Source: Paraburkholderia ginsengiterrae (GTDB lineage Bacteria; Pseudomonadota; Gammaproteobacteria; Burkholderiales; Burkholderiaceae). From it: a stretch of 64,000 nt of DNA. How positions within the stretch are numbered: the stretch's first letter is position 1; the number at the start of each line of letters is the position of its first letter. The stretch covers positions 18,682 to 82,681 of the forward strand of contig NZ_LXKA01000276.1 of NCBI RefSeq assembly GCF_001645125.1, given 5' to 3'. The notes beneath the pieces were generated by a model. It had not been told where the DNA came from. It saw nothing but the letters and a program-made list of their open reading frames with translations, and made no database searches. The translations under genes were made by a program, and so were the position numbers. This document shows positions 1 through 64,000 of the stretch, piece after piece.

Positions 1-1
1 G

Positions 2-919
<918 letters not shown>

Positions 920-965
920 CGGCATACAGTTTCCGGGCCGCGCCGGCATCGACGGGAGGTTGGCT

Positions 966-2126
966 TTGTCATCCGCGACATCATCCGTCTCAACGCCTGA
1001 TTCGTCGGCCACCTCATCGGCCGAGTCCTCGACCACCGCGTCCGCCGCAGCGGTGCCGCCCCCGCTGCAAGGGCTGCGCGTGCTCGACCTGACACGCCTG
1101 CTGCCCGGTCCGGTGGCCGCCCTGCGGCTCGCCGAACTGGGCGCCGACGTGCTGAAAATCGAGGCCCCCGGCGCGGGAGATCCGACCCGCACGATGATGC
1201 AATCGTCGAGCGACCGCGTCGCCGGTCGGCCCGGCGCGTTCTACCGGATGGTGAATCGCGGCAAGCGCGAGACCCGCCTCGACCTCAAATCCGCTGCGGG
1301 ACGCAATGTGCTGTACGCGCTCGCGGCGGACGCGGACGTGCTGATCGAGAGTTTCCGGCCAGGCGTCATGGAGCGGCTCGGCCTCGACTACGCCACGCTG
1401 CGTACGGCCAACCCGCGGCTCGTCTACTGCGCGATCAGCGGGTACGGCGCAAGCGGTCCGTTTGCCGACCATGCCGGCCACGATCTGAACTACATCGGCT
1501 ATGCGGGCGTGCTCGACCAGCTGATGAGCCGCGACGGCACGCCGGTCCTGCCGAATTTCCAGATTGCCGACCTGCTCGGCGGCGCGCTGAGCGCGGTCAC
1601 GCAGATTCTCGCGGCGTTGTGGCACGTAGCGCGCGGCGGCGAGGGCCGCTTCGTCGACGTATCGATGACGCACGCCACTTACGCGCACAACGTCGTGGCG
1701 CAAGTCGCGCTTGCCAATGAGGGGGCGGCACCGGCCGCCGGCGAGGGACTGCTGAACGGCGGCGTGCCCTGCTACAACCTGTACCGCACGCTCGATAACC
1801 GCTGGCTCGCGGTCGGCGCGCTCGAACTGAAGTTCTGGGAAACGCTGTGCATGGCGCTCGACCGCCCTGAATGGGCGACGCGTCACTGGAGCCTCGGCCA
1901 GGCGATCGGCGGCCCGGACGCAGACTCGCTGACACAGGAACTCGCCGGGATAATCGGCAAGCGTCCGCTCGAAGAATGGGTGGTGCTGCTGGAGCCGCTG
2001 GACTGCTGTGTTTCGCCGGTGCTGACGGCGGCGGAAGCCGCACGGCATCCGCTGTTCAATCCGATGGCCGAGACCGCGACGGGCCAGAGCAAAACCGAAA
2101 ACGACGGCGACCGCGCGGTTCGGTAA
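966..2126 (+). CDS. CaiB/BaiF family (class III) CoA-transferase
   Basis: The product is a class III CoA-transferase of 386 residues, an enzyme that moves CoA between carboxylic acids; the substrate cannot be read from sequence. Family landmarks are the N-terminal GLRVLDLTRLLPGP, the ADVLKIEAPGAGD segment, IESFRPGVMERLGLDY, and VDVSMTHA, which should carry the catalytic aspartate. The frame opens inside the preceding ABC-F gene, but I place the start at the TTG at 966 because a GGGAGG ribosome binding site lies six bases upstream and the conserved domain begins about 35 residues later. The first 30 residues are Ser/Thr/Ala-rich and probably disordered. The gene may be co-transcribed with the ABC-F gene 46 bp upstream. 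Confidence 0.85.
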   Translation: MSSATSSVSTPDSSATSSAESSTTASAAAVPPPLQGLRVLDLTRLLPGPVAALRLAELGADVLKIEAPGAGDPTRTMMQSSSDRVAGRPGAFYRMVNRGKRETRLDLKSAAGRNVLYALAADADVLIESFRPGVMERLGLDYATLRTANPRLVYCAISGYGASGPFADHAGHDLNYIGYAGVLDQLMSRDGTPVLPNFQIADLLGGALSAVTQILAALWHVARGGEGRFVDVSMTHATYAHNVVAQVALANEGAAPAAGEGLLNGGVPCYNLYRTLDNRWLAVGALELKFWETLCMALDRPEWATRHWSLGQAIGGPDADSLTQELAGIIGKRPLEEWVVLLEPLDCCVSPVLTAAEAARHPLFNPMAETATGQSKTENDGDRAVR

Positions 2127-2168
2127 CACGGCGGTAACGCGGCCAGCCATCCTGCCCCGGCAAGAACC

Positions 2169-2447
2169 TCAGCGCCGCGCGGCCGTCTGCCGCGGCAAGG
2201 TCTGGCGCGGCGTTTTTTCGTCGTCGTACAGCATGTGCTTACGACCTTCCACATTGCGGCTGATCGTGGCGCGCACCTCGGCGGCGGTGACGTGTTCGGC
2301 CACCACCCGCCGCGAAATCTGCCCCGCCGTGTCGATCCACTCGACAATCCGGCAGGCGCCGCCCCAAGGCTGGCGAATGGGCTCGGAGACGCGGCAGCCG
2401 CGCACCTGCATCGGGCGCTCGGCTACGGTTTCATAGGGCTGTTTCAA
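2169..2447 (-). CDS. small conserved hypothetical protein, possibly DUF2866
   Basis: This is a 92-residue soluble protein with no signal peptide or membrane helix. The middle part (RGCRVSEPIRQPWGGACRI... to ...AAEVRATISRN) reads like a folded small domain, and the C-terminus is basic and probably flexible. I recall a Burkholderia-restricted family of this kind (DUF2866), but cannot confirm membership. The likely start is the TTG at 2447, with AAGGA seven bases upstream; an ATG at 2411 is the alternative. It converges with the CoA-transferase gene and has its own short upstream region. Function unknown. Confidence 0.6.
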   Translation of the reverse strand: MKQPYETVAERPMQVRGCRVSEPIRQPWGGACRIVEWIDTAGQISRRVVAEHVTAAEVRATISRNVEGRKHMLYDDEKTPRQTLPRQTAARR

Positions 2448-2590
2448 GGCGCGATCCTTTTTCAGGCATCAGGGGAGATGCATACCCCAGCAGCTTAGGA
2501 AAAAGGAATGTCGGGTAGGTTACAGCCAATAAGGAGATATTTACGGGCCATTACGGAACGAAGGGTGCCTCCGGACGCCGCAATCCCCGT

Positions 2591-3967
2591 CTACTCTAGC
2601 GTGCGGACCCGGTCGATGGCCTGCTCGATGCGCTCGACCGCAACGACCTGTAAGCCTTCTATTGGCTGTTTGGGCGCGTTGGCCTTGGGAATGACCGCGA
2701 CCGAAAAGCCCAGCTTGGCGGCTTCCTTCAGACGCTCCTGGCCGCGCGGCGAGGGCCGGATCTCGCCCGCGAGGCCCACTTCGCCGAATACCACGAGGCC
2801 TTTCGGCAGCGGCTTGTTACGCATGGACGAATGGATCGCCAGCAGAACGGACAGGTCGGCGGCGGGCTCGGTGATCTTCACGCCGCCCACCGCATTCAGG
2901 AAGACATCCTGATCGAAACAGGCGATCCCGGCGTGCCGGTGCAGCACCGCCAGCAGCATCGCGAGACGGTTCTGCTCCAGCCCGACCGCGAGGCGCCGCG
3001 GATTCGGCGCGTTGGCCGCGTCCACCAGCGCCTGCACTTCGACCAGCAGCGGCCGCGTGCCCTCCTGCGTCACCAGCACGCAGGAACCCGGCACCGACTG
3101 CTCGTGCTGCGACAGAAACAGCGCCGACGGATTGGCCACGCCGCGCAGGCCGCGCTCGGTCATCGCGAAGACGCCGAGCTCGTTGACCGCGCCGAAGCGG
3201 TTCTTGATCGCGCGCACAAGGCGATATGACGAATGCGTGTCGCCTTCGAAGTACAGCACCGTATCGACGATATGTTCGAGCACGCGCGGCCCGGCCAGCG
3301 CGCCTTCCTTGGTCACGTGGCCGACCATGATGATGGTCGTGCCGGACTGCTTGGCGATGCGCGTCAGCTGCGCCGCGCATTCGCGCACCTGCGCAACCGA
3401 CCCGGGCGCGGAAGTCAGAGCGTCGGAGTACACCGTCTGGATCGAATCGATCACCGCGACGTCGGGCCGCTGATCGGCGATCGTCGCCTGGATTTTTTCG
3501 AGCTGGATTTCTGCGAGCAGCTGCAATTCGCTGGCTTTCGAGCCGGGCTCCAGCAGGGAAAGCCGTTGCGCGCGCAACGCAATCTGCGCCGCCGACTCTT
3601 CGCCGCTGATATAAAGCGCGCGTTTGTCAGCGGCGATTTCGGCGAGCGACTGCAGCAACAGCGTCGATTTGCCGATGCCCGGATCGCCGCCGATCAGCAC
3701 CACGCCGCCCGGCACCAGACCGCCGCCGAGCACGCGATCGAACTCACTCACGCCGGTTGAAAAGCGCGGCACGTCGGACGCATCGATATCGGCGAGACGG
3801 CGTACCGGCGCGCTTTTGGCGAGCGACTGGAAGCGGTGCGTAGAGGGCGCCTCCGCCACCGATTCGATCAGCGTGTTCCACGCATTGCATGACGGGCACT
3901 GGCCGGCCCATTTCGGCGACTGTCCGCCGCATTCACTACAGATGTACAACGTTTTGGGTTTAGCCAC
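2591..3967 (-). CDS. radA: DNA repair protein RadA
   Basis: RadA is a RecA-like ATPase that promotes branch migration during recombinational repair. The 458-residue product has the full layout: an N-terminal four-cysteine zinc finger (CSECGGQSPKWAGQCPSC), a Walker A GGDPGIGKST, the RadA-specific KNRFG motif, and a C-terminal Lon-protease-like domain (from about residue 290). The start codon is GTG (3965-3967 read on the minus strand). It lies 102 bp downstream of alr on the same strand and may share its transcript. A short inverted repeat (GCCCTGCG/CGCAGGGC, 4023-4042) sits in the gap but lacks a U-tract, so it is not an obvious terminator. Confidence 0.97.
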   Translation of the reverse strand: MAKPKTLYICSECGGQSPKWAGQCPSCNAWNTLIESVAEAPSTHRFQSLAKSAPVRRLADIDASDVPRFSTGVSEFDRVLGGGLVPGGVVLIGGDPGIGKSTLLLQSLAEIAADKRALYISGEESAAQIALRAQRLSLLEPGSKASELQLLAEIQLEKIQATIADQRPDVAVIDSIQTVYSDALTSAPGSVAQVRECAAQLTRIAKQSGTTIIMVGHVTKEGALAGPRVLEHIVDTVLYFEGDTHSSYRLVRAIKNRFGAVNELGVFAMTERGLRGVANPSALFLSQHEQSVPGSCVLVTQEGTRPLLVEVQALVDAANAPNPRRLAVGLEQNRLAMLLAVLHRHAGIACFDQDVFLNAVGGVKITEPAADLSVLLAIHSSMRNKPLPKGLVVFGEVGLAGEIRPSPRGQERLKEAAKLGFSVAVIPKANAPKQPIEGLQVVAVERIEQAIDRVRTLE

Positions 3968-4069
3968 GCGCGATTGCCTGAGTTGCTGTTTTTTTGCTGT
4001 GATTGCTGTTGTTCTGGATCGAGCCCTGCGCCAACGCAGGGCCGTGCCGTCCTGCGCCGTCCTGCGTCA

Positions 4070-5140
4070 TTACTCGGCGCGCACCGGCACGCGCGGCGCC
4101 ACGGCGCACATCAGCTCGTAGCCGATGGTGCCGCACGACTGCGCGACGTCGTCGATCGGCAGTGCCGCGCCCCACAGCTCGACACGCGAGCCGACGTTGG
4201 CGGTGGGAACCGGCGTCAGGTCGACCGTGAGCATGTCCATCGAGACACGTCCGACGATCCGCGTGCGCACCCCGTCGACGATAACCGGCGTGCCTTCCGG
4301 CGCCACCCGCGGATAACCGTCCGCGTAGCCGCACGCCACCACGCCGATGCGCATCGACCCGCGCGCCCTGAACGCCGAGCCGTAGCCGACCGTATTGCCT
4401 TCGGTGAGCGTTTGCACGGCGATCAGCTCCGAGGCGAGCGTCATGGCCGGCTGCAGCCCGGTGCCCGCGATCGCGGCCGTGACACCGGAGGGCGACGCGC
4501 CGTACATGATGATGCCCGGGCGGACCCAGTCGAAGTGCGTAGCCGGATGCCACAGCGTAGCCGCCGAATTGGCAAGGCTGCGCGCGCCGGCAATGCCTTG
4601 CGCGCCGCGCTCGAACGCTTCCACCTGGAAGGCGACGCCGCGGTCGCCGTCGGCGTCCGAAAAGTGCGTCATCAACGTGATCTGGCCGACGCCCTGGCAG
4701 GCGCGCGCCCGCTCCCATGCGGAACGGAATTTTTCCGGCGTGTAGCCGAGGCGATTCATACCGGTGTTCATTTTCAACTGGATGTTGACCGGTTTGGACA
4801 GACGCGCCATTTCGAGCATGCGCATCTGTTCGTCCGAATGCAGCGCGGTGGTCAGGCTGTAGCGGTCGATCACGTCGATGTCGGTGGGACGAAAGAAGCC
4901 TTCGAGCAGCAGAATCGGGCCGGCCCAGCCCAGTTCACGCAACTTCACCGCTTCTTCCAGGTCCAGCAATCCAAAGCCGTCGGTTGCGCGCAGGCCCGGG
5001 AAAACCTTCGCGAGCCCATGCCCGTACGCGTTGGCCTTGACGACGGCCCAGATTTTGGACTTTGGCGCGTAGCGGCGGGCAACGGCGAGATTATTGGCGA
5101 GAGCGGAGGTGTGAATCGTGGCTGAGAGCGGGCGCGGCAT
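4070..5140 (-). CDS. alr: alanine racemase
   Basis: This PLP enzyme interconverts L- and D-alanine, supplying D-Ala for peptidoglycan. At 356 residues it is the normal length for Alr/DadX. The PLP-binding lysine is in [11 protein letters not shown] near residue 35, and the C-terminal domain has the YGSAFRARG and GYADGYPR segments, with the [11 protein letters not shown] motif of the second-subunit active-site tyrosine region. No amino-acid dehydrogenase lies beside it, which favours the biosynthetic Alr over catabolic DadX. It is first in a probable alr-radA transcript and is divergent from the LplT-type transporter. Confidence 0.96.
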
Positions 5141-5358
5141 AGGATATTTTCGTAAAGACGCTTGCGAATCAGCAGCTTACAGGGCGTTTTCAGTGCTCGG
5201 CGGCTTGCTGGGCGGTGCGATCAAGGATTTTGCTAGTCCGAATCCAGCTATTTTCATGATATAAAGCCGTGCGCACAACCCATTTCGAACGGCATAAGCC
5301 CGGACGCCTTGCAAACGGCCGGGGCGGACAGGCCGCAGCGAGGACAGCATCGCATCAG

Positions 5359-6666
5359 ATGAAAAAAGGCTTTTACACCATCATGGCCGCGCAGTTTTTT
5401 TCGTCGCTGGCCGACAATGCGCTTCTGATCGCCGCTATCGCACTGCTGAAAGATCTTCACGCCCCGAACTGGATGACGCCGCTGCTCAAGCTGTTCTTTG
5501 TGCTGTCGTACGTCGTGCTTGCCGCGTTCGTGGGGGCCTTTGCCGACTCGCGTCCGAAGGGCCGCGTAATGTTCGTCACCAACACCATCAAGGTGGTTGG
5601 CTGCGTCACCATGCTGGTCGGCGCACACCCGCTGATTGCCTATGGCATTGTGGGTTTCGGCGCGGCGGCTTATTCGCCCGCCAAATACGGCATTCTCACC
5701 GAGCTTCTGCCGCCTGACCGGCTGGTCGCCGCGAACGGCTGGATCGAAGGCACCACGGTCGGCTCGATCATTCTCGGCACGGTGCTGGGCGGGGCGCTGA
5801 TCAGCCCGCACATTGCCGCGCCGATCCTGCGGCAGCACATTCCCACCGTCAACACGCCGGCTGAAGCGGCCATGCTGGTAATCATGGCAATCTACGTGGT
5901 CGCCGCGCTGTTCAATCTGCGTATCCCCGACACCGGCGCGCGTTATCCGAAACAGGAACGCGGCCCGATCCGCCTCATCACGGATTTTGCCGACTGTTTC
6001 CTCGTGCTGTGGCGTGACAAGCTCGGGCAGATTTCGCTCGCCGTCACGACCCTGTTCTGGGGCGCCGGCGCGACCTTGCAATTCATCGTGCTGAAGTGGG
6101 CCGAGGTGTCGCTCGGCATGTCGCTCTCCGAGGCGGCCATTCTGCAGGCGGTGGTCGCCGTGGGCGTGGCGGCCGGCGCGATCTTCGCGGCCTCGCGCAT
6201 CCCCTTGAAGAAATCGCTCTCGGTGCTGCCGGTCGGCATCATGATGGGTATCGCCGTGATGCTGATGGCGTTCTATACGCGTAGTCTGTTCCCGGCGCAT
6301 TGGGGTTTCTATTTCGGCCGCATGCATGTGCCGGGCTATCTGATCGTCGCGTATGTGTTCCTGATGATCGTCGGCGGCCTTTCGGGCTTCTTCGTCGTGC
6401 CGATGAACGCGCTGCTCCAGCATCGCGGTCACGTACTGCTGTCTGCGGGCCATTCGATTGCCGTGCAGAACTTCAATGAAAACCTCTCAGTGCTCGTCAT
6501 GCTGTGCCTGTACGCGGTGCTGGTGTGGCTCGACGTGCCGGTTGCCGTAGTGATCGTGCTATTCGGCACCTTCGTCTGCCTGATGATGTGGCTCGTGATG
6601 CGGCGCCACCAGGCGAATCAGCGCACATTCGACTCGGTCGCGCTGATCGGCGAAGCCAAGCACTGA
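5359..6666 (+). CDS. lplT: lysophospholipid transporter LplT-like MFS protein (copy 1)
   Basis: This is a polytopic inner-membrane protein of the major facilitator superfamily. It opens MKKGFYTIMAAQFFSSLADN and carries the LplT-type GAAAYSPAKYGILTELLP segment; about 12 hydrophobic segments are visible in 435 residues. LplT flips lysophospholipids inward for re-acylation. The start is placed at the ATG at 5359, not the upstream codon at 5269, because the paralogue at 57924 begins with the same MKKGFYTI sequence. No acyltransferase (Aas) is adjacent or fused, unlike in enterobacteria. A -10-like TATAAA lies at 5260-5265 without a convincing -35. Confidence 0.88.
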   Translation: MKKGFYTIMAAQFFSSLADNALLIAAIALLKDLHAPNWMTPLLKLFFVLSYVVLAAFVGAFADSRPKGRVMFVTNTIKVVGCVTMLVGAHPLIAYGIVGFGAAAYSPAKYGILTELLPPDRLVAANGWIEGTTVGSIILGTVLGGALISPHIAAPILRQHIPTVNTPAEAAMLVIMAIYVVAALFNLRIPDTGARYPKQERGPIRLITDFADCFLVLWRDKLGQISLAVTTLFWGAGATLQFIVLKWAEVSLGMSLSEAAILQAVVAVGVAAGAIFAASRIPLKKSLSVLPVGIMMGIAVMLMAFYTRSLFPAHWGFYFGRMHVPGYLIVAYVFLMIVGGLSGFFVVPMNALLQHRGHVLLSAGHSIAVQNFNENLSVLVMLCLYAVLVWLDVPVAVVIVLFGTFVCLMMWLVMRRHQANQRTFDSVALIGEAKH

Positions 6667-6723
6667 CACACAGCGGGTTGGCCGTCATCGGCGTGCCCGC
6701 ACCTTCTTCTTTCCCGCCTTGCC

Positions 6724-7530
6724 ATGACTCAACCGATTCCCAATGTGCTGACGATCGCCGGTTCCGATTCCGGCGGCGGCGCCGGCATTCAGGCCGACCT
6801 GAAGGCCTTCTCGGCGCTCGGCGCCTATGGCGCGAGCGTGATCACCGCACTCACCGCGCAGAACACGCGTGGCGTCACGGCCATTCATGCACCGGACCCG
6901 GCCTTCGTTACCGCGCAGCTCGACGCGGTGTTCGACGATATCCGCATCGACGCCGTCAAGATCGGCATGCTGGCTAACGCCGGGATCGCGCGCGCGGTCG
7001 CCGACGCGCTGCGCCGGTATAAGCCGAAGCACATCGTGCTCGACACGGTGATGATTTCAAAAAGCAATCACGCGTTGCTGCTGCCGGACGCCGTCGCAGC
7101 GGTGCGCGACGAGTTGCTGCCGCTCGCCGATCTGCTGACGCCGAATCTGCCGGAAGCCGCCGCGTTGCTCGGCGTGCAAGCCGCGGCCGATGAAGCCGGC
7201 ATGGTCGAGCAAGGCGAAGCATTGCGCGCGCTCGGCGCCCGCGCCGTGCTGATGAAGGGAGGCCATCTGAGCGCAACGGACAGTCCTGACTGGCTGGTGC
7301 AGGACAGCGGCACGCTGCGGCTTGGCGGCCCACGCGTGCCGGTGAAGAATACGCACGGCACGGGCTGCACGCTGTCGTCGGCGATTGCCGCGCTGATTCC
7401 GCAAAGGGACGATCTGGCGAGCGCTGTCTCCGACGCGAAGAGTTATCTGACCGGTGCGCTGCAGGCGAGTGATCGGCTCGACGTCGGCAGCGGCGTCGGG
7501 CCGGTGCATCATTTTTATCGCTGGTGGTAG
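6724..7530 (+). CDS. thiD: hydroxymethylpyrimidine/phosphomethylpyrimidine kinase
   Basis: ThiD phosphorylates 4-amino-5-hydroxymethyl-2-methylpyrimidine and then its monophosphate in thiamin biosynthesis. The 268-residue product starts VLTIAGSDSGGGAGIQADLK, the ribokinase-like substrate loop. It keeps VLDTVMISKS, LTPNLPEAAALLG, VLMKGGHL and the anion-hole/catalytic motif KNTHGTGCTLSSAIAA near the C-terminus. It follows the lplT copy by 57 bp on the same strand and could be read from it. No other thiamin gene and no TPP riboswitch-like element are visible nearby. Confidence 0.96.
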   Translation: MTQPIPNVLTIAGSDSGGGAGIQADLKAFSALGAYGASVITALTAQNTRGVTAIHAPDPAFVTAQLDAVFDDIRIDAVKIGMLANAGIARAVADALRRYKPKHIVLDTVMISKSNHALLLPDAVAAVRDELLPLADLLTPNLPEAAALLGVQAAADEAGMVEQGEALRALGARAVLMKGGHLSATDSPDWLVQDSGTLRLGGPRVPVKNTHGTGCTLSSAIAALIPQRDDLASAVSDAKSYLTGALQASDRLDVGSGVGPVHHFYRWW

Positions 7531-7585
7531 GCGGCGCCCTTCTGCGGACCTGCCGCTGCTACCGCTGTTGCCGCGCTTATCGCTG

Positions 7586-8632
7586 TTACCGCCGCGCGTA
7601 GTCTTGCGCCTGCCCGGGCCACTCGTCCGGCACGATGAAGCCGCGCGAGCGTTCGATCAGATTGCCCGCGCTGTCTTCGGAGAACGCGGCGACCATCGCG
7701 GGCCCGTGCTGCTGTGATGTTTGCGCGACGAGCGTCTGCGCATCGACCAAGGCCAATTCCCCGGCCTGCGCCTCGCCCGGTTCATGGCGCTGCGGCGCGA
7801 GCCATTCCAGCCGCGGCAACGGCCGCCACTTCCCTGCCTGCGCCGCCGCGAAAGCCGGCCAGTCGGCGCGCGTGACCCACCAGCCGCGGCCATGCGCCGG
7901 GTCGAGCTCGACGGGGTCGAGCGGCGTCTCATCCTGCCGGTAAAACAGCCAGCCTTTGATGAACATCTGCGGTATCCAGGGACCCGCGTAGCCGACCGAC
8001 GCAAACTCTTCGCGCGCGCTCAGCGGCAACTGATGATTCAGCACATGCGCGAGTTTGAGGTCGAAGCGGTCTTTCAGATTCGGGCCGACGTAGTCGGATA
8101 ACCGCGCAGATTCCGGCTCGGACAACTGCGTGGATGCGTACGACGTTGCTTGATCGCGCGCAACGCCCGCGTGCAGATAGCATTTCACCGCCAGTTCCCA
8201 ATGCAGCCGCACACCTTGTTGCGTCCGCACCAAAAAATCGCATTCGCCGAGCGTGACGCCCGCGCGCCGCAACTGCACGCCCGCCGCGACCAGCCGCGCC
8301 GCCGGTCCGTGTTGCAGAAACCAGCCGAGCAGGCGTTCGGCATAGAGGCCCAGACGCGTGATGCGCTTCGCTGCAAGATCGTCGTGCAAAGGGGCCGGCG
8401 CGGCGTCGAGCGCGCGCAGCCAGGCGAGGCACGCCTGCGCTTCCTGCTGATTGTCGAACAGCGCCGCAAGCGCACCCACCGGTGGTTGCGGGCGCAACAG
8501 ATTGGGGCTCAGCAGCAACCACGCGAGATCGCGCACAGCCGGATCTCGCAGCGAGTCGAGCAACGCGGCGATGCTTCCACCGTGGGTCGCGGATGCGGAC
8601 GCCGGATGCGCCGCCGGCGCACCAACGGCCAT
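7586..8632 (-). CDS. DUF1853 family protein
   Basis: This 348-residue soluble protein belongs, as far as I can recognise, to DUF1853. Landmarks are LAWLLLSPNLL near the N-terminus, LGLYAERLLGWFL, the LGECDFLVR...LHWELAVKCYL block in the middle, and FIKGWLFYR in the C-terminal part. The glutamate/aspartate-rich central block (GECDFLV, WELAVK) resembles the core of PD-(D/E)XK nuclease-like folds, but that is only a visual impression. The start is the ATG at 8630-8632, overlapping the stop of the uracil-DNA glycosylase gene as TGATG, so the two are probably translationally coupled. The biochemical function is unknown. Confidence 0.8.
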   Translation of the reverse strand: MAVGAPAAHPASASATHGGSIAALLDSLRDPAVRDLAWLLLSPNLLRPQPPVGALAALFDNQQEAQACLAWLRALDAAPAPLHDDLAAKRITRLGLYAERLLGWFLQHGPAARLVAAGVQLRRAGVTLGECDFLVRTQQGVRLHWELAVKCYLHAGVARDQATSYASTQLSEPESARLSDYVGPNLKDRFDLKLAHVLNHQLPLSAREEFASVGYAGPWIPQMFIKGWLFYRQDETPLDPVELDPAHGRGWWVTRADWPAFAAAQAGKWRPLPRLEWLAPQRHEPGEAQAGELALVDAQTLVAQTSQQHGPAMVAAFSEDSAGNLIERSRGFIVPDEWPGQAQDYARR

Positions 8633-9762
8633 CACCGGGGTGCGGTCGACGGCGCGCCGCCCGCCGCGCGCCACGTGTCACGTGCGAGGCACAGGTCGGC
8701 CCAGGCCTTCGCCTTGTCGGGCAGGCTGCGCAACAGGTACGCCGGGTGATACGTGACGATCACCGGCACTCCTTCGTATTCGTGCACGCGGCCACGCAGC
8801 GACGAAATGCTTGCGTCGGTTTTCAGCAGGCTCTGCGCGGCAAAGCGACCGAGCGCGACGATCAGCTTCGGCTTGACCAGCGCGACCTGGCGTTGCAGAT
8901 AAGGCTCGCAACGCGCGACTTCGTCCGGCTCGGGATTGCGGTTGCCAGGCGGGCGGCACTTGATCACGTTGGCGATATAGACATTGGTGTCGCGCGCGAG
9001 CGCGAGCGAACGCAGCATGCTGTCGAGCAGCTTGCCCGCCTGGCCGACGAACGGCTCGCCCTGACGGTCCTCGTTCTCGCCCGGGGCTTCGCCGATCAGC
9101 ATCCAGTCGGCGTTGCGATCGCCGACGCCAAACACCGTGTTCGTCCGCTTCTCGCACAGGCGGCAATTTTCACAAGCGGCGACGCGCGCGCTCAGTGCAT
9201 CCCAGTCGAGCGTGTGGATGGCCGGTGCCGCGGGGGCTTGCTGGCGCGCTTCAGACGGCGCGTGAGCCGGCAGGTCGTCGAACCATGCGAAGTCGTCGTC
9301 GGGCGGTGGTCCGTCGAACGCGGGCGGCTCAGCAGGGCGCGATTGCTGCGCGGGCTCGCTTGGGCGCGGGCGGGCGTCAGGCTGGCGCTCGTCGAGTCGT
9401 TCACGTGCGTTAGCTGCGGACGGTGACTGGTCGGCACGAACAGCCGCACGGCGCTCGTCTGGCGGTGATGGGACATCGGCTTGCTCGTCAACTCGCTGAT
9501 CGGTCCGCTGAACGGCTCGCTGAATCGTCTGTTCACTGGCTTGCCGCTCCTCGCCCGCACGCACAACCGGCCGTGCGGTGACCGGTGGTAGCACGGCGGC
9601 ATGCGGCTCGGACACCTCGTCACGCGCATCTGCACGGCCGGTGTTCTGCTCAGCACCGGCCTGCTGCCCGTCCGCGGCCGTCTCCCGCGCCGGCGCCATT
9701 CCACGTCGCACCCACAGCGGCGCGAGTCCGAACTCTTCCAGTACCGATTCATGCAGCGCCAT
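8632..9762 (-). CDS. uracil-DNA glycosylase, family 4 (Fe-S type)
   Basis: The enzyme removes uracil from DNA as the first step of base-excision repair. The C-terminal half has the family-4 signatures: the cysteine cluster CENCRLCEKR, GEAPGENEDRQGEPFVGQAG (active site), NVIKCRPPGNRNPEPDEV with further cluster cysteines, and the late HPAYLLR motif. Cysteines at about residues 197, 200 and 203, with those in the CRPPGNRNP region, should hold a 4Fe-4S cluster. The product is 376 residues, much longer than the roughly 200-residue catalytic core, because residues about 25-175 are a Pro/Ala/Arg/Glu/Gln-rich low-complexity segment. The start at 9762 has GGAGG six bases upstream and overlaps rimI by 14 bases. 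Confidence 0.92.
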   Translation of the reverse strand: MALHESVLEEFGLAPLWVRRGMAPARETAADGQQAGAEQNTGRADARDEVSEPHAAVLPPVTARPVVRAGEERQASEQTIQRAVQRTDQRVDEQADVPSPPDERRAAVRADQSPSAANARERLDERQPDARPRPSEPAQQSRPAEPPAFDGPPPDDDFAWFDDLPAHAPSEARQQAPAAPAIHTLDWDALSARVAACENCRLCEKRTNTVFGVGDRNADWMLIGEAPGENEDRQGEPFVGQAGKLLDSMLRSLALARDTNVYIANVIKCRPPGNRNPEPDEVARCEPYLQRQVALVKPKLIVALGRFAAQSLLKTDASISSLRGRVHEYEGVPVIVTYHPAYLLRSLPDKAKAWADLCLARDTWRAAGGAPSTAPR

Positions 9763-10243
9763 CCGCGCCCTCCGTAGCAAACGAGAAACGCATCACAATG
9801 GCGTCCTCCCGGCTGCGATGCCTCGCCGGATAATAGTTCTTGCGCCGGCCGATCGACGCAAAGCCGAAGCGTTCATAGAGGCGGATCGCCCGATGATTCG
9901 ACGGCCGCACTTCGAGCAGCAGTCCCTCGAGTTTTTCGGCGCGAGTAATCCGCACCGCTTCGCGCAACAGCGCGAGCCCGGCACCAGCGCCCTGCGCGGC
10001 GGGTGTCACGCACAGATTGAGCAGATGCATTTCATCGACGACCGGCATCAGCACGCAATAGCCGATCAGCGTGCCCGTGACATGCCGCAGACAGATGCCG
10101 AAATAGCCGTTGCGCAGCGAGTCGCCGAAGTTGCCCCGGCTCCACGGAAACTCATAAGCGATTTTCTCGATGGCGGCGACTTCGTCCAGGTCGCCTTCGG
10201 TCATCGGCGACATGTAGCGGTCCGCGAGCAACACCCCGCTCAT
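9749..10243 (-). CDS. rimI: ribosomal-protein-alanine N-acetyltransferase
   Basis: RimI is a GNAT enzyme that acetylates the N-terminus of ribosomal protein S18. The 164-residue product contains the GNAT core: FPWSRGNFGDSL near the start, the acetyl-CoA loop VTPAAQGAGAGLALLREA, and the C-terminal EVRPSNHRAIRLYERFGF, which is typical of RimI. Its ATG overlaps the tsaB stop as ATGA and its 3' end overlaps the glycosylase gene, so the block looks like one transcript. The tsaB-rimI pairing is common in proteobacteria. Confidence 0.94.
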   Translation of the reverse strand: MSGVLLADRYMSPMTEGDLDEVAAIEKIAYEFPWSRGNFGDSLRNGYFGICLRHVTGTLIGYCVLMPVVDEMHLLNLCVTPAAQGAGAGLALLREAVRITRAEKLEGLLLEVRPSNHRAIRLYERFGFASIGRRKNYYPARHRSREDAIVMRFSFATEGADGAA

Positions 10244-11079
10244 TGCCGGCCCTCGCCATCAGACGCGTCATGCGCGGGATGTTCAGTTCGTGCGGATTGT
10301 GCGGATTCAGCGGCGCGCGCGGCCTGTTCGGTTTTCCCGGCCATCCGCTCAGCGGTGGTCTGCGCGACCTTGTCCCGCACGTATTCCGGCGCGGCCTGGT
10401 CGGCCGGCACCGTACGTCCGGCACGCAGCGCGCGCAACGCCGCGTGCGCGAGCGGCACCGCATGCGGCAGCGCTTCACCATCGACGCTTCGCGCGGCGGC
10501 GACCGCCGGCAATCGCGTGCCGAATGCCGCCGCGGCGTTGCCCGCCAGCGTGAATGGCACGTCCGGCAGCACGAGCCGCTCCGGCGCATCCAAGGAAGCC
10601 GTCTGAACCGTGCGCCATTCGCCTTGCGTTTCGTCCCAGCTGTAATCAGCCCAGTAGACCTCGTCCATGCGGGCGTCGAGCGCGGCAAGCACGCGCGTCG
10701 CCGCTGGATCGCGCAGCCGGGCGCTTTCCGCGCAGGCCAGCAGCGTGCTGACGGGGACGACCGGCAGATTCAGGCCGAACGCAAGACCTTGGGCAACGCC
10801 GGTCGCCGTGCGCAGACCGGTGAACGAACCGGGGCCGGCGCCGAAGGCGATGGCGTCGCATTCCGCCAGCGTCAGGCCGGCTTCGTCGAAAAGTTCGCGG
10901 ATGGCGGGTAGCAGGCGCGTGCTGGAGACCGCGCCGGTTTGCTCGTGGCGCACCCAGAGCCGCACAGCGGCAGGCGTTGTTCCGGCGGCATCGCCACCTG
11001 CATTGCCGGCAGCGGACAGAAGCGCCACCGAGCTGAATTCGTCCGAAGTATCGAGGGCAAGGAGCACAGTTTGAGTCAT
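10240..11079 (-). CDS. tsaB: tRNA threonylcarbamoyladenosine biosynthesis protein TsaB
   Basis: TsaB is the inactive ASKHA-fold partner that supports TsaD in making t6A37 on ANN-decoding tRNAs. The 279-residue protein has LLALDTSDEFSSVAL at its start and the GAGPGSFTGLRTATGVAQGLAF block at about residues 85-105; the segment after residue 230 is Ala/Glu/Arg-rich and longer than in E. coli. The ATG at 11079 is chosen over upstream in-frame codons because the family begins at MTQTVLLALDTS. A -10-like TACAAT (minus strand, 11087-11092) lies so close to this ATG that the message could be leaderless or nearly so; no good -35 is seen. Confidence 0.95.
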   Translation of the reverse strand: MTQTVLLALDTSDEFSSVALLSAAGNAGGDAAGTTPAAVRLWVRHEQTGAVSSTRLLPAIRELFDEAGLTLAECDAIAFGAGPGSFTGLRTATGVAQGLAFGLNLPVVPVSTLLACAESARLRDPAATRVLAALDARMDEVYWADYSWDETQGEWRTVQTASLDAPERLVLPDVPFTLAGNAAAAFGTRLPAVAAARSVDGEALPHAVPLAHAALRALRAGRTVPADQAAPEYVRDKVAQTTAERMAGKTEQAARAAESAQSARTEHPAHDASDGEGRQ

Positions 11080-11239
11080 GGACCGTATTGTAATCGGCGC
11101 GGCGCGCGCAGATGTGGTTTGGGTCGCCCCCCGGCTCGCCGGGCGGTGTTTGGAATAAGCCCTCGGCCCCGCGGCGGGATGCAATTGCTATGATCGTCAG
11201 CCAACCTTAACCCCAACCCGCCCGGCGGGCAAAACGACC

Positions 11240-11509
11240 ATGACCGACATCAACACGCAGTTCACCCAGGCCCAGGACGATGTGAAGCAGCTGCCGGAGC
11301 GGCCGGGCAACCTGACGCTGCTGCGTCTCTATGCCCTCTTCAAGCAGGCTAGCGAAGGCGACGTTCACGGCGACAAGCCCGGCTTCACCGACATCGTCGG
11401 CAAATACAAGTACGACGCGTGGGCGGCGCTCAAGGGCACCGCGCAGGACGCCGCCAAGCAGCAATACGTCGAGCTCGTCGAATCGCTCAAAAGCGGCGCG
11501 TCGGCCTGA
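11240..11509 (+). CDS. acyl-CoA-binding protein
   Basis: This 89-residue protein is the compact four-helix acyl-CoA-binding protein that sequesters medium- and long-chain acyl-CoAs in the cytosol. It shows the family order: QFTQAQDDVKQLPERPGN, LLRLYALFKQASEGDV, and DIVGKYKYDAWAALKGTAQD with the ligand-binding Tyr/Lys residues, then QQYVELVESL. It is a stand-alone gene between the divergent tsaB operon and the helicase leader. The family is common in eukaryotes and less so in bacteria, but is regular in Burkholderiales. Confidence 0.95.
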   Translation: MTDINTQFTQAQDDVKQLPERPGNLTLLRLYALFKQASEGDVHGDKPGFTDIVGKYKYDAWAALKGTAQDAAKQQYVELVESLKSGASA

Positions 11510-11968
11510 ACGGGCTTCATGAACCGGCCCTGATTCGAGCGCTGCCGGCCCTTGAGGCCGACCGGCCGGGCGCCCGCAGCGCGGCCGGTGCAAACTTTTT
11601 CGCTTGAGAAAACTCTTAAAAGTGGCGCAGTGCAGCAAAACCCTATACAATGCGGCCTGCGCTTCACTGCTTTGCCCGGCTCGTCTCCAGCGGCCTTTGC
11701 GGCGCAGCGCCTCGTAGCGTTTAGCTCCAATCCAGTTTAGAACCTGTCCCCTCCTGCCTAGCCCCCTACGGGCGATCATGTCCCAGGCTGGCGGCACGCC
11801 GTGTTGGCATGTCGCATCCGATACAGCTTCTAACAAAAAGCTCGCCTTAATTGTCGCGAGCTGCCCCCGTTTTTCGATTTGCTCGCTGCTTCTTTGCTCG
11901 CTGAATCCGACGACTTGGGTATGCCGATTGGCGCCGACGTTTTAATTCCCTGTGTACCAAGGATTCTC
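11510..11968 (+). other. long non-coding leader region of the DEAD-box helicase gene
   Basis: These 459 bases carry no convincing gene. A -10-like TATACAAT at 11644-11651 has no matching -35 at normal distance, but if used it would give a 5' leader of roughly 310 nt before the helicase start. The last 90 bases before the start are less GC-rich than the coding sequence and include TTTTAATT and the AAGGA ribosome binding site. Long leaders are known for cold-shock helicase genes such as E. coli deaD, so autoregulation or temperature control is possible. No known riboswitch was recognised. Confidence 0.35.
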
Positions 11969-13591
11969 ATGACTTCGAGCAACACCTCCAGCCCGTTGAA
12001 CGCCATCGCCGATCAAGCCCTCGGTCTCGCCGACGCACCCGCACAAGCCGCAGCCGTTGCTGCCGCTCCGGAAGCCGTCGCCGCTGAAGCCGCAGCGCCC
12101 ACCGGCCCGACGTTCGCGTCGCTCGGTCTTTCCGCGGATGTCGTCTCCGCGCTGACCGCCGCTGGTTATCAGAACCCGACGCCGGTTCAGCAACGCGCGA
12201 TCCCCGCCGGTATCGCCGGCCGCGATCTGCTGGTTTCGAGCCCGACCGGTTCGGGCAAGACCGCCGCGTTCATGCTGCCCGCCATCGAGCGTTTCTCGCA
12301 ACTGCAAAAGGCGCAAGCCAGCCAGCCGCGCGAACCGCGTCCGGCTGACGGCAACCGTGGCCGCCGGCCGCAGCCGGTTGCCCGTCCGACCATGCTGGTT
12401 CTGACGCCGACTCGCGAACTCGCGATGCAGGTCACCACCGCCGCCGCCACGTACGGCAAGCACCTCAAGCGCCTGCGCACCGTCAGCATTCTGGGCGGCG
12501 TCGCTTACGGCCAGCAATTGATGCTGCTCGCCAAGAATCCGGAAATCCTGGTCGCCACGCCGGGCCGTCTGATCGACCACCTGGAACGCGGCCGCATCGA
12601 TCTGTCGCAACTGCAGATCCTCGTGCTCGACGAAGCCGACCGCATGCTCGACATGGGCTTCATCGAAGACATCGAAACGATCGTTGCCGCGACGCCGGCC
12701 ACGCGCCAGACCATGCTGTTCTCGGCCACGCTCGACGGCAAGATCGGTTCGCTGACGAGCCGCCTGCTGAAGGATCCGGAGCGTATCGAGATCGTTCAGC
12801 GTCTGGAACAACGTACCAACATCGCGCAAACCGTCCACTACGTCGACGACCGCGATCACAAGGATCGTCTGCTGGACCATCTGCTGCGTGATGAAGGCCT
12901 CGACCAGGCTATCGTTTTCACGGCAACCAAGATGGACGCCGACCAGCTGGCCGGCCGTCTGGCCGACGCCGGTTTCGAATCGGCAGCTCTCCACGGCGAT
13001 CTGCCGCAAGGCGCGCGCAACCGCACGATCAAGGCCTTGCGCGAGCGTCGCGTGCGCGTGCTGGTGGCAACGGACGTCGCCGCTCGCGGTATCGACATCC
13101 CGGGCATCACGCACGTGTTCAACTACGACCTGCCGAAGTTCGCTGAAGACTACGTGCACCGCATCGGCCGTACCGGCCGTGCCGGCCGCTCGGGTATCGC
13201 GGTGAGCCTCGTGCATCACGCGGAACAGGGCGCGCTCAAGCGTATCGAGCGCTTCGTGCGCACCCCGCTGCCGGTCAACGTCGTCGAAGGCTTCGAGCCG
13301 CGCAAGTCGGCTCCGTCGGGCAACGGCCGTCCTGGCTTTGGCGGCCGCGGCCGTCCGGGCGGTGGCAACGGCGGTGGCCGTCGCTTCGGTAGCGGTTCGG
13401 GCAAGCCGGCCGGTAACGGCGGCGGTTCGCGCAGCGGCAGCGGTGGCGGCTGGGCCGGCAAGTCGGCTGGCGGCGGCTCGCGTGAAGGCGGCTTCGGTGG
13501 CGGTTCGCGTGAAGGCTACGGCGGTTCGCGTGACGGCGGCTACGGCGCACGCCGCAGCGACGGCCCGCGTACGGCTCGCCGCGGCAGCTAA
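11969..13591 (+). CDS. rhlE: DEAD-box ATP-dependent RNA helicase, RhlE-like
   Basis: The 540-residue helicase has all core motifs: Q motif (FASLGLSADVVSAL... NPTPVQQRAIP), motif I SPTGSGKTAAF, Ia TPTRELAMQ, motif II VLDEADRMLDMGF, motif III SATLDG, and HRIGRTGRAGR (motif VI). The first 40 residues are Ala/Pro-rich. From about residue 450 the tail is Gly/Arg/Ser-rich with RGG-like repeats, which usually bind RNA without sequence specificity. Such helicases remodel structured RNA in ribosome assembly and mRNA decay, especially in the cold. The start at 11969 has AAGGA seven bases upstream. RhlE is the nearest named family, but other DEAD-box subfamilies cannot be excluded. Confidence 0.92.
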   Translation: MTSSNTSSPLNAIADQALGLADAPAQAAAVAAAPEAVAAEAAAPTGPTFASLGLSADVVSALTAAGYQNPTPVQQRAIPAGIAGRDLLVSSPTGSGKTAAFMLPAIERFSQLQKAQASQPREPRPADGNRGRRPQPVARPTMLVLTPTRELAMQVTTAAATYGKHLKRLRTVSILGGVAYGQQLMLLAKNPEILVATPGRLIDHLERGRIDLSQLQILVLDEADRMLDMGFIEDIETIVAATPATRQTMLFSATLDGKIGSLTSRLLKDPERIEIVQRLEQRTNIAQTVHYVDDRDHKDRLLDHLLRDEGLDQAIVFTATKMDADQLAGRLADAGFESAALHGDLPQGARNRTIKALRERRVRVLVATDVAARGIDIPGITHVFNYDLPKFAEDYVHRIGRTGRAGRSGIAVSLVHHAEQGALKRIERFVRTPLPVNVVEGFEPRKSAPSGNGRPGFGGRGRPGGGNGGGRRFGSGSGKPAGNGGGSRSGSGGGWAGKSAGGGSREGGFGGGSREGYGGSRDGGYGARRSDGPRTARRGS

Positions 13592-13605
13592 GCGAGGTCA
13601 GTCAG

Positions 13606-13637
13606 AAAAAACCGGTGCTCAGGCACCGGTTTTTTTT
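13606..13637 (+). terminator. rho-independent terminator after the helicase gene
   Basis: A perfect 8-bp stem (ACCGGTGC / GCACCGGT) with a TCAG loop is followed by a run of eight T residues, 15 bases after the helicase stop codon. Confidence 0.93.
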
Positions 13638-13943
13638 CGTCCGTACTCCAGCACGCCCCAAATTTCACGATGTGGAAAATTTTTTTAAGTCGTAAAAAAT
13701 CGTGCTGCACGGCACAAGACGACCTATTGCAAGATGGAAAAAATCATTGCGCAATGCGAAACACACAATCCAATACATTGATTTAAAACAGAAATAAATA
13801 TTGGAAAAACGCTTGGTGGCGACTACTGCGCGACCATTGATTTGCCTAGACTCTTATATAAGAGTTCGCGAAACGAAACGCCTAACAGGCCAGACGCTTT
13901 GACGAACGCATATTCGCTCATCCAGGCAACCAAGGAGCCCGTC
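13638..13943 (+). promoter_or_regulatory. aceA upstream region with several dyads
   Basis: This AT-rich 306-base stretch holds no gene. Three dyads stand out. AAATTTCAC and GTGGAAAATTT face each other at 13660-13682 (imperfect). CATTGCGCAATG is a perfect 12-bp palindrome at 13745-13756. CTCTTATATAAGAG is a perfect 14-bp palindrome at 13851-13864, 80 bp before the aceA start. The last contains TTATAT, which could double as a -10 element, so a protein bound there would block or position polymerase. I cannot assign the binding proteins. Confidence 0.6.
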
Positions 13944-15248
<1,305 letters not shown>

Positions 15249-15440
15249 GCAACACTGCGGTCTGATCGCGGGAACCAGGCAAACAGACGGTCAAACGGCT
15301 TCGCGAGAGAGCCGCCGTCACAGGGAGAGCCGGGCCGTCGGAGCGTGCGTTGAACAGCGCCGACGGCGGAAATCCGGCAGCGGAATCTGGGAGACGGGGG
15401 GACAAAAGCCAGCACAACCCATTGTGCGGCGAACACAGTG

Positions 15441-15471
15441 CGCGCCGGCTTCACCGCCGGCGCGTTTTTTT
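15441..15471 (+). terminator. terminator downstream of aceA
   Basis: A 9-bp GC-rich stem CGCGCCGGC / GCCGGCGCG with a six-base loop is followed by seven T residues. It lies about 190 bp after the aceA stop; the sequence between is non-coding. Confidence 0.85.
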
Positions 15472-15512
15472 CGACGCGCGCGAGGTGCTGGACGCTGCGT
15501 ACGCCGGGCCAT

Positions 15513-15947
15513 TCAGCGATACACGATCACCGGAATCTTCGTATGCGTCAGTACCCGCTGCGTTTCGGTGCCGATGAGCAGGCTACCGAGACGACGACGT
15601 CCGTGCGACGCCATGAAGATCACGTCGCAGGCGCCCCGCTCCGCCGCTTCGATAATGCCGAGATACGGTGCCGGGTGCACGCTGGTACGGCTGTCGACGG
15701 AGACACCGACGCGGTGCGCGGCCAGTTCCACCTCGCGCAGATGCACCCGCGCTTCGCGCTCGCTGCGTTCGAGAAATTCGGAGGGCGGTTCGATCGCCAC
15801 GTCGGAGAACGGCGAGTACGGATATTGCGGCAGACACGCATACGCGGTGATGCGCGCGTTGACTGCCTGAGCGAGATCGATGGCGCCGTTGATCGCCTTG
15901 CGCGACAGGTCTGAACCGTCGGTCGGAACCAGGATGTGCCTGAACAT
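15513..15947 (-). CDS. universal stress protein, UspA family
   Basis: This is a small cytosolic nucleotide-binding stress protein of 144 residues. It has the Usp fold landmarks: HILVPTDGSDLSRKAI at the N-terminus, a central Asp/Glu-rich helix, and the ATP-binding signature MASHGRRRLGSLLIGTETQRVL (G-2x-G-9x-G-S/T type) near residue 115-136, so it is probably an ATP-binding Usp. The ATG at 15947 is preceded by GGAGGG with normal spacing; the longer frame to 16010 has no such site. It sits between aceA and the LysR gene, and converges on aceA. Confidence 0.92.
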   Translation of the reverse strand: MFRHILVPTDGSDLSRKAINGAIDLAQAVNARITAYACLPQYPYSPFSDVAIEPPSEFLERSEREARVHLREVELAAHRVGVSVDSRTSVHPAPYLGIIEAAERGACDVIFMASHGRRRLGSLLIGTETQRVLTHTKIPVIVYR

Positions 15948-16147
15948 ATTGCCCTCCGTCGCCGGCTGCGCGCAGCGCGGCGTCTGCGTCCAACAAGGCT
16001 CGGCGTGCAAGCCGCTTCAATCGATTGTAGGTCGCGGAAATGCGGGCATGGATTCGCCGAGGGTCTGTCCGCATATCGGAAACCCCCTGTTCGCGGCGCC
16101 GTCGCCGTTGGGCAAGGCCTCGCGCTGCCGGTCAGCGCCGGCCGGCG

Positions 16148-17050
16148 TCAGCCCCAGTAGCCGGGATGGCCGTACGTATGCTTGAGAAAATCCAGGAACA
16201 GTCTCACCCTCAGCGGCAAATGGCGGCGCTGCGGGAACACCGCATGAATGCCGATGGGCGGCGCCGCGAACTCGTCGAGCACGCTCACGAGCCGGCCGGC
16301 CGCGATATCCGTGCCCACCTCCCACCACGATCGCCACGCGAGGCCGTAGCCCTCGAGACACCACTCGTGCAGGACCGCGCCGTCCGAACACTCCATCGTG
16401 CCGGACACCTTGATCGAGACGACCTTGTCGTCGTGCTGGAACACCCAGCCGCGTTGCTGGTTGGCGCTCGCCCCGAGAGCCAGGCAGTTGTGGTGCGCCA
16501 GGTCGGCGAGGCTGTGCGGCGCGCCGCGCCGGCTCAGATACGACGGCGACGCCACGCACACACGTCGGTTCTCGCCGAGCTTGAGCGATACCAGCGACGA
16601 GTCCGGCAGTTCGCCGAGGCGCACCGCGCAATCGAACCCCTCGTTGACCAGATCGACGAGGCGGTCGGACAGATCGAGCGTGATCGACACGTCCGGATGC
16701 GCAACCGTGAAAGCGGGCACCAGCGGCGCCACGTGCCGGCGTCCGAAACCCGCCGGCGCGGAGAGCCGCAAATGGCCGCTCGCTTTCACACCGCCCGCCG
16801 AGACGCTGGCTTCGGCGTTCTGCATGTCGTGAATGATGCGCTGGCAGTCTTCGAGAAAGGCCGAGCCTTCGAAGGTCAGCGTGATCTTGCGCGTGGTGCG
16901 TACCAGCAATTTGACGCCGAGGCGCTCCTCGAGCGCGTCGATGCGGCGGCCGATTATCGCCGGGGCGACGCCTTCGGCCGACGCCGCGGCGGACAGGCTG
17001 CCTTTAGCCGCGACGGTCACGAAAGTCTCGATCTGCTTGAAACGGTCCAT
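16148..17050 (-). CDS. LysR-type transcriptional regulator
   Basis: The product has 300 residues with an N-terminal winged helix-turn-helix (FKQIETFVTVAAKGSLSAAASAEGVAPAII...) and a C-terminal effector-binding domain of periplasmic-binding-protein fold. It is divergent from the dehalogenase-aceB unit with a 176-bp shared region, the usual arrangement for a LysR protein and its target. I infer that it may control that unit; the effector is unknown. The ATG at 17050 is preferred to a TTG two codons upstream. Confidence 0.88.
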   Translation of the reverse strand: MDRFKQIETFVTVAAKGSLSAAASAEGVAPAIIGRRIDALEERLGVKLLVRTTRKITLTFEGSAFLEDCQRIIHDMQNAEASVSAGGVKASGHLRLSAPAGFGRRHVAPLVPAFTVAHPDVSITLDLSDRLVDLVNEGFDCAVRLGELPDSSLVSLKLGENRRVCVASPSYLSRRGAPHSLADLAHHNCLALGASANQQRGWVFQHDDKVVSIKVSGTMECSDGAVLHEWCLEGYGLAWRSWWEVGTDIAAGRLVSVLDEFAAPPIGIHAVFPQRRHLPLRVRLFLDFLKHTYGHPGYWG

Positions 17051-17149
17051 GAGCAATTGAAGCCGCGACGCCGCGAAGGTAGTCCCCTCGGAGTGGCGCG
17101 GGAAAGTGGTCGGTGCGCGTCAGATTAGGTGTATGAAAGTAAAAGATCA

Positions 17150-17195
17150 AGTGATGTTTAGCCTCTTTTTTAGCATAGAGCATCACTAATACAAT
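17150..17195 (+). promoter_or_regulatory. intergenic dyad and possible promoter between LysR gene and dehalogenase gene
   Basis: A perfect inverted repeat AGTGATG (17150-17156) / CATCACT (17181-17187), centre to centre 31 bp, lies between the divergent genes. Just downstream, TACAAT at 17190-17195 could be the -10 of the dehalogenase-aceB transcript; the matching -35 position is only T-rich. Two separated half-sites fit tetrameric LysR binding, but the classic T-N11-A core is not clear. Confidence 0.4.
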
Positions 17196-17226
17196 CCACC
17201 CTGACCTCTGATAGGAGCGCACGGCA

Positions 17227-18042
17227 ATGTCGGCCACAACGACACTCTTCCCTAAAGCAGTGATTTTCGACGCCTACGGCACGCTCTTCGACGTGCATTC
17301 GGTGATCGCTGCGGCAGAGCAGATGTTCCCCGGCCACGGCGACGCACTCTCGCAGTTGTGGCGGCAGAAACAGATCGAATACACGCAGTTGCGCACGCTG
17401 GCCGATCCGGCCGGTGCGCCCGGCACTCACTACCGGCCATTCTGGGACATTACGCTCGACGCGTTGCGCTTCGCCGCGAAGAAGCTTCAGCTCACGCTGG
17501 GCCGCACGGCCGAAAAGCGCCTGATGGACGAATACGCGTGCCTGTCCGCCTTCCCCGATGCCGTGCCCGCACTGCGCCAGTTGCGCGACGCGCCGTTCAC
17601 TTCGGCGGCAGCCGCGGGCAGCGAGTCCGCTCTTCGCCCAGGTCTGGCAATTCTCTCGAACGGCAATCCGCAAATGCTCGACATCGCCGTGAAAAGCGCC
17701 GGCATGACGGGCCTGTTCGACCACGTTCTTTCCGTCGACGCCGTGCGCGCCTACAAACCCTCGCCCGCCGCTTACACGCTCGGCACCCAGGCCTTCGGCG
17801 CGCAAGCGCGCGAGATCGTCTTCGTGTCGTCGAACGGCTGGGACGTGGCGGGCGCGACGTGGTTCGGCTTCACCACTTTCTGGCTCAACCGGCAAAACGC
17901 ACCTGTCGAAGAACTGGGCGTCACGCCGCACGGCGCGGGCGGAGGCATGACCGATCTGCTCGCTTTTCTGAAAACCCCCGCGTCGCCCGGCCGCATCAAC
18001 GGCCCCGGCGGAAACCGTCCGCGCCACAGCCCTGGCGCATGA
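17227..18042 (+). CDS. HAD-superfamily haloacid dehalogenase, type II
   Basis: L-2-haloacid dehalogenases hydrolyse 2-haloalkanoic acids to 2-hydroxy acids; chloroacetate would give glycolate. The 271-residue product has the nucleophile motif VIFDAYGTLFDV (Asp in FDAYGT), motif II LSNGNPQML, the lysine motif YKPSPAAYTLG, and the type-II-specific VSSNGWDVAGATWFGFTTFWLNR. There is a short insertion rich in Ala/Ser/Gly around residue 120-140, and the C-terminus is extended and Pro/Gly-rich. It starts 176 bp from the divergent LysR gene and ends 82 bp before aceB. The true substrate is unproved; many such proteins act poorly on haloacids. Confidence 0.88.
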   Translation: MSATTTLFPKAVIFDAYGTLFDVHSVIAAAEQMFPGHGDALSQLWRQKQIEYTQLRTLADPAGAPGTHYRPFWDITLDALRFAAKKLQLTLGRTAEKRLMDEYACLSAFPDAVPALRQLRDAPFTSAAAAGSESALRPGLAILSNGNPQMLDIAVKSAGMTGLFDHVLSVDAVRAYKPSPAAYTLGTQAFGAQAREIVFVSSNGWDVAGATWFGFTTFWLNRQNAPVEELGVTPHGAGGGMTDLLAFLKTPASPGRINGPGGNRPRHSPGA

Positions 18043-18124
18043 CGGCAACCGTTGGCTTCCACGACGTTCATCAACCGCACCTCAACATTTGCATCTTTGC
18101 AATCTGACCGACCAAGGAGAAAAC

Positions 18125-19726
18125 ATGGCGAATCCGCAGTCATCATTGTCGCTGCCGCAGGGCATGGAAATTACGGCTGAGATCAAGCCGGGCTATGAAG
18201 CGATTCTCACGCGCGAAGCGCTCGAACTCATCGCCGCGCTGCATCGCACATTCGAGCCGCGCCGCCAGCAATTACTGCAGGCACGGGTGGAACGCACGAA
18301 GCGGCTCGACGCCGGCGAGCGTCCCGACTTCCTCGCGCAAACGCAAAGCGTGCGTGAAGGCAACTGGACCATCGCGCCGCTGCCGCAAGACCTGCAATGC
18401 CGCCGCGTGGAAATTACCGGTCCGGTCGAGCGCAAGATGATCATCAACGCGCTGAATTCCGGCGCGGATTCGTACATGACCGACTTTGAAGATTCAAATG
18501 CGCCGAGCTGGGATAACCAGATCACCGGCCATATCAATCTGAACGACGCGGTGCGCCGCACGATTTCGCTGGAACAGAACGGCAAGTCGTACAAGCTGAA
18601 CGACAAGGTCGCCACGCTGATCGTGCGTCCGCGCGGCTGGCATCTGGACGAAAAGCACGTGAAGGTGGACGGCAAGCGGGTGTCGGGCGGCATTTTCGAT
18701 TTCGCGCTTTTCATGGTTCACAACGCGAAAGAACTCGTTGCACGCGGCTCGGGCCCGTACTTCTATCTGCCGAAGATGGAAAGCCATCTGGAAGCGCGCC
18801 TGTGGAACGACATTTTCGTCGCCGCGCAGGAAGCGGTCGGTGTGCCGCGCGGCACGATCCGCGCAACGGTGCTGATCGAAACGATCGTCGCCGCGTTCGA
18901 GATGGACGAGATCCTGTACGAACTGCGTGAACACAGCTCGGGCCTGAACGCCGGCCGCTGGGATTACATCTTCTCGGCGATCAAGAAGTTCAAGGCGGAC
19001 CGCGACTTCTGCCTCGCCGACCGCTCGCAGATCACGATGACCTCGCCGTTCATGCGTGCCTACGCGCTGCTGCTGCTGAAGACGTGCCATCGCCGCAATG
19101 CACCCGCTATCGGCGGCATGAGCGCGCTGATTCCGATCAAGAACGATCCGGCGGCGAACGACAAGGCCATGGGCGGCGTGCGCTCCGACAAGGCGCGCGA
19201 CGCCGGCGACGGCTACGACGGCGGCTGGGTGGCGCATCCGGGCCTCGTGCCGATCGCGATGGAAGAGTTCGTCAAGGTGCTCGGCGACAAGCCCAACCAG
19301 ATCGGCAAGCAGCGCGACGACGTGCAGGTTACGGCCAACGATCTGACGGACTTCCGTCCGGAAGCGCCGATCACCGAAGGCGGCCTGCGCAACAACATCA
19401 ACGTCGGCATTCACTACCTGGGTGCGTGGCTCGCGGGCAATGGCTGCGTGCCGATCCACAACCTGATGGAAGATGCCGCCACGGCGGAAATCTCGCGCTC
19501 GCAGGTGTGGCAATGGATCCGCTCTCCGAAGGGCAAGCTCGAAGACGGCCGCAAGGTCACCGCCGAGTTGGTGCGTGAACTGTCGGCACAGGAACTCGAC
19601 AAGGTGAAGCAGGCCGTGGGCGGCGATACGAAACCGTACGACCGCGCCGCGCAGATCTTCGCAGAGATGTCGACTTCGGAGCAGTTCACCGACTTCCTGA
19701 CGCTGCCGCTGTACGAGGAAATCTGA
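18125..19726 (+). CDS. aceB: malate synthase A
   Basis: This second glyoxylate-shunt enzyme condenses glyoxylate with acetyl-CoA to form malate. It has 533 residues, the normal isoform A length. Signatures are DFEDSNAPSW, PRGWHLDEKHV, FYLPKMESHLEARLWN, ATVLIETIVAAFEMDEILYEL, SGLNAGRWDYIFS and the late GAWLAGNGCVPIHNLMEDAATAEISR. The ATG at 18125 has AAGGAGA upstream with good spacing. It is probably co-transcribed with the dehalogenase. A terminator follows at 19853. Confidence 0.97.
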   Translation: MANPQSSLSLPQGMEITAEIKPGYEAILTREALELIAALHRTFEPRRQQLLQARVERTKRLDAGERPDFLAQTQSVREGNWTIAPLPQDLQCRRVEITGPVERKMIINALNSGADSYMTDFEDSNAPSWDNQITGHINLNDAVRRTISLEQNGKSYKLNDKVATLIVRPRGWHLDEKHVKVDGKRVSGGIFDFALFMVHNAKELVARGSGPYFYLPKMESHLEARLWNDIFVAAQEAVGVPRGTIRATVLIETIVAAFEMDEILYELREHSSGLNAGRWDYIFSAIKKFKADRDFCLADRSQITMTSPFMRAYALLLLKTCHRRNAPAIGGMSALIPIKNDPAANDKAMGGVRSDKARDAGDGYDGGWVAHPGLVPIAMEEFVKVLGDKPNQIGKQRDDVQVTANDLTDFRPEAPITEGGLRNNINVGIHYLGAWLAGNGCVPIHNLMEDAATAEISRSQVWQWIRSPKGKLEDGRKVTAELVRELSAQELDKVKQAVGGDTKPYDRAAQIFAEMSTSEQFTDFLTLPLYEEI

Positions 19727-19852
19727 GGCAGGCGAAAGGCCTCATGCAGCCGATGCATGAGCCACAACGGACGACGCAGTAGCAAGCCTGTTTTCACGCA
19801 CGTGCCCACGCACGGCGTGCAAACGGCTTGGGTCACAAGGCTGACCGACCGG

Positions 19853-19890
19853 ACGGCCCGACAGGCGCATGCCTGCCGGGCCGTTTTTTT
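19853..19890 (+). terminator. terminator after aceB
   Basis: A long stem (ACGGCCCG-A-CAGGC paired with GCCTG-C-CGGGCCGT, one A-C mismatch) with a GCAT loop is followed by seven T residues. Confidence 0.9.
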
Positions 19891-19945
19891 CGCCACTGCT
19901 TTTTCCACCGCTACGTGCGGTGGCGAGTAACGTCAGCCAGTCACT

Positions 19946-20347
19946 TCAACGCGTGCTGCGGTACTCGACCCAGTCACCCGACCTGATTTCGGGCAAGCCC
20001 TTCACCGCGGACGGCGCGACGGGATAGAAGCGGCAGTTCACGACGTTGCCGTCGACCTTCACCATCACTTCACGCGCGAGAAAGCGGTCTTCGACACCGG
20101 GGAATACCGCTTCGATTTCGTCGAGCACAGCGACCAGTTCGTCGTCGATCTCATAGACGTCGCCGACCACGTCGATACCGCCTTCGTCGACCAGCAGGCC
20201 CGGATACGAGCCGAAGTCGAACAGATGGCCGCGGACCGTGGCCGTGCCGAGCCGGTTGGGCGCGGCAATCTCGTGGCGTGCCGCGGCCTTGCTGATGTCG
20301 TTCACTTCACCGGCTCGCAGCGTGCCGTATACAAAGACTGTCTGCAT
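19946..20347 (-). CDS. gamma-glutamylcyclotransferase-like (AIG2/YtfP) family protein
   Basis: The 133-residue product has the family fold signature VFVYGTLRAGEVND at the very N-terminus, the GHLFDFGSYPGLLVDEGG segment, and VYEIDDELVAVLDEIEA with the conserved acidic residue thought to act as base. Members cleave or cyclise gamma-glutamyl compounds, but the substrate of bacterial YtfP-like proteins is generally unknown. The ATG at 20347 is chosen because the signature begins there; GGAG lies 11 bases upstream, slightly far. It is followed upstream by the RraA-like gene on the same strand. Confidence 0.85.
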   Translation of the reverse strand: MQTVFVYGTLRAGEVNDISKAAARHEIAAPNRLGTATVRGHLFDFGSYPGLLVDEGGIDVVGDVYEIDDELVAVLDEIEAVFPGVEDRFLAREVMVKVDGNVVNCRFYPVAPSAVKGLPEIRSGDWVEYRSTR

Positions 20348-20389
20348 CGTCGTTTGATCTCCTTGCATGAGGATCGGGTTGCTGATGTT

Positions 20390-20884
20390 TCAGTTTAGCG
20401 GCGTGCTCGCCACGAGCACACCATCGATATCCGCGTAGATCCATTCACCGGGTTGTACCAGCGCGCCAGGCAATTGCACTACCACGCCGCGCTCGCCGGT
20501 GCCGCGTTTCTGGCCGCGTCGCGGACAGGTCGTCAAGGCCGCCACGCCGACGTTGATCTCGTTGAGTTCCAGCGCGTCGCGCACGCAGCCATTCACGACG
20601 ATCCCCGCCCAGCCATTCTGTTCCGCGATCTGGGCCAGATTGCCGCCCACCAGCGCGCAACGCAGACTGCCGCCGCCATCCACCACCAGTACCCGGCCCG
20701 CGCCCTTCTCCTCGAGTGTGGCGCGCACCAGCGCGTTGTCTTCGAACACCTTCAGCGTGACCGCTTCGCCGCTGAAACATTCGGTTCGGCTAAACAGATG
20801 AAAGACCGGGTCGAGCACGCGCAAGGTGCCGAGCGCCAGTTGGTCTTCGTGTGCATCGCACAAGTCCGCGGTAGCAAAGCTCAT
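20390..20884 (-). CDS. RraA-like protein / aldolase family
   Basis: This 164-residue protein has the RraA fold: [14 protein letters not shown] at the start, [34 protein letters not shown], and the C-terminal [13 protein letters not shown]. In E. coli RraA binds RNase E and inhibits it. The same fold with an intact G-x-R-D motif also forms 4-hydroxy-4-methyl-2-oxoglutarate/oxaloacetate aldolases, and the VRD motif is intact here, so either role is possible. The ATG at 20884 has GAGGAG upstream. It is divergent from the AraC gene. Confidence 0.87.
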
Positions 20885-21011
20885 GGAGTTCTCCTCGGGT
20901 CGGGCAATCGGGACATTATGCAACGCCCGCTTGCAGGCAACACCTACAATGAGAGGCACGCCGGGATTACCCTTGCAAGGCCGCGGCTTTCAACCGGAAT
21001 CGATCTACGCC

Positions 21012-21911
21012 ATGACCGCATCTGTCGACTCAGACTCGTCGAGCTCCGTCCGCTTTGCCGACATTCCGCCGGAGTTCCAGCCGACCGACGCCCACCCGAT
21101 CCGCGTGCGCTCGCGGCCCATGCCCTCGGGGTGGCGCATCGCCCGTCACACGCACGCATGGGCCCAGGTGGCCTACGCGTCGCGCGGCGTGCTGCGCGTC
21201 GCGACGACCGGCACGACGTGGATGGTGCCGCCTTCACGCGCGATCTGGGTGCCGCCGCATGTGACGCACGAAGTGGTGGCCGTCGAAGACGCATTTCTGC
21301 GCACGCTCTACATCACCGAAAGCACCGTGCCGGCCGGCCTCGATTCGCCACGCGTGGTTGAAGTCTCGGATCTGCTGCGGGAGGTGATTGCCGCGCTCGA
21401 TACACCCGGCATTTCCGTCACGCGCGAGCGACTGCTCGGCGCACTCGCACTCGACGAACTGACGCGCTCGGAACCGCTGCCGCTGTCGGTGCCGATGCCC
21501 AACGAAAAGCGTCTGCGCGCGCTGTGCGAAGCCGTGATCGCGGACCCGACGCATGGCGAGTCGCTCGAACAATGGGCGACTAGCGTGGGCGCAAGCACGC
21601 GCACGATTGCGCGGCTGTTTCGTCAGGAATTGGGCGTGAGTTTTTCGCAATGGCGCCAGCAGGCGATTCTGGCGCGCGCGATTCCGCTGCTGAGCCAGGG
21701 ACGGCCGCTCTCGCATGTCGCACAGGAATTGGGCTACCAGAGTCAGAGCGCATTCTCCGCGATGTTCCGCCGCGCGTTTGGTGAGAGTCCCCGGGCGTTT
21801 ATCGAGCGGGGCTCGGAACATCGCGCGGCGAACGGCGAACCTGCCGGCCCCGAAGTGGACGACGAGACGGCGCAGGATCGTGCGGATTCCACGAGCGGCG
21901 ACCAGCGCTGA
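21012..21911 (+). CDS. AraC family transcriptional regulator with cupin sensor domain
   Basis: The 299-residue regulator has an N-terminal cupin-like domain (about residues 35-110; histidines in WRIARHTHAWAQV and VPPHVTHEV). At the C-terminus is a pair of helix-turn-helix motifs (about residues 175-275; WATSVGASTRTIARLFRQE and HVAQELGYQSQSAFSAMFRR). The start at 21012 fits the domain; an ATG at 20949 would add 21 residues. The tail is acidic and probably disordered. The neighbouring divergent RraA-like gene is the nearest candidate target, but nothing in the sequence proves it. Confidence 0.88.
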   Translation: MTASVDSDSSSSVRFADIPPEFQPTDAHPIRVRSRPMPSGWRIARHTHAWAQVAYASRGVLRVATTGTTWMVPPSRAIWVPPHVTHEVVAVEDAFLRTLYITESTVPAGLDSPRVVEVSDLLREVIAALDTPGISVTRERLLGALALDELTRSEPLPLSVPMPNEKRLRALCEAVIADPTHGESLEQWATSVGASTRTIARLFRQELGVSFSQWRQQAILARAIPLLSQGRPLSHVAQELGYQSQSAFSAMFRRAFGESPRAFIERGSEHRAANGEPAGPEVDDETAQDRADSTSGDQR

Positions 21912-21943
21912 GCGAACCTGTTAGCTCACCGCGCCCGCGCCGC

Positions 21944-22408
21944 TCAGACCCGCCGCGCCAGATGACGGATCGCGCCGAGCTGGGCAAGACGCGGCCCGGC
22001 CAGCTTATAACCTTTGCGCTGATAGAGCCGCGCAGCGGGATTGTCAACGAACACGCGCAACTGCAGCTCGCGCAGCCCGCGCTCGCGTGCCCATTGATGC
22101 GAGACATCGAGCAGATAGGTTCCGGCACCGAGCCGGCGGTATCCTTCGGCGATCTGCACGTCACGTATATGCAGAGAATCGCCCTCTTGCGTGATCCGCA
22201 GCACGCCGATGGGTTGACCATCCATCTCGAGAATAAAATTCTCCGACTCGCGCCAGCTGCCGAGAAACAGATCACCGCGCCAGACCAGATGATGACGGCG
22301 ATAGTAGCCACCCATGTTGTTGCGAGTCAGCGCCTCGGCGAACTCGAAATCATCCATGCTGGCTTCGCGCAGATGAAACGGCAACGGGGCTTCGGTTGGA
22401 TCGAACAT
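21944..22408 (-). CDS. GNAT family N-acetyltransferase
   Basis: This is a 154-residue acetyltransferase. The acetyl-CoA loop is in IAEGYRRLGAGTYLLDV, preceded by the strand GVLRITQEGDSLHIRDV and followed by LRVFVDNPAARLYQRKGYK, which is the standard GNAT order. The N-terminal half contains NNMGGYYRRHHLVW, as in some amino-acid and antibiotic acetyltransferases. Substrate unknown. It converges with the AraC gene. Confidence 0.88.
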   Translation of the reverse strand: MFDPTEAPLPFHLREASMDDFEFAEALTRNNMGGYYRRHHLVWRGDLFLGSWRESENFILEMDGQPIGVLRITQEGDSLHIRDVQIAEGYRRLGAGTYLLDVSHQWARERGLRELQLRVFVDNPAARLYQRKGYKLAGPRLAQLGAIRHLARRV

Positions 22409-22519
22409 GGTGGAGCGACGAAGGTAAGTCGGTCAACGGTAAAACAGGCCGCGCGTGCTGGCAATGGCTGTTTTTCCCGAGCATACCTGGACGCGAAGAT
22501 CAGGGGAATAAAAACGGCG

Positions 22520-22555
22520 GAAATAAAAAAAGCCCACTTCTTTCGAAGTGGGCTT
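22520..22555 (-). terminator. terminator after the tRNA cluster (minus strand)
   Basis: A 10-bp stem AGCCCACTTC / GAAGTGGGCT with a four-base loop is followed on the minus strand by seven U residues. It lies just 3' of the last tRNA-Asp. Confidence 0.88.
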
Positions 22556-22564
22556 TCTCAAATC

Positions 22565-22641
22565 TGGCGGAGCGGACGGGACTCGAACCCGCGACCCCCG
22601 GCGTGACAGGCCGGTATTCTAACCAACTGAACTACCGCTCC
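22565..22641 (-). tRNA. tRNA-Asp (GUC), copy 2
   Basis: This is a 77-nt cloverleaf with encoded CCA. The acceptor stem starts GGAGCGG, the anticodon loop is CTGTCAC with anticodon GTC, and the T-loop is GTTCGAGTC. It is the last gene of the five-tRNA cluster and differs from copy 1 in the acceptor stem and D-loop (GGAGCGG versus GGAGTGG). Confidence 0.97.
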
Positions 22642-22722
22642 AGATTTCTACAACATGGCTTGTGAGCTTGGCTCATCCACCACTGCATCGATCAAACTTC
22701 CAACCGAACGACGCCGATCTGC

Positions 22723-22798
22723 TGGCGTCCCCTAGGGGATTCGAACCCCTGTACTCACCGTGAAAGGGTGATGTCCTAGGCCTCTAGACGAAGGGGAC
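22723..22798 (-). tRNA. tRNA-Glu (UUC), copy 2
   Basis: This is a 76-nt tRNA with encoded CCA. The acceptor stem is GTCCCCT, the anticodon stem-loop carries TTC within CCTTTCACGG, and the T-arm is GGGGTTCGAATCCCC. It is identical in its body to copy 1 at 23016-23091. Confidence 0.97.
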
Positions 22799-22821
22799 AA
22801 CGTACTGCTTACACCTTTAAT

Positions 22822-22856
22822 GAAAAAGCCCGTTCAGGTTTGGATGAACGGGCTTT
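22822..22856 (-). terminator. hairpin with U-tract between the two Glu-Asp tRNA pairs
   Basis: A perfect 12-bp stem AAAGCCCGTTCA / TGAACGGGCTTT with an eight-base loop is followed on the minus strand by U residues. It sits inside the tRNA cluster, after Asp copy 1 and before Glu copy 2. It could end a fraction of transcripts or be a processing structure. Confidence 0.65.
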
Positions 22857-22859
22857 GTC

Positions 22860-22936
22860 TGGCGGAGTGGACGGGACTCGAACCCGCGACCCCCGGCGTG
22901 ACAGGCCGGTATTCTAACCGACTGAACTACCACTCC
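22860..22936 (-). tRNA. tRNA-Asp (GUC), copy 1
   Basis: This is a 77-nt cloverleaf with CCA. The acceptor begins GGAGTGG, anticodon GTC, and the T-loop is GTTCGAGTC. It follows Glu copy 1 by 79 bases. Confidence 0.97.
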
Positions 22937-23015
22937 AGTCTTTACACCCTGGCTTGCGAGCGTCGGTTATTTCTCTGCAAGCTGCGCTGCTTTACTACCA
23001 AGCGACGCTGATGTT

Positions 23016-23091
23016 TGGCGTCCCCTAGGGGATTCGAACCCCTGTACTCACCGTGAAAGGGTGATGTCCTAGGCCTCTAGACGAAGGGGAC
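23016..23091 (-). tRNA. tRNA-Glu (UUC), copy 1
   Basis: This is a 76-nt tRNA with CCA and anticodon TTC. It has its own well-formed promoter at 23176-23204 upstream. The gene for its synthetase, gltX, lies just upstream on the same strand. Confidence 0.97.
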
Positions 23092-23175
23092 ATAATCTTT
23101 TCAGATCTGTCTTTAATTCGCTGCTAACTTACGCTAACTTCTCAGTTATTCGCTTCGTTATCTGCGAAGACCGCT

Positions 23176-23204
23176 ATTTTAACTACGTTACAACCGTTTG
23201 TGAA
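23176..23204 (-). promoter_or_regulatory. sigma70-type promoter for the Glu-Asp tRNA pairs
   Basis: On the minus strand, TTCACA (-35, 23199-23204) and TAAAAT (-10, 23176-23181) are separated by exactly 17 bp. The discriminator after the -10 is GC-rich (AGCGG), as in stable-RNA promoters. The leader before tRNA-Glu would be about 75-80 nt. Confidence 0.75.
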
Positions 23205-23255
23205 GTCTTTTTTGCTACAAGTTCCAAGCTTCGGAACCACTTCACTCTGCTCTGA

Positions 23256-23331
<76 letters not shown>

Positions 23332-23350
23332 CTTGCAGAACAGAAACGAG

Positions 23351-23379
23351 ATTCTAGAGGCCAATTTGCGTCTTGTAAA
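23351..23379 (-). promoter_or_regulatory. sigma70-type promoter for tRNA-Ala
   Basis: On the minus strand, TTTACA (-35, 23374-23379) and TAGAAT (-10, 23351-23356) are spaced by 17 bp, about 20 bases before the tRNA-Ala 5' end. Confidence 0.78.
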
Positions 23380-23393
23380 TACCCTTTGAGCAA

Positions 23394-23426
23394 TTGCATG
23401 CGACTTTTTTCACAAGCCGCATGCAA
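23394..23426. repeat. 9-bp inverted repeat after gltX
   Basis: TTGCATGCG and CGCATGCAA form a perfect stem with a 15-base loop, 28 bases past the gltX stop. It has no U-tract in either direction, so it may be a processing or rho-related structure rather than an intrinsic terminator. Confidence 0.5.
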
Positions 23427-23453
23427 ACCCTCTCACGGCACACGCAAGCGCCC

Positions 23454-24863
23454 TTAAACAAGCGCCTTTTCGATGCGGCCCACCACGACATCACGGCCGA
23501 ACAGCATCAGCACGCTGTCGATCGACGGCGTGTGTGTCGTCCCCGCCACCAGCAGGCGCACCGGCATGGCCAGCTGCGGCATCTTCAGCTTGTGCGCGCC
23601 AAGCGTTGCCTTCAATGCTGCGGCGATTGCTTCCTTGGTCCACTCCACTGTCTTGAGCGCGGCAGCCAGATCGGCAAGCGCCGGACGCACCACGTCGGTC
23701 ACGTGCTGGGTGAGCGACTCGGCGTCAGGCGCCGGCGTGAGATAGAACATTGCGGCGTTCGCGGCGATCTCCTTGACCGTCGACGCGCGGTCCTTCAGCA
23801 AGCCGACCACGGCGGTCAAATCCGCGCCCTGCGCGAGCGCGGCCTCGTCGATGCCCAGCTCGGCGAAGAACGGCTTGGCCAGCTCCGCGAGACGCGCGTT
23901 ATCTGCTTCCTTGATGTAGTGCGCGTTCAGCCAGTTCAGCTTGTCATGGTCGTACTGCGCCGGCGACTTGCCCAGGTGCTCCAGATCGAACCATTCAACG
24001 AACTGCTCACGCGAGAAAATTTCCGCGTCGCCATGCGACCAGCCCAGACGTGCCAGATAGTTGACCACCGCTTCCGGCAGGAAACCGGCGTCGCGGTAAC
24101 CCATCACGCTCATCGCGCCGTGGCGCTTGCTCATCTTCTCGCCCTGCTCGTTGAGCACGGTCGGCAAGTGCGCGTACACCGGCGGCTCACTACCGAGCGC
24201 GCGCAGAATGTTGATCTGCCGCGGCGTGTTGTTCACGTGATCGTCGCCGCGGATCACGTGCGTGATGCGCATGTCCAGATCGTCGACCACCACGCAGAAG
24301 TTGTAGGTCGGCGTGCCGTCCGGACGCGCGATCACGAGGTCGTCGAGTTCTTCGTTCGAGATCTCGATGCGCCCCTTCACGGCGTCGTCCCATGCCACCA
24401 CGCCGGTGAGCGGATTGCGGAAGCGCAGCACTGGTTGCACGCCCTCCGGCGGCTGCGGCAGCACCTTGCCCGGCTCCGGGCGCCACGTGCCGTCATAGCG
24501 CGGCTTTTCGCCGGCTTCACGCTGACGCTCACGCAACGCGTCGAGCTCTTCAGTCGACATGTAGCACGGGTACACGAGCCCCGCGCTTTGCATCTCCTTG
24601 AGCACCTCGCGATAACGGTCCATGCGCTGCATCTGGTAGAACGGGCCCTCATCGACATCGAGGCCGAGCCACGCCATGCCTTCGAGAATGGCGTCGACGG
24701 ATTCGCTGGTGGAGCGCTCGACGTCGGTGTCCTCGATCCGCAGCACGAAGGTCCCTTTCATCTTGCGCGCGAACGCCCACGGGTACAGCGCGGAGCGAAT
24801 GTTGCCGAGGTGGATGAAGCCGGTGGGACTCGGTGCGAAACGGGTACGAACAGAGGTGGTCAT
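23454..24863 (-). CDS. gltX: glutamyl-tRNA synthetase
   Basis: This class I synthetase charges tRNA-Glu. The 469-residue product has the HIGH-like motif in [26 protein letters not shown], the [14 protein letters not shown] segment, and the KMSKS-like loop [12 protein letters not shown]. The C-terminal anticodon-binding domain follows. Its own tRNA-Glu genes lie downstream on the same strand. A candidate promoter is at 24993-25020. Confidence 0.98.
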
Positions 24864-25380
24864 TAGCGATTACTCGGAAGACAGGCGCCGGCGCCCGGGC
24901 GGAATTCACCTGTGAAGCGCGGCAGCGGACCGCGCCCATGCGGCAGAACTACGCCGTGCATGGACACGAAGGAAATAACAAACGAGAGGCGAATTATACC
25001 TTTCACGAGCGGATTGCCAGCCCTCGTCCAAATGGCCAGTTGCGGCGCGCGTGCCATATCGGCAGCCGCGCTGAGTGCGCGTTCGACCGCGCGCTGAAAT
25101 GTCCGTCCCGACGTTTGAATGGGGTACCCCGGTGCTCAAAAAAGAGCCTATAACCGCTGGCAAGACACGCAACGCAGCGCCCGAGGACTTCCTCTGCAAC
25201 GTTTCATTACAGCGCCGCCGCGCTCGCGAGGCTTTGATTTATGATGTGCGCGCGCTACGGCTGGGAATAGAGCCACCGCGCATGGCATCGCCGCCGGCGG
25301 CGCCATCCGTCTGACTATCCGCCTGAATGCGGCCCACGGCCACGCTGATCGCGTCGCTCGTGCCGTTGCTGGAGAATTCG
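24864..25380. other. intergenic region between divergent gltX and patatin-like gene
   Basis: About 517 bases contain no coding sequence I can defend; the open frames here lack family similarity and ribosome binding sites. The gltX promoter candidate (24993-25020) lies in it. The sequence next to the patatin gene is GC-rich and carries GGAG before its TTG start. Confidence 0.5.
24993..25020 (-). promoter_or_regulatory. candidate gltX promoter
   Basis: A perfect -10 TATAAT reads on the minus strand at 24993-24998, with a weak -35 (CTGGCA, 25015-25020) 16 bp upstream. The transcript would have a leader of about 120 nt before gltX. Confidence 0.6.
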
Positions 25381-26325
25381 TTGAAACCGTCGTCACCCCG
25401 CCTCGCCCGCCGCAACTTTTCGCTGGCCGCCGCTTCCGCCGTGCTGGCCGCCTGCACCACGACCGGCAGTCAAACCAGTGCGCCAGTCGCCGCCACACCC
25501 ACTACCGGCACGCCGCCCGTCGACAAACCGCAGCGGCCGATCCGCGTCGGGCTCGCGCTCGGCGGCGGCGCAGCGCGCGGCTTTGCACACATCGGCGTGA
25601 TCAAGGCGCTCGAGGCGCGCAACATCCAGGTCGATCTGGTGGCCGGCACGAGCGCCGGTTCGGTGGTCGGCGCGCTCTACGCGTCGGGGATGAACGGCTT
25701 CGCATTGAACAAGCTTGCGCTGACCATGGACGAAGCGTCGATCAGCGACTGGGCCATGCCGTTCCGCACGCGGGGCTTCCTGCAGGGCGTCGCGCTGCAG
25801 AACTATCTGAACACGACGCTCAAAAATCGTCCGATCGAAAACATGGCCAAGCCGCTCGGCGTGGTCGCCACCGACCTGAGGACCGGCCAGCCGATCCTGT
25901 TCCAGCGCGGCAACACAGGCATCGCGGTGCGCGCGTCGTGCAGCGTGCCGTCGATTTTCGAGCCGGTGAAGATCGGCGGCCACGAATACGTCGACGGCGG
26001 CCTGGTGAGCCCCGTGCCGGCCTCGTTCGCCCGCAAGATGGGCGCGGACTTCGTGATTGCCGTGGATATCTCGCAGAGTCCTGAAAGCGGCCTGACGGCC
26101 AGCTCGTTCGACGTGCTGATGCAGACCTTCACGATCATGGGCCAGACCATCAAGACCTATGAACTCGAAAAGTATGCGGACATCGTGATCCGGCCGAATC
26201 TGGCCGCCATGAGCGGCAGCGATTTCTCGCAGCGCAATGCCGCGATTCTGGCCGGCGAGGAAGCGGTGGCGAAGATGATGCCGGAGTTGCAACGCAAGCT
26301 CGCGGCGAGCCGCACGGCGGTGTAA
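25381..26325 (+). CDS. patatin-like phospholipase, probable Tat-exported lipoprotein
   Basis: The catalytic features of a patatin-type serine lipase are intact: oxyanion loop GGGAARGFAHIGV, nucleophile elbow GTSAGS with Ser91, and the dyad aspartate in YVDGGLVSPVP. I choose the TTG at 25381 as start (GGAG six bases upstream). The protein then begins with a basic n-region containing RRNFSLAAASAVLAAC, which combines a twin-arginine pair with a lipobox (LAAC), so it should be a lipid-anchored envelope protein of 314 residues precursor. Starting at 25327 would bury that signal. The linker after the cysteine is Thr/Pro/Ala-rich. It converges with the NlpC/P60 gene at a shared terminator. Confidence 0.87.
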   Translation: MKPSSPRLARRNFSLAAASAVLAACTTTGSQTSAPVAATPTTGTPPVDKPQRPIRVGLALGGGAARGFAHIGVIKALEARNIQVDLVAGTSAGSVVGALYASGMNGFALNKLALTMDEASISDWAMPFRTRGFLQGVALQNYLNTTLKNRPIENMAKPLGVVATDLRTGQPILFQRGNTGIAVRASCSVPSIFEPVKIGGHEYVDGGLVSPVPASFARKMGADFVIAVDISQSPESGLTASSFDVLMQTFTIMGQTIKTYELEKYADIVIRPNLAAMSGSDFSQRNAAILAGEEAVAKMMPELQRKLAASRTAV

Positions 26326-26350
26326 GCGGCCCGGTTGCAGCACAAAGACA

Positions 26351-26380
26351 AAAAGCCTGCTTCATGCGAAGCAGGCTTTT
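26351..26380. terminator. bidirectional terminator between patatin-like and NlpC/P60 genes
   Basis: A perfect stem AAAAGCCTGCTTC / GAAGCAGGCTTTT with an ATGC loop has A- and T-runs on both sides, so it can serve both convergent genes. Confidence 0.9.
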
Positions 26381-26400
26381 CTATGCTGCAGACAAATCAG

Positions 26401-27075
26401 TTACTGATTGCCGCCGATTGAGGCGTTCACGCGCTTGCGCAGATCCTGATTGTCCTGATAGGACGTCTCGATCCGGCGCGCACCCGTAAAGCGTTTTTCC
26501 CAGTAGCCGCTATCCATGTCGTCGACGCGGATCGTGCTGCCGGTGGACGGCGAATGCACGAACTTGTTGTCACCGATATAGATGCCGACGTGCGAGAACG
26601 TACGGCGCATCGTATTGAAGAACACCAGATCGCCCGGCTTCAGGTCGCTCACGCGCACCTTTTCGCCCACCCGGCTCATTTCCTCGGCGCGGCGCGGCAG
26701 CGCCATACCGAGCGTGTCCTGGAACACGTAACGGACGAAGCCGCTGCAATCGAGCCCCGAATCCGGCGTGTTGCCGCCCCAGCGATAGCGCACGCCGATC
26801 ATGTTCAGCGCGCCGACGACCACGTCGCCCGCTTTTCCGGCCATGCCGGACAGGAACGATTTGGCCCCGCTGTCGCTATCGGGAGCGCCTGCCTGGGTGT
26901 TGGGAATGGAGGGAGTAGACAAAGAATTCGACCCGTTGAGGGTCGAATTTGAGGCATTCTGATTAAAACTGCTTACTTCGTCGGCGAACGCGCCGGGAGT
27001 TGCTGCCATCAAGACGCCAATGAACATCCCGGCGACGACGCGCGTGCAAGCCTGGGTTAGGTTTCTGTGCTGCAT
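26401..27075 (-). CDS. NlpC/P60 family cell-wall hydrolase
   Basis: This is a secreted cysteine peptidase acting on peptidoglycan stem peptides. The 224-residue precursor has a signal peptide (hydrophobic VVAGMFIGVLMAATPGAFA), an Asn/Ser-rich spacer, and the C-terminal catalytic domain with the cysteine in SGLDCSGFVRYVF, the histidine in FSHVGIYIGDN, and a third polar residue (His) in FVHSPSTG. The ATG at 27075 is taken because the signal sequence begins there. No SH3 or LysM binding domain is visible. Confidence 0.92.
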   Translation of the reverse strand: MQHRNLTQACTRVVAGMFIGVLMAATPGAFADEVSSFNQNASNSTLNGSNSLSTPSIPNTQAGAPDSDSGAKSFLSGMAGKAGDVVVGALNMIGVRYRWGGNTPDSGLDCSGFVRYVFQDTLGMALPRRAEEMSRVGEKVRVSDLKPGDLVFFNTMRRTFSHVGIYIGDNKFVHSPSTGSTIRVDDMDSGYWEKRFTGARRIETSYQDNQDLRKRVNASIGGNQ

Positions 27076-27212
27076 TGGTCGGTATTTTCTGCCTAAAAAA
27101 CAGAGGTCTACGGAAAAAAGTTTGGTCGATACTAGCCAGTAAGTATTCAACTGTCAAAACAAATAGAAAAATACAATCGGGACACGCACCCAATTGGTGA
27201 AAGGGTGAAAAA

Positions 27213-28844
27213 TCAATGATCAAGCGCGGCTTTCAACAGCTTTCGAGTGTAGGGGTGGGAGGGTGTCGCAAAAATCTTCTCAACCTCCCCGCTTTCGACA
27301 ATCGATCCGTTTTGCATGACCGCGACACGATGCGCCATCGCCCCGATCACAGCCAGATCATGACTGATGAAAACGAAGCCAAGGTTGTACTTCTGTTGCA
27401 ACCCAGCTAGCAATTTCAGGACCTGCTGCTGGATTGAAACGTCCAGCGCGCTGGTCGGTTCGTCGAGGATCAGGATGTTCGGCTCCAGCACCAGCGCGCG
27501 CGCAATGGCGATCCGCTGACGCTGCCCGCCGGAGAATTCGTGCGGATAACGTTGCAGCACCGTGCGATCGAGGCCGACTTCGCGCAGCACCGCGATCACC
27601 TTGTCGCGCCGCGCGGGCGGGCTCAGATTCGGCCGGTGCAGCGCGAGCCCTTCGCCGACAATCCGCTCGATGGTCTGACGCGGCGAAAGCGAACTGAACG
27701 GGTCCTGAAAGACAACTTGCATATTCGACCGTAAGGCGGTCTGATCGGCGCCGCGATAGCTGCCAAGCGCCCTGCCCTGAAATTCGATCTCGCCGTGCGC
27801 GGTGCGTTGCAGGCCGAGCAGCGCCATCGCCAGCGTCGATTTGCCGGAGCCCGATTCGCCGACGATGCCGAGCGTCTCGCCCTGGCGCACGGACAGGCTC
27901 GCGTCCGCCACCGCGCGAAACCGTCCGGAGCGGAACCAGCCGCCCATGCCCGGCAGCTTCGTTTTGAAGTCGACCGAGACGTCGCGCGCTTCCAGCAGCA
28001 CCGGCGAAATCGGCAACACCGGCACGACCGCGCGTTCCGGCCGGCTCGCCAGCAGACGTTGCGTGTACGGATGCTGCGGCGATTCGAACACCTGCTCGAC
28101 CGGTCCGCTTTCCACCAGCACGCCCTTCTCCATCACCGCGATGCGTTGCGCGAAGTGGCGCACCAGATTCAGGTCGTGCGTGATCAGCAGCACCGCCATG
28201 CCGCGACGTTGCGCTTCGTCGCGCTGCAGTTCCAGAAGCAGGTCGACGATCTGCGCGCGGATCGTCACGTCGAGCGCCGTGGTCGGCTCATCGGCCAGCA
28301 GCAGACGCGGACGGCACGCGAGCGCCATGGCGATCATCGCGCGCTGGCGCTGGCCGCCGGAGAGCTGATGCGGGTAGCTGTTCACGCGCTTGCCCGGCTC
28401 CGCGATACCGGTGCGCCCCAGAAGCGCGACGGCGCGTTTGCGCGCTTCGTTCGCGCTCACGCCGTCATGCACGACGATGGTCTCCGCAATCTGGTCGCCC
28501 ACCGTGTAGAGCGGATTGAGCGCGGTCATCGGCTCCTGAAAGATCATCGCGATGTCCGAGCCACGCAGCCCGCGCATTTCGCGCTCGCTGCGGATGAGCA
28601 GTTCTTCGCCGTCGAAGCGGATCGATCCGCTCACCTGGGCGTCGCTCAGCAGGCGCAAGATGGACAGCGCGGTCACGCTCTTGCCGGAACCCGACTCGCC
28701 CACCAGCGCGACCCGCTCGCCGCGCTGGATCGCGAGCGTGACGTCGTCCACCGCGACGGTGTCGCCGAAGCTCACCCGCAGGCGCTCCAACTCCAGCAGC
28801 GGGCCGGCGGCCCGTTGTGCGTCGTTTTGCAAGCTGGCGCTCAT
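27213..28844 (-). CDS. yejF: peptide ABC transporter, fused double ATPase (YejF-like)
   Basis: Two complete ATPase modules lie in one 543-residue chain. The first has Walker [13 protein letters not shown], signature [17 protein letters not shown] and Walker [13 protein letters not shown]. The second has [30 protein letters not shown] and [11 protein letters not shown]. This is the DppD-DppF-like fusion seen in YejF. It powers the yejABE importer for peptides (microcin C and antimicrobial peptides in enterobacteria). The ATG at 28844 overlaps the yejE stop as ATGA. Longer starts upstream lie inside yejE. Confidence 0.95.
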
Positions 28845-29947
28845 TGATTGCCTCCGGCGCGCATCGCATCGGAGATGCGGGTGTCGAGCGCGTTGCGCAG
28901 CGCGTCGCCCATGAAGGTCAGCAGCAACAGCATGACGACCAGCACGCCGAAGGTGGACAGCGAAATCCACCAGGCGTCGAGATTCGCCTTGCCTTGCGCG
29001 AGCAGCTCACCGAGGCTCGGTGTCGGAGACGGCACGCCCAGGCCGAGAAAGTCGAGGCTGGTCAGCGCGAGAATCGCGCCGCTCATGCGAAACGGCAGGA
29101 ACGTGATCACGGGCGTCAGGCTATTGGGCAGCACATGCCGCCACATGATCTGCCAGTTCGACAGTCCCATGGCGCGTGCCGCACGCACATAGTCTTGCTG
29201 GCGATTGCGCAGAAACTCCGCGCGCACGTAATCGGACAAGCCGATCCAGCCGAACAGCGAGAGCAGCACGATCAGCAGAATGAAACCGGGCTCGAAGATC
29301 GACGAAAAAATGATCAGCAGGTAAAGCTCGGGCATGGCACTCCAGATTTCGATCAGGCGTTGCCCGATGATATCGGTACGTCCTCCGAAGTAACCCTGCA
29401 CGGCACCCGCTGCAATGCCGAGTATCGTGCCGATCAGCGTCAGCACCAGGCCGAATTCCACCGAGACGCGAAAGCCGTACAACAGGCGCGCGAACAGGTC
29501 GCGGCCACGGTCGTCGGTGCCGAGCCAGTTGTCGCGCGACGGCGGCGCCGGGTTTGGCGCTTTCGAAAAGTAGTTCAGTGTGTCGTAGTAGTAGCGATTC
29601 GGCGGATACAGCGCGAAGTTGCCCGGCGCATCGAAACGATGCTTGATGTACGGGTCGAGATAGTCCGCCGGCGTGGGGAAATCGCCGCCGAACGTGGTCT
29701 CGGCGTAGGTCTTGAACATCGGGAAATACAGGCTGCCGTCGTAGCGCACCACGAGCGGCTTGTCGTTCGACCACAGCGGGCCGGCGAGGCTCGCCGCGAA
29801 CGCCACGACGAACACGATCAGACTCCAGTAGCCGAGGCGTTGCTGGCGAAAGCGCTGCCACACACGGCGCGCAGGCGACGGCGACACGAACGCGCGCGCC
29901 GTCTCGTTACGCGCCGCCGCGTCGGCGGAAAGGCGGGCTCGATTCAT
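28841..29947 (-). CDS. yejE: peptide ABC transporter permease YejE
   Basis: This 368-residue inner-membrane permease has an N-terminal helix (WSLIVFVVAFAASLAGPLW), a long periplasmic insertion rich in Tyr/Pro (about residues 60-140), which marks YejE, and the C-terminal transport domain with the EAA-like loop DYVRAARAMGLSNWQIMWRH. The ATG overlaps the yejB stop as TGATG, and the 3' end overlaps yejF, so yejB, E and F are translationally coupled. Confidence 0.95.
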   Translation of the reverse strand: MNRARLSADAAARNETARAFVSPSPARRVWQRFRQQRLGYWSLIVFVVAFAASLAGPLWSNDKPLVVRYDGSLYFPMFKTYAETTFGGDFPTPADYLDPYIKHRFDAPGNFALYPPNRYYYDTLNYFSKAPNPAPPSRDNWLGTDDRGRDLFARLLYGFRVSVEFGLVLTLIGTILGIAAGAVQGYFGGRTDIIGQRLIEIWSAMPELYLLIIFSSIFEPGFILLIVLLSLFGWIGLSDYVRAEFLRNRQQDYVRAARAMGLSNWQIMWRHVLPNSLTPVITFLPFRMSGAILALTSLDFLGLGVPSPTPSLGELLAQGKANLDAWWISLSTFGVLVVMLLLLTFMGDALRNALDTRISDAMRAGGNQ

Positions 29948-30984
29948 CAACGCTCCAGTTGTTCGAATTGGATGCGGGGATCGACCCACACGTAGCAAAG
30001 ATCGGAAATGAGCTTGGTTGCCAGACCGATCAGCGTGAACAGATATAGCGTGCCGAGCACGACCGGATAATCGCGCCGCACCACCGATTCATATGACAGC
30101 AGCCCGAGGCCGTCGAGCGAAAACAGTGTTTCGATCAGCAGACTGCCCGTAAAGAACGCGCCGATGAACGCCGCCGGAAAGCCCACGATCAGCGGCAGCA
30201 ATGCATTGCGAAACACGTGCTTCCACAGCACACGCTTTTCGGACAGCCCCTTCGCGCGCGCGGTCAGCACGTATTGCTTGCGAATCTCGTCGAGAAAGGC
30301 GTTCTTCGTCAGCATGGTGACCACTGCGAAACTACCCACCACCGAAGCCGTGATCGGCAGCGCGATATGCCACAGATAGTCGACGATCTTGCCGAAGAAG
30401 CTCAACTGCGCCCAGTTGTCCGAGGTGAGATTGCGCAGCGGGAACAGTTGCAGGAACGAGGCGCCGCCGAACAGCACAAGCAGCAGAACACCCAGCACGA
30501 AGCCGGGAATCGCATAGCCGATCAACACCACGAGGCTCGTGGCAACATCGAAGCGCGAACCATTGCGTATCGCCTTCGCGATGCCGAGCGGCACCGATAT
30601 GAGGTAGGTCAGGAAGAACGTCCACAAGCCGATGCTGATCGACACCGGCAGCTTCGAGACGATCAGCGACCACACGCTTTGATGGCGGAAATAGCTTTGC
30701 CCAAGATCGAAGGTCGAGAAACGCTTGAGCATCAGCACATAGCGCTCAAGCGGCGGCTTGTCGAAACCGTAGAGCGCCTTCAGTTGCGCAATCTGCTGGG
30801 CGTCGACACCGGTATGCGCGCGCAGCCCGAACGGCGCGCCGTTCTCGGCGCCCTTGCGCAGTTCGTGCTGCATCTGTTCGACCGGGCCCCCCGGAACGAA
30901 CTGGATCACGACGAAAGTCAGCGTCAGCACGCCGAGCAGCGTCGGGATCATCAACAGCAGGCGTTTGAGGATGTAGCTCCACAT
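29947..30984 (-). CDS. yejB: peptide ABC transporter permease YejB
   Basis: This is a DppB-type permease of 345 residues. It begins MWSYILKRLLLMIPTLLGV, has several membrane helices, and the EAA-like cytoplasmic loop QYVLTARAKGLSEKRVLWKH. The ATG at 30984 is preferred over a frame that would run back into yejA, since the family starts with this sequence. It lies 40 bp after the yejA stop. Confidence 0.95.
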   Translation of the reverse strand: MWSYILKRLLLMIPTLLGVLTLTFVVIQFVPGGPVEQMQHELRKGAENGAPFGLRAHTGVDAQQIAQLKALYGFDKPPLERYVLMLKRFSTFDLGQSYFRHQSVWSLIVSKLPVSISIGLWTFFLTYLISVPLGIAKAIRNGSRFDVATSLVVLIGYAIPGFVLGVLLLVLFGGASFLQLFPLRNLTSDNWAQLSFFGKIVDYLWHIALPITASVVGSFAVVTMLTKNAFLDEIRKQYVLTARAKGLSEKRVLWKHVFRNALLPLIVGFPAAFIGAFFTGSLLIETLFSLDGLGLLSYESVVRRDYPVVLGTLYLFTLIGLATKLISDLCYVWVDPRIQFEQLER

Positions 30985-31024
30985 AGGCGGCGCTCCGGTG
31001 CGGCGAGGGTAAATGAAGGACGCG

Positions 31025-33022
31025 TTAGCGTGGCTGTGCTTGAGCGTTCGCTTGTGGCGGGGACTCCGGCTGCGACTGCGGCTGCGCAATCCACCACATC
31101 GACGTGATCCAGCCTTCCGCCGAATAGTACAGCGGCAATGTTTTTGGCCACGCGAGGCCGCGCTTGAACGCCACCCGGTGCGTCCCGCTGTACCAGTGCG
31201 GCACCGCATAGTAGCCATGCATCAGCACGCGGTCGAGCGCGTGCGTTGCGTCGACCAGCTGCTCGCGCGTTTGCGCATGCACGAGCGCGTTCAGGATCGC
31301 GTCGACCGCGGGCGACTTCAGCCCGATCATATTGTCCGAGCCGTGCGTATCCGCGGCCTTGCTGCCGAATCGCTCGATCTGCTCGGACCCCGGCACCTGC
31401 ACGTCAGGCATGCGAATGGTGGTGGCGTCGAATTCGAAGTCGTCCAGACGCTTCTGATACACGGCAAAGTCCGACACGCGGAACGTAGCAGTAATGCCGA
31501 GCTTCTGCAGGTTGCGGATATACGTCGCGACGATCGGCTCCATCTGCGCGGACGAACCGGAATCGTCGAGAATCTCGAACTGGAACGGCTCGCCCTTGGC
31601 GTTGCGCAACGCGCCGTCGCGATAGGTCCAGCCGGCCTGTTGCAGCAACGCGCGCGCCTCCAGCAAATTGGCGCGCAGCGAGCCTGGCGGATCGGTGTCC
31701 GGTTGCTTTGGCGGCGGACCGAACACTGCCGGATCGAGCTTCGCGCGCCACGGCTCGAGCAAGGCCAGCTCACCCGGTGAAGGCAACCCTTTCGCCTGCA
31801 AATCGGTATTGGCGAAGTAACTGTCGATACGCGTGTACTGGTTGAAGAACAACTGGCGGTCCAGCCACTGGAAGTCGAGCGCGAGATCGAGCGCCTTGCG
31901 CACGCGCACGTCCTGGAACAACGGCCGCCGCACATTCAGGAAGAAGCCCTGCATGCCGGTGCCGTTATGTTGCGGGAACTCCTTCTTGATCAGTTCGCCG
32001 CTGTCGAACTTCTTGCCGATGTCACGCCGCACCCAGTTGCGCGCGACATATTCGACCAGCGCATCGTACTCGCCCGCTTTGAACGCTTCCAGCCGTGCCG
32101 TGCCATCCGAATACAGCTTATAGACGATACGCTCGAAGTTATTCATGCCGACGCGCACCGGCAGCGCCGCGCCCCAGTAGTTCGGATCGCGCCGGTACGT
32201 GATCGTGCGGCCGTTGTCGTATCGCTCGATCAGATAGGGTCCGCTGCCGATCGGCTTTTCGAACGCCAGTTGGTCGAACGGAATCCGGCTGCCGTCGGGC
32301 TTCATTCCCCACTTGCGCGAGAACACCGGCATGCTGCCCGCGAGGAGCGGCAACTCGCGATTGCGCTGGCGGAACTCGAAGCGGATGGTGCGCGGATCGA
32401 CGACCACCGCACGCGTGATCTCGCCGAAGATCGACGCGAACTGCGGCGCCGCTTGCGGACTTTTCAGCGTGTCGAGCGAGAACTTGACGTCGTCCGCGGT
32501 GACCGGATCGCCGTTCGAAAAACGCGCGCGAGCGTTGATGTGGAAAGTAGTCGACAGGCCGTCCGGCGCGATGCTGATGTCGTCGGCGAGCAGTCCGTAG
32601 GCGGACGCCACTTCGTCGCTGCTGCCGATAGTCAGGCTTTCGAACAGCTGGTCCACACCCGGCGCCGTATTACCGCGCAGCGTGAACGGATTGAACTTGT
32701 CGAAGCTCGTCAGACGGCTTGGATTGGCCAGCACCAGCGTGCCGCCCTTCGGAGCGTCGGGATTGACGTAGTCGAAGTGCTTGAAATCCGCCGGATATTT
32801 CGGCTCGCCGTATTGCGCGATTGCATAGACCGCGTGCGCCCGAGGCGCCGCGAGCAAACCGGCCACGGCCACCACACCGCACATCGCCGCGGCGCATGCG
32901 GAGCGCCATGAGCGCGGCATCGCCGCGAACCCGGCACGCGAGGGTCTGAGAAGCGAGGGTTGATGAAGCGCGCTGCACCGAAGTGCGCGAGGCGTTTGAA
33001 CCCTTCGCGAACCAGTTGTCAT
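31025..33022 (-). CDS. yejA: peptide ABC transporter substrate-binding protein YejA
   Basis: This is a periplasmic oligopeptide-binding protein of the SBP_bac_5 family. After the export signal (ACAAAMCGVVAVAGLLAAPRAHA), the mature part starts with YAIAQYGEPKYPADF and has SSDEVASAYGLLADDI and YKLYSDGTARLEAFKAGEYD, as in YejA. The tail is Gln/Pro-rich. With the ATG at 33022 (AAGG upstream) the n-region is unusually long; an ATG at 32920 gives a normal-length signal but lacks a ribosome binding site. It is first of the yejABEF operon and divergent from fabI. Confidence 0.93.
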   Translation of the reverse strand: MTTGSRRVQTPRALRCSALHQPSLLRPSRAGFAAMPRSWRSACAAAMCGVVAVAGLLAAPRAHAVYAIAQYGEPKYPADFKHFDYVNPDAPKGGTLVLANPSRLTSFDKFNPFTLRGNTAPGVDQLFESLTIGSSDEVASAYGLLADDISIAPDGLSTTFHINARARFSNGDPVTADDVKFSLDTLKSPQAAPQFASIFGEITRAVVVDPRTIRFEFRQRNRELPLLAGSMPVFSRKWGMKPDGSRIPFDQLAFEKPIGSGPYLIERYDNGRTITYRRDPNYWGAALPVRVGMNNFERIVYKLYSDGTARLEAFKAGEYDALVEYVARNWVRRDIGKKFDSGELIKKEFPQHNGTGMQGFFLNVRRPLFQDVRVRKALDLALDFQWLDRQLFFNQYTRIDSYFANTDLQAKGLPSPGELALLEPWRAKLDPAVFGPPPKQPDTDPPGSLRANLLEARALLQQAGWTYRDGALRNAKGEPFQFEILDDSGSSAQMEPIVATYIRNLQKLGITATFRVSDFAVYQKRLDDFEFDATTIRMPDVQVPGSEQIERFGSKAADTHGSDNMIGLKSPAVDAILNALVHAQTREQLVDATHALDRVLMHGYYAVPHWYSGTHRVAFKRGLAWPKTLPLYYSAEGWITSMWWIAQPQSQPESPPQANAQAQPR

Positions 33023-33148
33023 GGGGGCCTTGTTGGTCTATGGGCAAGTGCAGTGTGCGAGAATTCTACCCAATAAACCCGCGCAATTCGCACATCCGGG
33101 GCATGCGGCGCGCGCCCATGCGGCACGCAGAACCCGATAGGAGAGACC

Positions 33149-33940
33149 ATGGGCTTCCTCGCTGGCAAACGTATCCTGCTGACCGGACTGCTGTCGAACC
33201 GCTCGATCGCCTACGGCATCGCGCAAGCCTGCAAGCGCGAAGGCGCGGAACTGGCGTTCACCTATGTCGGTGAACGCTTCAGGGATCGCATCACGGAGTT
33301 CGCCACCGAGTTCGGCAGCGATCTCGTGTTCCCGTGCGACGTCGCCGACGACGCACAGATCGACGCCCTCTTCATCTCGCTCAAGGAACGCTGGGAGGGC
33401 CTCGACGGCATCGTTCATTCGATCGGTTTCGCGCCGCGCGAGGCGATTGCCGGCGATTTCCTCGACGGCATGACGCGCGAAAACTTCCGCATCGCGCACG
33501 ACATTTCCGCGTACAGCTTCCCGGCGCTCGCCAAGGCCGCGCAGTCCATGCTCACGCCGCAGGCCTCGCTGCTCACGCTGAGCTACCTCGGCGCCGAACG
33601 CGCAATTCCGAATTACAACACCATGGGTCTCGCCAAGGCTTCGCTCGAGGCCAGCGTGCGCTATCTGGCAGTGTCGCTCGGCGCGAAAGGCGTGCGGGTG
33701 AACGGCATTTCGGCGGGGCCGATCAAGACGCTGGCCGCAAGCGGCATCAAAGGCTTCGGCAAGATTCTCGACTTCGTGGAACAGAACGCACCGCTCAAAC
33801 GCAATGTGACGATCGAACAGGTCGGCAACACGGCGGCGTTCCTGCTCTCGGATCTGGCCGCCGGCGTGACGGCGCAAATCGTGCACGTCGACAGCGGGTT
33901 TAGCGCGGTAGTCGGCGGCATGGCCGCTGTGGGTGAATAA
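33149..33940 (+). CDS. fabI: enoyl-[acyl-carrier-protein] reductase (NADH)
   Basis: FabI catalyses the last step of each fatty-acid elongation cycle. The 263-residue short-chain dehydrogenase has the FabI-type [14 protein letters not shown] cofactor loop, [11 protein letters not shown], and the catalytic tyrosine/lysine set in [20 protein letters not shown]. This Tyr-x6-Lys arrangement marks FabI, the triclosan target, rather than FabL or FabV. GAGAG lies upstream of the ATG. It is divergent from yejA and is followed by a terminator. Confidence 0.97.
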
Positions 33941-34023
33941 GCGAGTGGGCCTTTCATATTAGTGCGTGGCCCTGTGGCCTCCCCCGTCGCGCCGCGTCGG
34001 CCCGCCGGCTTGCGAAGGCCCAA

Positions 34024-34052
34024 TAAAAAAACCGCCCGAAGGCGGTTTTTTA
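34024..34052. terminator. bidirectional terminator between fabI and the exported small protein gene
   Basis: A 7-bp stem AACCGCC / GGCGGTT with a CGAA loop is flanked by A- and T-runs, and lies between convergent genes. Confidence 0.9.
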
Positions 34053-34084
34053 TTCCACAGCGCGATTAGCCGTGATCCAGACGC

Positions 34085-34438
34085 TTAGTGCCAACCGTGA
34101 CGGTTGTCGTAGTGATCGCGGCCATAGTCATAACGGCCCGGGGGATGATGACGATACCAGTCATCGCGCGCCCAATAGCGACGCCCGTCCCAATAGCGGT
34201 CGCCGTGCCAGCCGATCACGATCGCCGGACCGCCGTAGCCGTAGTACACAGGCGCCGGTTGATAGACGACGGGGGGCGGCGGAGGCGGCGGCGGTGCATA
34301 GACCGGCGCCGGAGCAACGTACACCGGCGCGGGAATGCCGATGTTCACGCCGATGTTGACGCCACCGGCCATTGCGGCGCCCGATGCGCCCAACGCGAAA
34401 ACCCCGATCAGAAGTGGAACAAGACGGACGGACTTCAT
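34085..34438 (-). CDS. exported Pro/Tyr/Gly-rich hypothetical protein
   Basis: The 117-residue precursor has a clear signal peptide (hydrophobic LVPLLIGVFALGASGAAMA). The mature part begins with a repetitive GVNIGVNIGIP stretch, then alternating Pro/Val/Tyr, an eight-proline run and an aromatic/charged tail rich in Tyr, Arg, Asp and His. It has no catalytic motif I can identify. Small secreted proteins of this composition are common in Burkholderiales and are usually annotated as hypothetical or membrane proteins; a surface or periplasmic role is likely but unproved. Confidence 0.75.
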   Translation of the reverse strand: MKSVRLVPLLIGVFALGASGAAMAGGVNIGVNIGIPAPVYVAPAPVYAPPPPPPPPVVYQPAPVYYGYGGPAIVIGWHGDRYWDGRRYWARDDWYRHHPPGRYDYGRDHYDNRHGWH

Positions 34439-35113
34439 CGATCACCCTTTGGAAGAATGTGTTGTTGGGCGAAATATAGCGCAAGGCCGCGCTCCGCGTA
34501 TTTCAACTTTGTAATAACTGATGCATAACATCGCCTGCCTGATCGCCTTGTTACGTCTCGTTACATTGGACAAGCTTTGGTCAAAATAAATGGGGACGTT
34601 GTCGCTGCGGGAGGGTGAGTCGGGAACGGACAACGGCATTGGGCGCATTTACAAAACATAGGATAGCGAATCATTATTGCCTCGCACGCCACCTCCCTAC
34701 TCCAGCATCTGAAACCGCACGGATTGTTTGCGATCCGCTTCATACGACCCGCGGCATGCCACCGACGGTACCGAATCATGACGGCACCCTATCGCGCTCA
34801 CGCTGCGATTGGCCCTCGCACCCCTACTCCCCACCCGGCAACAAAAAACGAACATTTCTCGTTCGAAAGAACATTTACATGAACATTCTCAAGTGACCCG
34901 TCGTCCGATCTCTACGATAAAGGAAAATCAGCGAAAGGCGCGACTCCACCGGCTTTAAAGGCCATAACGCCTCAAATTCAATGGTTTTCCCTGGTGTTTC
35001 CACACCACATCAGTGATACGATGACTGACACAAGACAGCGATAAATGTTCGAATTCGCGCATTCTGGCCCACCCGGCGGCCAGCCAGCGGATACATTGGG
35101 TACGGAGACAGAT
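34439..35113. other. long intergenic region upstream of the MFS permease gene
   Basis: These 675 bases are less GC-rich than the rest and contain no supported gene. Near 34850-34887 the heptamer GAACATT occurs three times (34850, 34869, 34881) around a CGTTCGAAAGAAC segment, possibly an operator. An ATG at 35045 is in frame with the permease but lacks a ribosome binding site. Confidence 0.45.
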
Positions 35114-36400
35114 TTGAAAACAATCATAGGTTTGCGCTGGTGGATCATCGCACTCGTCTGCCTCGGGACGATCGTCAACTATCTGTCGCGCAACGCGCTC
35201 GGCGTCATGGCGCCGGAGTTGATGAAGCTGCTGCACATGAGCACGCAGCAGTATTCCTATGTGGTCGGCGCCTTTCAGGTCGGCTATACGATCATGCAGC
35301 CGATATGCGGCCTGATCATCGACCTGATCGGTTTGCGGCTGGGCTTTGCGCTGTTCGCCTGCCTGTGGTCGCTGACCGGCGTCCTGCATGGCTTCGCGAG
35401 CGGCTGGTTGTCCCTCGCGGCATTGCGCGGGCTCATGGGGCTGACCGAGGCCGTCGCCATTCCGGCGGGCATGAAGGTGGTCGCCGAGTGGTTTCCCAAT
35501 CGCGAGAAGTCCGTGGCGGTCGGCTACTTCAACGCGGGCACCTCGCTCGGCTCACTGCTGGCTCCCCCGCTCGTCGTGTTCCTGTCGCTGCGTTATGGCT
35601 GGCAAAGCGCGTTCGCCGTGACCGGCGCGCTCGGCTTTGTCTGGGCCGCTGCCTGGTATCTGCTGTACCGTTCGCCGACCGGGCATCCTCGCATCAGTGA
35701 GACAGAGCGCGACGCGATCATCAGCGGGCACACGCCGGCCACGACGCAGCGGCGCAGCATACGTGAAGTCCTGCGCACGCGCCGTTTCTGGGCCATCGCG
35801 CAAGCGCGCTTTTTCGCGGAACCGGCATGGCAGACATTCAGTTTCTGGATTCCGCTCTATCTCGCCACCCAGCGTCACATGGACCTGAAGCAGATTGCGC
35901 TGTTCGCGTGGCTGCCGTTTCTTGCCGCCGACCTGGGCGGGCTGTTCGGCGGCTATCTCTCGCCGTTCCTGATGAAGCATCTGCGCGTGCCGCTGATCTG
36001 GTCGCGCATCACGGGCGTGGCGCTTGGCGCTCTCATGATGCTCGGGCCGGCGTGCATCGGCCTGGTTGCTTCGCCCTACCAGGCAATTGCCCTCTTTTGT
36101 GTTGGCGGCTTCGCGCACCAGATGATCTCCGCGCTCGTGAATACGCTGGCAGCCGACGTGTTCGACCCGAGCGAGGTTGGCACCGTGGCGGGCTTTGCGG
36201 GCATGTCGGCGTGGATCGGCGGCCTCGGCTTTTCGTTGCTCGTCGGCGCGCTGGCCGATTCGATCGGCTACACGCCGCTATTCGGTGCCCTTGGCGCTTT
36301 CGACCTCATCGGCGCCACGCTGCTGATCATTCTGATGCGGGGCGTCACGAGCGACGCACGCCCGCGCCAGGCCAACGGCAGCGCCAGCACTCCTGCCTGA
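35114..36400 (+). CDS. MFS transporter, anion:cation symporter (hexuronate/ExuT-like) family
   Basis: This is a 12-helix inner-membrane permease of 428 residues. It begins MKTIIGLRWWIIALVCLGT and has NYLSRNALGVMAPEL, WFPNREKSVAVGYFNAGTSLGSLLAPP (the conserved cytoplasmic loop) and a second-half VGTVAGFAGMSAWIGG. The ACS family typically moves organic anions such as sugar acids. I choose the TTG at 35114 because GGAG lies six bases upstream and the ExuT-like N-terminus starts here; the ATG at 35045 lacks such a site. The GH31 gene follows after 16 bp, so they are co-transcribed. The substrate is inferred only from context. Confidence 0.87.
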   Translation: MKTIIGLRWWIIALVCLGTIVNYLSRNALGVMAPELMKLLHMSTQQYSYVVGAFQVGYTIMQPICGLIIDLIGLRLGFALFACLWSLTGVLHGFASGWLSLAALRGLMGLTEAVAIPAGMKVVAEWFPNREKSVAVGYFNAGTSLGSLLAPPLVVFLSLRYGWQSAFAVTGALGFVWAAAWYLLYRSPTGHPRISETERDAIISGHTPATTQRRSIREVLRTRRFWAIAQARFFAEPAWQTFSFWIPLYLATQRHMDLKQIALFAWLPFLAADLGGLFGGYLSPFLMKHLRVPLIWSRITGVALGALMMLGPACIGLVASPYQAIALFCVGGFAHQMISALVNTLAADVFDPSEVGTVAGFAGMSAWIGGLGFSLLVGALADSIGYTPLFGALGAFDLIGATLLIILMRGVTSDARPRQANGSASTPA

Positions 36401-36416
36401 CCTTACTCGAAGACTC

Positions 36417-38843
36417 ATGATGCGCTCACCGATGAACCTGAAAACTCCGCCGCGTTTTTCGCTGTCGTCCCAGCTCGGCAACCATATCGTTCTGACCGCG
36501 CAGGCGCACTGCCGGATCGAACTGTTCGTGCTCGCGGAAGACATCATCCGGGTGCTGGTGCTGCCCGACGGCGAATTGCATGGACCGCGCACCTGGGCCA
36601 TCGCGCCGGGCGCGGACGACACGCCGCTCGAAGGCCGCGAGCGCCGCGACATGAGCGGCTTCGCGCCGCCGCCGTTCAAGGTATCGGGCGACGCTGCGCA
36701 TCTCGTGGTTGAAACCGCGCGCATCCGCCTGACGGTCACGCTCGATGGCGGCGCATGCGCGTGGGACATTCTGCGTGGGCCGGACTGGCATCGCGTCATG
36801 AACGATCGCAAAACCCAGGCTTATAACTTCGGCTGGTGGGACGAGCGTGTGTACCACTACATCGAGCGCCGCAAGGACGAAATGTACGTCGGGCTGGGCG
36901 AGCGCGCCGGTTCGCTCGATCGCGCCGAACAAAGCTATGAGATGCGCAATATCGACGCGATGGGCTACAGCGCGCGCACGACCGATCCGCTCTACAAGCA
37001 CATCCCCTTCTACATCACCTGGCAGCCGCAAACGTCGACGGGGTTCGGCCTGTTTTACGACACCCTCGCCGATTGCCGCTTCGACATGGGGCGCGAGCTC
37101 GACAACTATCACGGTCACTACCGCCATTTCATCGCCGAGCATGGTGATCTGGATTACTACTTCATCGCCTCGGCGGACACGCCCTTGCACGCGGTGCGCC
37201 GCTTTACGTGGCTGACCGGGCGGCCGGCCTGGATGCCGAAGTGGGGCCTCGGCTACTCCGGCTCGACCATGAGCTACACCGACGCACCCGACGCGCAGCA
37301 GCGCATGGGGGAATTCATCGAACGATGCAGCGAGCACGACATACTGTGCGACTCGTTCCATCTGTCGTCGGGCTACACGTCGATCGGCGCGAAACGCTAC
37401 GTGTTCAACTGGAATCACGAGAAGTTTCCGGATATCGACGGCTTCGTGCAGAGCTACCTCGACCACGGCGTGCGTCTGTGCGCGAACATCAAGCCATGCC
37501 TTCTGCAGGATCATCCGGCGTTCGACGACGTGGCCCGCTCGGGTCTGCTGATCGCCGCGCAAGACGGCGAACCGGCATGGGTGCAGTTCTGGGACGAAGT
37601 CGGCGCCTATCTGGATTTCACGAATCCCGACACCATCGCCTGGTGGAAAGCGCGCGTGAAAGAGAGCCTGCTCGCACACGGCATCGCGGCCACGTGGAAC
37701 GACAACAACGAGTTCGAGATCTGGACGCCCGACGCAATCGCCCGCGGCTTCGGCAACGCGTATCCGGCACGCCAGGCGAAGGTGCTGCAAACCCAGTTGA
37801 TGATGCGCGCCTCGCACGACGCGCAGCGCGCGCACGCGCCTGACCGGCGTCCGTTTCTCGTCTCCCGCTCGGGCGGCGTCGGCATGCACCGCTATGTGCA
37901 GACATGGTCGGGCGACAACTACACCTCGTGGGAAACGCTGCGCTTCAACCTGAAGATGGGTCTCGGACTCGCCATGTCGGGCGTGTCGAACAGCGGGCAC
38001 GATATTGGCGGATTCTCCGGCCCGGCGCCGGAACCAGAACTGTTCGCACGTTGGGTGGCCTTCGGCATCTTCCTGCCGCGCTTCAGCATTCACTCGTGGA
38101 ATGACGACGGCACCGTCAACGAACCGTGGATGCACCCCGAAGTCACGCACCAGGTGGCAGCGCTGATCAAACTGCGCTACCGCTTCATTCCGTATCTGTA
38201 CGAGTTGCTGTGGCAATCGCATAGCGCGTACGAGCCGGTCACGCGGCCGATGTTCGCGGAATTTCCGCACGACCCGCGCTGCCTCGCCGACGGCGACGAC
38301 ATGATGCTCGGTTCGTCGATGCTGGTCGCGCCGGTGGTCAAGGCGGGCCAGTCGGAGCGCGACGTCTATCTGCCTTCAGGCACGCGGTGGGTGTCGTACT
38401 GGAGCGGCAACGCGTTCGACGGCGGCCAGACGGTGACGCTGCCCGCACCGCTCGAGCAGCCGGTTGTATTGCTGCGCGAAGGCAGCGTGATCCCGCTGAA
38501 CATCGCCGAACAACACTTCGGCCGTCCGGCCGACGAGCGCGCGTTCATCGCCGTGCCGCCCGCAGGCGTCGGCATCGCACGCGGCAGTTGCGTCGAAGAC
38601 GACGGCGAAAGCGAAGCCTGGCGCACGGGTGCGCAAGGCCGCTGGAACGTCACGATCGAAAGCGACGCGAGCGCGCTGCGCATCTCGGTCGAACGTGAAG
38701 GCTGGATGCCACAACCGCGGGCGGAAGTCTCAATCCTCGTGCCGATGGACGACGCGCGCACCGCAGTCTGCGTCGGCGGCAGGCTGGTAGCCGAGCACTC
38801 AGCTGACGGCTGGCGGCGCCTGACGATTTCCCTGCCGCAGTAA
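36417..38843 (+). CDS. glycoside hydrolase family 31 (alpha-glucosidase/alpha-xylosidase type)
   Basis: The 808-residue enzyme has the N-terminal beta-sandwich, a (beta/alpha)8 barrel (GLGYSGSTMSYTDAPDAQ) and C-terminal beta domains. The nucleophile should be Asp429 in ATWNDNNEFEIW, and the acid/base Asp500 in WSGDNYTSWE, both GH31 hallmarks. There is no signal peptide, so it is cytoplasmic and acts on an imported glycoside. The specificity (alpha-glucoside, alpha-xyloside, other) cannot be read; the NDNNE context differs from the NDMNEP of starch-type enzymes. It follows an MFS permease by 16 bp and precedes a porin. Confidence 0.9.
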   Translation: MMRSPMNLKTPPRFSLSSQLGNHIVLTAQAHCRIELFVLAEDIIRVLVLPDGELHGPRTWAIAPGADDTPLEGRERRDMSGFAPPPFKVSGDAAHLVVETARIRLTVTLDGGACAWDILRGPDWHRVMNDRKTQAYNFGWWDERVYHYIERRKDEMYVGLGERAGSLDRAEQSYEMRNIDAMGYSARTTDPLYKHIPFYITWQPQTSTGFGLFYDTLADCRFDMGRELDNYHGHYRHFIAEHGDLDYYFIASADTPLHAVRRFTWLTGRPAWMPKWGLGYSGSTMSYTDAPDAQQRMGEFIERCSEHDILCDSFHLSSGYTSIGAKRYVFNWNHEKFPDIDGFVQSYLDHGVRLCANIKPCLLQDHPAFDDVARSGLLIAAQDGEPAWVQFWDEVGAYLDFTNPDTIAWWKARVKESLLAHGIAATWNDNNEFEIWTPDAIARGFGNAYPARQAKVLQTQLMMRASHDAQRAHAPDRRPFLVSRSGGVGMHRYVQTWSGDNYTSWETLRFNLKMGLGLAMSGVSNSGHDIGGFSGPAPEPELFARWVAFGIFLPRFSIHSWNDDGTVNEPWMHPEVTHQVAALIKLRYRFIPYLYELLWQSHSAYEPVTRPMFAEFPHDPRCLADGDDMMLGSSMLVAPVVKAGQSERDVYLPSGTRWVSYWSGNAFDGGQTVTLPAPLEQPVVLLREGSVIPLNIAEQHFGRPADERAFIAVPPAGVGIARGSCVEDDGESEAWRTGAQGRWNVTIESDASALRISVEREGWMPQPRAEVSILVPMDDARTAVCVGGRLVAEHSADGWRRLTISLPQ

Positions 38844-38906
38844 AAAAACATGCAGCACCGACCTGAAGAACAAAAGTCACTATTTCAATCCGGAGACTCG
38901 CAAGCC

Positions 38907-40094
38907 ATGAATTCACTGAAGCGCGCGCGTGCGCGCGCACTCGCCCTTTCGTGCCTGCCTCTCGCAGGCGCCCTGTTGCCGGCCGGCGCATCGGCGCAAA
39001 GCAGCGTGACGCTGTACGGCGTTGTCGATAATGCGTTCGCCTATTCCAGCAATCAAAAAGGTCATTCGAACTTCTACATGAGCCAGGGCAATCTGCAGGC
39101 GAGCAAATTCGGTCTGCTTGGCTCGGAAGACATTGGCGGTGGAACGAAGACGATCTTCCGGCTCGAAAGCGGCTTTAATTCGCTGACGGGTGCTCAAAGC
39201 AGCGCGGGCTACATGTTCAACCGGCAGGCGTATGTCGGACTCACCAACGACCGCTACGGCACGGTGACACTTGGCCGCCAGTACACGCCCTACTTCCAGA
39301 TGGTCGGCGCGCTTGGACCAACCGGCGTGCTCACGGGCGCGACCGGTGCGCATCCGGGCGACCTCGATGCGCTCGACACCACGCTGCGCCTGAATAATTC
39401 GGTTACCTATCTTTCGCCGACGATCGCAGGCCTGCAATTCAGCGCGCAGTACGGCCTGGGCGGCGTGCCAGGCAGCATCGCGAGCGGCAGTCAATTCAGC
39501 GCGGCGATTCGCTACGACTACCAGCCGTTTGCAGTGGCGGCCGGCTACGTGAAACTCAAGGACATTGCGACGAGCGCGGCGCTCGGCACCTTTGCGGTCA
39601 ATTCGCCCGTGAATAGCGGTTATGCGACCGCGCACAGCTCGCAACTTTTCGCCGCGGCGGCCCGCTATAACCTGCGGGATCTGATGGTCGGCATCAACTA
39701 TTCGAACGTGCAGTACACGCCGGGCTCCGGGTCGCTATTCACCAGCGAAGGTGTGTTCAACACGTACGGCGTAATTTCGACCTACCGGATCACACCGGCA
39801 GTGACGGTTGGCGCGGGCTATAGCTATACGCAGGCAAGCAAGGCGAACGGCATTACCGATCCGGCGCGCTATCATCAGATTTCGCTCGAACAGACCTACA
39901 ACCTGTCCACCCGCACCACGTTGTATGCGCTGGAGGCGTATCAGCATGCGCACGGCAAGACGCTGGTCGCCGCGGGCAGCACCGGGACGAGTATTACCGA
40001 TGCGGTGGCGGTGGTCGGCGATTCGCAGAACACGACGCCTTCATCCGGGCCTTCGCAGTTCGTCGGCATGGTGGGGCTGCGGCACGCATTCTGA
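38907..40094 (+). CDS. general bacterial porin, OmpC/Opc-like (Burkholderiales type)
   Basis: This is an outer-membrane trimeric porin of 395 residues. The signal peptide ends in GASAQ, and the mature part begins SSVTLYGVVDNAFAY, the classic beta-proteobacterial porin start. It has FGLLGSEDIGGGTKTIFRLESGFN, RQAYVGLTNDRYGTVTLGRQYTP and a C-terminal VGMVGLRHAF with the terminal Phe for BAM recognition. The ATG at 38907 is used, since the signal peptide begins there. It lies 63 bp after the GH31 gene on the same strand and probably serves its substrate. Confidence 0.94.
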   Translation: MNSLKRARARALALSCLPLAGALLPAGASAQSSVTLYGVVDNAFAYSSNQKGHSNFYMSQGNLQASKFGLLGSEDIGGGTKTIFRLESGFNSLTGAQSSAGYMFNRQAYVGLTNDRYGTVTLGRQYTPYFQMVGALGPTGVLTGATGAHPGDLDALDTTLRLNNSVTYLSPTIAGLQFSAQYGLGGVPGSIASGSQFSAAIRYDYQPFAVAAGYVKLKDIATSAALGTFAVNSPVNSGYATAHSSQLFAAAARYNLRDLMVGINYSNVQYTPGSGSLFTSEGVFNTYGVISTYRITPAVTVGAGYSYTQASKANGITDPARYHQISLEQTYNLSTRTTLYALEAYQHAHGKTLVAAGSTGTSITDAVAVVGDSQNTTPSSGPSQFVGMVGLRHAF

Positions 40095-40109
40095 TCGCGC
40101 GCGAAGCGC

Positions 40110-40610
40110 TCATCCTTGATCCGCAGGCGGCGTTCGATACTCGATTGCGCCGCCGGGCAAAAAATACAGGATGAGCGCTTTCCTGGTGACCGTTGGGAAA
40201 TGCTCGCTAAGCGGCGGAAACACGCACCAGCCCGCGCCATGTCCACAAAACTGCGCGCCTTCTTCGAGTGGAATGATCATGTTGATCTCTCCGTTCGTAT
40301 GGCAGTGGTACTGTCCCTTCACATCCCGCAACAGCCCGCTTTCGATGCTCATGCCGGCCGTCTCGGGCGAAGGTTCCGCGATGCGACCCCGCCGGTAATC
40401 CGCGCCTTCGATTTCCACATACGCCGCCCACCCTTCTTCGACCCCGATTTTCAGCAGGCTCACCATGCGCGCGTAGGATTGGGTACCGACTCCAAATTCG
40501 CGATTCAGATGCGACTCGAGCGTGCCGTCTAATGACCGCCCACGTATGCTGTCGCAGACTTCCCGCAACAGCCCCGACATCTCGTCCTTGTGAATTCCCG
40601 TGGGCAGCAT
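40110..40610 (-). CDS. DUF4863 / PnbB-like (4-hydroxylaminobenzoate lyase-like) protein
   Basis: The 166-residue soluble protein has a helical N-terminal half and a cupin-like C-terminal half with histidines in QYHCHTNGEINMIIPLEEG and FPPLSEHFPTV. This is the pattern I associate with DUF4863, which includes PnbB, the enzyme that turns 4-hydroxylaminobenzoate into protocatechuate in nitrobenzoate degraders. No nitroreductase or protocatechuate genes are nearby, so the activity is not implied. The ATG at 40610 has AAGGAG six bases upstream, and is preferred to the frame start at 40667. It converges with the porin gene. Confidence 0.6.
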   Translation of the reverse strand: MLPTGIHKDEMSGLLREVCDSIRGRSLDGTLESHLNREFGVGTQSYARMVSLLKIGVEEGWAAYVEIEGADYRRGRIAEPSPETAGMSIESGLLRDVKGQYHCHTNGEINMIIPLEEGAQFCGHGAGWCVFPPLSEHFPTVTRKALILYFLPGGAIEYRTPPADQG

Positions 40611-40868
40611 CAACGTCTCCTTACTGTTTGACTCCATACGCGGCTTTTGGCCGCTCCGCCGCCCCAAAGCCTGAGTTCGCGGATTCTGCCGCTAGCCGAA
40701 CGACCGTCAACCAGTCTAGAGGTGCAGGCGGGTGCTGAACAATCAAACATTCCGGCGCAGATATAAGCAATCGGAATACCGGAGACCCGCTGAAATTTTC
40801 TTCGCGGTTCCGGCAGAGCCGTTTCGGCAGCAGCCGGACCCGCGCGTGGCGAACGCGGAAGATTGCCC

Positions 40869-41711
40869 CTAGTGACGCGCAACCGGGATGAAGCCGTAAC
40901 GCGGAAGCACCTCCTGCGCCGCCGGACTCATCAGATACATCGCCAGCCGGTAAGCGGCATCGCGCGTCGCGGCGTTCTGCGGCGACTCGATCACGGTCAT
41001 TCCGTAATAGACGGGAAAATCCAGATCGGGCGGCAACTCGACGTGCGTCAGCGACGTGTCAGGCGTCGTTTCGTGGGAACTGCAGTAGCCGATAAACACA
41101 TCGACGTAGTGTGTCGCAAGAAAGTATTTCACCGGACTCTGGCCTGCCGGCACGGGCGGCGTGACGGCGCCGCCCACCAGTTGCTTCGCCTTCGCCTCCA
41201 GCGTTTGCGTGGCGCCGGGCCGGACGGTGCCGGCTTTTTCAAACAGCGCCCATGCGTAGTCGCCTCCGGGGTCTGCCTTCGGCGTCGACGTGCCGATCCC
41301 GATGGCCGGATCGAGCAGCTTGTCGAGCAGGTTGGCGCTGGTCAGCCCGACATCCGGACGCGCGTCCACGCACAGCCGGTTTCGCGCGAATACCACGACG
41401 GGCGCCGCTTTGCCTTCCGCTGCAAGGCGCTGCGGATGCGCCATGTTCGCGGAAACGAAAATGTCGGCTCTCGCCGAATGCTCGATCTTGTCGAGCAAGG
41501 TGCCGGCAGGCCCGGTCACGAGCTGAACCGGCTGGCCGGTCTCGCTGGTGTACTGGCGCGTGATGGCACCGAGCGCGCCGGTCGTGCTGCCGGCCGCGTA
41601 GACCGTGATAGTCGGCACGGCGGGCGCCTGCTGAGCCACGGCGAGACAGGCGCTCATGCCGATAGCGGAGGACAGCAGCCCCCGGAGCAGAAAGGAGGAC
41701 AGTTTTTTCAT
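40869..41711 (-). CDS. ModA-like periplasmic oxyanion-binding protein
   Basis: The 280-residue precursor has a signal peptide (LLSSAIGMSACLAVAQQ) and the ModA fold: ITVYAAGSTTGALGAITRQY, where a Ser/Thr binds the oxyanion, GPAGTLLDKIEHSARADIFVSAN, and GDYAWALFEKAG, aligning with the tyrosine region of ModA. The C-terminal lobe has YYGMTVIESPQNAATRDAAYRLAMYLMSPAAQEVL. This protein captures molybdate or a related oxyanion in the periplasm. Its ATG lies one base after the stop of the TonB-dependent receptor gene, so they are translationally coupled. No ModB or ModC gene is adjacent; it must share a permease encoded elsewhere. A GTG at 41738 is a weaker start. Confidence 0.83.
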   Translation of the reverse strand: MKKLSSFLLRGLLSSAIGMSACLAVAQQAPAVPTITVYAAGSTTGALGAITRQYTSETGQPVQLVTGPAGTLLDKIEHSARADIFVSANMAHPQRLAAEGKAAPVVVFARNRLCVDARPDVGLTSANLLDKLLDPAIGIGTSTPKADPGGDYAWALFEKAGTVRPGATQTLEAKAKQLVGGAVTPPVPAGQSPVKYFLATHYVDVFIGYCSSHETTPDTSLTHVELPPDLDFPVYYGMTVIESPQNAATRDAAYRLAMYLMSPAAQEVLPRYGFIPVARH

Positions 41712-41712
41712 A

Positions 41713-43842
41713 TCAGAGATCGACCTGGATGGATGCACGAACCGTTCGCGGCGCGCCGAGTGTGGCAGTGCCGCTATCGCTGCCGGTATAGCCGTTCTGG
41801 CCCGCCGGTGTGATGTTGGCCCAGTAGTGGCGGTTGGCTACGTTGTCGACGCCAACTCGCAGCGCCACAGCCTTGCCGGCGACTTTCGTCAGGTAGCGCG
41901 CGCCGAGGTTGAAGACCGTGTAACCGTCGGCGTAGTCGGTGTTCGAATAGTTGGCGGCGCGACGGCTCGCATAGTTCACGTCGACGTTAAAGCCGAGCCC
42001 GGCCACGGTCGGAATCGAGTAATCGATGAGCGCGTCGAACACGACGCGCGACAGGCCGAGAATCTGCGTTCCCTCGGTGGCGGCGACGCCGGTGTTATGC
42101 AACCGCGGATCCAGCAGCGCGAGCCCGGTGTAAATGTTGATATCACGCGTGACGGCCCCCGTCGCGGTCAGCTCGATCCCGCGATTCACCTGCTCACCCT
42201 GCTCCGCATAGACGTTGTTCGCGGTCACCATGGCATAGGGCCGCTCGATCCGGTAGAGCGCGGCACCCAGCGTCGCACGGCCGATATCGACCTTGTAGCC
42301 GAGTTCCCACTGCTTGCTGCGGTAAGGGGCGAGTTCATCGCCCGCGTTGACGGTGCCGGACGGTGCGATGTCGCCCTGCTGGAGACTGTCCGCGTAGGTG
42401 ACATAGGCGGTCATGTTCGCAAGCGGCTTGTACATCAGGCTGGCTGTCGGGCTGACGCCGTCGGCGCTGTACTTGCTCGTGACCGCCCCCGCCGAGTTGT
42501 AGTTCTCGGCATGGATCCAGCTCTGGCTCGCGGCCAGCAGCGTCGACCAGTGCTCGTTGAAACTGATCGTGTCGCCAACGCTGATCGCTTGCTGGAATGT
42601 ATTGACCGACCGATAGCGGTTCGAAAAATCCGGCAGCGGCGGCTCGCCAAAAAGCGTCGGATTACTAAGGTTTCCGGTACCGAGCGTGATCGCGCCGGTA
42701 TGGTATGGCGTGTAGCGGTTCCAGTAAAAACCGGTAGTCGACACGAACACGTCGTGGGTCAGGCCGGCGAGCGCGACGTGGCCGTTCAACGCGATCGTGT
42801 TGCTGATGATCTGGTCGAGACTGTAGGTCGTCGTCGCGGTCGTTTCCTTGTACGCGCCGCTGTTATTGGTGAGCGTGAGAGTCGGGACAGTCGACGCCCG
42901 GTCGTTCGTTTCGCGCTGCACGCCTGCGCTCAGGTGCCAGTCCTGATTGAAGTCGTGCTTGAGCGTCGCGCCCATCATGTTCGTGACGTTGTTGTCACCG
43001 GCCCATGACTGGCCGAACCCGACCGTTGCCGGATTCGGCGCGGCGGGAAGCAGCACGTTCTTCGCCAGCGCGAAGGTTCCGGGGTAGCCCGTGTCGAGGT
43101 AGTGGTACGTGCTGAAATTCGTTTCGAGCCGCGTGTCCGGCGTGAAACGGACATCGAAGGCGAGGCTCGCGAGGCGCCTGCGCAGACGGCTGTCCGAGAC
43201 ATAGCCCTCGCCATCCTGGTTGAGCAGATTGAGGCGATAGCCGAAGCGGTCGTCGTTGCCGAAGTGGCCGCCAAGGTCGAGATGCTCGGTCCACAGATCC
43301 TTCGACTCATAGCCCAGCGTGAATTCGCGCAGCGGTTCATCGGTCGGACGCTTGAGCACGTAGTTGAACGTGCCGGCCGGACTCGCCGGCCCGTAAAGGG
43401 CGCCGGCAAGTCCGTTCAGCACCTCGATGCGGTCGAACTGCTCGATCGGATAGTCGGTCGTCGCGGCGATGTTCATGCCGTCGATCCGCGTATTCTGGAC
43501 GACGCCCGCCTGCATGCCGCGCGTCTGGGGCCGGATATTCCAGCCCTGCACCGACGGAATGAAGGTGAATGCCTCCTGCACGCTGCGCAGTTGCTGGTTC
43601 TTTGCCAAGGACTCCGGAATGACGTTAATCGAATAAGGCGTATCGAGCAGCTTCTTTTCGCCGAGCGGCCCGACCACGGTCTGCTTGACCTGATACGACG
43701 GGTAAGTCACGGGCATGACGCCTGTGATGACAATCGGGGCAAGCTGAGCTTCGTTGTCCTGTGCATGAGCCGGGAGGGCCACGCCGATTCCTGTGTAGGC
43801 GAGTGCGAGCGTAGGTAATGTGTAGCGGGAACGTGGTGCCAT
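41713..43842 (-). CDS. TonB-dependent outer-membrane receptor
   Basis: The 709-residue precursor has a signal peptide ending ALPAHAQ, a TonB box (APIVITGV), a plug domain (ITGVMPV... to VLNGLAGALYGPASPAGTFNYVLKRPT) and a 22-strand barrel ending in RASIQVDL. The plug segment resembles siderophore receptors (FecA/FhuA class), but no N-terminal signalling domain is present, so it is not a sigma-factor transducer. The gene is directly upstream of a ModA-like gene, and a ModE-like operator lies 29-52 bp before its start. That context suggests a molybdate- or metal-chelate ligand instead of an iron siderophore, which remains an inference. Confidence 0.9.
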   Translation of the reverse strand: MAPRSRYTLPTLALAYTGIGVALPAHAQDNEAQLAPIVITGVMPVTYPSYQVKQTVVGPLGEKKLLDTPYSINVIPESLAKNQQLRSVQEAFTFIPSVQGWNIRPQTRGMQAGVVQNTRIDGMNIAATTDYPIEQFDRIEVLNGLAGALYGPASPAGTFNYVLKRPTDEPLREFTLGYESKDLWTEHLDLGGHFGNDDRFGYRLNLLNQDGEGYVSDSRLRRRLASLAFDVRFTPDTRLETNFSTYHYLDTGYPGTFALAKNVLLPAAPNPATVGFGQSWAGDNNVTNMMGATLKHDFNQDWHLSAGVQRETNDRASTVPTLTLTNNSGAYKETTATTTYSLDQIISNTIALNGHVALAGLTHDVFVSTTGFYWNRYTPYHTGAITLGTGNLSNPTLFGEPPLPDFSNRYRSVNTFQQAISVGDTISFNEHWSTLLAASQSWIHAENYNSAGAVTSKYSADGVSPTASLMYKPLANMTAYVTYADSLQQGDIAPSGTVNAGDELAPYRSKQWELGYKVDIGRATLGAALYRIERPYAMVTANNVYAEQGEQVNRGIELTATGAVTRDINIYTGLALLDPRLHNTGVAATEGTQILGLSRVVFDALIDYSIPTVAGLGFNVDVNYASRRAANYSNTDYADGYTVFNLGARYLTKVAGKAVALRVGVDNVANRHYWANITPAGQNGYTGSDSGTATLGAPRTVRASIQVDL

Positions 43843-43870
43843 TGAGTTTCTTCGTTACGGGGGGGTAGTT

Positions 43871-43894
43871 CGTTATATCTTTCGGAATATAACG
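43871..43894. promoter_or_regulatory. ModE-like operator upstream of the TonB receptor gene
   Basis: A perfect inverted repeat CGTTATAT-N8-ATATAACG spans 24 bp and ends 29 bp before the receptor start. The E. coli modA operator bound by ModE-molybdate has, as I recall, the same arms and spacing. The box lies just downstream of a perfect -35 (next entry), so a bound repressor would cover the -10 region. Confidence 0.7.
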
Positions 43895-43905
43895 TGGCAG
43901 GTGAC

Positions 43906-43911
43906 TGTCAA
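43906..43911 (-). promoter_or_regulatory. consensus -35 element for the TonB receptor operon
   Basis: TTGACA reads perfectly on the minus strand here. Possible -10 hexamers TATTCC (16-bp spacer) or TATATT (14-bp spacer) fall inside the ModE-like operator. The spacing is not ideal, so the exact -10 is uncertain. Confidence 0.55.
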
Positions 43912-44035
43912 CAAGGACGCTACGGGGTCTTGTTGCATCGATGCGTCGCGGATAAGGGAATACTGCTTATATCAGGAGAGCGATAGTGACCGTTCCGGCC
44001 GGCAAACCGATTCCGGCATTCGTCGGATTATATAA

Positions 44036-44254
44036 AGCAATCCTTATCGATCAGACGCGAAGGCATTTCACGCGGCCGGCGTCGCGGCGCCTTTCAGGCC
44101 GTACCTCACGACGATATGGGAGGTCTTCGGTGCGTTGCCGATGTTCTTTCCGGTTTTGATGGCGTTGCTCCCCTCGTCTTCGGATGCCGGTGGAATTGCA
44201 CTGATCAATTCCGCCGGCCAGATCGGGGAATGCCTGGCTGCGGTACAAATTTGA
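44036..44254 (+). pseudogene. remnant of an MFS (ACS-type) transporter C-terminal part
   Basis: The plus-strand frame stays open from 44036 to the TGA at 44252-44254. It ends with VFGALPMFFPVLMALL and SDAGGIALINSAGQIG, which resembles the conserved FWALP...AAAGIALINSIGNLGG segment of anion:cation symporter permeases. There is no start codon context, no upstream half, and the frame stops shortly after this segment. It looks like the decayed remains of a permease gene. The match is by eye only. Confidence 0.5.
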
Positions 44255-44270
44255 CGGTCGTTTTTCGGCC

Positions 44271-44316
44271 GCACAAAAAACAAAAACCCCGCAGAGCCTA
44301 GACTCTGCGGGGTTTT
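44271..44316 (-). terminator. terminator after tRNA-Ser
   Basis: A perfect 14-bp stem AAAACCCCGCAGAG / CTCTGCGGGGTTTT with a six-base loop is followed by an A/C-rich, T-rich-on-minus tract, just 3' of the tRNA. Confidence 0.9.
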
Positions 44317-44328
44317 CTCCACCACTTC

Positions 44329-44422
44329 TGGCGGAGACGGAGGGATTCGAACCCTCGATCCAGGTTTTGGCCCAGATGCTCCCTTAGCAGGGGAGTGCCT
44401 TCGACCTCTCGGCCACGTCTCC
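44329..44422 (-). tRNA. tRNA-Ser (GCU)
   Basis: This 94-nt tRNA has the long variable arm typical of Ser. The acceptor is GGAGACG, the anticodon stem-loop is CTCCC-CTGCTAA-GGGAG with anticodon GCT, the T-arm is GAGGGTTCGAATCCCTC, and CCA is encoded. Confidence 0.97.
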
Positions 44423-44464
44423 CAAACTTTCGGTTGCGCAGGGAGGCAGCGCAACGAAGCCAAG

Positions 44465-44493
44465 ATAATAGCGGGCGGAGCCGCGAAGGTCAA
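44465..44493 (-). promoter_or_regulatory. sigma70-type promoter for tRNA-Ser
   Basis: TTGACC (-35, 44488-44493, minus strand) and TATTAT (-10, 44465-44470) are separated by 17 bp, about 43 bases before the tRNA 5' end. Confidence 0.8.
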
Positions 44494-44557
44494 TGTCTGA
44501 CGAACACTTTTTATGCCAGTTTCGTCATTGACGACGCAAAATATTCACACCCGCCGC

Positions 44558-44591
44558 AAAAAACAAAACGGGGCGCTCTTGAGCGCCCCGT
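44558..44591 (-). terminator. terminator after lysC
   Basis: A perfect 11-bp stem ACGGGGCGCTC / GAGCGCCCCGT with a two-base centre is followed on the minus strand by a T-rich tract (TTTTGTTTTTT). Confidence 0.9.
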
Positions 44592-44613
44592 CTGCCAAGC
44601 CCGCTAAAACAGA

Positions 44614-45864
44614 TTACGCCTGATCCAGCTCGAACGCCTTATGCAGCGCGCGCACGGCGAGCTCCATGTATTTCTCGTCGATCAGCACGGAAATCTTGAT
44701 TTCGGAGGTCGAGATCATCTGAATGTTGATGCCCTCTTCCGACAGCGTGCGGAACATCGTGCTCGCGATACCAACGTGCGAGCGCATGCCGACGCCGACC
44801 ACCGACACTTTCGACACCTTAGGATCGCCTAGCACCTGCTCGGCTTGCACGTGGCCCTTCACCTGGCTCGTGAGGATGTCCATGGCGCGCTGATAGTCGC
44901 CGCGACCGACCGTGAACGTGAACGCGGTTTTGCCTTCCACGCTCTGGTTCTGGATGATCATGTCGACGTCGATATTCGCGTCCGCCACCGGGCCGAGAAT
45001 CTGGTACGCGATGCCCGGTTTGTCGGGCACACCCATCACGGCGATGCGAGCTTCGTCGCGCTGAAACGCGATGCCCGAGATGACTGCTTTTTCCATGGTC
45101 TCGTCTTCTTCAAAAGTAATCAGGGTGCCCGACTTCATTTCCGCGTCGAGCGGTATCAGCGGATCGGTCAGGCTCGACAGCACGCGCGTCTTCACCTGAT
45201 ATTTGCCGGCGAACTCCACCGAGCGGATCTGCAGCACCTTCGAACCCAGGCTTGCCATTTCCAGCATTTCTTCGAACGTCACGCAATCGAGCCGGCGCGC
45301 TTCTTCCACCACGCGCGGGTCGGTCGTGTAGACCCCGTCGACGTCCGTGTAAATCAGGCACTCATCGGCTTTCAGCGCGGCCGCCACAGCGACCGCCGAA
45401 GTGTCCGAACCGCCGCGGCCGAGCGTGGTGATGTTGCCGTCAGGATCGATACCCTGGAAGCCGGTGATCACCACCACTTTGCCCGCGTCGAGATCGCGCA
45501 GCACGCGCTCGCCGTCGATTTCGCTAATGCGCGCTTTCGTGAAGGCGCTATCGGTTTTGACCGGCACTTGCCAGCCGGCATAGCTGACCGCGTCGACGCC
45601 GGCTTCCTGCAGCGCGATAGCCAGCAGGCCCGAGCTGACCTGCTCGCCGGTGGCGGCGATCATGTCGAGTTCGCGCGGGCTCGGCTGACCCGTAATTTCT
45701 TTTGCGAGACCAAGCAAGCGGTTGGTTTCGCCGGACATCGCCGACGGCACGACGACCATCTTGTGGCCGGCCTTGTGCCATTTCGCGACGCGCTTGGCGA
45801 CGTTCTTGATGCGCTCGACCGAGCCCATCGAGGTGCCGCCGTATTTATGTACGATGAGTGCCAT
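44614..45864 (-). CDS. lysC: aspartate kinase
   Basis: Aspartokinase phosphorylates aspartate, the first step to lysine, methionine, threonine and diaminopimelate. The 416-residue protein has the N-terminal kinase domain (VHKYGGTSMGSVERIKN, TLGRGGSDTSAVAVAAAL) and two ACT domains from about residue 265 (GVPDKPGIAYQIL; VGVGMRSHVGIASTMFRTL) for feedback control. The ATG at 45864 is the family start; the longer frame runs into non-coding leader. It is the last gene of a same-strand block cysS-glycosylase-accA-tilS-lysC. Confidence 0.97.
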   Translation of the reverse strand: MALIVHKYGGTSMGSVERIKNVAKRVAKWHKAGHKMVVVPSAMSGETNRLLGLAKEITGQPSPRELDMIAATGEQVSSGLLAIALQEAGVDAVSYAGWQVPVKTDSAFTKARISEIDGERVLRDLDAGKVVVITGFQGIDPDGNITTLGRGGSDTSAVAVAAALKADECLIYTDVDGVYTTDPRVVEEARRLDCVTFEEMLEMASLGSKVLQIRSVEFAGKYQVKTRVLSSLTDPLIPLDAEMKSGTLITFEEDETMEKAVISGIAFQRDEARIAVMGVPDKPGIAYQILGPVADANIDVDMIIQNQSVEGKTAFTFTVGRGDYQRAMDILTSQVKGHVQAEQVLGDPKVSKVSVVGVGMRSHVGIASTMFRTLSEEGINIQMISTSEIKISVLIDEKYMELAVRALHKAFELDQA

Positions 45865-46224
45865 TGTCGTTCTGAACTGGAGGAGAAACCGCGCTGGCGC
45901 GCTGGAGACGACCGCACAAAGCACAGGCGCGCAACGTCTCGTGAACGGCGACAAAATGTGTGGCGGCGTAAATGCAGCACGCGTACAGCACGCGCGGATT
46001 TGCCCGGGAATGGTCGCTAATGGCTTACCGGATACGACGGATCACGATCGGAAACTCACGATAGCGACAAAAGCGACGGCGAAATCGGGTCGGGCAAACA
46101 AGTTACCCTACCTGATCGAGCGCAAAAAGACAAGCCGGAACGGCTGCCGACGCCTGTTCCATATGGTTTTGCGCCCTATTTCCCCGCTTCAGCGGCTGGA
46201 TGAGCCGGGTGTCCGACCGGCCGG
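45865..46224. other. intergenic region between tilS and lysC
   Basis: This 360-base gap holds no supported gene. Its length suggests that lysC has its own promoter, but I find no convincing -35/-10 pair; GGAGGAGA just before the lysC start serves as ribosome binding site. Confidence 0.4.
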
Positions 46225-47667
46225 TCAGGCGATCAGCAGATCGTCCCGCCAAACAATCCTCAGGTGCGGCTCATCCGACTCGCGCCGCTCCGGCAACGCG
46301 GCGCGGTTCACCCCGAGCAGAGGCACGAACAGCAGGTCGTCGCCGACGAAAAGCAACGGCACGTCGCGCTTCCAGGCAGGAACACCGCGTTCCTGGAACA
46401 GGTTTTTCAACGTACGGCTGCGCGCACCGGGCGACTCGCCCACGCGCATGCGTTCGCCGCCGCTGCGTGAGCGCACGCTCAACACGGCACGCTGCAAAAC
46501 GCTGACGGGAATCGTATCGGGACCGCGAGCGTCCTCGAACGGCTCAACAGGGGCGAACACGAAAGTGCCGCGCCATTGCGGCAAATGCCAGACCGACTCG
46601 CCCTGCCATGAAAGTTCGCTGATCGCGCGCGCGACCAGCGCGGTTTCGTCGGCGGGTTCGCTGCTGTCCCCTGCTTCCCAATAGACCAGGCCGCGATAGC
46701 TGCGCAACGCCTGTCCTGCGTGATCGACACGCAGGCCATGGCCCTCGCCTGCTTCGCCGACTTCGCGCAGCTGGCGCAACGCATCGGCAAGACGCGCACT
46801 CGACGCGGCAACCAGCCCGAGCGAGCGCATCCAGTAGCGCAACAGGTTGAGCGCCCGATCGTCGTCGAGCGCGAGCAAGGTGTCGTGCGAAAGCGCGCGC
46901 CCTTCTTCGCGTGACGCCACCGTCATGTCAATGCGCGCGAGTTCATCAAGCAGACGCTGCGCCGACGCTGCATGCGCCGCCGTGCGCGCGAGCGCATCGC
47001 GAAAGCCGGGAAAATGGATGGCGAGCGCCGGCGTCACATCATGGCGCAAGGCATTGCGCGCGTAACGTGTATCCGCGTTCGATTCGTCGTCGATCCACTG
47101 CAACCTGCGAGCACTCGCGTACTGCTCGAGTTGCGCGCGCAGCAGATGGAGCAAAGGCCGCATCCGCGTGACCGATGCACCCGCCGGCAAATACGCCGGC
47201 GCCATCGCCGCGAGACCCGCGAGGCCGGCGCCCCTCAGCAATTGCAACAACACGGTTTCTGCCTGGTCGTCCGCGTGTTGCGCGAGCCAGAGCGTATGAA
47301 CACCGCGTGCTTCACAGAGTGCATCCAACGCGCGATAACGCGCATCGCGCGCCGCAGCCTCGACGCTCGCCCCCGCATCGCGCGGCACGTCGACGCGCTC
47401 GGCCGCGAACTCCACGCCGCGCTCCCGCGCGAACGCCTCGCAGTGAGCAAGCCACGCATCGGCGTGAGGGCTCAGGCCGTGGTGCACATGCAGCGCCACA
47501 CAACGCGACGCCCCGGCGACGCGCGCGGCGGCATCGAGCAGCACACTCGAATCGACACCGCCGCTGAACGCAATAGCAATCCGCCCGCCTGCGGGCAGCG
47601 CGGACAGCGCCACGCCGACCGCCTCGAGAACGAGGCGGTCGGCAGGGGAATCGGCGGTGGAGATCAC
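46225..47667 (-). CDS. tilS: tRNA(Ile)-lysidine synthase
   Basis: TilS modifies C34 of the CAU-anticodon tRNA-Ile to lysidine so it reads AUA. The 480-residue product has the P-loop motif AFSGGVDSSVLLDA (N-type ATP pyrophosphatase), HHGLSPHADAWLAHCE, and WLAQHADDQAETVLLQLLRGAGLAG, with a TilS C-terminal domain (SGGERMRVGESPGARSRTLKNLFQE). It follows accA by 48 bp on the same strand. Confidence 0.96.
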   Translation of the reverse strand: MISTADSPADRLVLEAVGVALSALPAGGRIAIAFSGGVDSSVLLDAAARVAGASRCVALHVHHGLSPHADAWLAHCEAFARERGVEFAAERVDVPRDAGASVEAAARDARYRALDALCEARGVHTLWLAQHADDQAETVLLQLLRGAGLAGLAAMAPAYLPAGASVTRMRPLLHLLRAQLEQYASARRLQWIDDESNADTRYARNALRHDVTPALAIHFPGFRDALARTAAHAASAQRLLDELARIDMTVASREEGRALSHDTLLALDDDRALNLLRYWMRSLGLVAASSARLADALRQLREVGEAGEGHGLRVDHAGQALRSYRGLVYWEAGDSSEPADETALVARAISELSWQGESVWHLPQWRGTFVFAPVEPFEDARGPDTIPVSVLQRAVLSVRSRSGGERMRVGESPGARSRTLKNLFQERGVPAWKRDVPLLFVGDDLLFVPLLGVNRAALPERRESDEPHLRIVWRDDLLIA

Positions 47668-47715
47668 GTCGCTAGCGCGCGCAGCGCTGAAGGACGAAAG
47701 AGGACGCGCGCGGGC

Positions 47716-48687
47716 TCAAGCACCCGGCGTCGTTTCCTTGAACTTGCCGTACGACATCAGCCGTTCGAAACGGCGTTCGCGCAGGTCGTTGATGCTCATG
47801 CCCTGGAACTGGCGCAGCGAATCGGCCAGCGCACGGCGCAGCATGGCGGCCATGCCCTTCGGATCGCGATGCGCGCCGCCGAGCGGCTCGTTGACGATCT
47901 TGTCGATCAGGCCAAGCGCCTTGAGACGATGCGCGGTCAGGCCGAGCGCCTCCGCGGCTTCCGGCGCTTTCGCGGCGCTCTTCCACAGAATCGACGCGCA
48001 GCCTTCCGGCGAAATCACCGAGTAGGTCGAGAATTGCAGCATCAGCACGCTGTCGCCGACCGCGATGGCGAGCGCGCCGCCCGAACCGCCTTCACCGATG
48101 ATGGTCGCGATCAGCGGCGTCTTCAGTTCGGCCATCACGTACAGATTGCGGCCGATCGCTTCCGATTGGCCACGCTCTTCCGCACCGATGCCAGGATAAG
48201 CGCCCGGCGTGTCGATGAACGTGAAAATCGGCAAGCCGAATTTTTCGGCGAGACGCATCAGGCGTTCGGCCTTGCGATAGCCTTCCGGACGCGGCATGCC
48301 GAAGTTGCGCAGCGCGCGCTCCTTGGTGTCGCGACCCTTCTGATGGCCAATCACCATGCATGCCTGGCCGTTGAAACGCGCCAGACCGCCGACGATCGAC
48401 AGGTCGTCCGCATAGTTGCGATCGCCATGCAGTTCGTGGAAATCGGTGAACAGTTCGTTCACGTAGTCGAACGTGTACGGGCGCTGCGGATGGCGGGCAA
48501 TTTGCGAAACCTGCCACGGCGTGAGGTTCGCGTACAGATCTTTGGTGAGCTGTTGACTCTTCTTGGACAGCCGCTCGATCTCTTCCGAAATATCGACGGC
48601 CGAATCGTCCTGCACGAAGCGCAATTCTTCGATCTTCGCTTCGAGTTCAGCGATCGGCTGTTCGAAATCCAGAAACGTGGTCTTCAT
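47716..48687 (-). CDS. accA: acetyl-CoA carboxylase carboxyltransferase, alpha subunit
   Basis: AccA with AccD transfers carboxyl from biotin to acetyl-CoA to form malonyl-CoA, the first committed step of fatty-acid synthesis. It has 323 residues. Signatures are [72 protein letters not shown] and [16 protein letters not shown]. It lies between tilS and the glycosylase gene. Confidence 0.98.
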
Positions 48688-48759
48688 TGGTTTTAATCCT
48701 TGGACTTACCGGCAGCGCGTATTCTAACCGCGCTCGCCGATGTCAAAACCATCTCACAA

Positions 48760-48783
48760 CTATCAATTCTTAACAATTGATAG
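48760..48783. repeat. AT-rich inverted repeat between glycosylase gene and accA
   Basis: CTATCAATT and AATTGATAG form a perfect 9-bp stem with a six-base loop, in the 125-bp gap upstream of accA. It lacks the GC content of an intrinsic terminator, so an operator or processing site is equally likely. Confidence 0.45.
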
Positions 48784-48812
48784 TATTTTGAGGCGGCCCC
48801 GCTTTCTGACGC

Positions 48813-49853
48813 TCAGTAGTCGACCGGCAATGGATCGAGACTGCGCCACATATACCAGGTGGCGACGGTGCGCCACGGCTCCCAGTTCGCAGCGACCTCG
48901 CGCGCTTCGCTGCGCGTGACCGGTTCGCCGCTGAAGTAGTTGACGCTGATCGCGCGAATCAGGCCCAGGTCGTCGAGCGGCAGGACGTCGGGGCGTGACA
49001 GGTTGAAGATCAGGAACATCTCCGCCGTCCAGCGGCCGATGCCGCGAATCTGCGTGAGCTCGGCGATCACCGCCTCGTCGTCCATTGAAGTCCATTTGCC
49101 GACGTGCAACGCGCCCGAGACGAAATGCTGCGCGAGATCGAGCACGTATTCGGCCTTGCGCTTGGACAACCCGCAGGCGGTCAGCTTCTCCAGTCCGAGC
49201 TTGATGAACTGCTGCGGCACGAGCTTCGGACAGGCGGCCTCAACTTTTGCCCAGACCGCTTGCGCGGACGCGACCGAAATCTGCTGCCCGACCACCGAGC
49301 GTGCCAGCGTGACGAACGGATCGCCCCGGCTCAGCAGATGCACGGGACCAAACTTCGGAATCAGTTTCTTCAGAATACGATCGCGCTTGACGAGGTCCGC
49401 ACACGCCTTGTCCCAATACGCGGGAGCCGACACGTCGGGCGTGAGACCGCCAACCTGCACCGGCACCGCGACTTCGTTCGCCGCCTCTGTGCCGGCCGCG
49501 GACGCGCGCGTCTTGCGCACGACCTCGCCTTCATGGCCTGCGGCCGTGACGCGAGCGAGTTCCTGCACGTCGCCCGCCAGTTCGGCCGGCAACGCGCCAT
49601 TGCCCTTGGCGCGCGACGCCTTCGCGCCTTTCGCAGCGCTCACGTGCGCCGACGCGCCGTTGAGCGCGCGTTTGACGGCGGTCTTTTTCGACGGACCTGC
49701 CGAGGTCTTGGCCGCCACCCCGGCGACTTTCGACGATGCTTTTTTTACCGCGCCGCTGCCTGTGCGTGCCGACGTGCGAGTCGACTTTGCCGCTACTGAC
49801 GCGTTTGTCTGAGACGTGGCTCGTTTAGCCGGCGTCTTCGTGGCCGTTGCCAT
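48813..49853 (-). CDS. DNA-3-methyladenine glycosylase (HhH-GPD) with histone-H1-like tail
   Basis: The enzyme is a helix-hairpin-helix glycosylase removing alkylated bases. The catalytic domain (about residues 145-346) has VVGQQISVASAQAVWAKV, the hairpin LTQIRGIGRWTAEMFLIF, and the catalytic aspartate in LPLDDLGLIRAI. The preceding part is unusual: residues 1-90 are almost only Ala, Lys, Thr, Ser, Arg and Gly with repeated KK/AAK units, much like histone H1-type DNA-binding tails. AlkA itself is 282 residues and lacks such a tail. It lies between cysS and accA on the same strand. Confidence 0.9.
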   Translation of the reverse strand: MATATKTPAKRATSQTNASVAAKSTRTSARTGSGAVKKASSKVAGVAAKTSAGPSKKTAVKRALNGASAHVSAAKGAKASRAKGNGALPAELAGDVQELARVTAAGHEGEVVRKTRASAAGTEAANEVAVPVQVGGLTPDVSAPAYWDKACADLVKRDRILKKLIPKFGPVHLLSRGDPFVTLARSVVGQQISVASAQAVWAKVEAACPKLVPQQFIKLGLEKLTACGLSKRKAEYVLDLAQHFVSGALHVGKWTSMDDEAVIAELTQIRGIGRWTAEMFLIFNLSRPDVLPLDDLGLIRAISVNYFSGEPVTRSEAREVAANWEPWRTVATWYMWRSLDPLPVDY

Positions 49854-49900
49854 CCTGCCTCCTGCCTGGCGAGTCGATCAAAGGGAAGTTCGAGGTGCGC

Positions 49901-51298
49901 TCACACGCGCCGCCACTCGGTCAACCCGCCGGGTTTGTCTTCAAGTGCAACACCAGCCTCGAGCAATTCGGCCCGAATCCGGTCTGCTGCCGCATAGTCT
50001 TTCGCCTGCTTGGCGGCGACGCGCGCGGCGATCTTCGCTTCGATCGCGGCGGCGTCGAGCGCGCCTTCGGCGGCTGCCCCCGCTGCCTGCTGCAGGTACG
50101 CACGCGGTTCACGGCCGAGCAGGCCGATCACCGCGCCGAGCGAGCGCAATTGACGGGCCAGCGCGGGGTCGCGCGTGCGGTTCACTTCACTTGCCAACTC
50201 GAACAACACCGACACTGCCACCGGCGTGTTGAAGTCGTCGTTCATTGCTGCCTGGAAACGCTGCGCATACGCTTCGTTCCAGTCGAGCGCGGCGGCGTCC
50301 GGTGTGACGTCCTTCAGCGCGGTGTAGAGCCGCGTAAGGGCGTTGCGGGCGTCGTCGATATGCACGTCGCTGTAATTCAGCGGCGAACGGTAATGCGCGC
50401 GCGCGATAAAAAACCGCACGACCTCCGCATCGTACTGCGCCAATACTTCGCGGATCGTAAAGAAGTTGTTCAACGACTTCGACATCTTCTCATTGTCGAT
50501 CTGTACGTAGCCGTTGTGCATCCAGTAATTGACGAACGTTTGACCGGTAGCAGCTTCACTTTGCGCAATTTCGTTTTCGTGGTGCGGAAACTGCAGATCC
50601 TGGCCGCCGCCATGAATGTCGAAATGTTCGCCAAGCAGCGTGCAGCCCATGGCCGAGCATTCGATATGCCAGCCTGGCCGGCCGCGCCCGTACTTCGAAT
50701 CCCAGCCAGTGTCGGCGGGCTCTTCCGGCTTGGCCCGCTTCCACAGCACGAAGTCGAGCGGGTCCTGCTTCGCCTCGTTGGCCGCGACGCGCTCGCCTGC
50801 GCGCAGATCTTCGAGCGACTTGCCCGACAGCTTGCCGTAGCCCTCGAACTTGCGCACCGCGTAGTTCACGTCGCCGTCCGCCGCCTGGTAGGCGTAGCCG
50901 TTCGTCTCGAGCTTCTCGATCATGCCGAGCATCTGCGGAATGAAATCCGTGGCGCGCGGCTCGACGTCGGGCCGCTCGATGCCGAGCGCGTCCGCGTCTT
51001 CATGCAAGGCATTGATGAAGCGGTCGGTCAGCGCTTTGATCGTTTCGCCGTTCTCGACGGCACGCCGGATGATCTTGTCGTCGATATCCGTAATGTTGCG
51101 CACATAGGTCACGTTGTAGCCGAGCGTGCGCAACCAGCGCTGCACAATGTCAAATACGACCATCACCCGCGCATGGCCCACATGACAGTAGTCGTACACG
51201 GTCATCCCGCAGACGTACATCCGCACGACGCCTTCTTGCAGCGGCACGAAAGTTTGCTTGTCACGCGCGAGCGTGTTGTAGATGCGCAGTGATTCCAT
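49901..51298 (-). CDS. cysS: cysteinyl-tRNA synthetase
   Basis: This class I synthetase has 465 residues. It shows the zinc-site cysteine at [20 protein letters not shown] (with the HIGH-type motif), [25 protein letters not shown] and the KMSKS loop ([12 protein letters not shown]). The ATG at 51298 is the family start. It is first of the minus-strand block and is divergent from the TPR gene. Confidence 0.98.
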
Positions 51299-51534
51299 AG
51301 AGAACGGTGCGTGGGTCGAAAGAAATCCGCAATGTGTTTCAAGCGCGCCGCGCCCCGCGAAACGAACGGGACGACGGGTGCGCCGCATGCAGCAAAACCG
51401 GGCACCTGGTGCGGCGGTCAGACTGCGATCAAAGCGGAGCCGACCACGAGTGGCGAAAAGACAGTCGGCGGTTCGACGGAACGCGCAGACCTTTTGTTAG
51501 AATGGCTCGGAGTATAACATCCAGACCTGAGCCT

Positions 51535-52335
51535 ATGAAACCTTCCAGCGGACGCGCGCGCAGCGCTGCGACCCTCGCCGCGACGGCCTTCGGCGGCATC
51601 GCGCGCGGCGTCGCCCGCGGCGTTGCGCTTGATGCCACGCGCGCCCTCACCTTGCGTGTCACCCTGGCCGTCGCCCTTGCGGTCGCACCGGGTGCCGCGG
51701 CTTTTGCGCAGAAAGCGTCCACCATGCCGCAAGGCCCGGCCGTGCGGGACAACACGCCGGAAGTCGACGCGTCGATCGCGCAGAAAAACTGGCAAACCGC
51801 GCTGACCCAGCTCGATGCGCGCATCGCCACGAATCCGCGCGACGCGCAGGCGAAGTTCAAGCGCGGCACGGTGCTCGCTCACCTGGATCGCGACGACGAC
51901 GCAATCGCCGCATTCACTGAGCTCACGCAGTTGTACCCCGAGTTGCCCGAGCCCTATAACAACCTCGCCGCGCTCTATGCGAAGCACGGCCGTTATGCCG
52001 AAGCGAGCGCCGCGCTCGAAACGGCCGTCAAGGTCAATCCCGGCTACGGTCTCGCGTACGAGAACCTCGGCGACCTCTATCTGCGCATGTCCGACGCGGC
52101 CTACCGCCGTGCGCTGAGCCTCGGCAAGGCGAGCCCCACGGCCGTGCAGCGCATCGCGGACATCCAGAAGGTCATCGCGCCGCCCAAGACTAAACCGCCG
52201 GTCAAGAAGGCCGCCAGCGCGGAAGACGACAATACGGCGCGCGCCAACTCGAACATCACGCAAACACCGGGCTTCCAGTACGGCGGCGCGAACGGTTCGC
52301 TCGCCCAGCCGCCTTACATGGCGCCGTCGAAATAA
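51535..52335 (+). CDS. TPR repeat protein with N-terminal export signal
   Basis: The 266-residue precursor has an Arg/Ala-rich N-terminus and a hydrophobic stretch (LRVTLAVALAVAPGAAAFAQ) resembling a signal peptide with a long n-region. Residues about 75-185 form tetratricopeptide repeats (NPRDAQAKFKRGTVLAHL, PEPYNNLAALYAKHGRYAEA, PGYGLAYENLGDLYLRM). The C-terminus is Lys/Pro/Asn-rich. TPR proteins mediate protein interaction; the partner is unknown. It precedes two cyclophilin genes on the same strand. The ATG at 51535 was chosen because it begins the export signal. Confidence 0.83.
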   Translation: MKPSSGRARSAATLAATAFGGIARGVARGVALDATRALTLRVTLAVALAVAPGAAAFAQKASTMPQGPAVRDNTPEVDASIAQKNWQTALTQLDARIATNPRDAQAKFKRGTVLAHLDRDDDAIAAFTELTQLYPELPEPYNNLAALYAKHGRYAEASAALETAVKVNPGYGLAYENLGDLYLRMSDAAYRRALSLGKASPTAVQRIADIQKVIAPPKTKPPVKKAASAEDDNTARANSNITQTPGFQYGGANGSLAQPPYMAPSK

Positions 52336-52381
52336 AACCATTGCCCTGTCGCAAGACGTTTTTCCAACCCCGAGGACTTTC

Positions 52382-52963
52382 ATGAAATGGTTGATGTTGG
52401 CGCTCGGCAGCGCCGCCCTGATCGCAAGCGCACCCAGCTTTGCCCAGTCCGGTTCGCAAGCCGCGCATCCGTCTGTCCTCTTCAAGACGTCGGAAGGCGA
52501 CATCCGTGTCGAGCTGTATCCTGAGAAAGCGCCCAAGACGGTCGCCAACTTCCTCGACTACGTGAAGTCCGGCCAGTACAGCGGCACGATTTTCCATCGA
52601 GTGATTCGCGGCTTCATGATTCAGGGCGGCGGCTTTACCCAGAGCTACTCGGAAAAACCCACGCGCGCGCCGATTCCGCTCGAAAGCCGTAACGGCCTGA
52701 AGAACACCACGGGCACGCTCGCGATGGCGCGCACCAGCGATCCGGATTCGGCCACCGCGCAGTTCTTCATCAATACGGTAGACAACGCGGGCCTCGACTA
52801 TCCGAATCCGGACGGCAACGGCTACGCGGTGTTCGGCAAGGTGACCAGCGGCATGGACGTGGTGAAGAAGATTGAAGCCACGCCCACCACCACGCGCGGC
52901 CCGATGAGCGACGTGCCGCAAAAACCGATCGTGATCGAGTCGGCCACGGTGGTCAGCAAGTAA
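52382..52963 (+). CDS. ppiA: periplasmic peptidyl-prolyl cis-trans isomerase (cyclophilin)
   Basis: The 193-residue precursor has a signal peptide (WLMLALGSAALIASAPSFAQ) followed by a cyclophilin domain. The active-site residues are in [33 protein letters not shown] and the later GYAVFGKV. It should assist folding in the periplasm. It follows the TPR gene by 46 bp with GAGGA upstream of the ATG. Confidence 0.94.
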   Translation: MKWLMLALGSAALIASAPSFAQSGSQAAHPSVLFKTSEGDIRVELYPEKAPKTVANFLDYVKSGQYSGTIFHRVIRGFMIQGGGFTQSYSEKPTRAPIPLESRNGLKNTTGTLAMARTSDPDSATAQFFINTVDNAGLDYPNPDGNGYAVFGKVTSGMDVVKKIEATPTTTRGPMSDVPQKPIVIESATVVSK

Positions 52964-53164
52964 TTGCACGGGTACTCGCTCTGTCGAGCGCGTACCGCAA
53001 ACGCGTGCGGGCAGCAGCACACGCCACACGCGCGCAACACACACGCAACAGGCAGCGCGCACGTCAACGGCGTCAGCGCTCAATCCACACCCCGGCGTGG
53101 CCCGCCGTCAATTCATGACGACTCGCCACGCCTTTTATCCACCCATTCATCAAGGGATTCCATC

Positions 53165-53659
53165 ATGGTTGAACTGCATACGAACCACGGCGTCATCAAG
53201 CTCGAACTGGACGCAGAGAAAGCGCCGAAGTCGGTTGAGAACTTCCTCAACTACGTGAAGGCCGGTCACTACGACAACACGGTGTTTCACCGCGTGATCG
53301 ACGGCTTCATGATCCAGGGTGGCGGTTTCGAACCGGGCATGAAGCAGAAGCCGACGGCCGAGCCGATCAACAACGAAGCGAACAACGGTCTGAAGAACGT
53401 GAACGGCTCGATCGCCATGGCTCGCACCAACGACCCGCATTCGGCCACCGCACAATTCTTCATCAACGTGAACGACAACGACTTCCTGAACCACTCGTCG
53501 CCGACGCCGCAGGGCTGGGGCTACGCCGTGTTCGGCAAGGTCGTTGAAGGCATGGACGTCGTCGAGAAGATCAAGAAGGTCAAGACGGGTTCGAAGGGCT
53601 TCCACCAGGACGTGCCGGCCGACGACGTGGTGATCCAGAAGGCTGTGATCGTCGACTGA
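53165..53659 (+). CDS. ppiB: cytoplasmic peptidyl-prolyl cis-trans isomerase B
   Basis: The 164-residue cyclophilin has no signal peptide. It shows [35 protein letters not shown] and [17 protein letters not shown]. The ATG at 53165 starts at MVELHTNHG, the family start, although the frame is open to 52964. It is paralogous to the periplasmic isomerase just upstream; the pair probably arose by duplication. Confidence 0.95.
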
Positions 53660-53702
53660 GCGTCGGCGCGTTTGAACTGACACACTGACACGGGCACCTT
53701 CA

Positions 53703-54500
53703 ATGCTGCAAGAAACGCCGCTGCGAAGCGTCGCCGCGGGCGTGCCTGGCGAGGGCCGACGCCCGCACGCCGCACGCCCGTTTTTTTTCCTCTCCGATAT
53801 TCATCTGAGCGAGGCGATCCCGCATACGGTCGCCGCGTTCGAGCATTTCATCCGCGTCACGGCCGGGCAGGCGGATTCGGTGTTCATTCTCGGCGATCTG
53901 TTCGAGTACTGGATCGGCGACGACATGCTCGTTGAACCATTCGTCGCACGCATGGCCGCGCTGCTGCATACGCTGTCGGAGCGTGGAGTTGCGCTCTACA
54001 TCATGCACGGCAACCGCGACTTCCTGCTGGGCAAGCGTTTTATGAAAGCGGCCGGGGCGATCTGGCTACCCGATCCGTTCGTGATTACCGCATTCGGCAC
54101 GCGCATCACGCTCGCGCACGGCGACGGACTGTGCACCGCGGATCGCGGCTATCAAATCTTCCGGGGTTTTGCACGCAATCGCCTCGCGCAGATGCTGTTC
54201 CTGGTGTGGCCGTTTCGCTGGCGTCAGAAACTTGCCGAAAATATGCGCTCGAAGAGCGAGCAGAACCGTTCGCGGCCGATTTCACCCAAGTACGACGTTA
54301 CCCCGGCCGCCGTGGCGGCGTTATTCAAGTCGTCGAAGACGGCGACCATCATTCATGGGCACACGCACCGGCCGGCACGGCATCGCGAACCGGGTGGCGT
54401 GCGTTGGGTTCTGCCGGATTGGGACCTCGACCACGGCGAGCGCCGTGGCGGTTATCTGCGCATCGATGCCGAAGGGATCCGGGCGCTGCCGCTCGACTGA
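53703..54500 (+). CDS. lpxH: UDP-2,3-diacylglucosamine diphosphatase
   Basis: LpxH cleaves the pyrophosphate of UDP-2,3-diacylglucosamine to lipid X in lipid A synthesis. The 265-residue protein has the calcineurin-like metal motifs in order: LSDIHLS, GDLFEYWIGDD, HGNRDFLLG, AHGDGLCTADR and HGHTHRPARH. About 20 extra residues precede the usual start. It lies 44 bp after ppiB. Confidence 0.96.
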   Translation: MLQETPLRSVAAGVPGEGRRPHAARPFFFLSDIHLSEAIPHTVAAFEHFIRVTAGQADSVFILGDLFEYWIGDDMLVEPFVARMAALLHTLSERGVALYIMHGNRDFLLGKRFMKAAGAIWLPDPFVITAFGTRITLAHGDGLCTADRGYQIFRGFARNRLAQMLFLVWPFRWRQKLAENMRSKSEQNRSRPISPKYDVTPAAVAALFKSSKTATIIHGHTHRPARHREPGGVRWVLPDWDLDHGERRGGYLRIDAEGIRALPLD

Positions 54501-54561
54501 ACCGGGCGTGAGGCGGTTCGCTGTGTGTCCCGCAACGGGCGCGGCCGCGCGAGAATAAGCG

Positions 54562-55395
54562 TCAGCGCTCCACCGCCACTCCTTCCACCTTGCCGGCAAT
54601 CGCCGCCGACAAGCGCCGCAAATCGAGCAACGCGGCATCGGCGCCTTGCAGCCCTTCGAGACTCGTGCCCAGCCGCTCCAGCGCGTCGACAATTTCGTCG
54701 ATGCGTTTCGACTGCGTGGCCGCGTGATCGATCAGGCCGTGAATGGCCAGCGACACCGGATCGTCCGCGTTCGGCGTGATGCCGTACGCGCAGAAACCAC
54801 TCTTTTCGGGCGCGCGATTGGCGTCGCACGTGGCGCTGCCGGCGCCGACCGTGGCCGCCACCGGACTCACCGCAGCAGCAGCCGGAACGATGATCCGCGC
54901 CGGATTGCCGACCGCCGTGCCGCGCGCCGGCACGGGCTTGGTCACCACCGCGTTGGAACCGATCTTCGCCTCCGCGCCGATCGTGAAACCACCCAGCACT
55001 TTCGCGCCCGCGCCCACGATCACGCCGCGCTCGAGCGTTGGGTGCCGTTTCGCGCCGCGCGTGAGCGACGTGCCGCCAAGCGTCACGCCCTGGTAAATCG
55101 TGCAGTCGTCCCCGATCTGCGCGGTCTCGCCGATCACCACGCCCATGCCGTGATCGATGAACACGCGCCGCCCGAGCGTCGCGCCCGGATGGATCTCGAT
55201 GCCGGTCATGAAGCGCGCCATCTGCGAGATGAAACGCGCGAGCCAGCGGCGCCTGGCCTGCCAGCACGCATGCGCGAGCCGGTGCAGGACGAGCGCGTGC
55301 AGCCCCGGATAACACGTGAGCACTTCCCAGGCGCTGCGGGCGGCAGGGTCGCGCTCGCGGATCGTGGCAATGTCTTCGCGAAGTCTCGTGAACAT
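54562..55395 (-). CDS. cysE: serine O-acetyltransferase
   Basis: CysE makes O-acetylserine from serine and acetyl-CoA for cysteine synthesis. The 277-residue protein has the N-terminal helical part ([20 protein letters not shown]) and a left-handed beta-helix of hexapeptide repeats ([63 protein letters not shown]). The C-terminal 80 residues after the helix are longer than in E. coli CysE and helical. The ATG at 55395 is the family start. Confidence 0.95.
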
Positions 55396-55626
55396 GGCAG
55401 GGACTGTGTTGTAGGGAAAAAGACCGCCCGCGCGAGCTGGCGCGCATGACGGCGTGGCTCGCCGCATAGCACGGCGGCAGCTTTGCTTAGAACGTTTTGG
55501 GGATTGTAGGGGGATTGCGGAAAACCTGCCGGAAGTCCACGCGGCCCGCGGGGTCGTCGCGGGGTCGTCGTACGTTACCGGTCGACCGCGCGGCGGCGAG
55601 GCGCGCCGCGCGACGGCAGGACGCGC

Positions 55627-56478
55627 TCAGGACGCGTCTCCGTCCTTCGGGCGGGTCTTCAGCAGAATGTGCTTGGCGATGCCGCGCACGATGTTCACTT
55701 CCTCGCGCTCGAGGCCGGAACGCGCGAACAGGCGGCGCAAGCGCGACATCAGCTTCTTCGGATTGGCCGGATCGAGAAATTCGAGGGCGACGAGCGCGCT
55801 TTCCAGATGCGTGAACATGCTTTCGATTTCGTCGCTCGCCGCGCGCGCGCCGGCCGGCTCGCCCTGCCCTGCGCCGGCTTGCGCCGCGGCGGGAGCCGGC
55901 GCAGCGGCGCTGTCCGCCGACAGATACATCGTGCGCAACTCGTAGGCCAGCACCTGCACGGCCTGCGCGAGATTAAGCGAACTGTAGGCCGGATTGGCCG
56001 GAATATGCGCGAGCGCGCTGCAGCGTTCGACGTCTTCATTCGACAAGCCCGTGCGCTCATTGCCGAACACCAGTGCGATCTCGCCATGCACCGCCTGCTC
56101 ACGCGCGACGCCGGCCGCGGCGCGCGGCGTCCATTGCGGGGGCCCGTATTCGCGCAGCCGCGCGGTCAGCGCGATCGACCAGTGCACGCCGCTCAGGGCA
56201 TCGGCGAGCGTCGGCACGACGTGCGCGGACGCCAGCACGTCGTCGGCGCCGCTCGCCATGGCGATGGCTTCCGGATCGCTTTGTACGTGCGGCACGCGCG
56301 GCGCCACCGGCACGAGGCGCGAAAAACCCATGGTTTTCAGCGCACGCGCCGCCGCGCCGACATTGCCCGGATGGCTTGGCTCGACGAGCACGAAGCGAGT
56401 CGAGGTGAAGCCGCCGCGCAACTCGGCCACGGCGGGATCGGAAGAATGGTGGGTATGGTCCACGATGGAACTCTGCAA
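55627..56478 (-). CDS. trmJ: tRNA (Cm32/Um32) methyltransferase
   Basis: TrmJ is a SPOUT-class enzyme that 2'-O-methylates position 32 of several tRNAs. The 283-residue protein has FVLVEPSHPGNVGAAARALKTMG (SAM-binding knot start), ALVFGNERTGLSNEDVERC, and SLNLAQAVQVLAYEL, as in the family. An Ala/Gly/Pro-rich segment lies between the knot and a C-terminal helical part. It is divergent from suhB. Confidence 0.94.
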   Translation of the reverse strand: MQSSIVDHTHHSSDPAVAELRGGFTSTRFVLVEPSHPGNVGAAARALKTMGFSRLVPVAPRVPHVQSDPEAIAMASGADDVLASAHVVPTLADALSGVHWSIALTARLREYGPPQWTPRAAAGVAREQAVHGEIALVFGNERTGLSNEDVERCSALAHIPANPAYSSLNLAQAVQVLAYELRTMYLSADSAAAPAPAAAQAGAGQGEPAGARAASDEIESMFTHLESALVALEFLDPANPKKLMSRLRRLFARSGLEREEVNIVRGIAKHILLKTRPKDGDAS

Positions 56479-56853
56479 GCCAAAGACGCGTATGGTAGCG
56501 CCAACACCGCGCCGGGTCCGAGGTCCGCACCACCGCGGGGATCAAATAACCGGCGCGCGGACTGGTCAGACGGCCCCCGGACAGGTCCGGCGTCGGGTAA
56601 ACGCTGCCGCCGCGCCCGGACTCAGGTAAAATAGCGCAATTCGCGCCCGGCTTTCGTCTACGGAAAACGTCTACGAAAAGTCCCGCGCCTCGTTCTTATT
56701 CAATTCGTCTCCGTCGGCGGAATGCGCACCGGTCCTGTACCGGGCGGGCGTTCCGTGCTGTTTCCGCGCCTCTTCGAGGGCGCCCGATTAGCGCAGGTTA
56801 GCGCTCAATTACCGGCCAGCAGCCGTGCTGCCCCGGCACAAGGATCCAGTCTC
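56479..56853. other. intergenic region between trmJ and suhB
   Basis: The 375-base stretch carries no gene. A -10-like TAAAAT at 56627-56632 could direct suhB; the corresponding -35 (CTGCCG) is weak. If used, suhB has a leader of about 215 nt. Confidence 0.4.
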
Positions 56854-57657
56854 ATGCATCCCATGCTCAATATCGCTGTCAAGGCCGCGCGCCGTGCAGC
56901 CCAGATCATCAACCGCGCGTCGCTCGACCTCGATCTCATCCAGGTCAGCAAGAAACAGCACAACGATTTCGTCACGGAGGTCGACAAAGCGTCTGAAGCG
57001 GCGATCATCGACACGCTGAAGACCGCCTACCCCGATCACGCGATCCTCGCCGAAGAATCCGGCAAGTCGGATAACGAATCCGAGTACCAGTGGATCATCG
57101 ATCCGCTCGACGGCACCACCAATTTCATTCACGGCTTCCCGTACTACTGCGTGTCGATCGCGCTGGCGCACAAGGGCATTGTGACGCAGGCCGTCGTCTA
57201 CGATCCGACCCGCAACGACCTGTACACCGCATCGCGCGGCCGTGGCGCGTACCTCAACGACCGCCGCATCCGCGTGGCCAAGCGCGACCGTCTGGCTGAC
57301 GGCCTGATCGGCACCGGCTTCCCGTTCCGCGAGAAGGACGGCATCGAAGCGTATGGCCGCCAGTTCGCTGAAATGACCGAAGCCTGCGCCGGCCTGCGCC
57401 GCCCGGGCGCCGCCGCGCTCGATCTGGCGAACGTCGCCGCCGGCCGCATGGACGGCTTCTTCGAGCAGGGCCTGAACGCGTGGGACGTCGCCGCGGGCAG
57501 CCTGCTGATCACCGAAGCCGGCGGTCTGGTCGGCAACTACACGGGCGACTCGGATTTCCTGCACGTCGGCGAAATCGTCGCGGGCAACCCGAAGGTGTAC
57601 GCGCAGATGATTCCGATCCTGTCGCGCTACAGCCGCACGCGCCAGCAAGCGGCGTAA
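56854..57657 (+). CDS. suhB: inositol-1-monophosphatase family protein
   Basis: SuhB hydrolyses inositol monophosphate and in E. coli also takes part in rRNA antitermination. The 267-residue protein has the metal-binding motifs [21 protein letters not shown], and the C-terminal [15 protein letters not shown]. The start at 56854 has AAGGA nine bases upstream. A terminator follows the gene. Confidence 0.95.
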
Positions 57658-57700
57658 GTACGCGTGGTTGAGCCGGCGGCATGCCGGCATCCAGTTCAGC

Positions 57701-57727
57701 AAAAAAAGCGGCTTCGGCCGCTTTTTT
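57701..57727 (+). terminator. terminator after suhB
   Basis: A stem AAAAAAGCGGC / GCCGCTTTTTT with a TTCG tetraloop and a T-run lies 44 bases after the suhB stop. Confidence 0.92.
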
Positions 57728-57923
57728 GTTGGCGCGCCTGCATGCGGCGGGCGTTCGTGCTACAAAGCGGGAGGCCGCGCCGGCGCACTGGATCGCTATT
57801 CGGTTGCCATTCCGCTGTTATTTCGCCGTTATTGCGCTGTGATTCGATCGCCGGCAGCGTTTCGCGCTTTTTTCGCTGCGCCCCGCTTTGCGGCCGCGTT
57901 GCGCGCAGAATTCCACCCGCTTC

Positions 57924-59222
57924 ATGAAAAAAGGCTTCTACACAATCATCGCGGCGCAGTTCATTTCGTCGCTGGCGGACAACTCCCTGCTGATCGCCGC
58001 CATCGCGCTGCTCTCCGTGATCCGCTCGGCCGCGTGGGTCACGCCGATGTTGCAGATGTTCTTCACGATCTCCTACGTGCTGCTCGCGCCGTTCGTCGGC
58101 GCGTTCGCCGACGCCATGCAAAAGCGCCACGTCATGTTCATCTCGAACGCGCTGAAGGCGAGCGGCTGCCTGATGATGATCGCGGGCGTTCATCCCATGA
58201 TTGCATATGGCGTGGTCGGCTTCGGCGCGGCCGCCTATTCGCCCGCCAAGTACGGCATCCTCACCGAACTGCTGCCCGCGGAAAAACTCGTCAAGGCGAA
58301 CGCGTGGCTCGAATCGGCCACGGTGCTGTCGACCATCGTGGGCACGATGGTGGGCGGCGCGCTGATCAGCACCTTCGCCGACCGATGGGTCGCGCACGCG
58401 CACGTGCCGCTGATCCGCTCGTCCGCCGATCTCGCCATGTTTGCGACGATGCTCACCTACGCGATCGCCGCCGCGATCAACGTCTTCATTCCCGACACCG
58501 GCGCGCGTTATGAGAACCGCCTGCGCGAACCGACCAAACTGGTCGGCGATTTCTATCACTGCTTCAACGTGCTGTGGGCCGACAAGCTCGCGCAGATCGC
58601 GCTGTGGGTGACGACCCTGATGTGGGGCGGCGCGGTGACGCTGCAATTGCTCGTGCTCAAATGGGCCAACGTGAACCTTGGGCTGTCGCTCTCGAAGGCG
58701 GCGGTCATGCAAGGCGTCACGGGTCTGGGCATCGCGGTCGGCGCGGCGGGCGCGGCCGCGCTGATTCCGTTGCGCCAATCGCTGCGCGTGCTGCCGGTCG
58801 GCATTCTGAGCGGCGCGGTGGCGATCGCCATGGCGTTCTATAACAAGGATCTGTTCCCAGCGGGCTCAGGCCTGCGCCTCGGCTCGTATGTGCTGCCGTT
58901 TTACATTCTGCTCGCCTATCCGCTGATGATCCTGCTTGGCACGCTGGCAGGCTTTTTTATCGTGCCGATGAACGCGATTCTTCAGCATCGCGGCGCGACG
59001 CTGCTCTCAGCCGGCCATTCGATCGCGGTGCAGAATTTCAACCAGAACCTGGCCGTGCTGCTGATGCTCGGTGCCTACGCGCTGCTGCTGATTGCGAAGA
59101 TGCCGGCGCAGTGGATCATCGTCGTGTTCGGCACGTTCATTACTTTCATGATGTGGCTCGCTAAACGGCGCAGCGCGATGAACGCGCGCACGGTGGACAT
59201 GCGGGCGATGGTGGAAGAGTGA
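57924..59222 (+). CDS. lplT: lysophospholipid transporter LplT-like MFS protein (copy 2)
   Basis: This 432-residue polytopic membrane protein is a clear paralogue of the protein at 5359-6666: it begins MKKGFYTIIAAQFISSLADNS and keeps GAAAYSPAKYGILTELLP and VPMNAILQHRG in the same places. The ATG at 57924 matches the paralogue start; the TTG at 57888 is not supported. It precedes mutS, whereas copy 1 precedes thiD. As for copy 1, no acyltransferase is adjacent. Confidence 0.88.
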   Translation: MKKGFYTIIAAQFISSLADNSLLIAAIALLSVIRSAAWVTPMLQMFFTISYVLLAPFVGAFADAMQKRHVMFISNALKASGCLMMIAGVHPMIAYGVVGFGAAAYSPAKYGILTELLPAEKLVKANAWLESATVLSTIVGTMVGGALISTFADRWVAHAHVPLIRSSADLAMFATMLTYAIAAAINVFIPDTGARYENRLREPTKLVGDFYHCFNVLWADKLAQIALWVTTLMWGGAVTLQLLVLKWANVNLGLSLSKAAVMQGVTGLGIAVGAAGAAALIPLRQSLRVLPVGILSGAVAIAMAFYNKDLFPAGSGLRLGSYVLPFYILLAYPLMILLGTLAGFFIVPMNAILQHRGATLLSAGHSIAVQNFNQNLAVLLMLGAYALLLIAKMPAQWIIVVFGTFITFMMWLAKRRSAMNARTVDMRAMVEE

Positions 59223-59296
59223 CGCCGCAGCGGTCGCGACGCGGGCACCGCGCGGCGGCTCCGGGCACGGGTGCCGCGATTTGGCGTGCGCGTTGC

Positions 59297-59392
59297 TGAA
59301 TGCCCATCCGGCCAGGGTCCGCTCGCCGCGCTGGCAGGTTAAACTCACGCCCTGAACAGCTAACGCAAAAAGATACCGAGGATGGGCATTCA
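59297..59392. repeat. 13-bp inverted repeat whose 3' arm contains the mutS start codon
   Basis: TGAATGCCCATCC at 59297-59309 is perfectly complementary to GGATGGGCATTCA at 59380-59392, 70 bases apart. The mutS ATG (59382-59384) lies in the second arm. Confidence 0.7.
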
Positions 59393-62066
59393 AACCGCAG
59401 CGGCCAGCGACGTCGCACAACATACACCAATGATGCAGCAGTACCTGCGCATCAAGGCCGATCATCCCGGCACGCTGGTGTTCTACCGGATGGGCGACTT
59501 CTACGAGCTCTTTTTCGAAGACGCGGAAAAAGCCGCGCGTCTGCTCGATCTGACACTCACGCAGCGTGGCGCGTCGGCGGGCAATCCGATCAAGATGGCC
59601 GGCGTGCCGCATCACGCGGTCGAGCAGTATCTGGCCAAGCTGGTGAAACTGGGCGAGTCTGTCGCGATTTGCGAACAGATCGGCGACCCGGCCACGTCTA
59701 AAGGCCCGGTCGAACGCAAAGTGGTGCGCGTGGTCACGCCGGGCACGCTCACGGACGCCGCGCTCCTCTCCGACAAAAGCGACGTCTATTTGCTGGCCAT
59801 GTGCGTCGCGCACAACCGCCGCGGCGTCGCCATCGGCGTCGGTCTCGCGTGGCTGAATCTGGCGAGCGGCGCGTTGCGCCTCGCGGAAGTCGCACCCGAC
59901 CAGGTGGCGGCCGCGCTGGAGCGCATTCGTCCCGCAGAGATTCTGGTGGCCGACGCGCCCGCCGATTCGGCGAGCTGGACGCCGCCCGTCAATGCGGGTG
60001 CCCTCACCCGCGTGCCGGTCTGGCACTTCGATATCGCGTCGGGCACGCAGCGCCTGTGCGACCAGTTGGAAGTAGCGAGCCTCGACGGCTTCGGCGCGCA
60101 TTCGCTCACCGCCGCGTGCGGCGCGGCCGGCGCATTGCTGCTGTATGCCGCGGCCACACAGGGCCAGCAGTTGCGTCACGTGCGCAGCCTGAAGGTCGAA
60201 AACGAATCTGAATATATCGGCCTCGACCCCGCCACGCGCCGCAACCTCGAACTCACGGAAACGCTTCGCGGCACCGAATCGCCCACGCTGTGCTCGCTGC
60301 TTGACACCTGCTGCACCACCATGGGCAGCCGTCTGCTGCGCCACTGGCTGCACCACCCGCCACGCGAAGCGGCGGTGGCGCAGGCGCGTCAGCAGGCAAT
60401 CGGCGCACTGCTCGACGCACCGCAAGGCGCGGGCGTCGACGCGTTGCGCGGCGCGCTGCGGCAAATCTCGGACGTCGAGCGGATTACCGGGCGTCTCGCG
60501 CTTTTGTCAGCACGGCCTCGCGATCTGTCGAGCCTGCGCGATACGTTCATCGCCCTGCCCGAGTTGCGCGCGCAACTCGCCGACGTGGCGCCTAACGCGG
60601 ATTCGCTTGCGCGCATCGACGCGTCGCTGGAACCGCCGCAAGCCTGCGTCGAACTGCTCAAGCGCGCGGTCGCGCGGGAGCCCTCGGCCATGGTGCGCGA
60701 CGGTGGCGTGATCGCACGCGGCTACGACGCGGAACTGGACGAGTTGCGAGATATTTCGGAGAACTGCGGACAATTCCTGATCGATCTCGAAACGCGTGAA
60801 CGCGCGCGCACCGGCATCGGCAATCTGCGCGTCGAATACAACAAGGTGCATGGCTTCTATATCGAAGTCACGCGCGGCCAGACCGACAAGGTGCCCGACG
60901 ATTATCGCCGCCGTCAGACGCTCAAGAACGCCGAGCGCTACATCACGCCGGAGCTGAAAACCTTCGAAGACAAAGCACTGTCTGCGCAGGAACGGGCTCT
61001 CGCGCGTGAACGCTCGCTCTACGATGCGTTGCTGCAGGCGCTGCTGCCCTTCATCCCGGATTGCCAGCGGGTGGCTTCGGCGCTAGCCGAACTCGATCTG
61101 CTGGCGGCCTTCGGCGAACGCGCCCGCGCGCTCGACTGGGTCGCGCCCACGTTCTCGCCGGACGCGGGCATCGAAATCGAACAGGGGCGCCACCCGGTGG
61201 TCGAGGCGCAGGTCGAGCAGTTCATCGCCAACGACTGCACGCTCACGCCCGAGCGCAAACTGCTGCTGATCACCGGCCCGAATATGGGCGGTAAATCGAC
61301 CTTCATGCGGCAGACCGCGCTGATCGCGCTGCTGGCCTATGTCGGCAGTTACGTGCCGGCGCGGCGCGCTGCGTTCGGACCGATCGACCGTATCTTCACG
61401 CGTATCGGCGCAGCGGACGATCTCGCCGGAGGCCGCTCGACCTTCATGGTGGAAATGACCGAAGCCGCCGCGATCCTGAACGATGCCACGCCGCAAAGCC
61501 TCGTGCTGATGGACGAAATCGGCCGCGGCACCTCGACGTTCGACGGGCTCGCGCTGGCGTGGGCAATCGCGCGGCATCTGCTGGCGCACAACGGCTGTCA
61601 TACGCTGTTTGCCACGCACTACTTCGAGTTGACGCAGCTGCCGGCCGAGTTTCCGCACGCGGCCAACGTGCACCTGTCCGCGGTCGAGCATGGGCACGGC
61701 ATCGTGTTCCTGCACGCGGTCAGCGAAGGTCCGGCGAATCAGAGCTACGGCCTGCAGGTCGCGCAGCTCGCGGGCGTGCCGAACGCGGTGATTCGCGCGG
61801 CGCGCAAGCATCTTGCGCACCTCGAACAGCAGTCGGCCGCGCAACCCGCGCCGCAACTCGATCTGTTCGCCGCCCCGTTGCCGGCCTTGCTCGAAGACGC
61901 GGATGACGAGCGCGATAGCAAAGCCGAAGCTGCGGCATCGCCCGCCATGCTGGCGCTCGTCGAGCGTCTGCGTGGCATCGATCCGAACGATCTGCGGCCA
62001 CGCGAGGCACTCGATCTGCTGTATGAACTGCACGAACTGGCCGCCGCGCCGGATGCGGATCATTGA
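59382..62066 (+). CDS. mutS: DNA mismatch repair protein MutS
   Basis: MutS recognises mismatches and starts repair with MutL. The 894-residue protein has the mismatch-recognition [11 protein letters not shown] (Phe40 in the FYE motif), connector and lever domains, the Walker [14 protein letters not shown] at about 632, [21 protein letters not shown] and [20 protein letters not shown], and a C-terminal Ala/Glu-rich region. The ATG at 59382 has CGAGG partly overlapping the inverted repeat. Confidence 0.97.
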
Positions 62067-63411
62067 CACGCCACAAGCTCCGACGCGCCCGCGCAAACTT
62101 CGCGCGGCGCTGACTCTCGCCTTCATGCTGTCTGGCGGCGTCGCGTCGCCCGGCGCACTGCTGGCGGGCATGCTGGCATACGCACCGGCCGCACGCGCAG
62201 AGACGCCGCGCTACAGTTTCGCGGTCATCGCCAACACGCTGCAGAGCCCAGCCGACGAAGCGCCGACGCAACGGCTGATCGATGCGATCAGCCGGGAGCG
62301 CAACCAGGCGTTCATCGTCTACGACGGCAATCTGAAGGGCGCGAAAGAGGCTTGCCGCGATGCGCTTTACGAGCGCCGTCAAGCCTTGCTCGAGACGTCG
62401 CGGCCGGCCCTCTTCTTCATTCCCGGCCAGCATGATTGGGCGGATTGCGGCACGGCCGAGGCCGGCGGCTTCGATCCGGTCGAACGGCTCGACCTGTTGC
62501 GTCAGACCCTGTTCGCCGACCCCACGTCGATGGGACAGACTCCCCTTGGATTGACACGCGAAAGCGAAGTCTCGCGCTTTCATCCTTATCGCGAGAACGT
62601 GCGCTGGCTGGCGGGCGACACCGTATTTATCGGCCTGAATGCACCGGGTCCGAACAATCACTATCTGACCGCGGGCGGCCGCAATGGTGAATTCGAAGAT
62701 CGTGTGATTGCCAATGCGTTCTGGCTTGAACACGCCGGCGAATATGCGAAACGTCACGACGCGCGCGCGATCGTCGTGTTCATTCAAGGCGACCCGGACC
62801 CCGAACGTTACGAACGGCCCGATCGTTTCGCGTGGCTGCGTTTTGCACGCATCACGCGCCGCGACGGCTTTCTGGAGTTCAAACGCAGCCTCGTGAAACT
62901 CGCGCAGAGTTTCCGTGGACCGGTAGTCGTGATTCACTGCGACGATGAACGTGCACGCGGCGGCTTCGTGATCGATCAGCCGCTACGCAATGACAAGGGT
63001 GTGCTGGTGACGAATCTCACACGTATCGCGCTCGCGCCGCATGACCGTCTCAACCAGTGGATTCAGATTGACGCTGATTTCGGCAGGAAGCCGCCATTGC
63101 GCGTCAGTGTGCGCGAGGTACCAGTTCAAATGCCGATGCCGATGGCGCAGCCCGTGCCGCCACGCGAAGCACCGGCCGCGTCGATGCCGGCTGTGCCGGC
63201 ACTCGGACCCGCGTCGGAATTGCCGCCGCTGCTGCAGACACCTGGAGAATCGCCACAGGAGCAGCAGCCGCGCCTGCCGGCCGACCAGGGCGGTGGCGAC
63301 TACGGACCCGCGACCTCGGTTCCGCCCGCCTCGGCTGTGCAGCCGCGCACGCCGGGCGCTTCTTCAAGCGTGCCCGGCATGCCCGCAAGCTCAGTGCAGC
63401 GTGGGCCCTGA
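62053..63411 (+). CDS. exported phosphoesterase-like protein with degenerate metal site
   Basis: The gene starts inside mutS (14-base overlap) at an ATG. The 452-residue precursor has an export signal ([14 protein letters not shown]...AARA). The body follows, segment by segment, a calcineurin-like metallophosphoesterase family. Where members have GDT, HVGDIKSG and PGDNEWTDC, this protein has [13 protein letters not shown] and PGQHDWADC, so the usual metal-binding Asp/Asn residues appear replaced. The last 80 residues are Pro/Ala-rich. It may be a pseudoenzyme, or a different activity. The 3' end overlaps slyD by 21 bases. Confidence 0.72.
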
Positions 63412-63936
63412 TTTGCCTTCTTCGTCCTCGTCTTCGTCGTCTTCATCGAGGATTTCGAGGCCGTCGGCGCCATGCGCGTGTTCGTGCTGGATTTCGTCTT
63501 CGGTCGCCGGGCGCACGTCTTTCACGGTCAGGGCGAAACGCAGCTCCATGCCGGCGAGCGGATGGTTGCCGTCGAGCACAACCTTGTCTTCCGCCACGTC
63601 GGTCACCACGTAGACGAGCGAGTCGAGATCCTCGTCGCCTTCTTCGGGTGTGCCTTCGAATTGCATGCCGACTTCGAGCGGTTCCGGGAAGCGATTGCGC
63701 GGCTCGATCTTCACGAGGTCCGGGTCGTACTCGCCGAACGCGTCTTGCGGTTCGAGCTGGATCTGGGTCTCGAAGCCGGCCTCATGGCCGTCGAGCTCTT
63801 CCTCGATCTTGGGGAACGTGCCATCATAGCCGCCGTGCAGATAGACCATCGGCTCGTCGCTCTCTTCAATCAGATTGCCCTGCGCATCCGACAGCTTGTA
63901 AGCGACCGACACGACGGTGTTCTTTGCGATTTTCAT
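63391..63936 (-). CDS. slyD: FKBP-type peptidyl-prolyl isomerase, SlyD-like
   Basis: The 181-residue protein begins MKIAKNTVVSVAYKLSD, then HGGYDGTFPKIEEELDGHEAG, with the IF (chaperone) insertion and the VRFALTVKDV-like core, matching SlyD. The C-terminus contains HEHAHG and a run of acidic residues instead of the long His/Cys tail of E. coli SlyD, so nickel binding may be reduced. The ATG at 63936 is the family start, not 63960. It converges with the gene following mutS and overlaps it. Confidence 0.88.
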   Translation of the reverse strand: MKIAKNTVVSVAYKLSDAQGNLIEESDEPMVYLHGGYDGTFPKIEEELDGHEAGFETQIQLEPQDAFGEYDPDLVKIEPRNRFPEPLEVGMQFEGTPEEGDEDLDSLVYVVTDVAEDKVVLDGNHPLAGMELRFALTVKDVRPATEDEIQHEHAHGADGLEILDEDDEDEDEEGKSGPTLH

Positions 63937-64000
63937 TCGATTCTCCAGAATACAACTCACATTATACGATGCCCAAGAGGCCCACTGACCACCTGGCCGA

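Follow-up and report, generated by a model that had tools for sequence, protein, structure and literature searches.

Is molybdenum actively imported across the outer membrane of Paraburkholderia ginsengiterrae? The customary view is that molybdate passes the outer membrane via porins and that energy is spent only at ModABC. In the window (the whole 64-kb stretch of DNA that was analysed), an operator of the type bound by the molybdate-responsive regulator ModE lies in front of the gene for a TonB-dependent receptor, and the features on which the following argument depends are collected in Table 1.

Table 1. Coordinates of the operator, the candidate promoter elements around it and the two genes downstream.
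Feature	Position	Strand	Remarks
ModE-type operator	43871..43894	.	Perfect dyad; E. coli K-12 modA operator has 1 mismatch; kept in relatives
-10-like TATATT	43886..43891	-	Within dyad; predicted from sequence
TTGTTG, likely -35	43909..43914	-	17 bp from TATATT; overlaps TTGACA; kept in L045, L050, L055, L061
TonB-dependent receptor, 709 aa	41713..43842	-	Plug and barrel domains; TIGR01783 263 bits, cut-off 223.5
ModA-type periplasmic binding protein, 280 aa	40869..41711	-	SBP_bac_11; TIGR01256 74 bits, cut-off 62.5

The operator and the likely promoter that it overlaps

The site reads CGTTATAT-N8-ATATAACG, and the perfect 24-bp dyad described in the earlier note was reproduced, with all 16 of its arm bases matching. 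No other place in the window matches at ≤ 3 mismatches, and dinucleotide shuffles gave a mean of 0.03. The earlier note had likened the arms and spacing to those of the E. coli modA operator, and this proved accurate: the operator of E. coli K-12 (NC_000913) is CGTTATATTGTCGCCTACATAACG, with one mismatch to the same arms, and is located 19 bp before modA. A consensus built from 48 distinct sites, picked by ≤ 3 mismatches to the dyad pattern, is CG[TAC]TATAT-N8-ATATA[AGT]CG, with position 3 free as in the published ModE consensus, ATCGNTATATA-N6-TATATANCGAT, found in the available part of PMC545781. Judged by its sequence, assignment of the dyad as a ModE operator is well supported.

The dyad had also been placed between a TTGACA and the receptor start. 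Both are positioned accordingly (TTGACA at 43906-43911 on the minus strand, ATG at 43842), but the TTGACA is not conserved: it was rejected as the conserved -35 because relatives do not keep it. It is only 14 bp from TATATT, three bases nearer than TTGTTG. The latter is retained in four relatives at 17-18 bp from TATAT[TA], as judged by eye, while a consensus scan for sigma-70 sites reported nothing at the receptor promoter. Since the -10-like TATATT falls inside the dyad, 17 bp from TTGTTG (Table 1), bound ModE should block the polymerase.

The receptor and its ModA-type partner

The receptor contains both PF07715 (Plug) and PF00593 (22-strand barrel) over cut-off, and also scores above the cut-off of TIGR01783, the siderophore-receptor subfamily. 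Its nearest solved relatives are FemA and BauA. The receptor operon proposed in the earlier note is present, although its second gene had been left unnamed there; this gene starts one base past the receptor stop and encodes a ModA-type periplasmic binding protein, which, within this locus, is the best evidence for a connection with molybdenum. Solved relatives of this protein are mostly molybdate-binding proteins, and it does not reach the cut-offs of the remaining listed modA models. No ABC genes (ModB/ModC) adjoin it within the window.

For comparison with E. coli ModA, we assumed the residue numbering and ligand list of that protein, including the role of Ser39. In the alignment the Ser12 place is kept and the Ser39 place is occupied by Ala, within a GPAG motif that is invariant among the ModA-type partners and sits at the ligand loop, so that the ligand of the partner may differ. 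Such an altered loop would further suggest a molybdenum chelate as the cargo. Cysteines 114 and 210 of the ModA-type protein are invariant in 24/24 aligned partners and have no counterpart at those columns in E. coli ModA. Downstream of the operon, at 40110-40667 on the minus strand, there is a 4-hydroxylaminobenzoate lyase-like gene (PnbB, PF16155, 157 bits); it was rejected as an operon member, being ∼200 bp downstream and having no match in the 80 loci considered below.

Conservation of the operator and the partner genes

The receptor gene is sparse in Burkholderiaceae, since a match at E ≤ 1e-100 was obtained in only 12 of 300 genomes, host included. Homologous loci were taken as the best 80 of 101 from a scan of named genomes. 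At 37 of these 80 loci, a box (≤ 3 mismatches) lies no more than 300 bp upstream of the receptor gene, compared with 0.06 by shuffles, and the level of the box was reached by 2 of 2,677 control tiles. The 37 loci have 0, 1, 2 and 3 mismatches in 2, 8, 18 and 9 cases, respectively. Conservation of the dyad before orthologous receptors, which the earlier note had proposed as a test, is therefore evident. The remaining 43 loci have no box at this threshold and distance; extending the distance to 2.3 kb adds 12 tree rows and brings the count to 49 of 79. By tree label, these are 20/24 in the ModA-partner clade, 28/42 in the MolA-type-partner clade and 1/13 in the outgroup.

In a gapless alignment of the six sites from the clade to which the window belongs, mean identity is 88% in the arms and 40% in the flanks, and the spacer has diverged. 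The Paraburkholderia and Rahnella loci of the second clade have the order FecCD-ATPase-receptor-binding protein, and there the box is found ∼2 kb upstream of the receptor, before the first gene. Pseudomonads of this clade have only drifted sites, mostly with 4-6 mismatches and mostly in the same place. Two Chimaeribacter loci (L102, L107) bear two tandem ModE-type boxes, 61-114 bp before the receptor start.

A partner gene was identified at 67 of the 80 loci, either ModA-type (24) or MolA-type (43), with some of the MolA-type matches kilobases off (L090, L111) or on the opposite strand (L102, L104, L107). The 13 loci without a partner are L056, where the contig stops inside the receptor, the pseudomonad loci L076 and L077, L110, L112 and eight from Acidobacteriaceae. 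In a quick tree, a branch with full support separates the 24 ModA-partner rows from all others. The partner in the sister clade, where the box precedes the operon, is a FecB-type protein and a distant relative of MolA. It was rejected as MolA proper because HI1472 (MolA), at 101 bits, is only the third best of its solved relatives, behind 4ovk (169 bits) and 4hn9 (140 bits). In Rhodanobacter (L062), a single strand carries, in this order, modA, modB, modC, a gene that by eye resembles Oxidored_molyb, a further receptor gene, the receptor considered here and its ModA-type partner, with no box at ≤ 3 mismatches. In Herminiimonas (L063), a 159-aa ModE-domain gene is divergent from the receptor and a 2-mismatch box lies between them.

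ModE and further boxes in the host genome and its relatives

The host genome scan covered 8.53 Mb in 393 contigs and returned 18 places at ≤ 3 mismatches versus 7 for the reversed pattern, with the window copy as the sole perfect one. Five of the 18 are tied to the receptor, modA or a molybdenum locus, namely the window, a site on contig C2 and three on contig C24 (at 45949, 49679 and 49861). The earlier note had proposed to check whether modE and modABC exist elsewhere in the genome and carry the same box. Both are present: C2 encodes a full-length ModE of 278 aa adjoining modABC, and a box with 3 mismatches (C2:158344) is situated 49 bp before modA. The profile match of this ModE, 96.2 bits, is just short of the curated 98.5; the protein has two SARNQL-type repeats, which we take to be typical of molybdate-binding Mop domains.

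A divergent molybdenum locus was found on C24. On one strand lie the genes for an Oxidored_molyb protein, for NifQ and for a 148-aa protein consisting of a ModE domain only; on the other, ABC genes come after that of a WtpA-like binding protein. Each side is preceded by a 2-mismatch box. NifQ (PF04891, 114 bits) and its two neighbours on that strand (L019:4969-6636) occur here in a genome without nifH over the cut-off, and nitrogenase was rejected as the source of molybdenum demand because the top nifH match reached 31 bits, where the cut-off is 394. On the same contig, a 1-mismatch box at C24:45949-45972 (L019:2950-2973) precedes an ORF without a Pfam match and a DUF2325 gene, which may be a new ModE target; the letters of this box recur in G304 and G346. 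Two further 2-mismatch boxes, one 10 bp before an rfbB-like gene (C123:77781-77804) and one before a LysR-like gene on C234 (both genes by eye), may be due to chance, although the first could equally be read as a further target.

A ModE domain at E ≤ 2.5e-18 was detected in 41 of the 46 genomes searched, these being all 41 of the non-Acidobacteriaceae. Four of the five Acidobacteriaceae genomes had no match and one had a match at 3.8e-4, which is LysR-level; at the Acidobacteriaceae loci, both box and partner are absent. By frame length, the top ModE match is of the short kind in G312 (222 aa) and G344 (142 aa). Of 25 genomes examined for boxes at ≤ 2 mismatches, at least five (G305, G331, G335, G336, G346) have one just before a modA that exceeds its cut-off and at least four (G300, G301, G312, G315) just before a modA-like gene with a weaker score, while G307, G327, G338, G343 and G344 have no box at this threshold. 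Reversed-pattern controls gave 0-4 per genome across the 25, and two chance boxes of the same quality occur away from the receptor in G340, an Acidobacteriaceae genome that lacks ModE, so single weak boxes constitute no evidence. Tatumella G330 (L095) has no modA match at E ≤ 0.001 and possesses the receptor, a MolA-type partner, the box and ModE; the receptor system may replace ModABC in this organism.

Proposed model and alternative explanations

The main claim of the earlier note, that a ModE-type operator precedes the receptor, is supported by the presence of modE in the genome, the box before modA in the host and at least five relatives, and the molybdate-type partner. The operator, its conservation, ModE and the operon partner can be read from the sequences themselves, and on this footing ModE regulation of the receptor operon is a strongly supported prediction. 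Taken together, the operator, ModA-type partner, conservation, ModE co-occurrence and lack of Fur enrichment make it most likely that ModE-molybdate represses an uptake system. Likewise, a box before an importer with a molybdate-type partner, kept in many relatives, points to active outer-membrane molybdenum uptake, and a role for the receptor in molybdenum acquisition is likely.

From these features we infer the direction of regulation, the substrate and the hand-over as follows. When molybdate is plentiful, ModE-molybdate would bind the dyad, covering the likely -10 and the start site, and so block the two-gene operon. Scarcity of molybdenum would lift the block, and the TonB-dependent receptor and the ModA-type periplasmic binding protein would be made. 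The receptor would then pump its cargo actively through the outer membrane, presumably as a free oxyanion (molybdate or tungstate) or as a molybdenum chelate. The binding protein would capture the cargo and deliver it to an ABC transporter of the inner membrane whose genes lie elsewhere, either ModBC (C2) or the WtpA-type system (C24). We consider this model of a ModE-repressed operon for outer-membrane uptake of molybdate, tungstate or a chelate to be probable as a whole. Weighing against it are the siderophore-receptor subfamily of the receptor, the Ala at the Ser39 place of the partner, the loci with no box close by, the drifted sites of the pseudomonads and the chance boxes of G340.

Of the alternatives, the most serious retains the same ModE control and differs in the cargo, which would be a molybdenum chelate (molybdophore complex) instead of free molybdate. 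Membership of the receptor in the siderophore-receptor subfamily, with FemA and BauA closest, is consistent with this, as are the invariant GPAG at the ligand loop of the ModA-type partner and the FecB-type binding protein of the sister clade, which resembles those of chelate importers. However, the partner still scores as ModA, and an unsystematic look noticed no chelator biosynthesis genes beside the loci; we therefore regard a chelate as quite possible without favouring it. The same subfamily membership could also indicate an ordinary iron-siderophore receptor whose link to molybdenum is incidental. Using what we take to be the Fur-box consensus, the top match in the window had 10/19 mismatches and the 80 upstream regions were at the resampled level, with no enrichment, on which grounds Fur control of the receptor was rejected. 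The joint retention of the box and a molybdate-type partner across families also argues against an iron receptor, and we find this explanation improbable.

The operator might instead mainly serve a short ModE-domain-only protein such as that on C24, and not full-length ModE. Proteins of this kind are encoded in the host genome and beside the Herminiimonas receptor, and the sole strong match in Novosphingobium (L123, G344) is the 142-aa frame. In the searched Enterobacterales genomes, however, there is one strong match each, in frames of 263-350 aa, and the box is kept, which makes this reading unlikely. It is most improbable that the dyad is simply a chance palindrome. Weak matches do arise by chance, as the reversed-pattern matches in the host genome demonstrate, but the shuffle expectation for the window is far below one, the arms are conserved where spacer and flanks have diverged, and 37 of the 80 loci have the box before the receptor.

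Beyond this locus, we lean towards the view that certain TonB-dependent receptors form a family of their own under ModE control, found in several Pseudomonadota orders with a ModA-type or FecB-type partner and with molybdenum as the presumed metal. If this is true, some cells spend energy on molybdenum at the outer membrane, as they do on iron and vitamin B12, and molybdenum joins the metals pumped across that membrane by TonB. Receptors that family models call siderophore receptors would thereby be reassigned. The named loci in many genomes, along with the short operator, provide a direct testing ground for outer-membrane molybdenum uptake.

Comparison with known systems

Studholme and Pau reportedly published a paper on ModE sites in 2003. 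Among the matches listed in our literature search, no title or opening of an abstract reports a TonB receptor regulated by ModE, although RegPrecise may hold an earlier prediction, and none is described in the available parts of PMC5343134, PMC545781, PMC4965479, PMC11734730 and PMC8602904. As presented in the available part of PMC8602904, MnoT of Burkholderia thailandensis is a TonB-dependent receptor for manganese that is induced at low manganese. It is similar, by description, in being a receptor for a non-iron metal, but it takes up manganese, supplied by a secreted T6SS effector. The T6SS-ModA-IcmP system of Pseudomonas aeruginosa also acquires molybdate by way of a step at the outer membrane, with a ModA protein; the available parts of PMC8602904 and PMC11734730 mention no receptor operon under ModE control. 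This precedent is different in kind. IcmP is described as a metalloproteinase-type outer-membrane protein, and ModA is secreted.

The siderophore receptors of TIGR01783, FemA and BauA among them, share the receptor architecture and are the nearest solved relatives; unlike in their case, the operator and partner genes here point to molybdenum and Fur boxes are not enriched. MolA (HI1472) of Haemophilus influenzae has its fold class in common with the FecB-type proteins that serve as partners in the sister clade, but two other solved proteins score above it, and we know of no receptor in the MolA system. With respect to regulation, the E. coli modABC operator has the same arms and spacing as the Paraburkholderia site, yet it governs an inner-membrane ABC transporter, whereas the Paraburkholderia site precedes an outer-membrane receptor.
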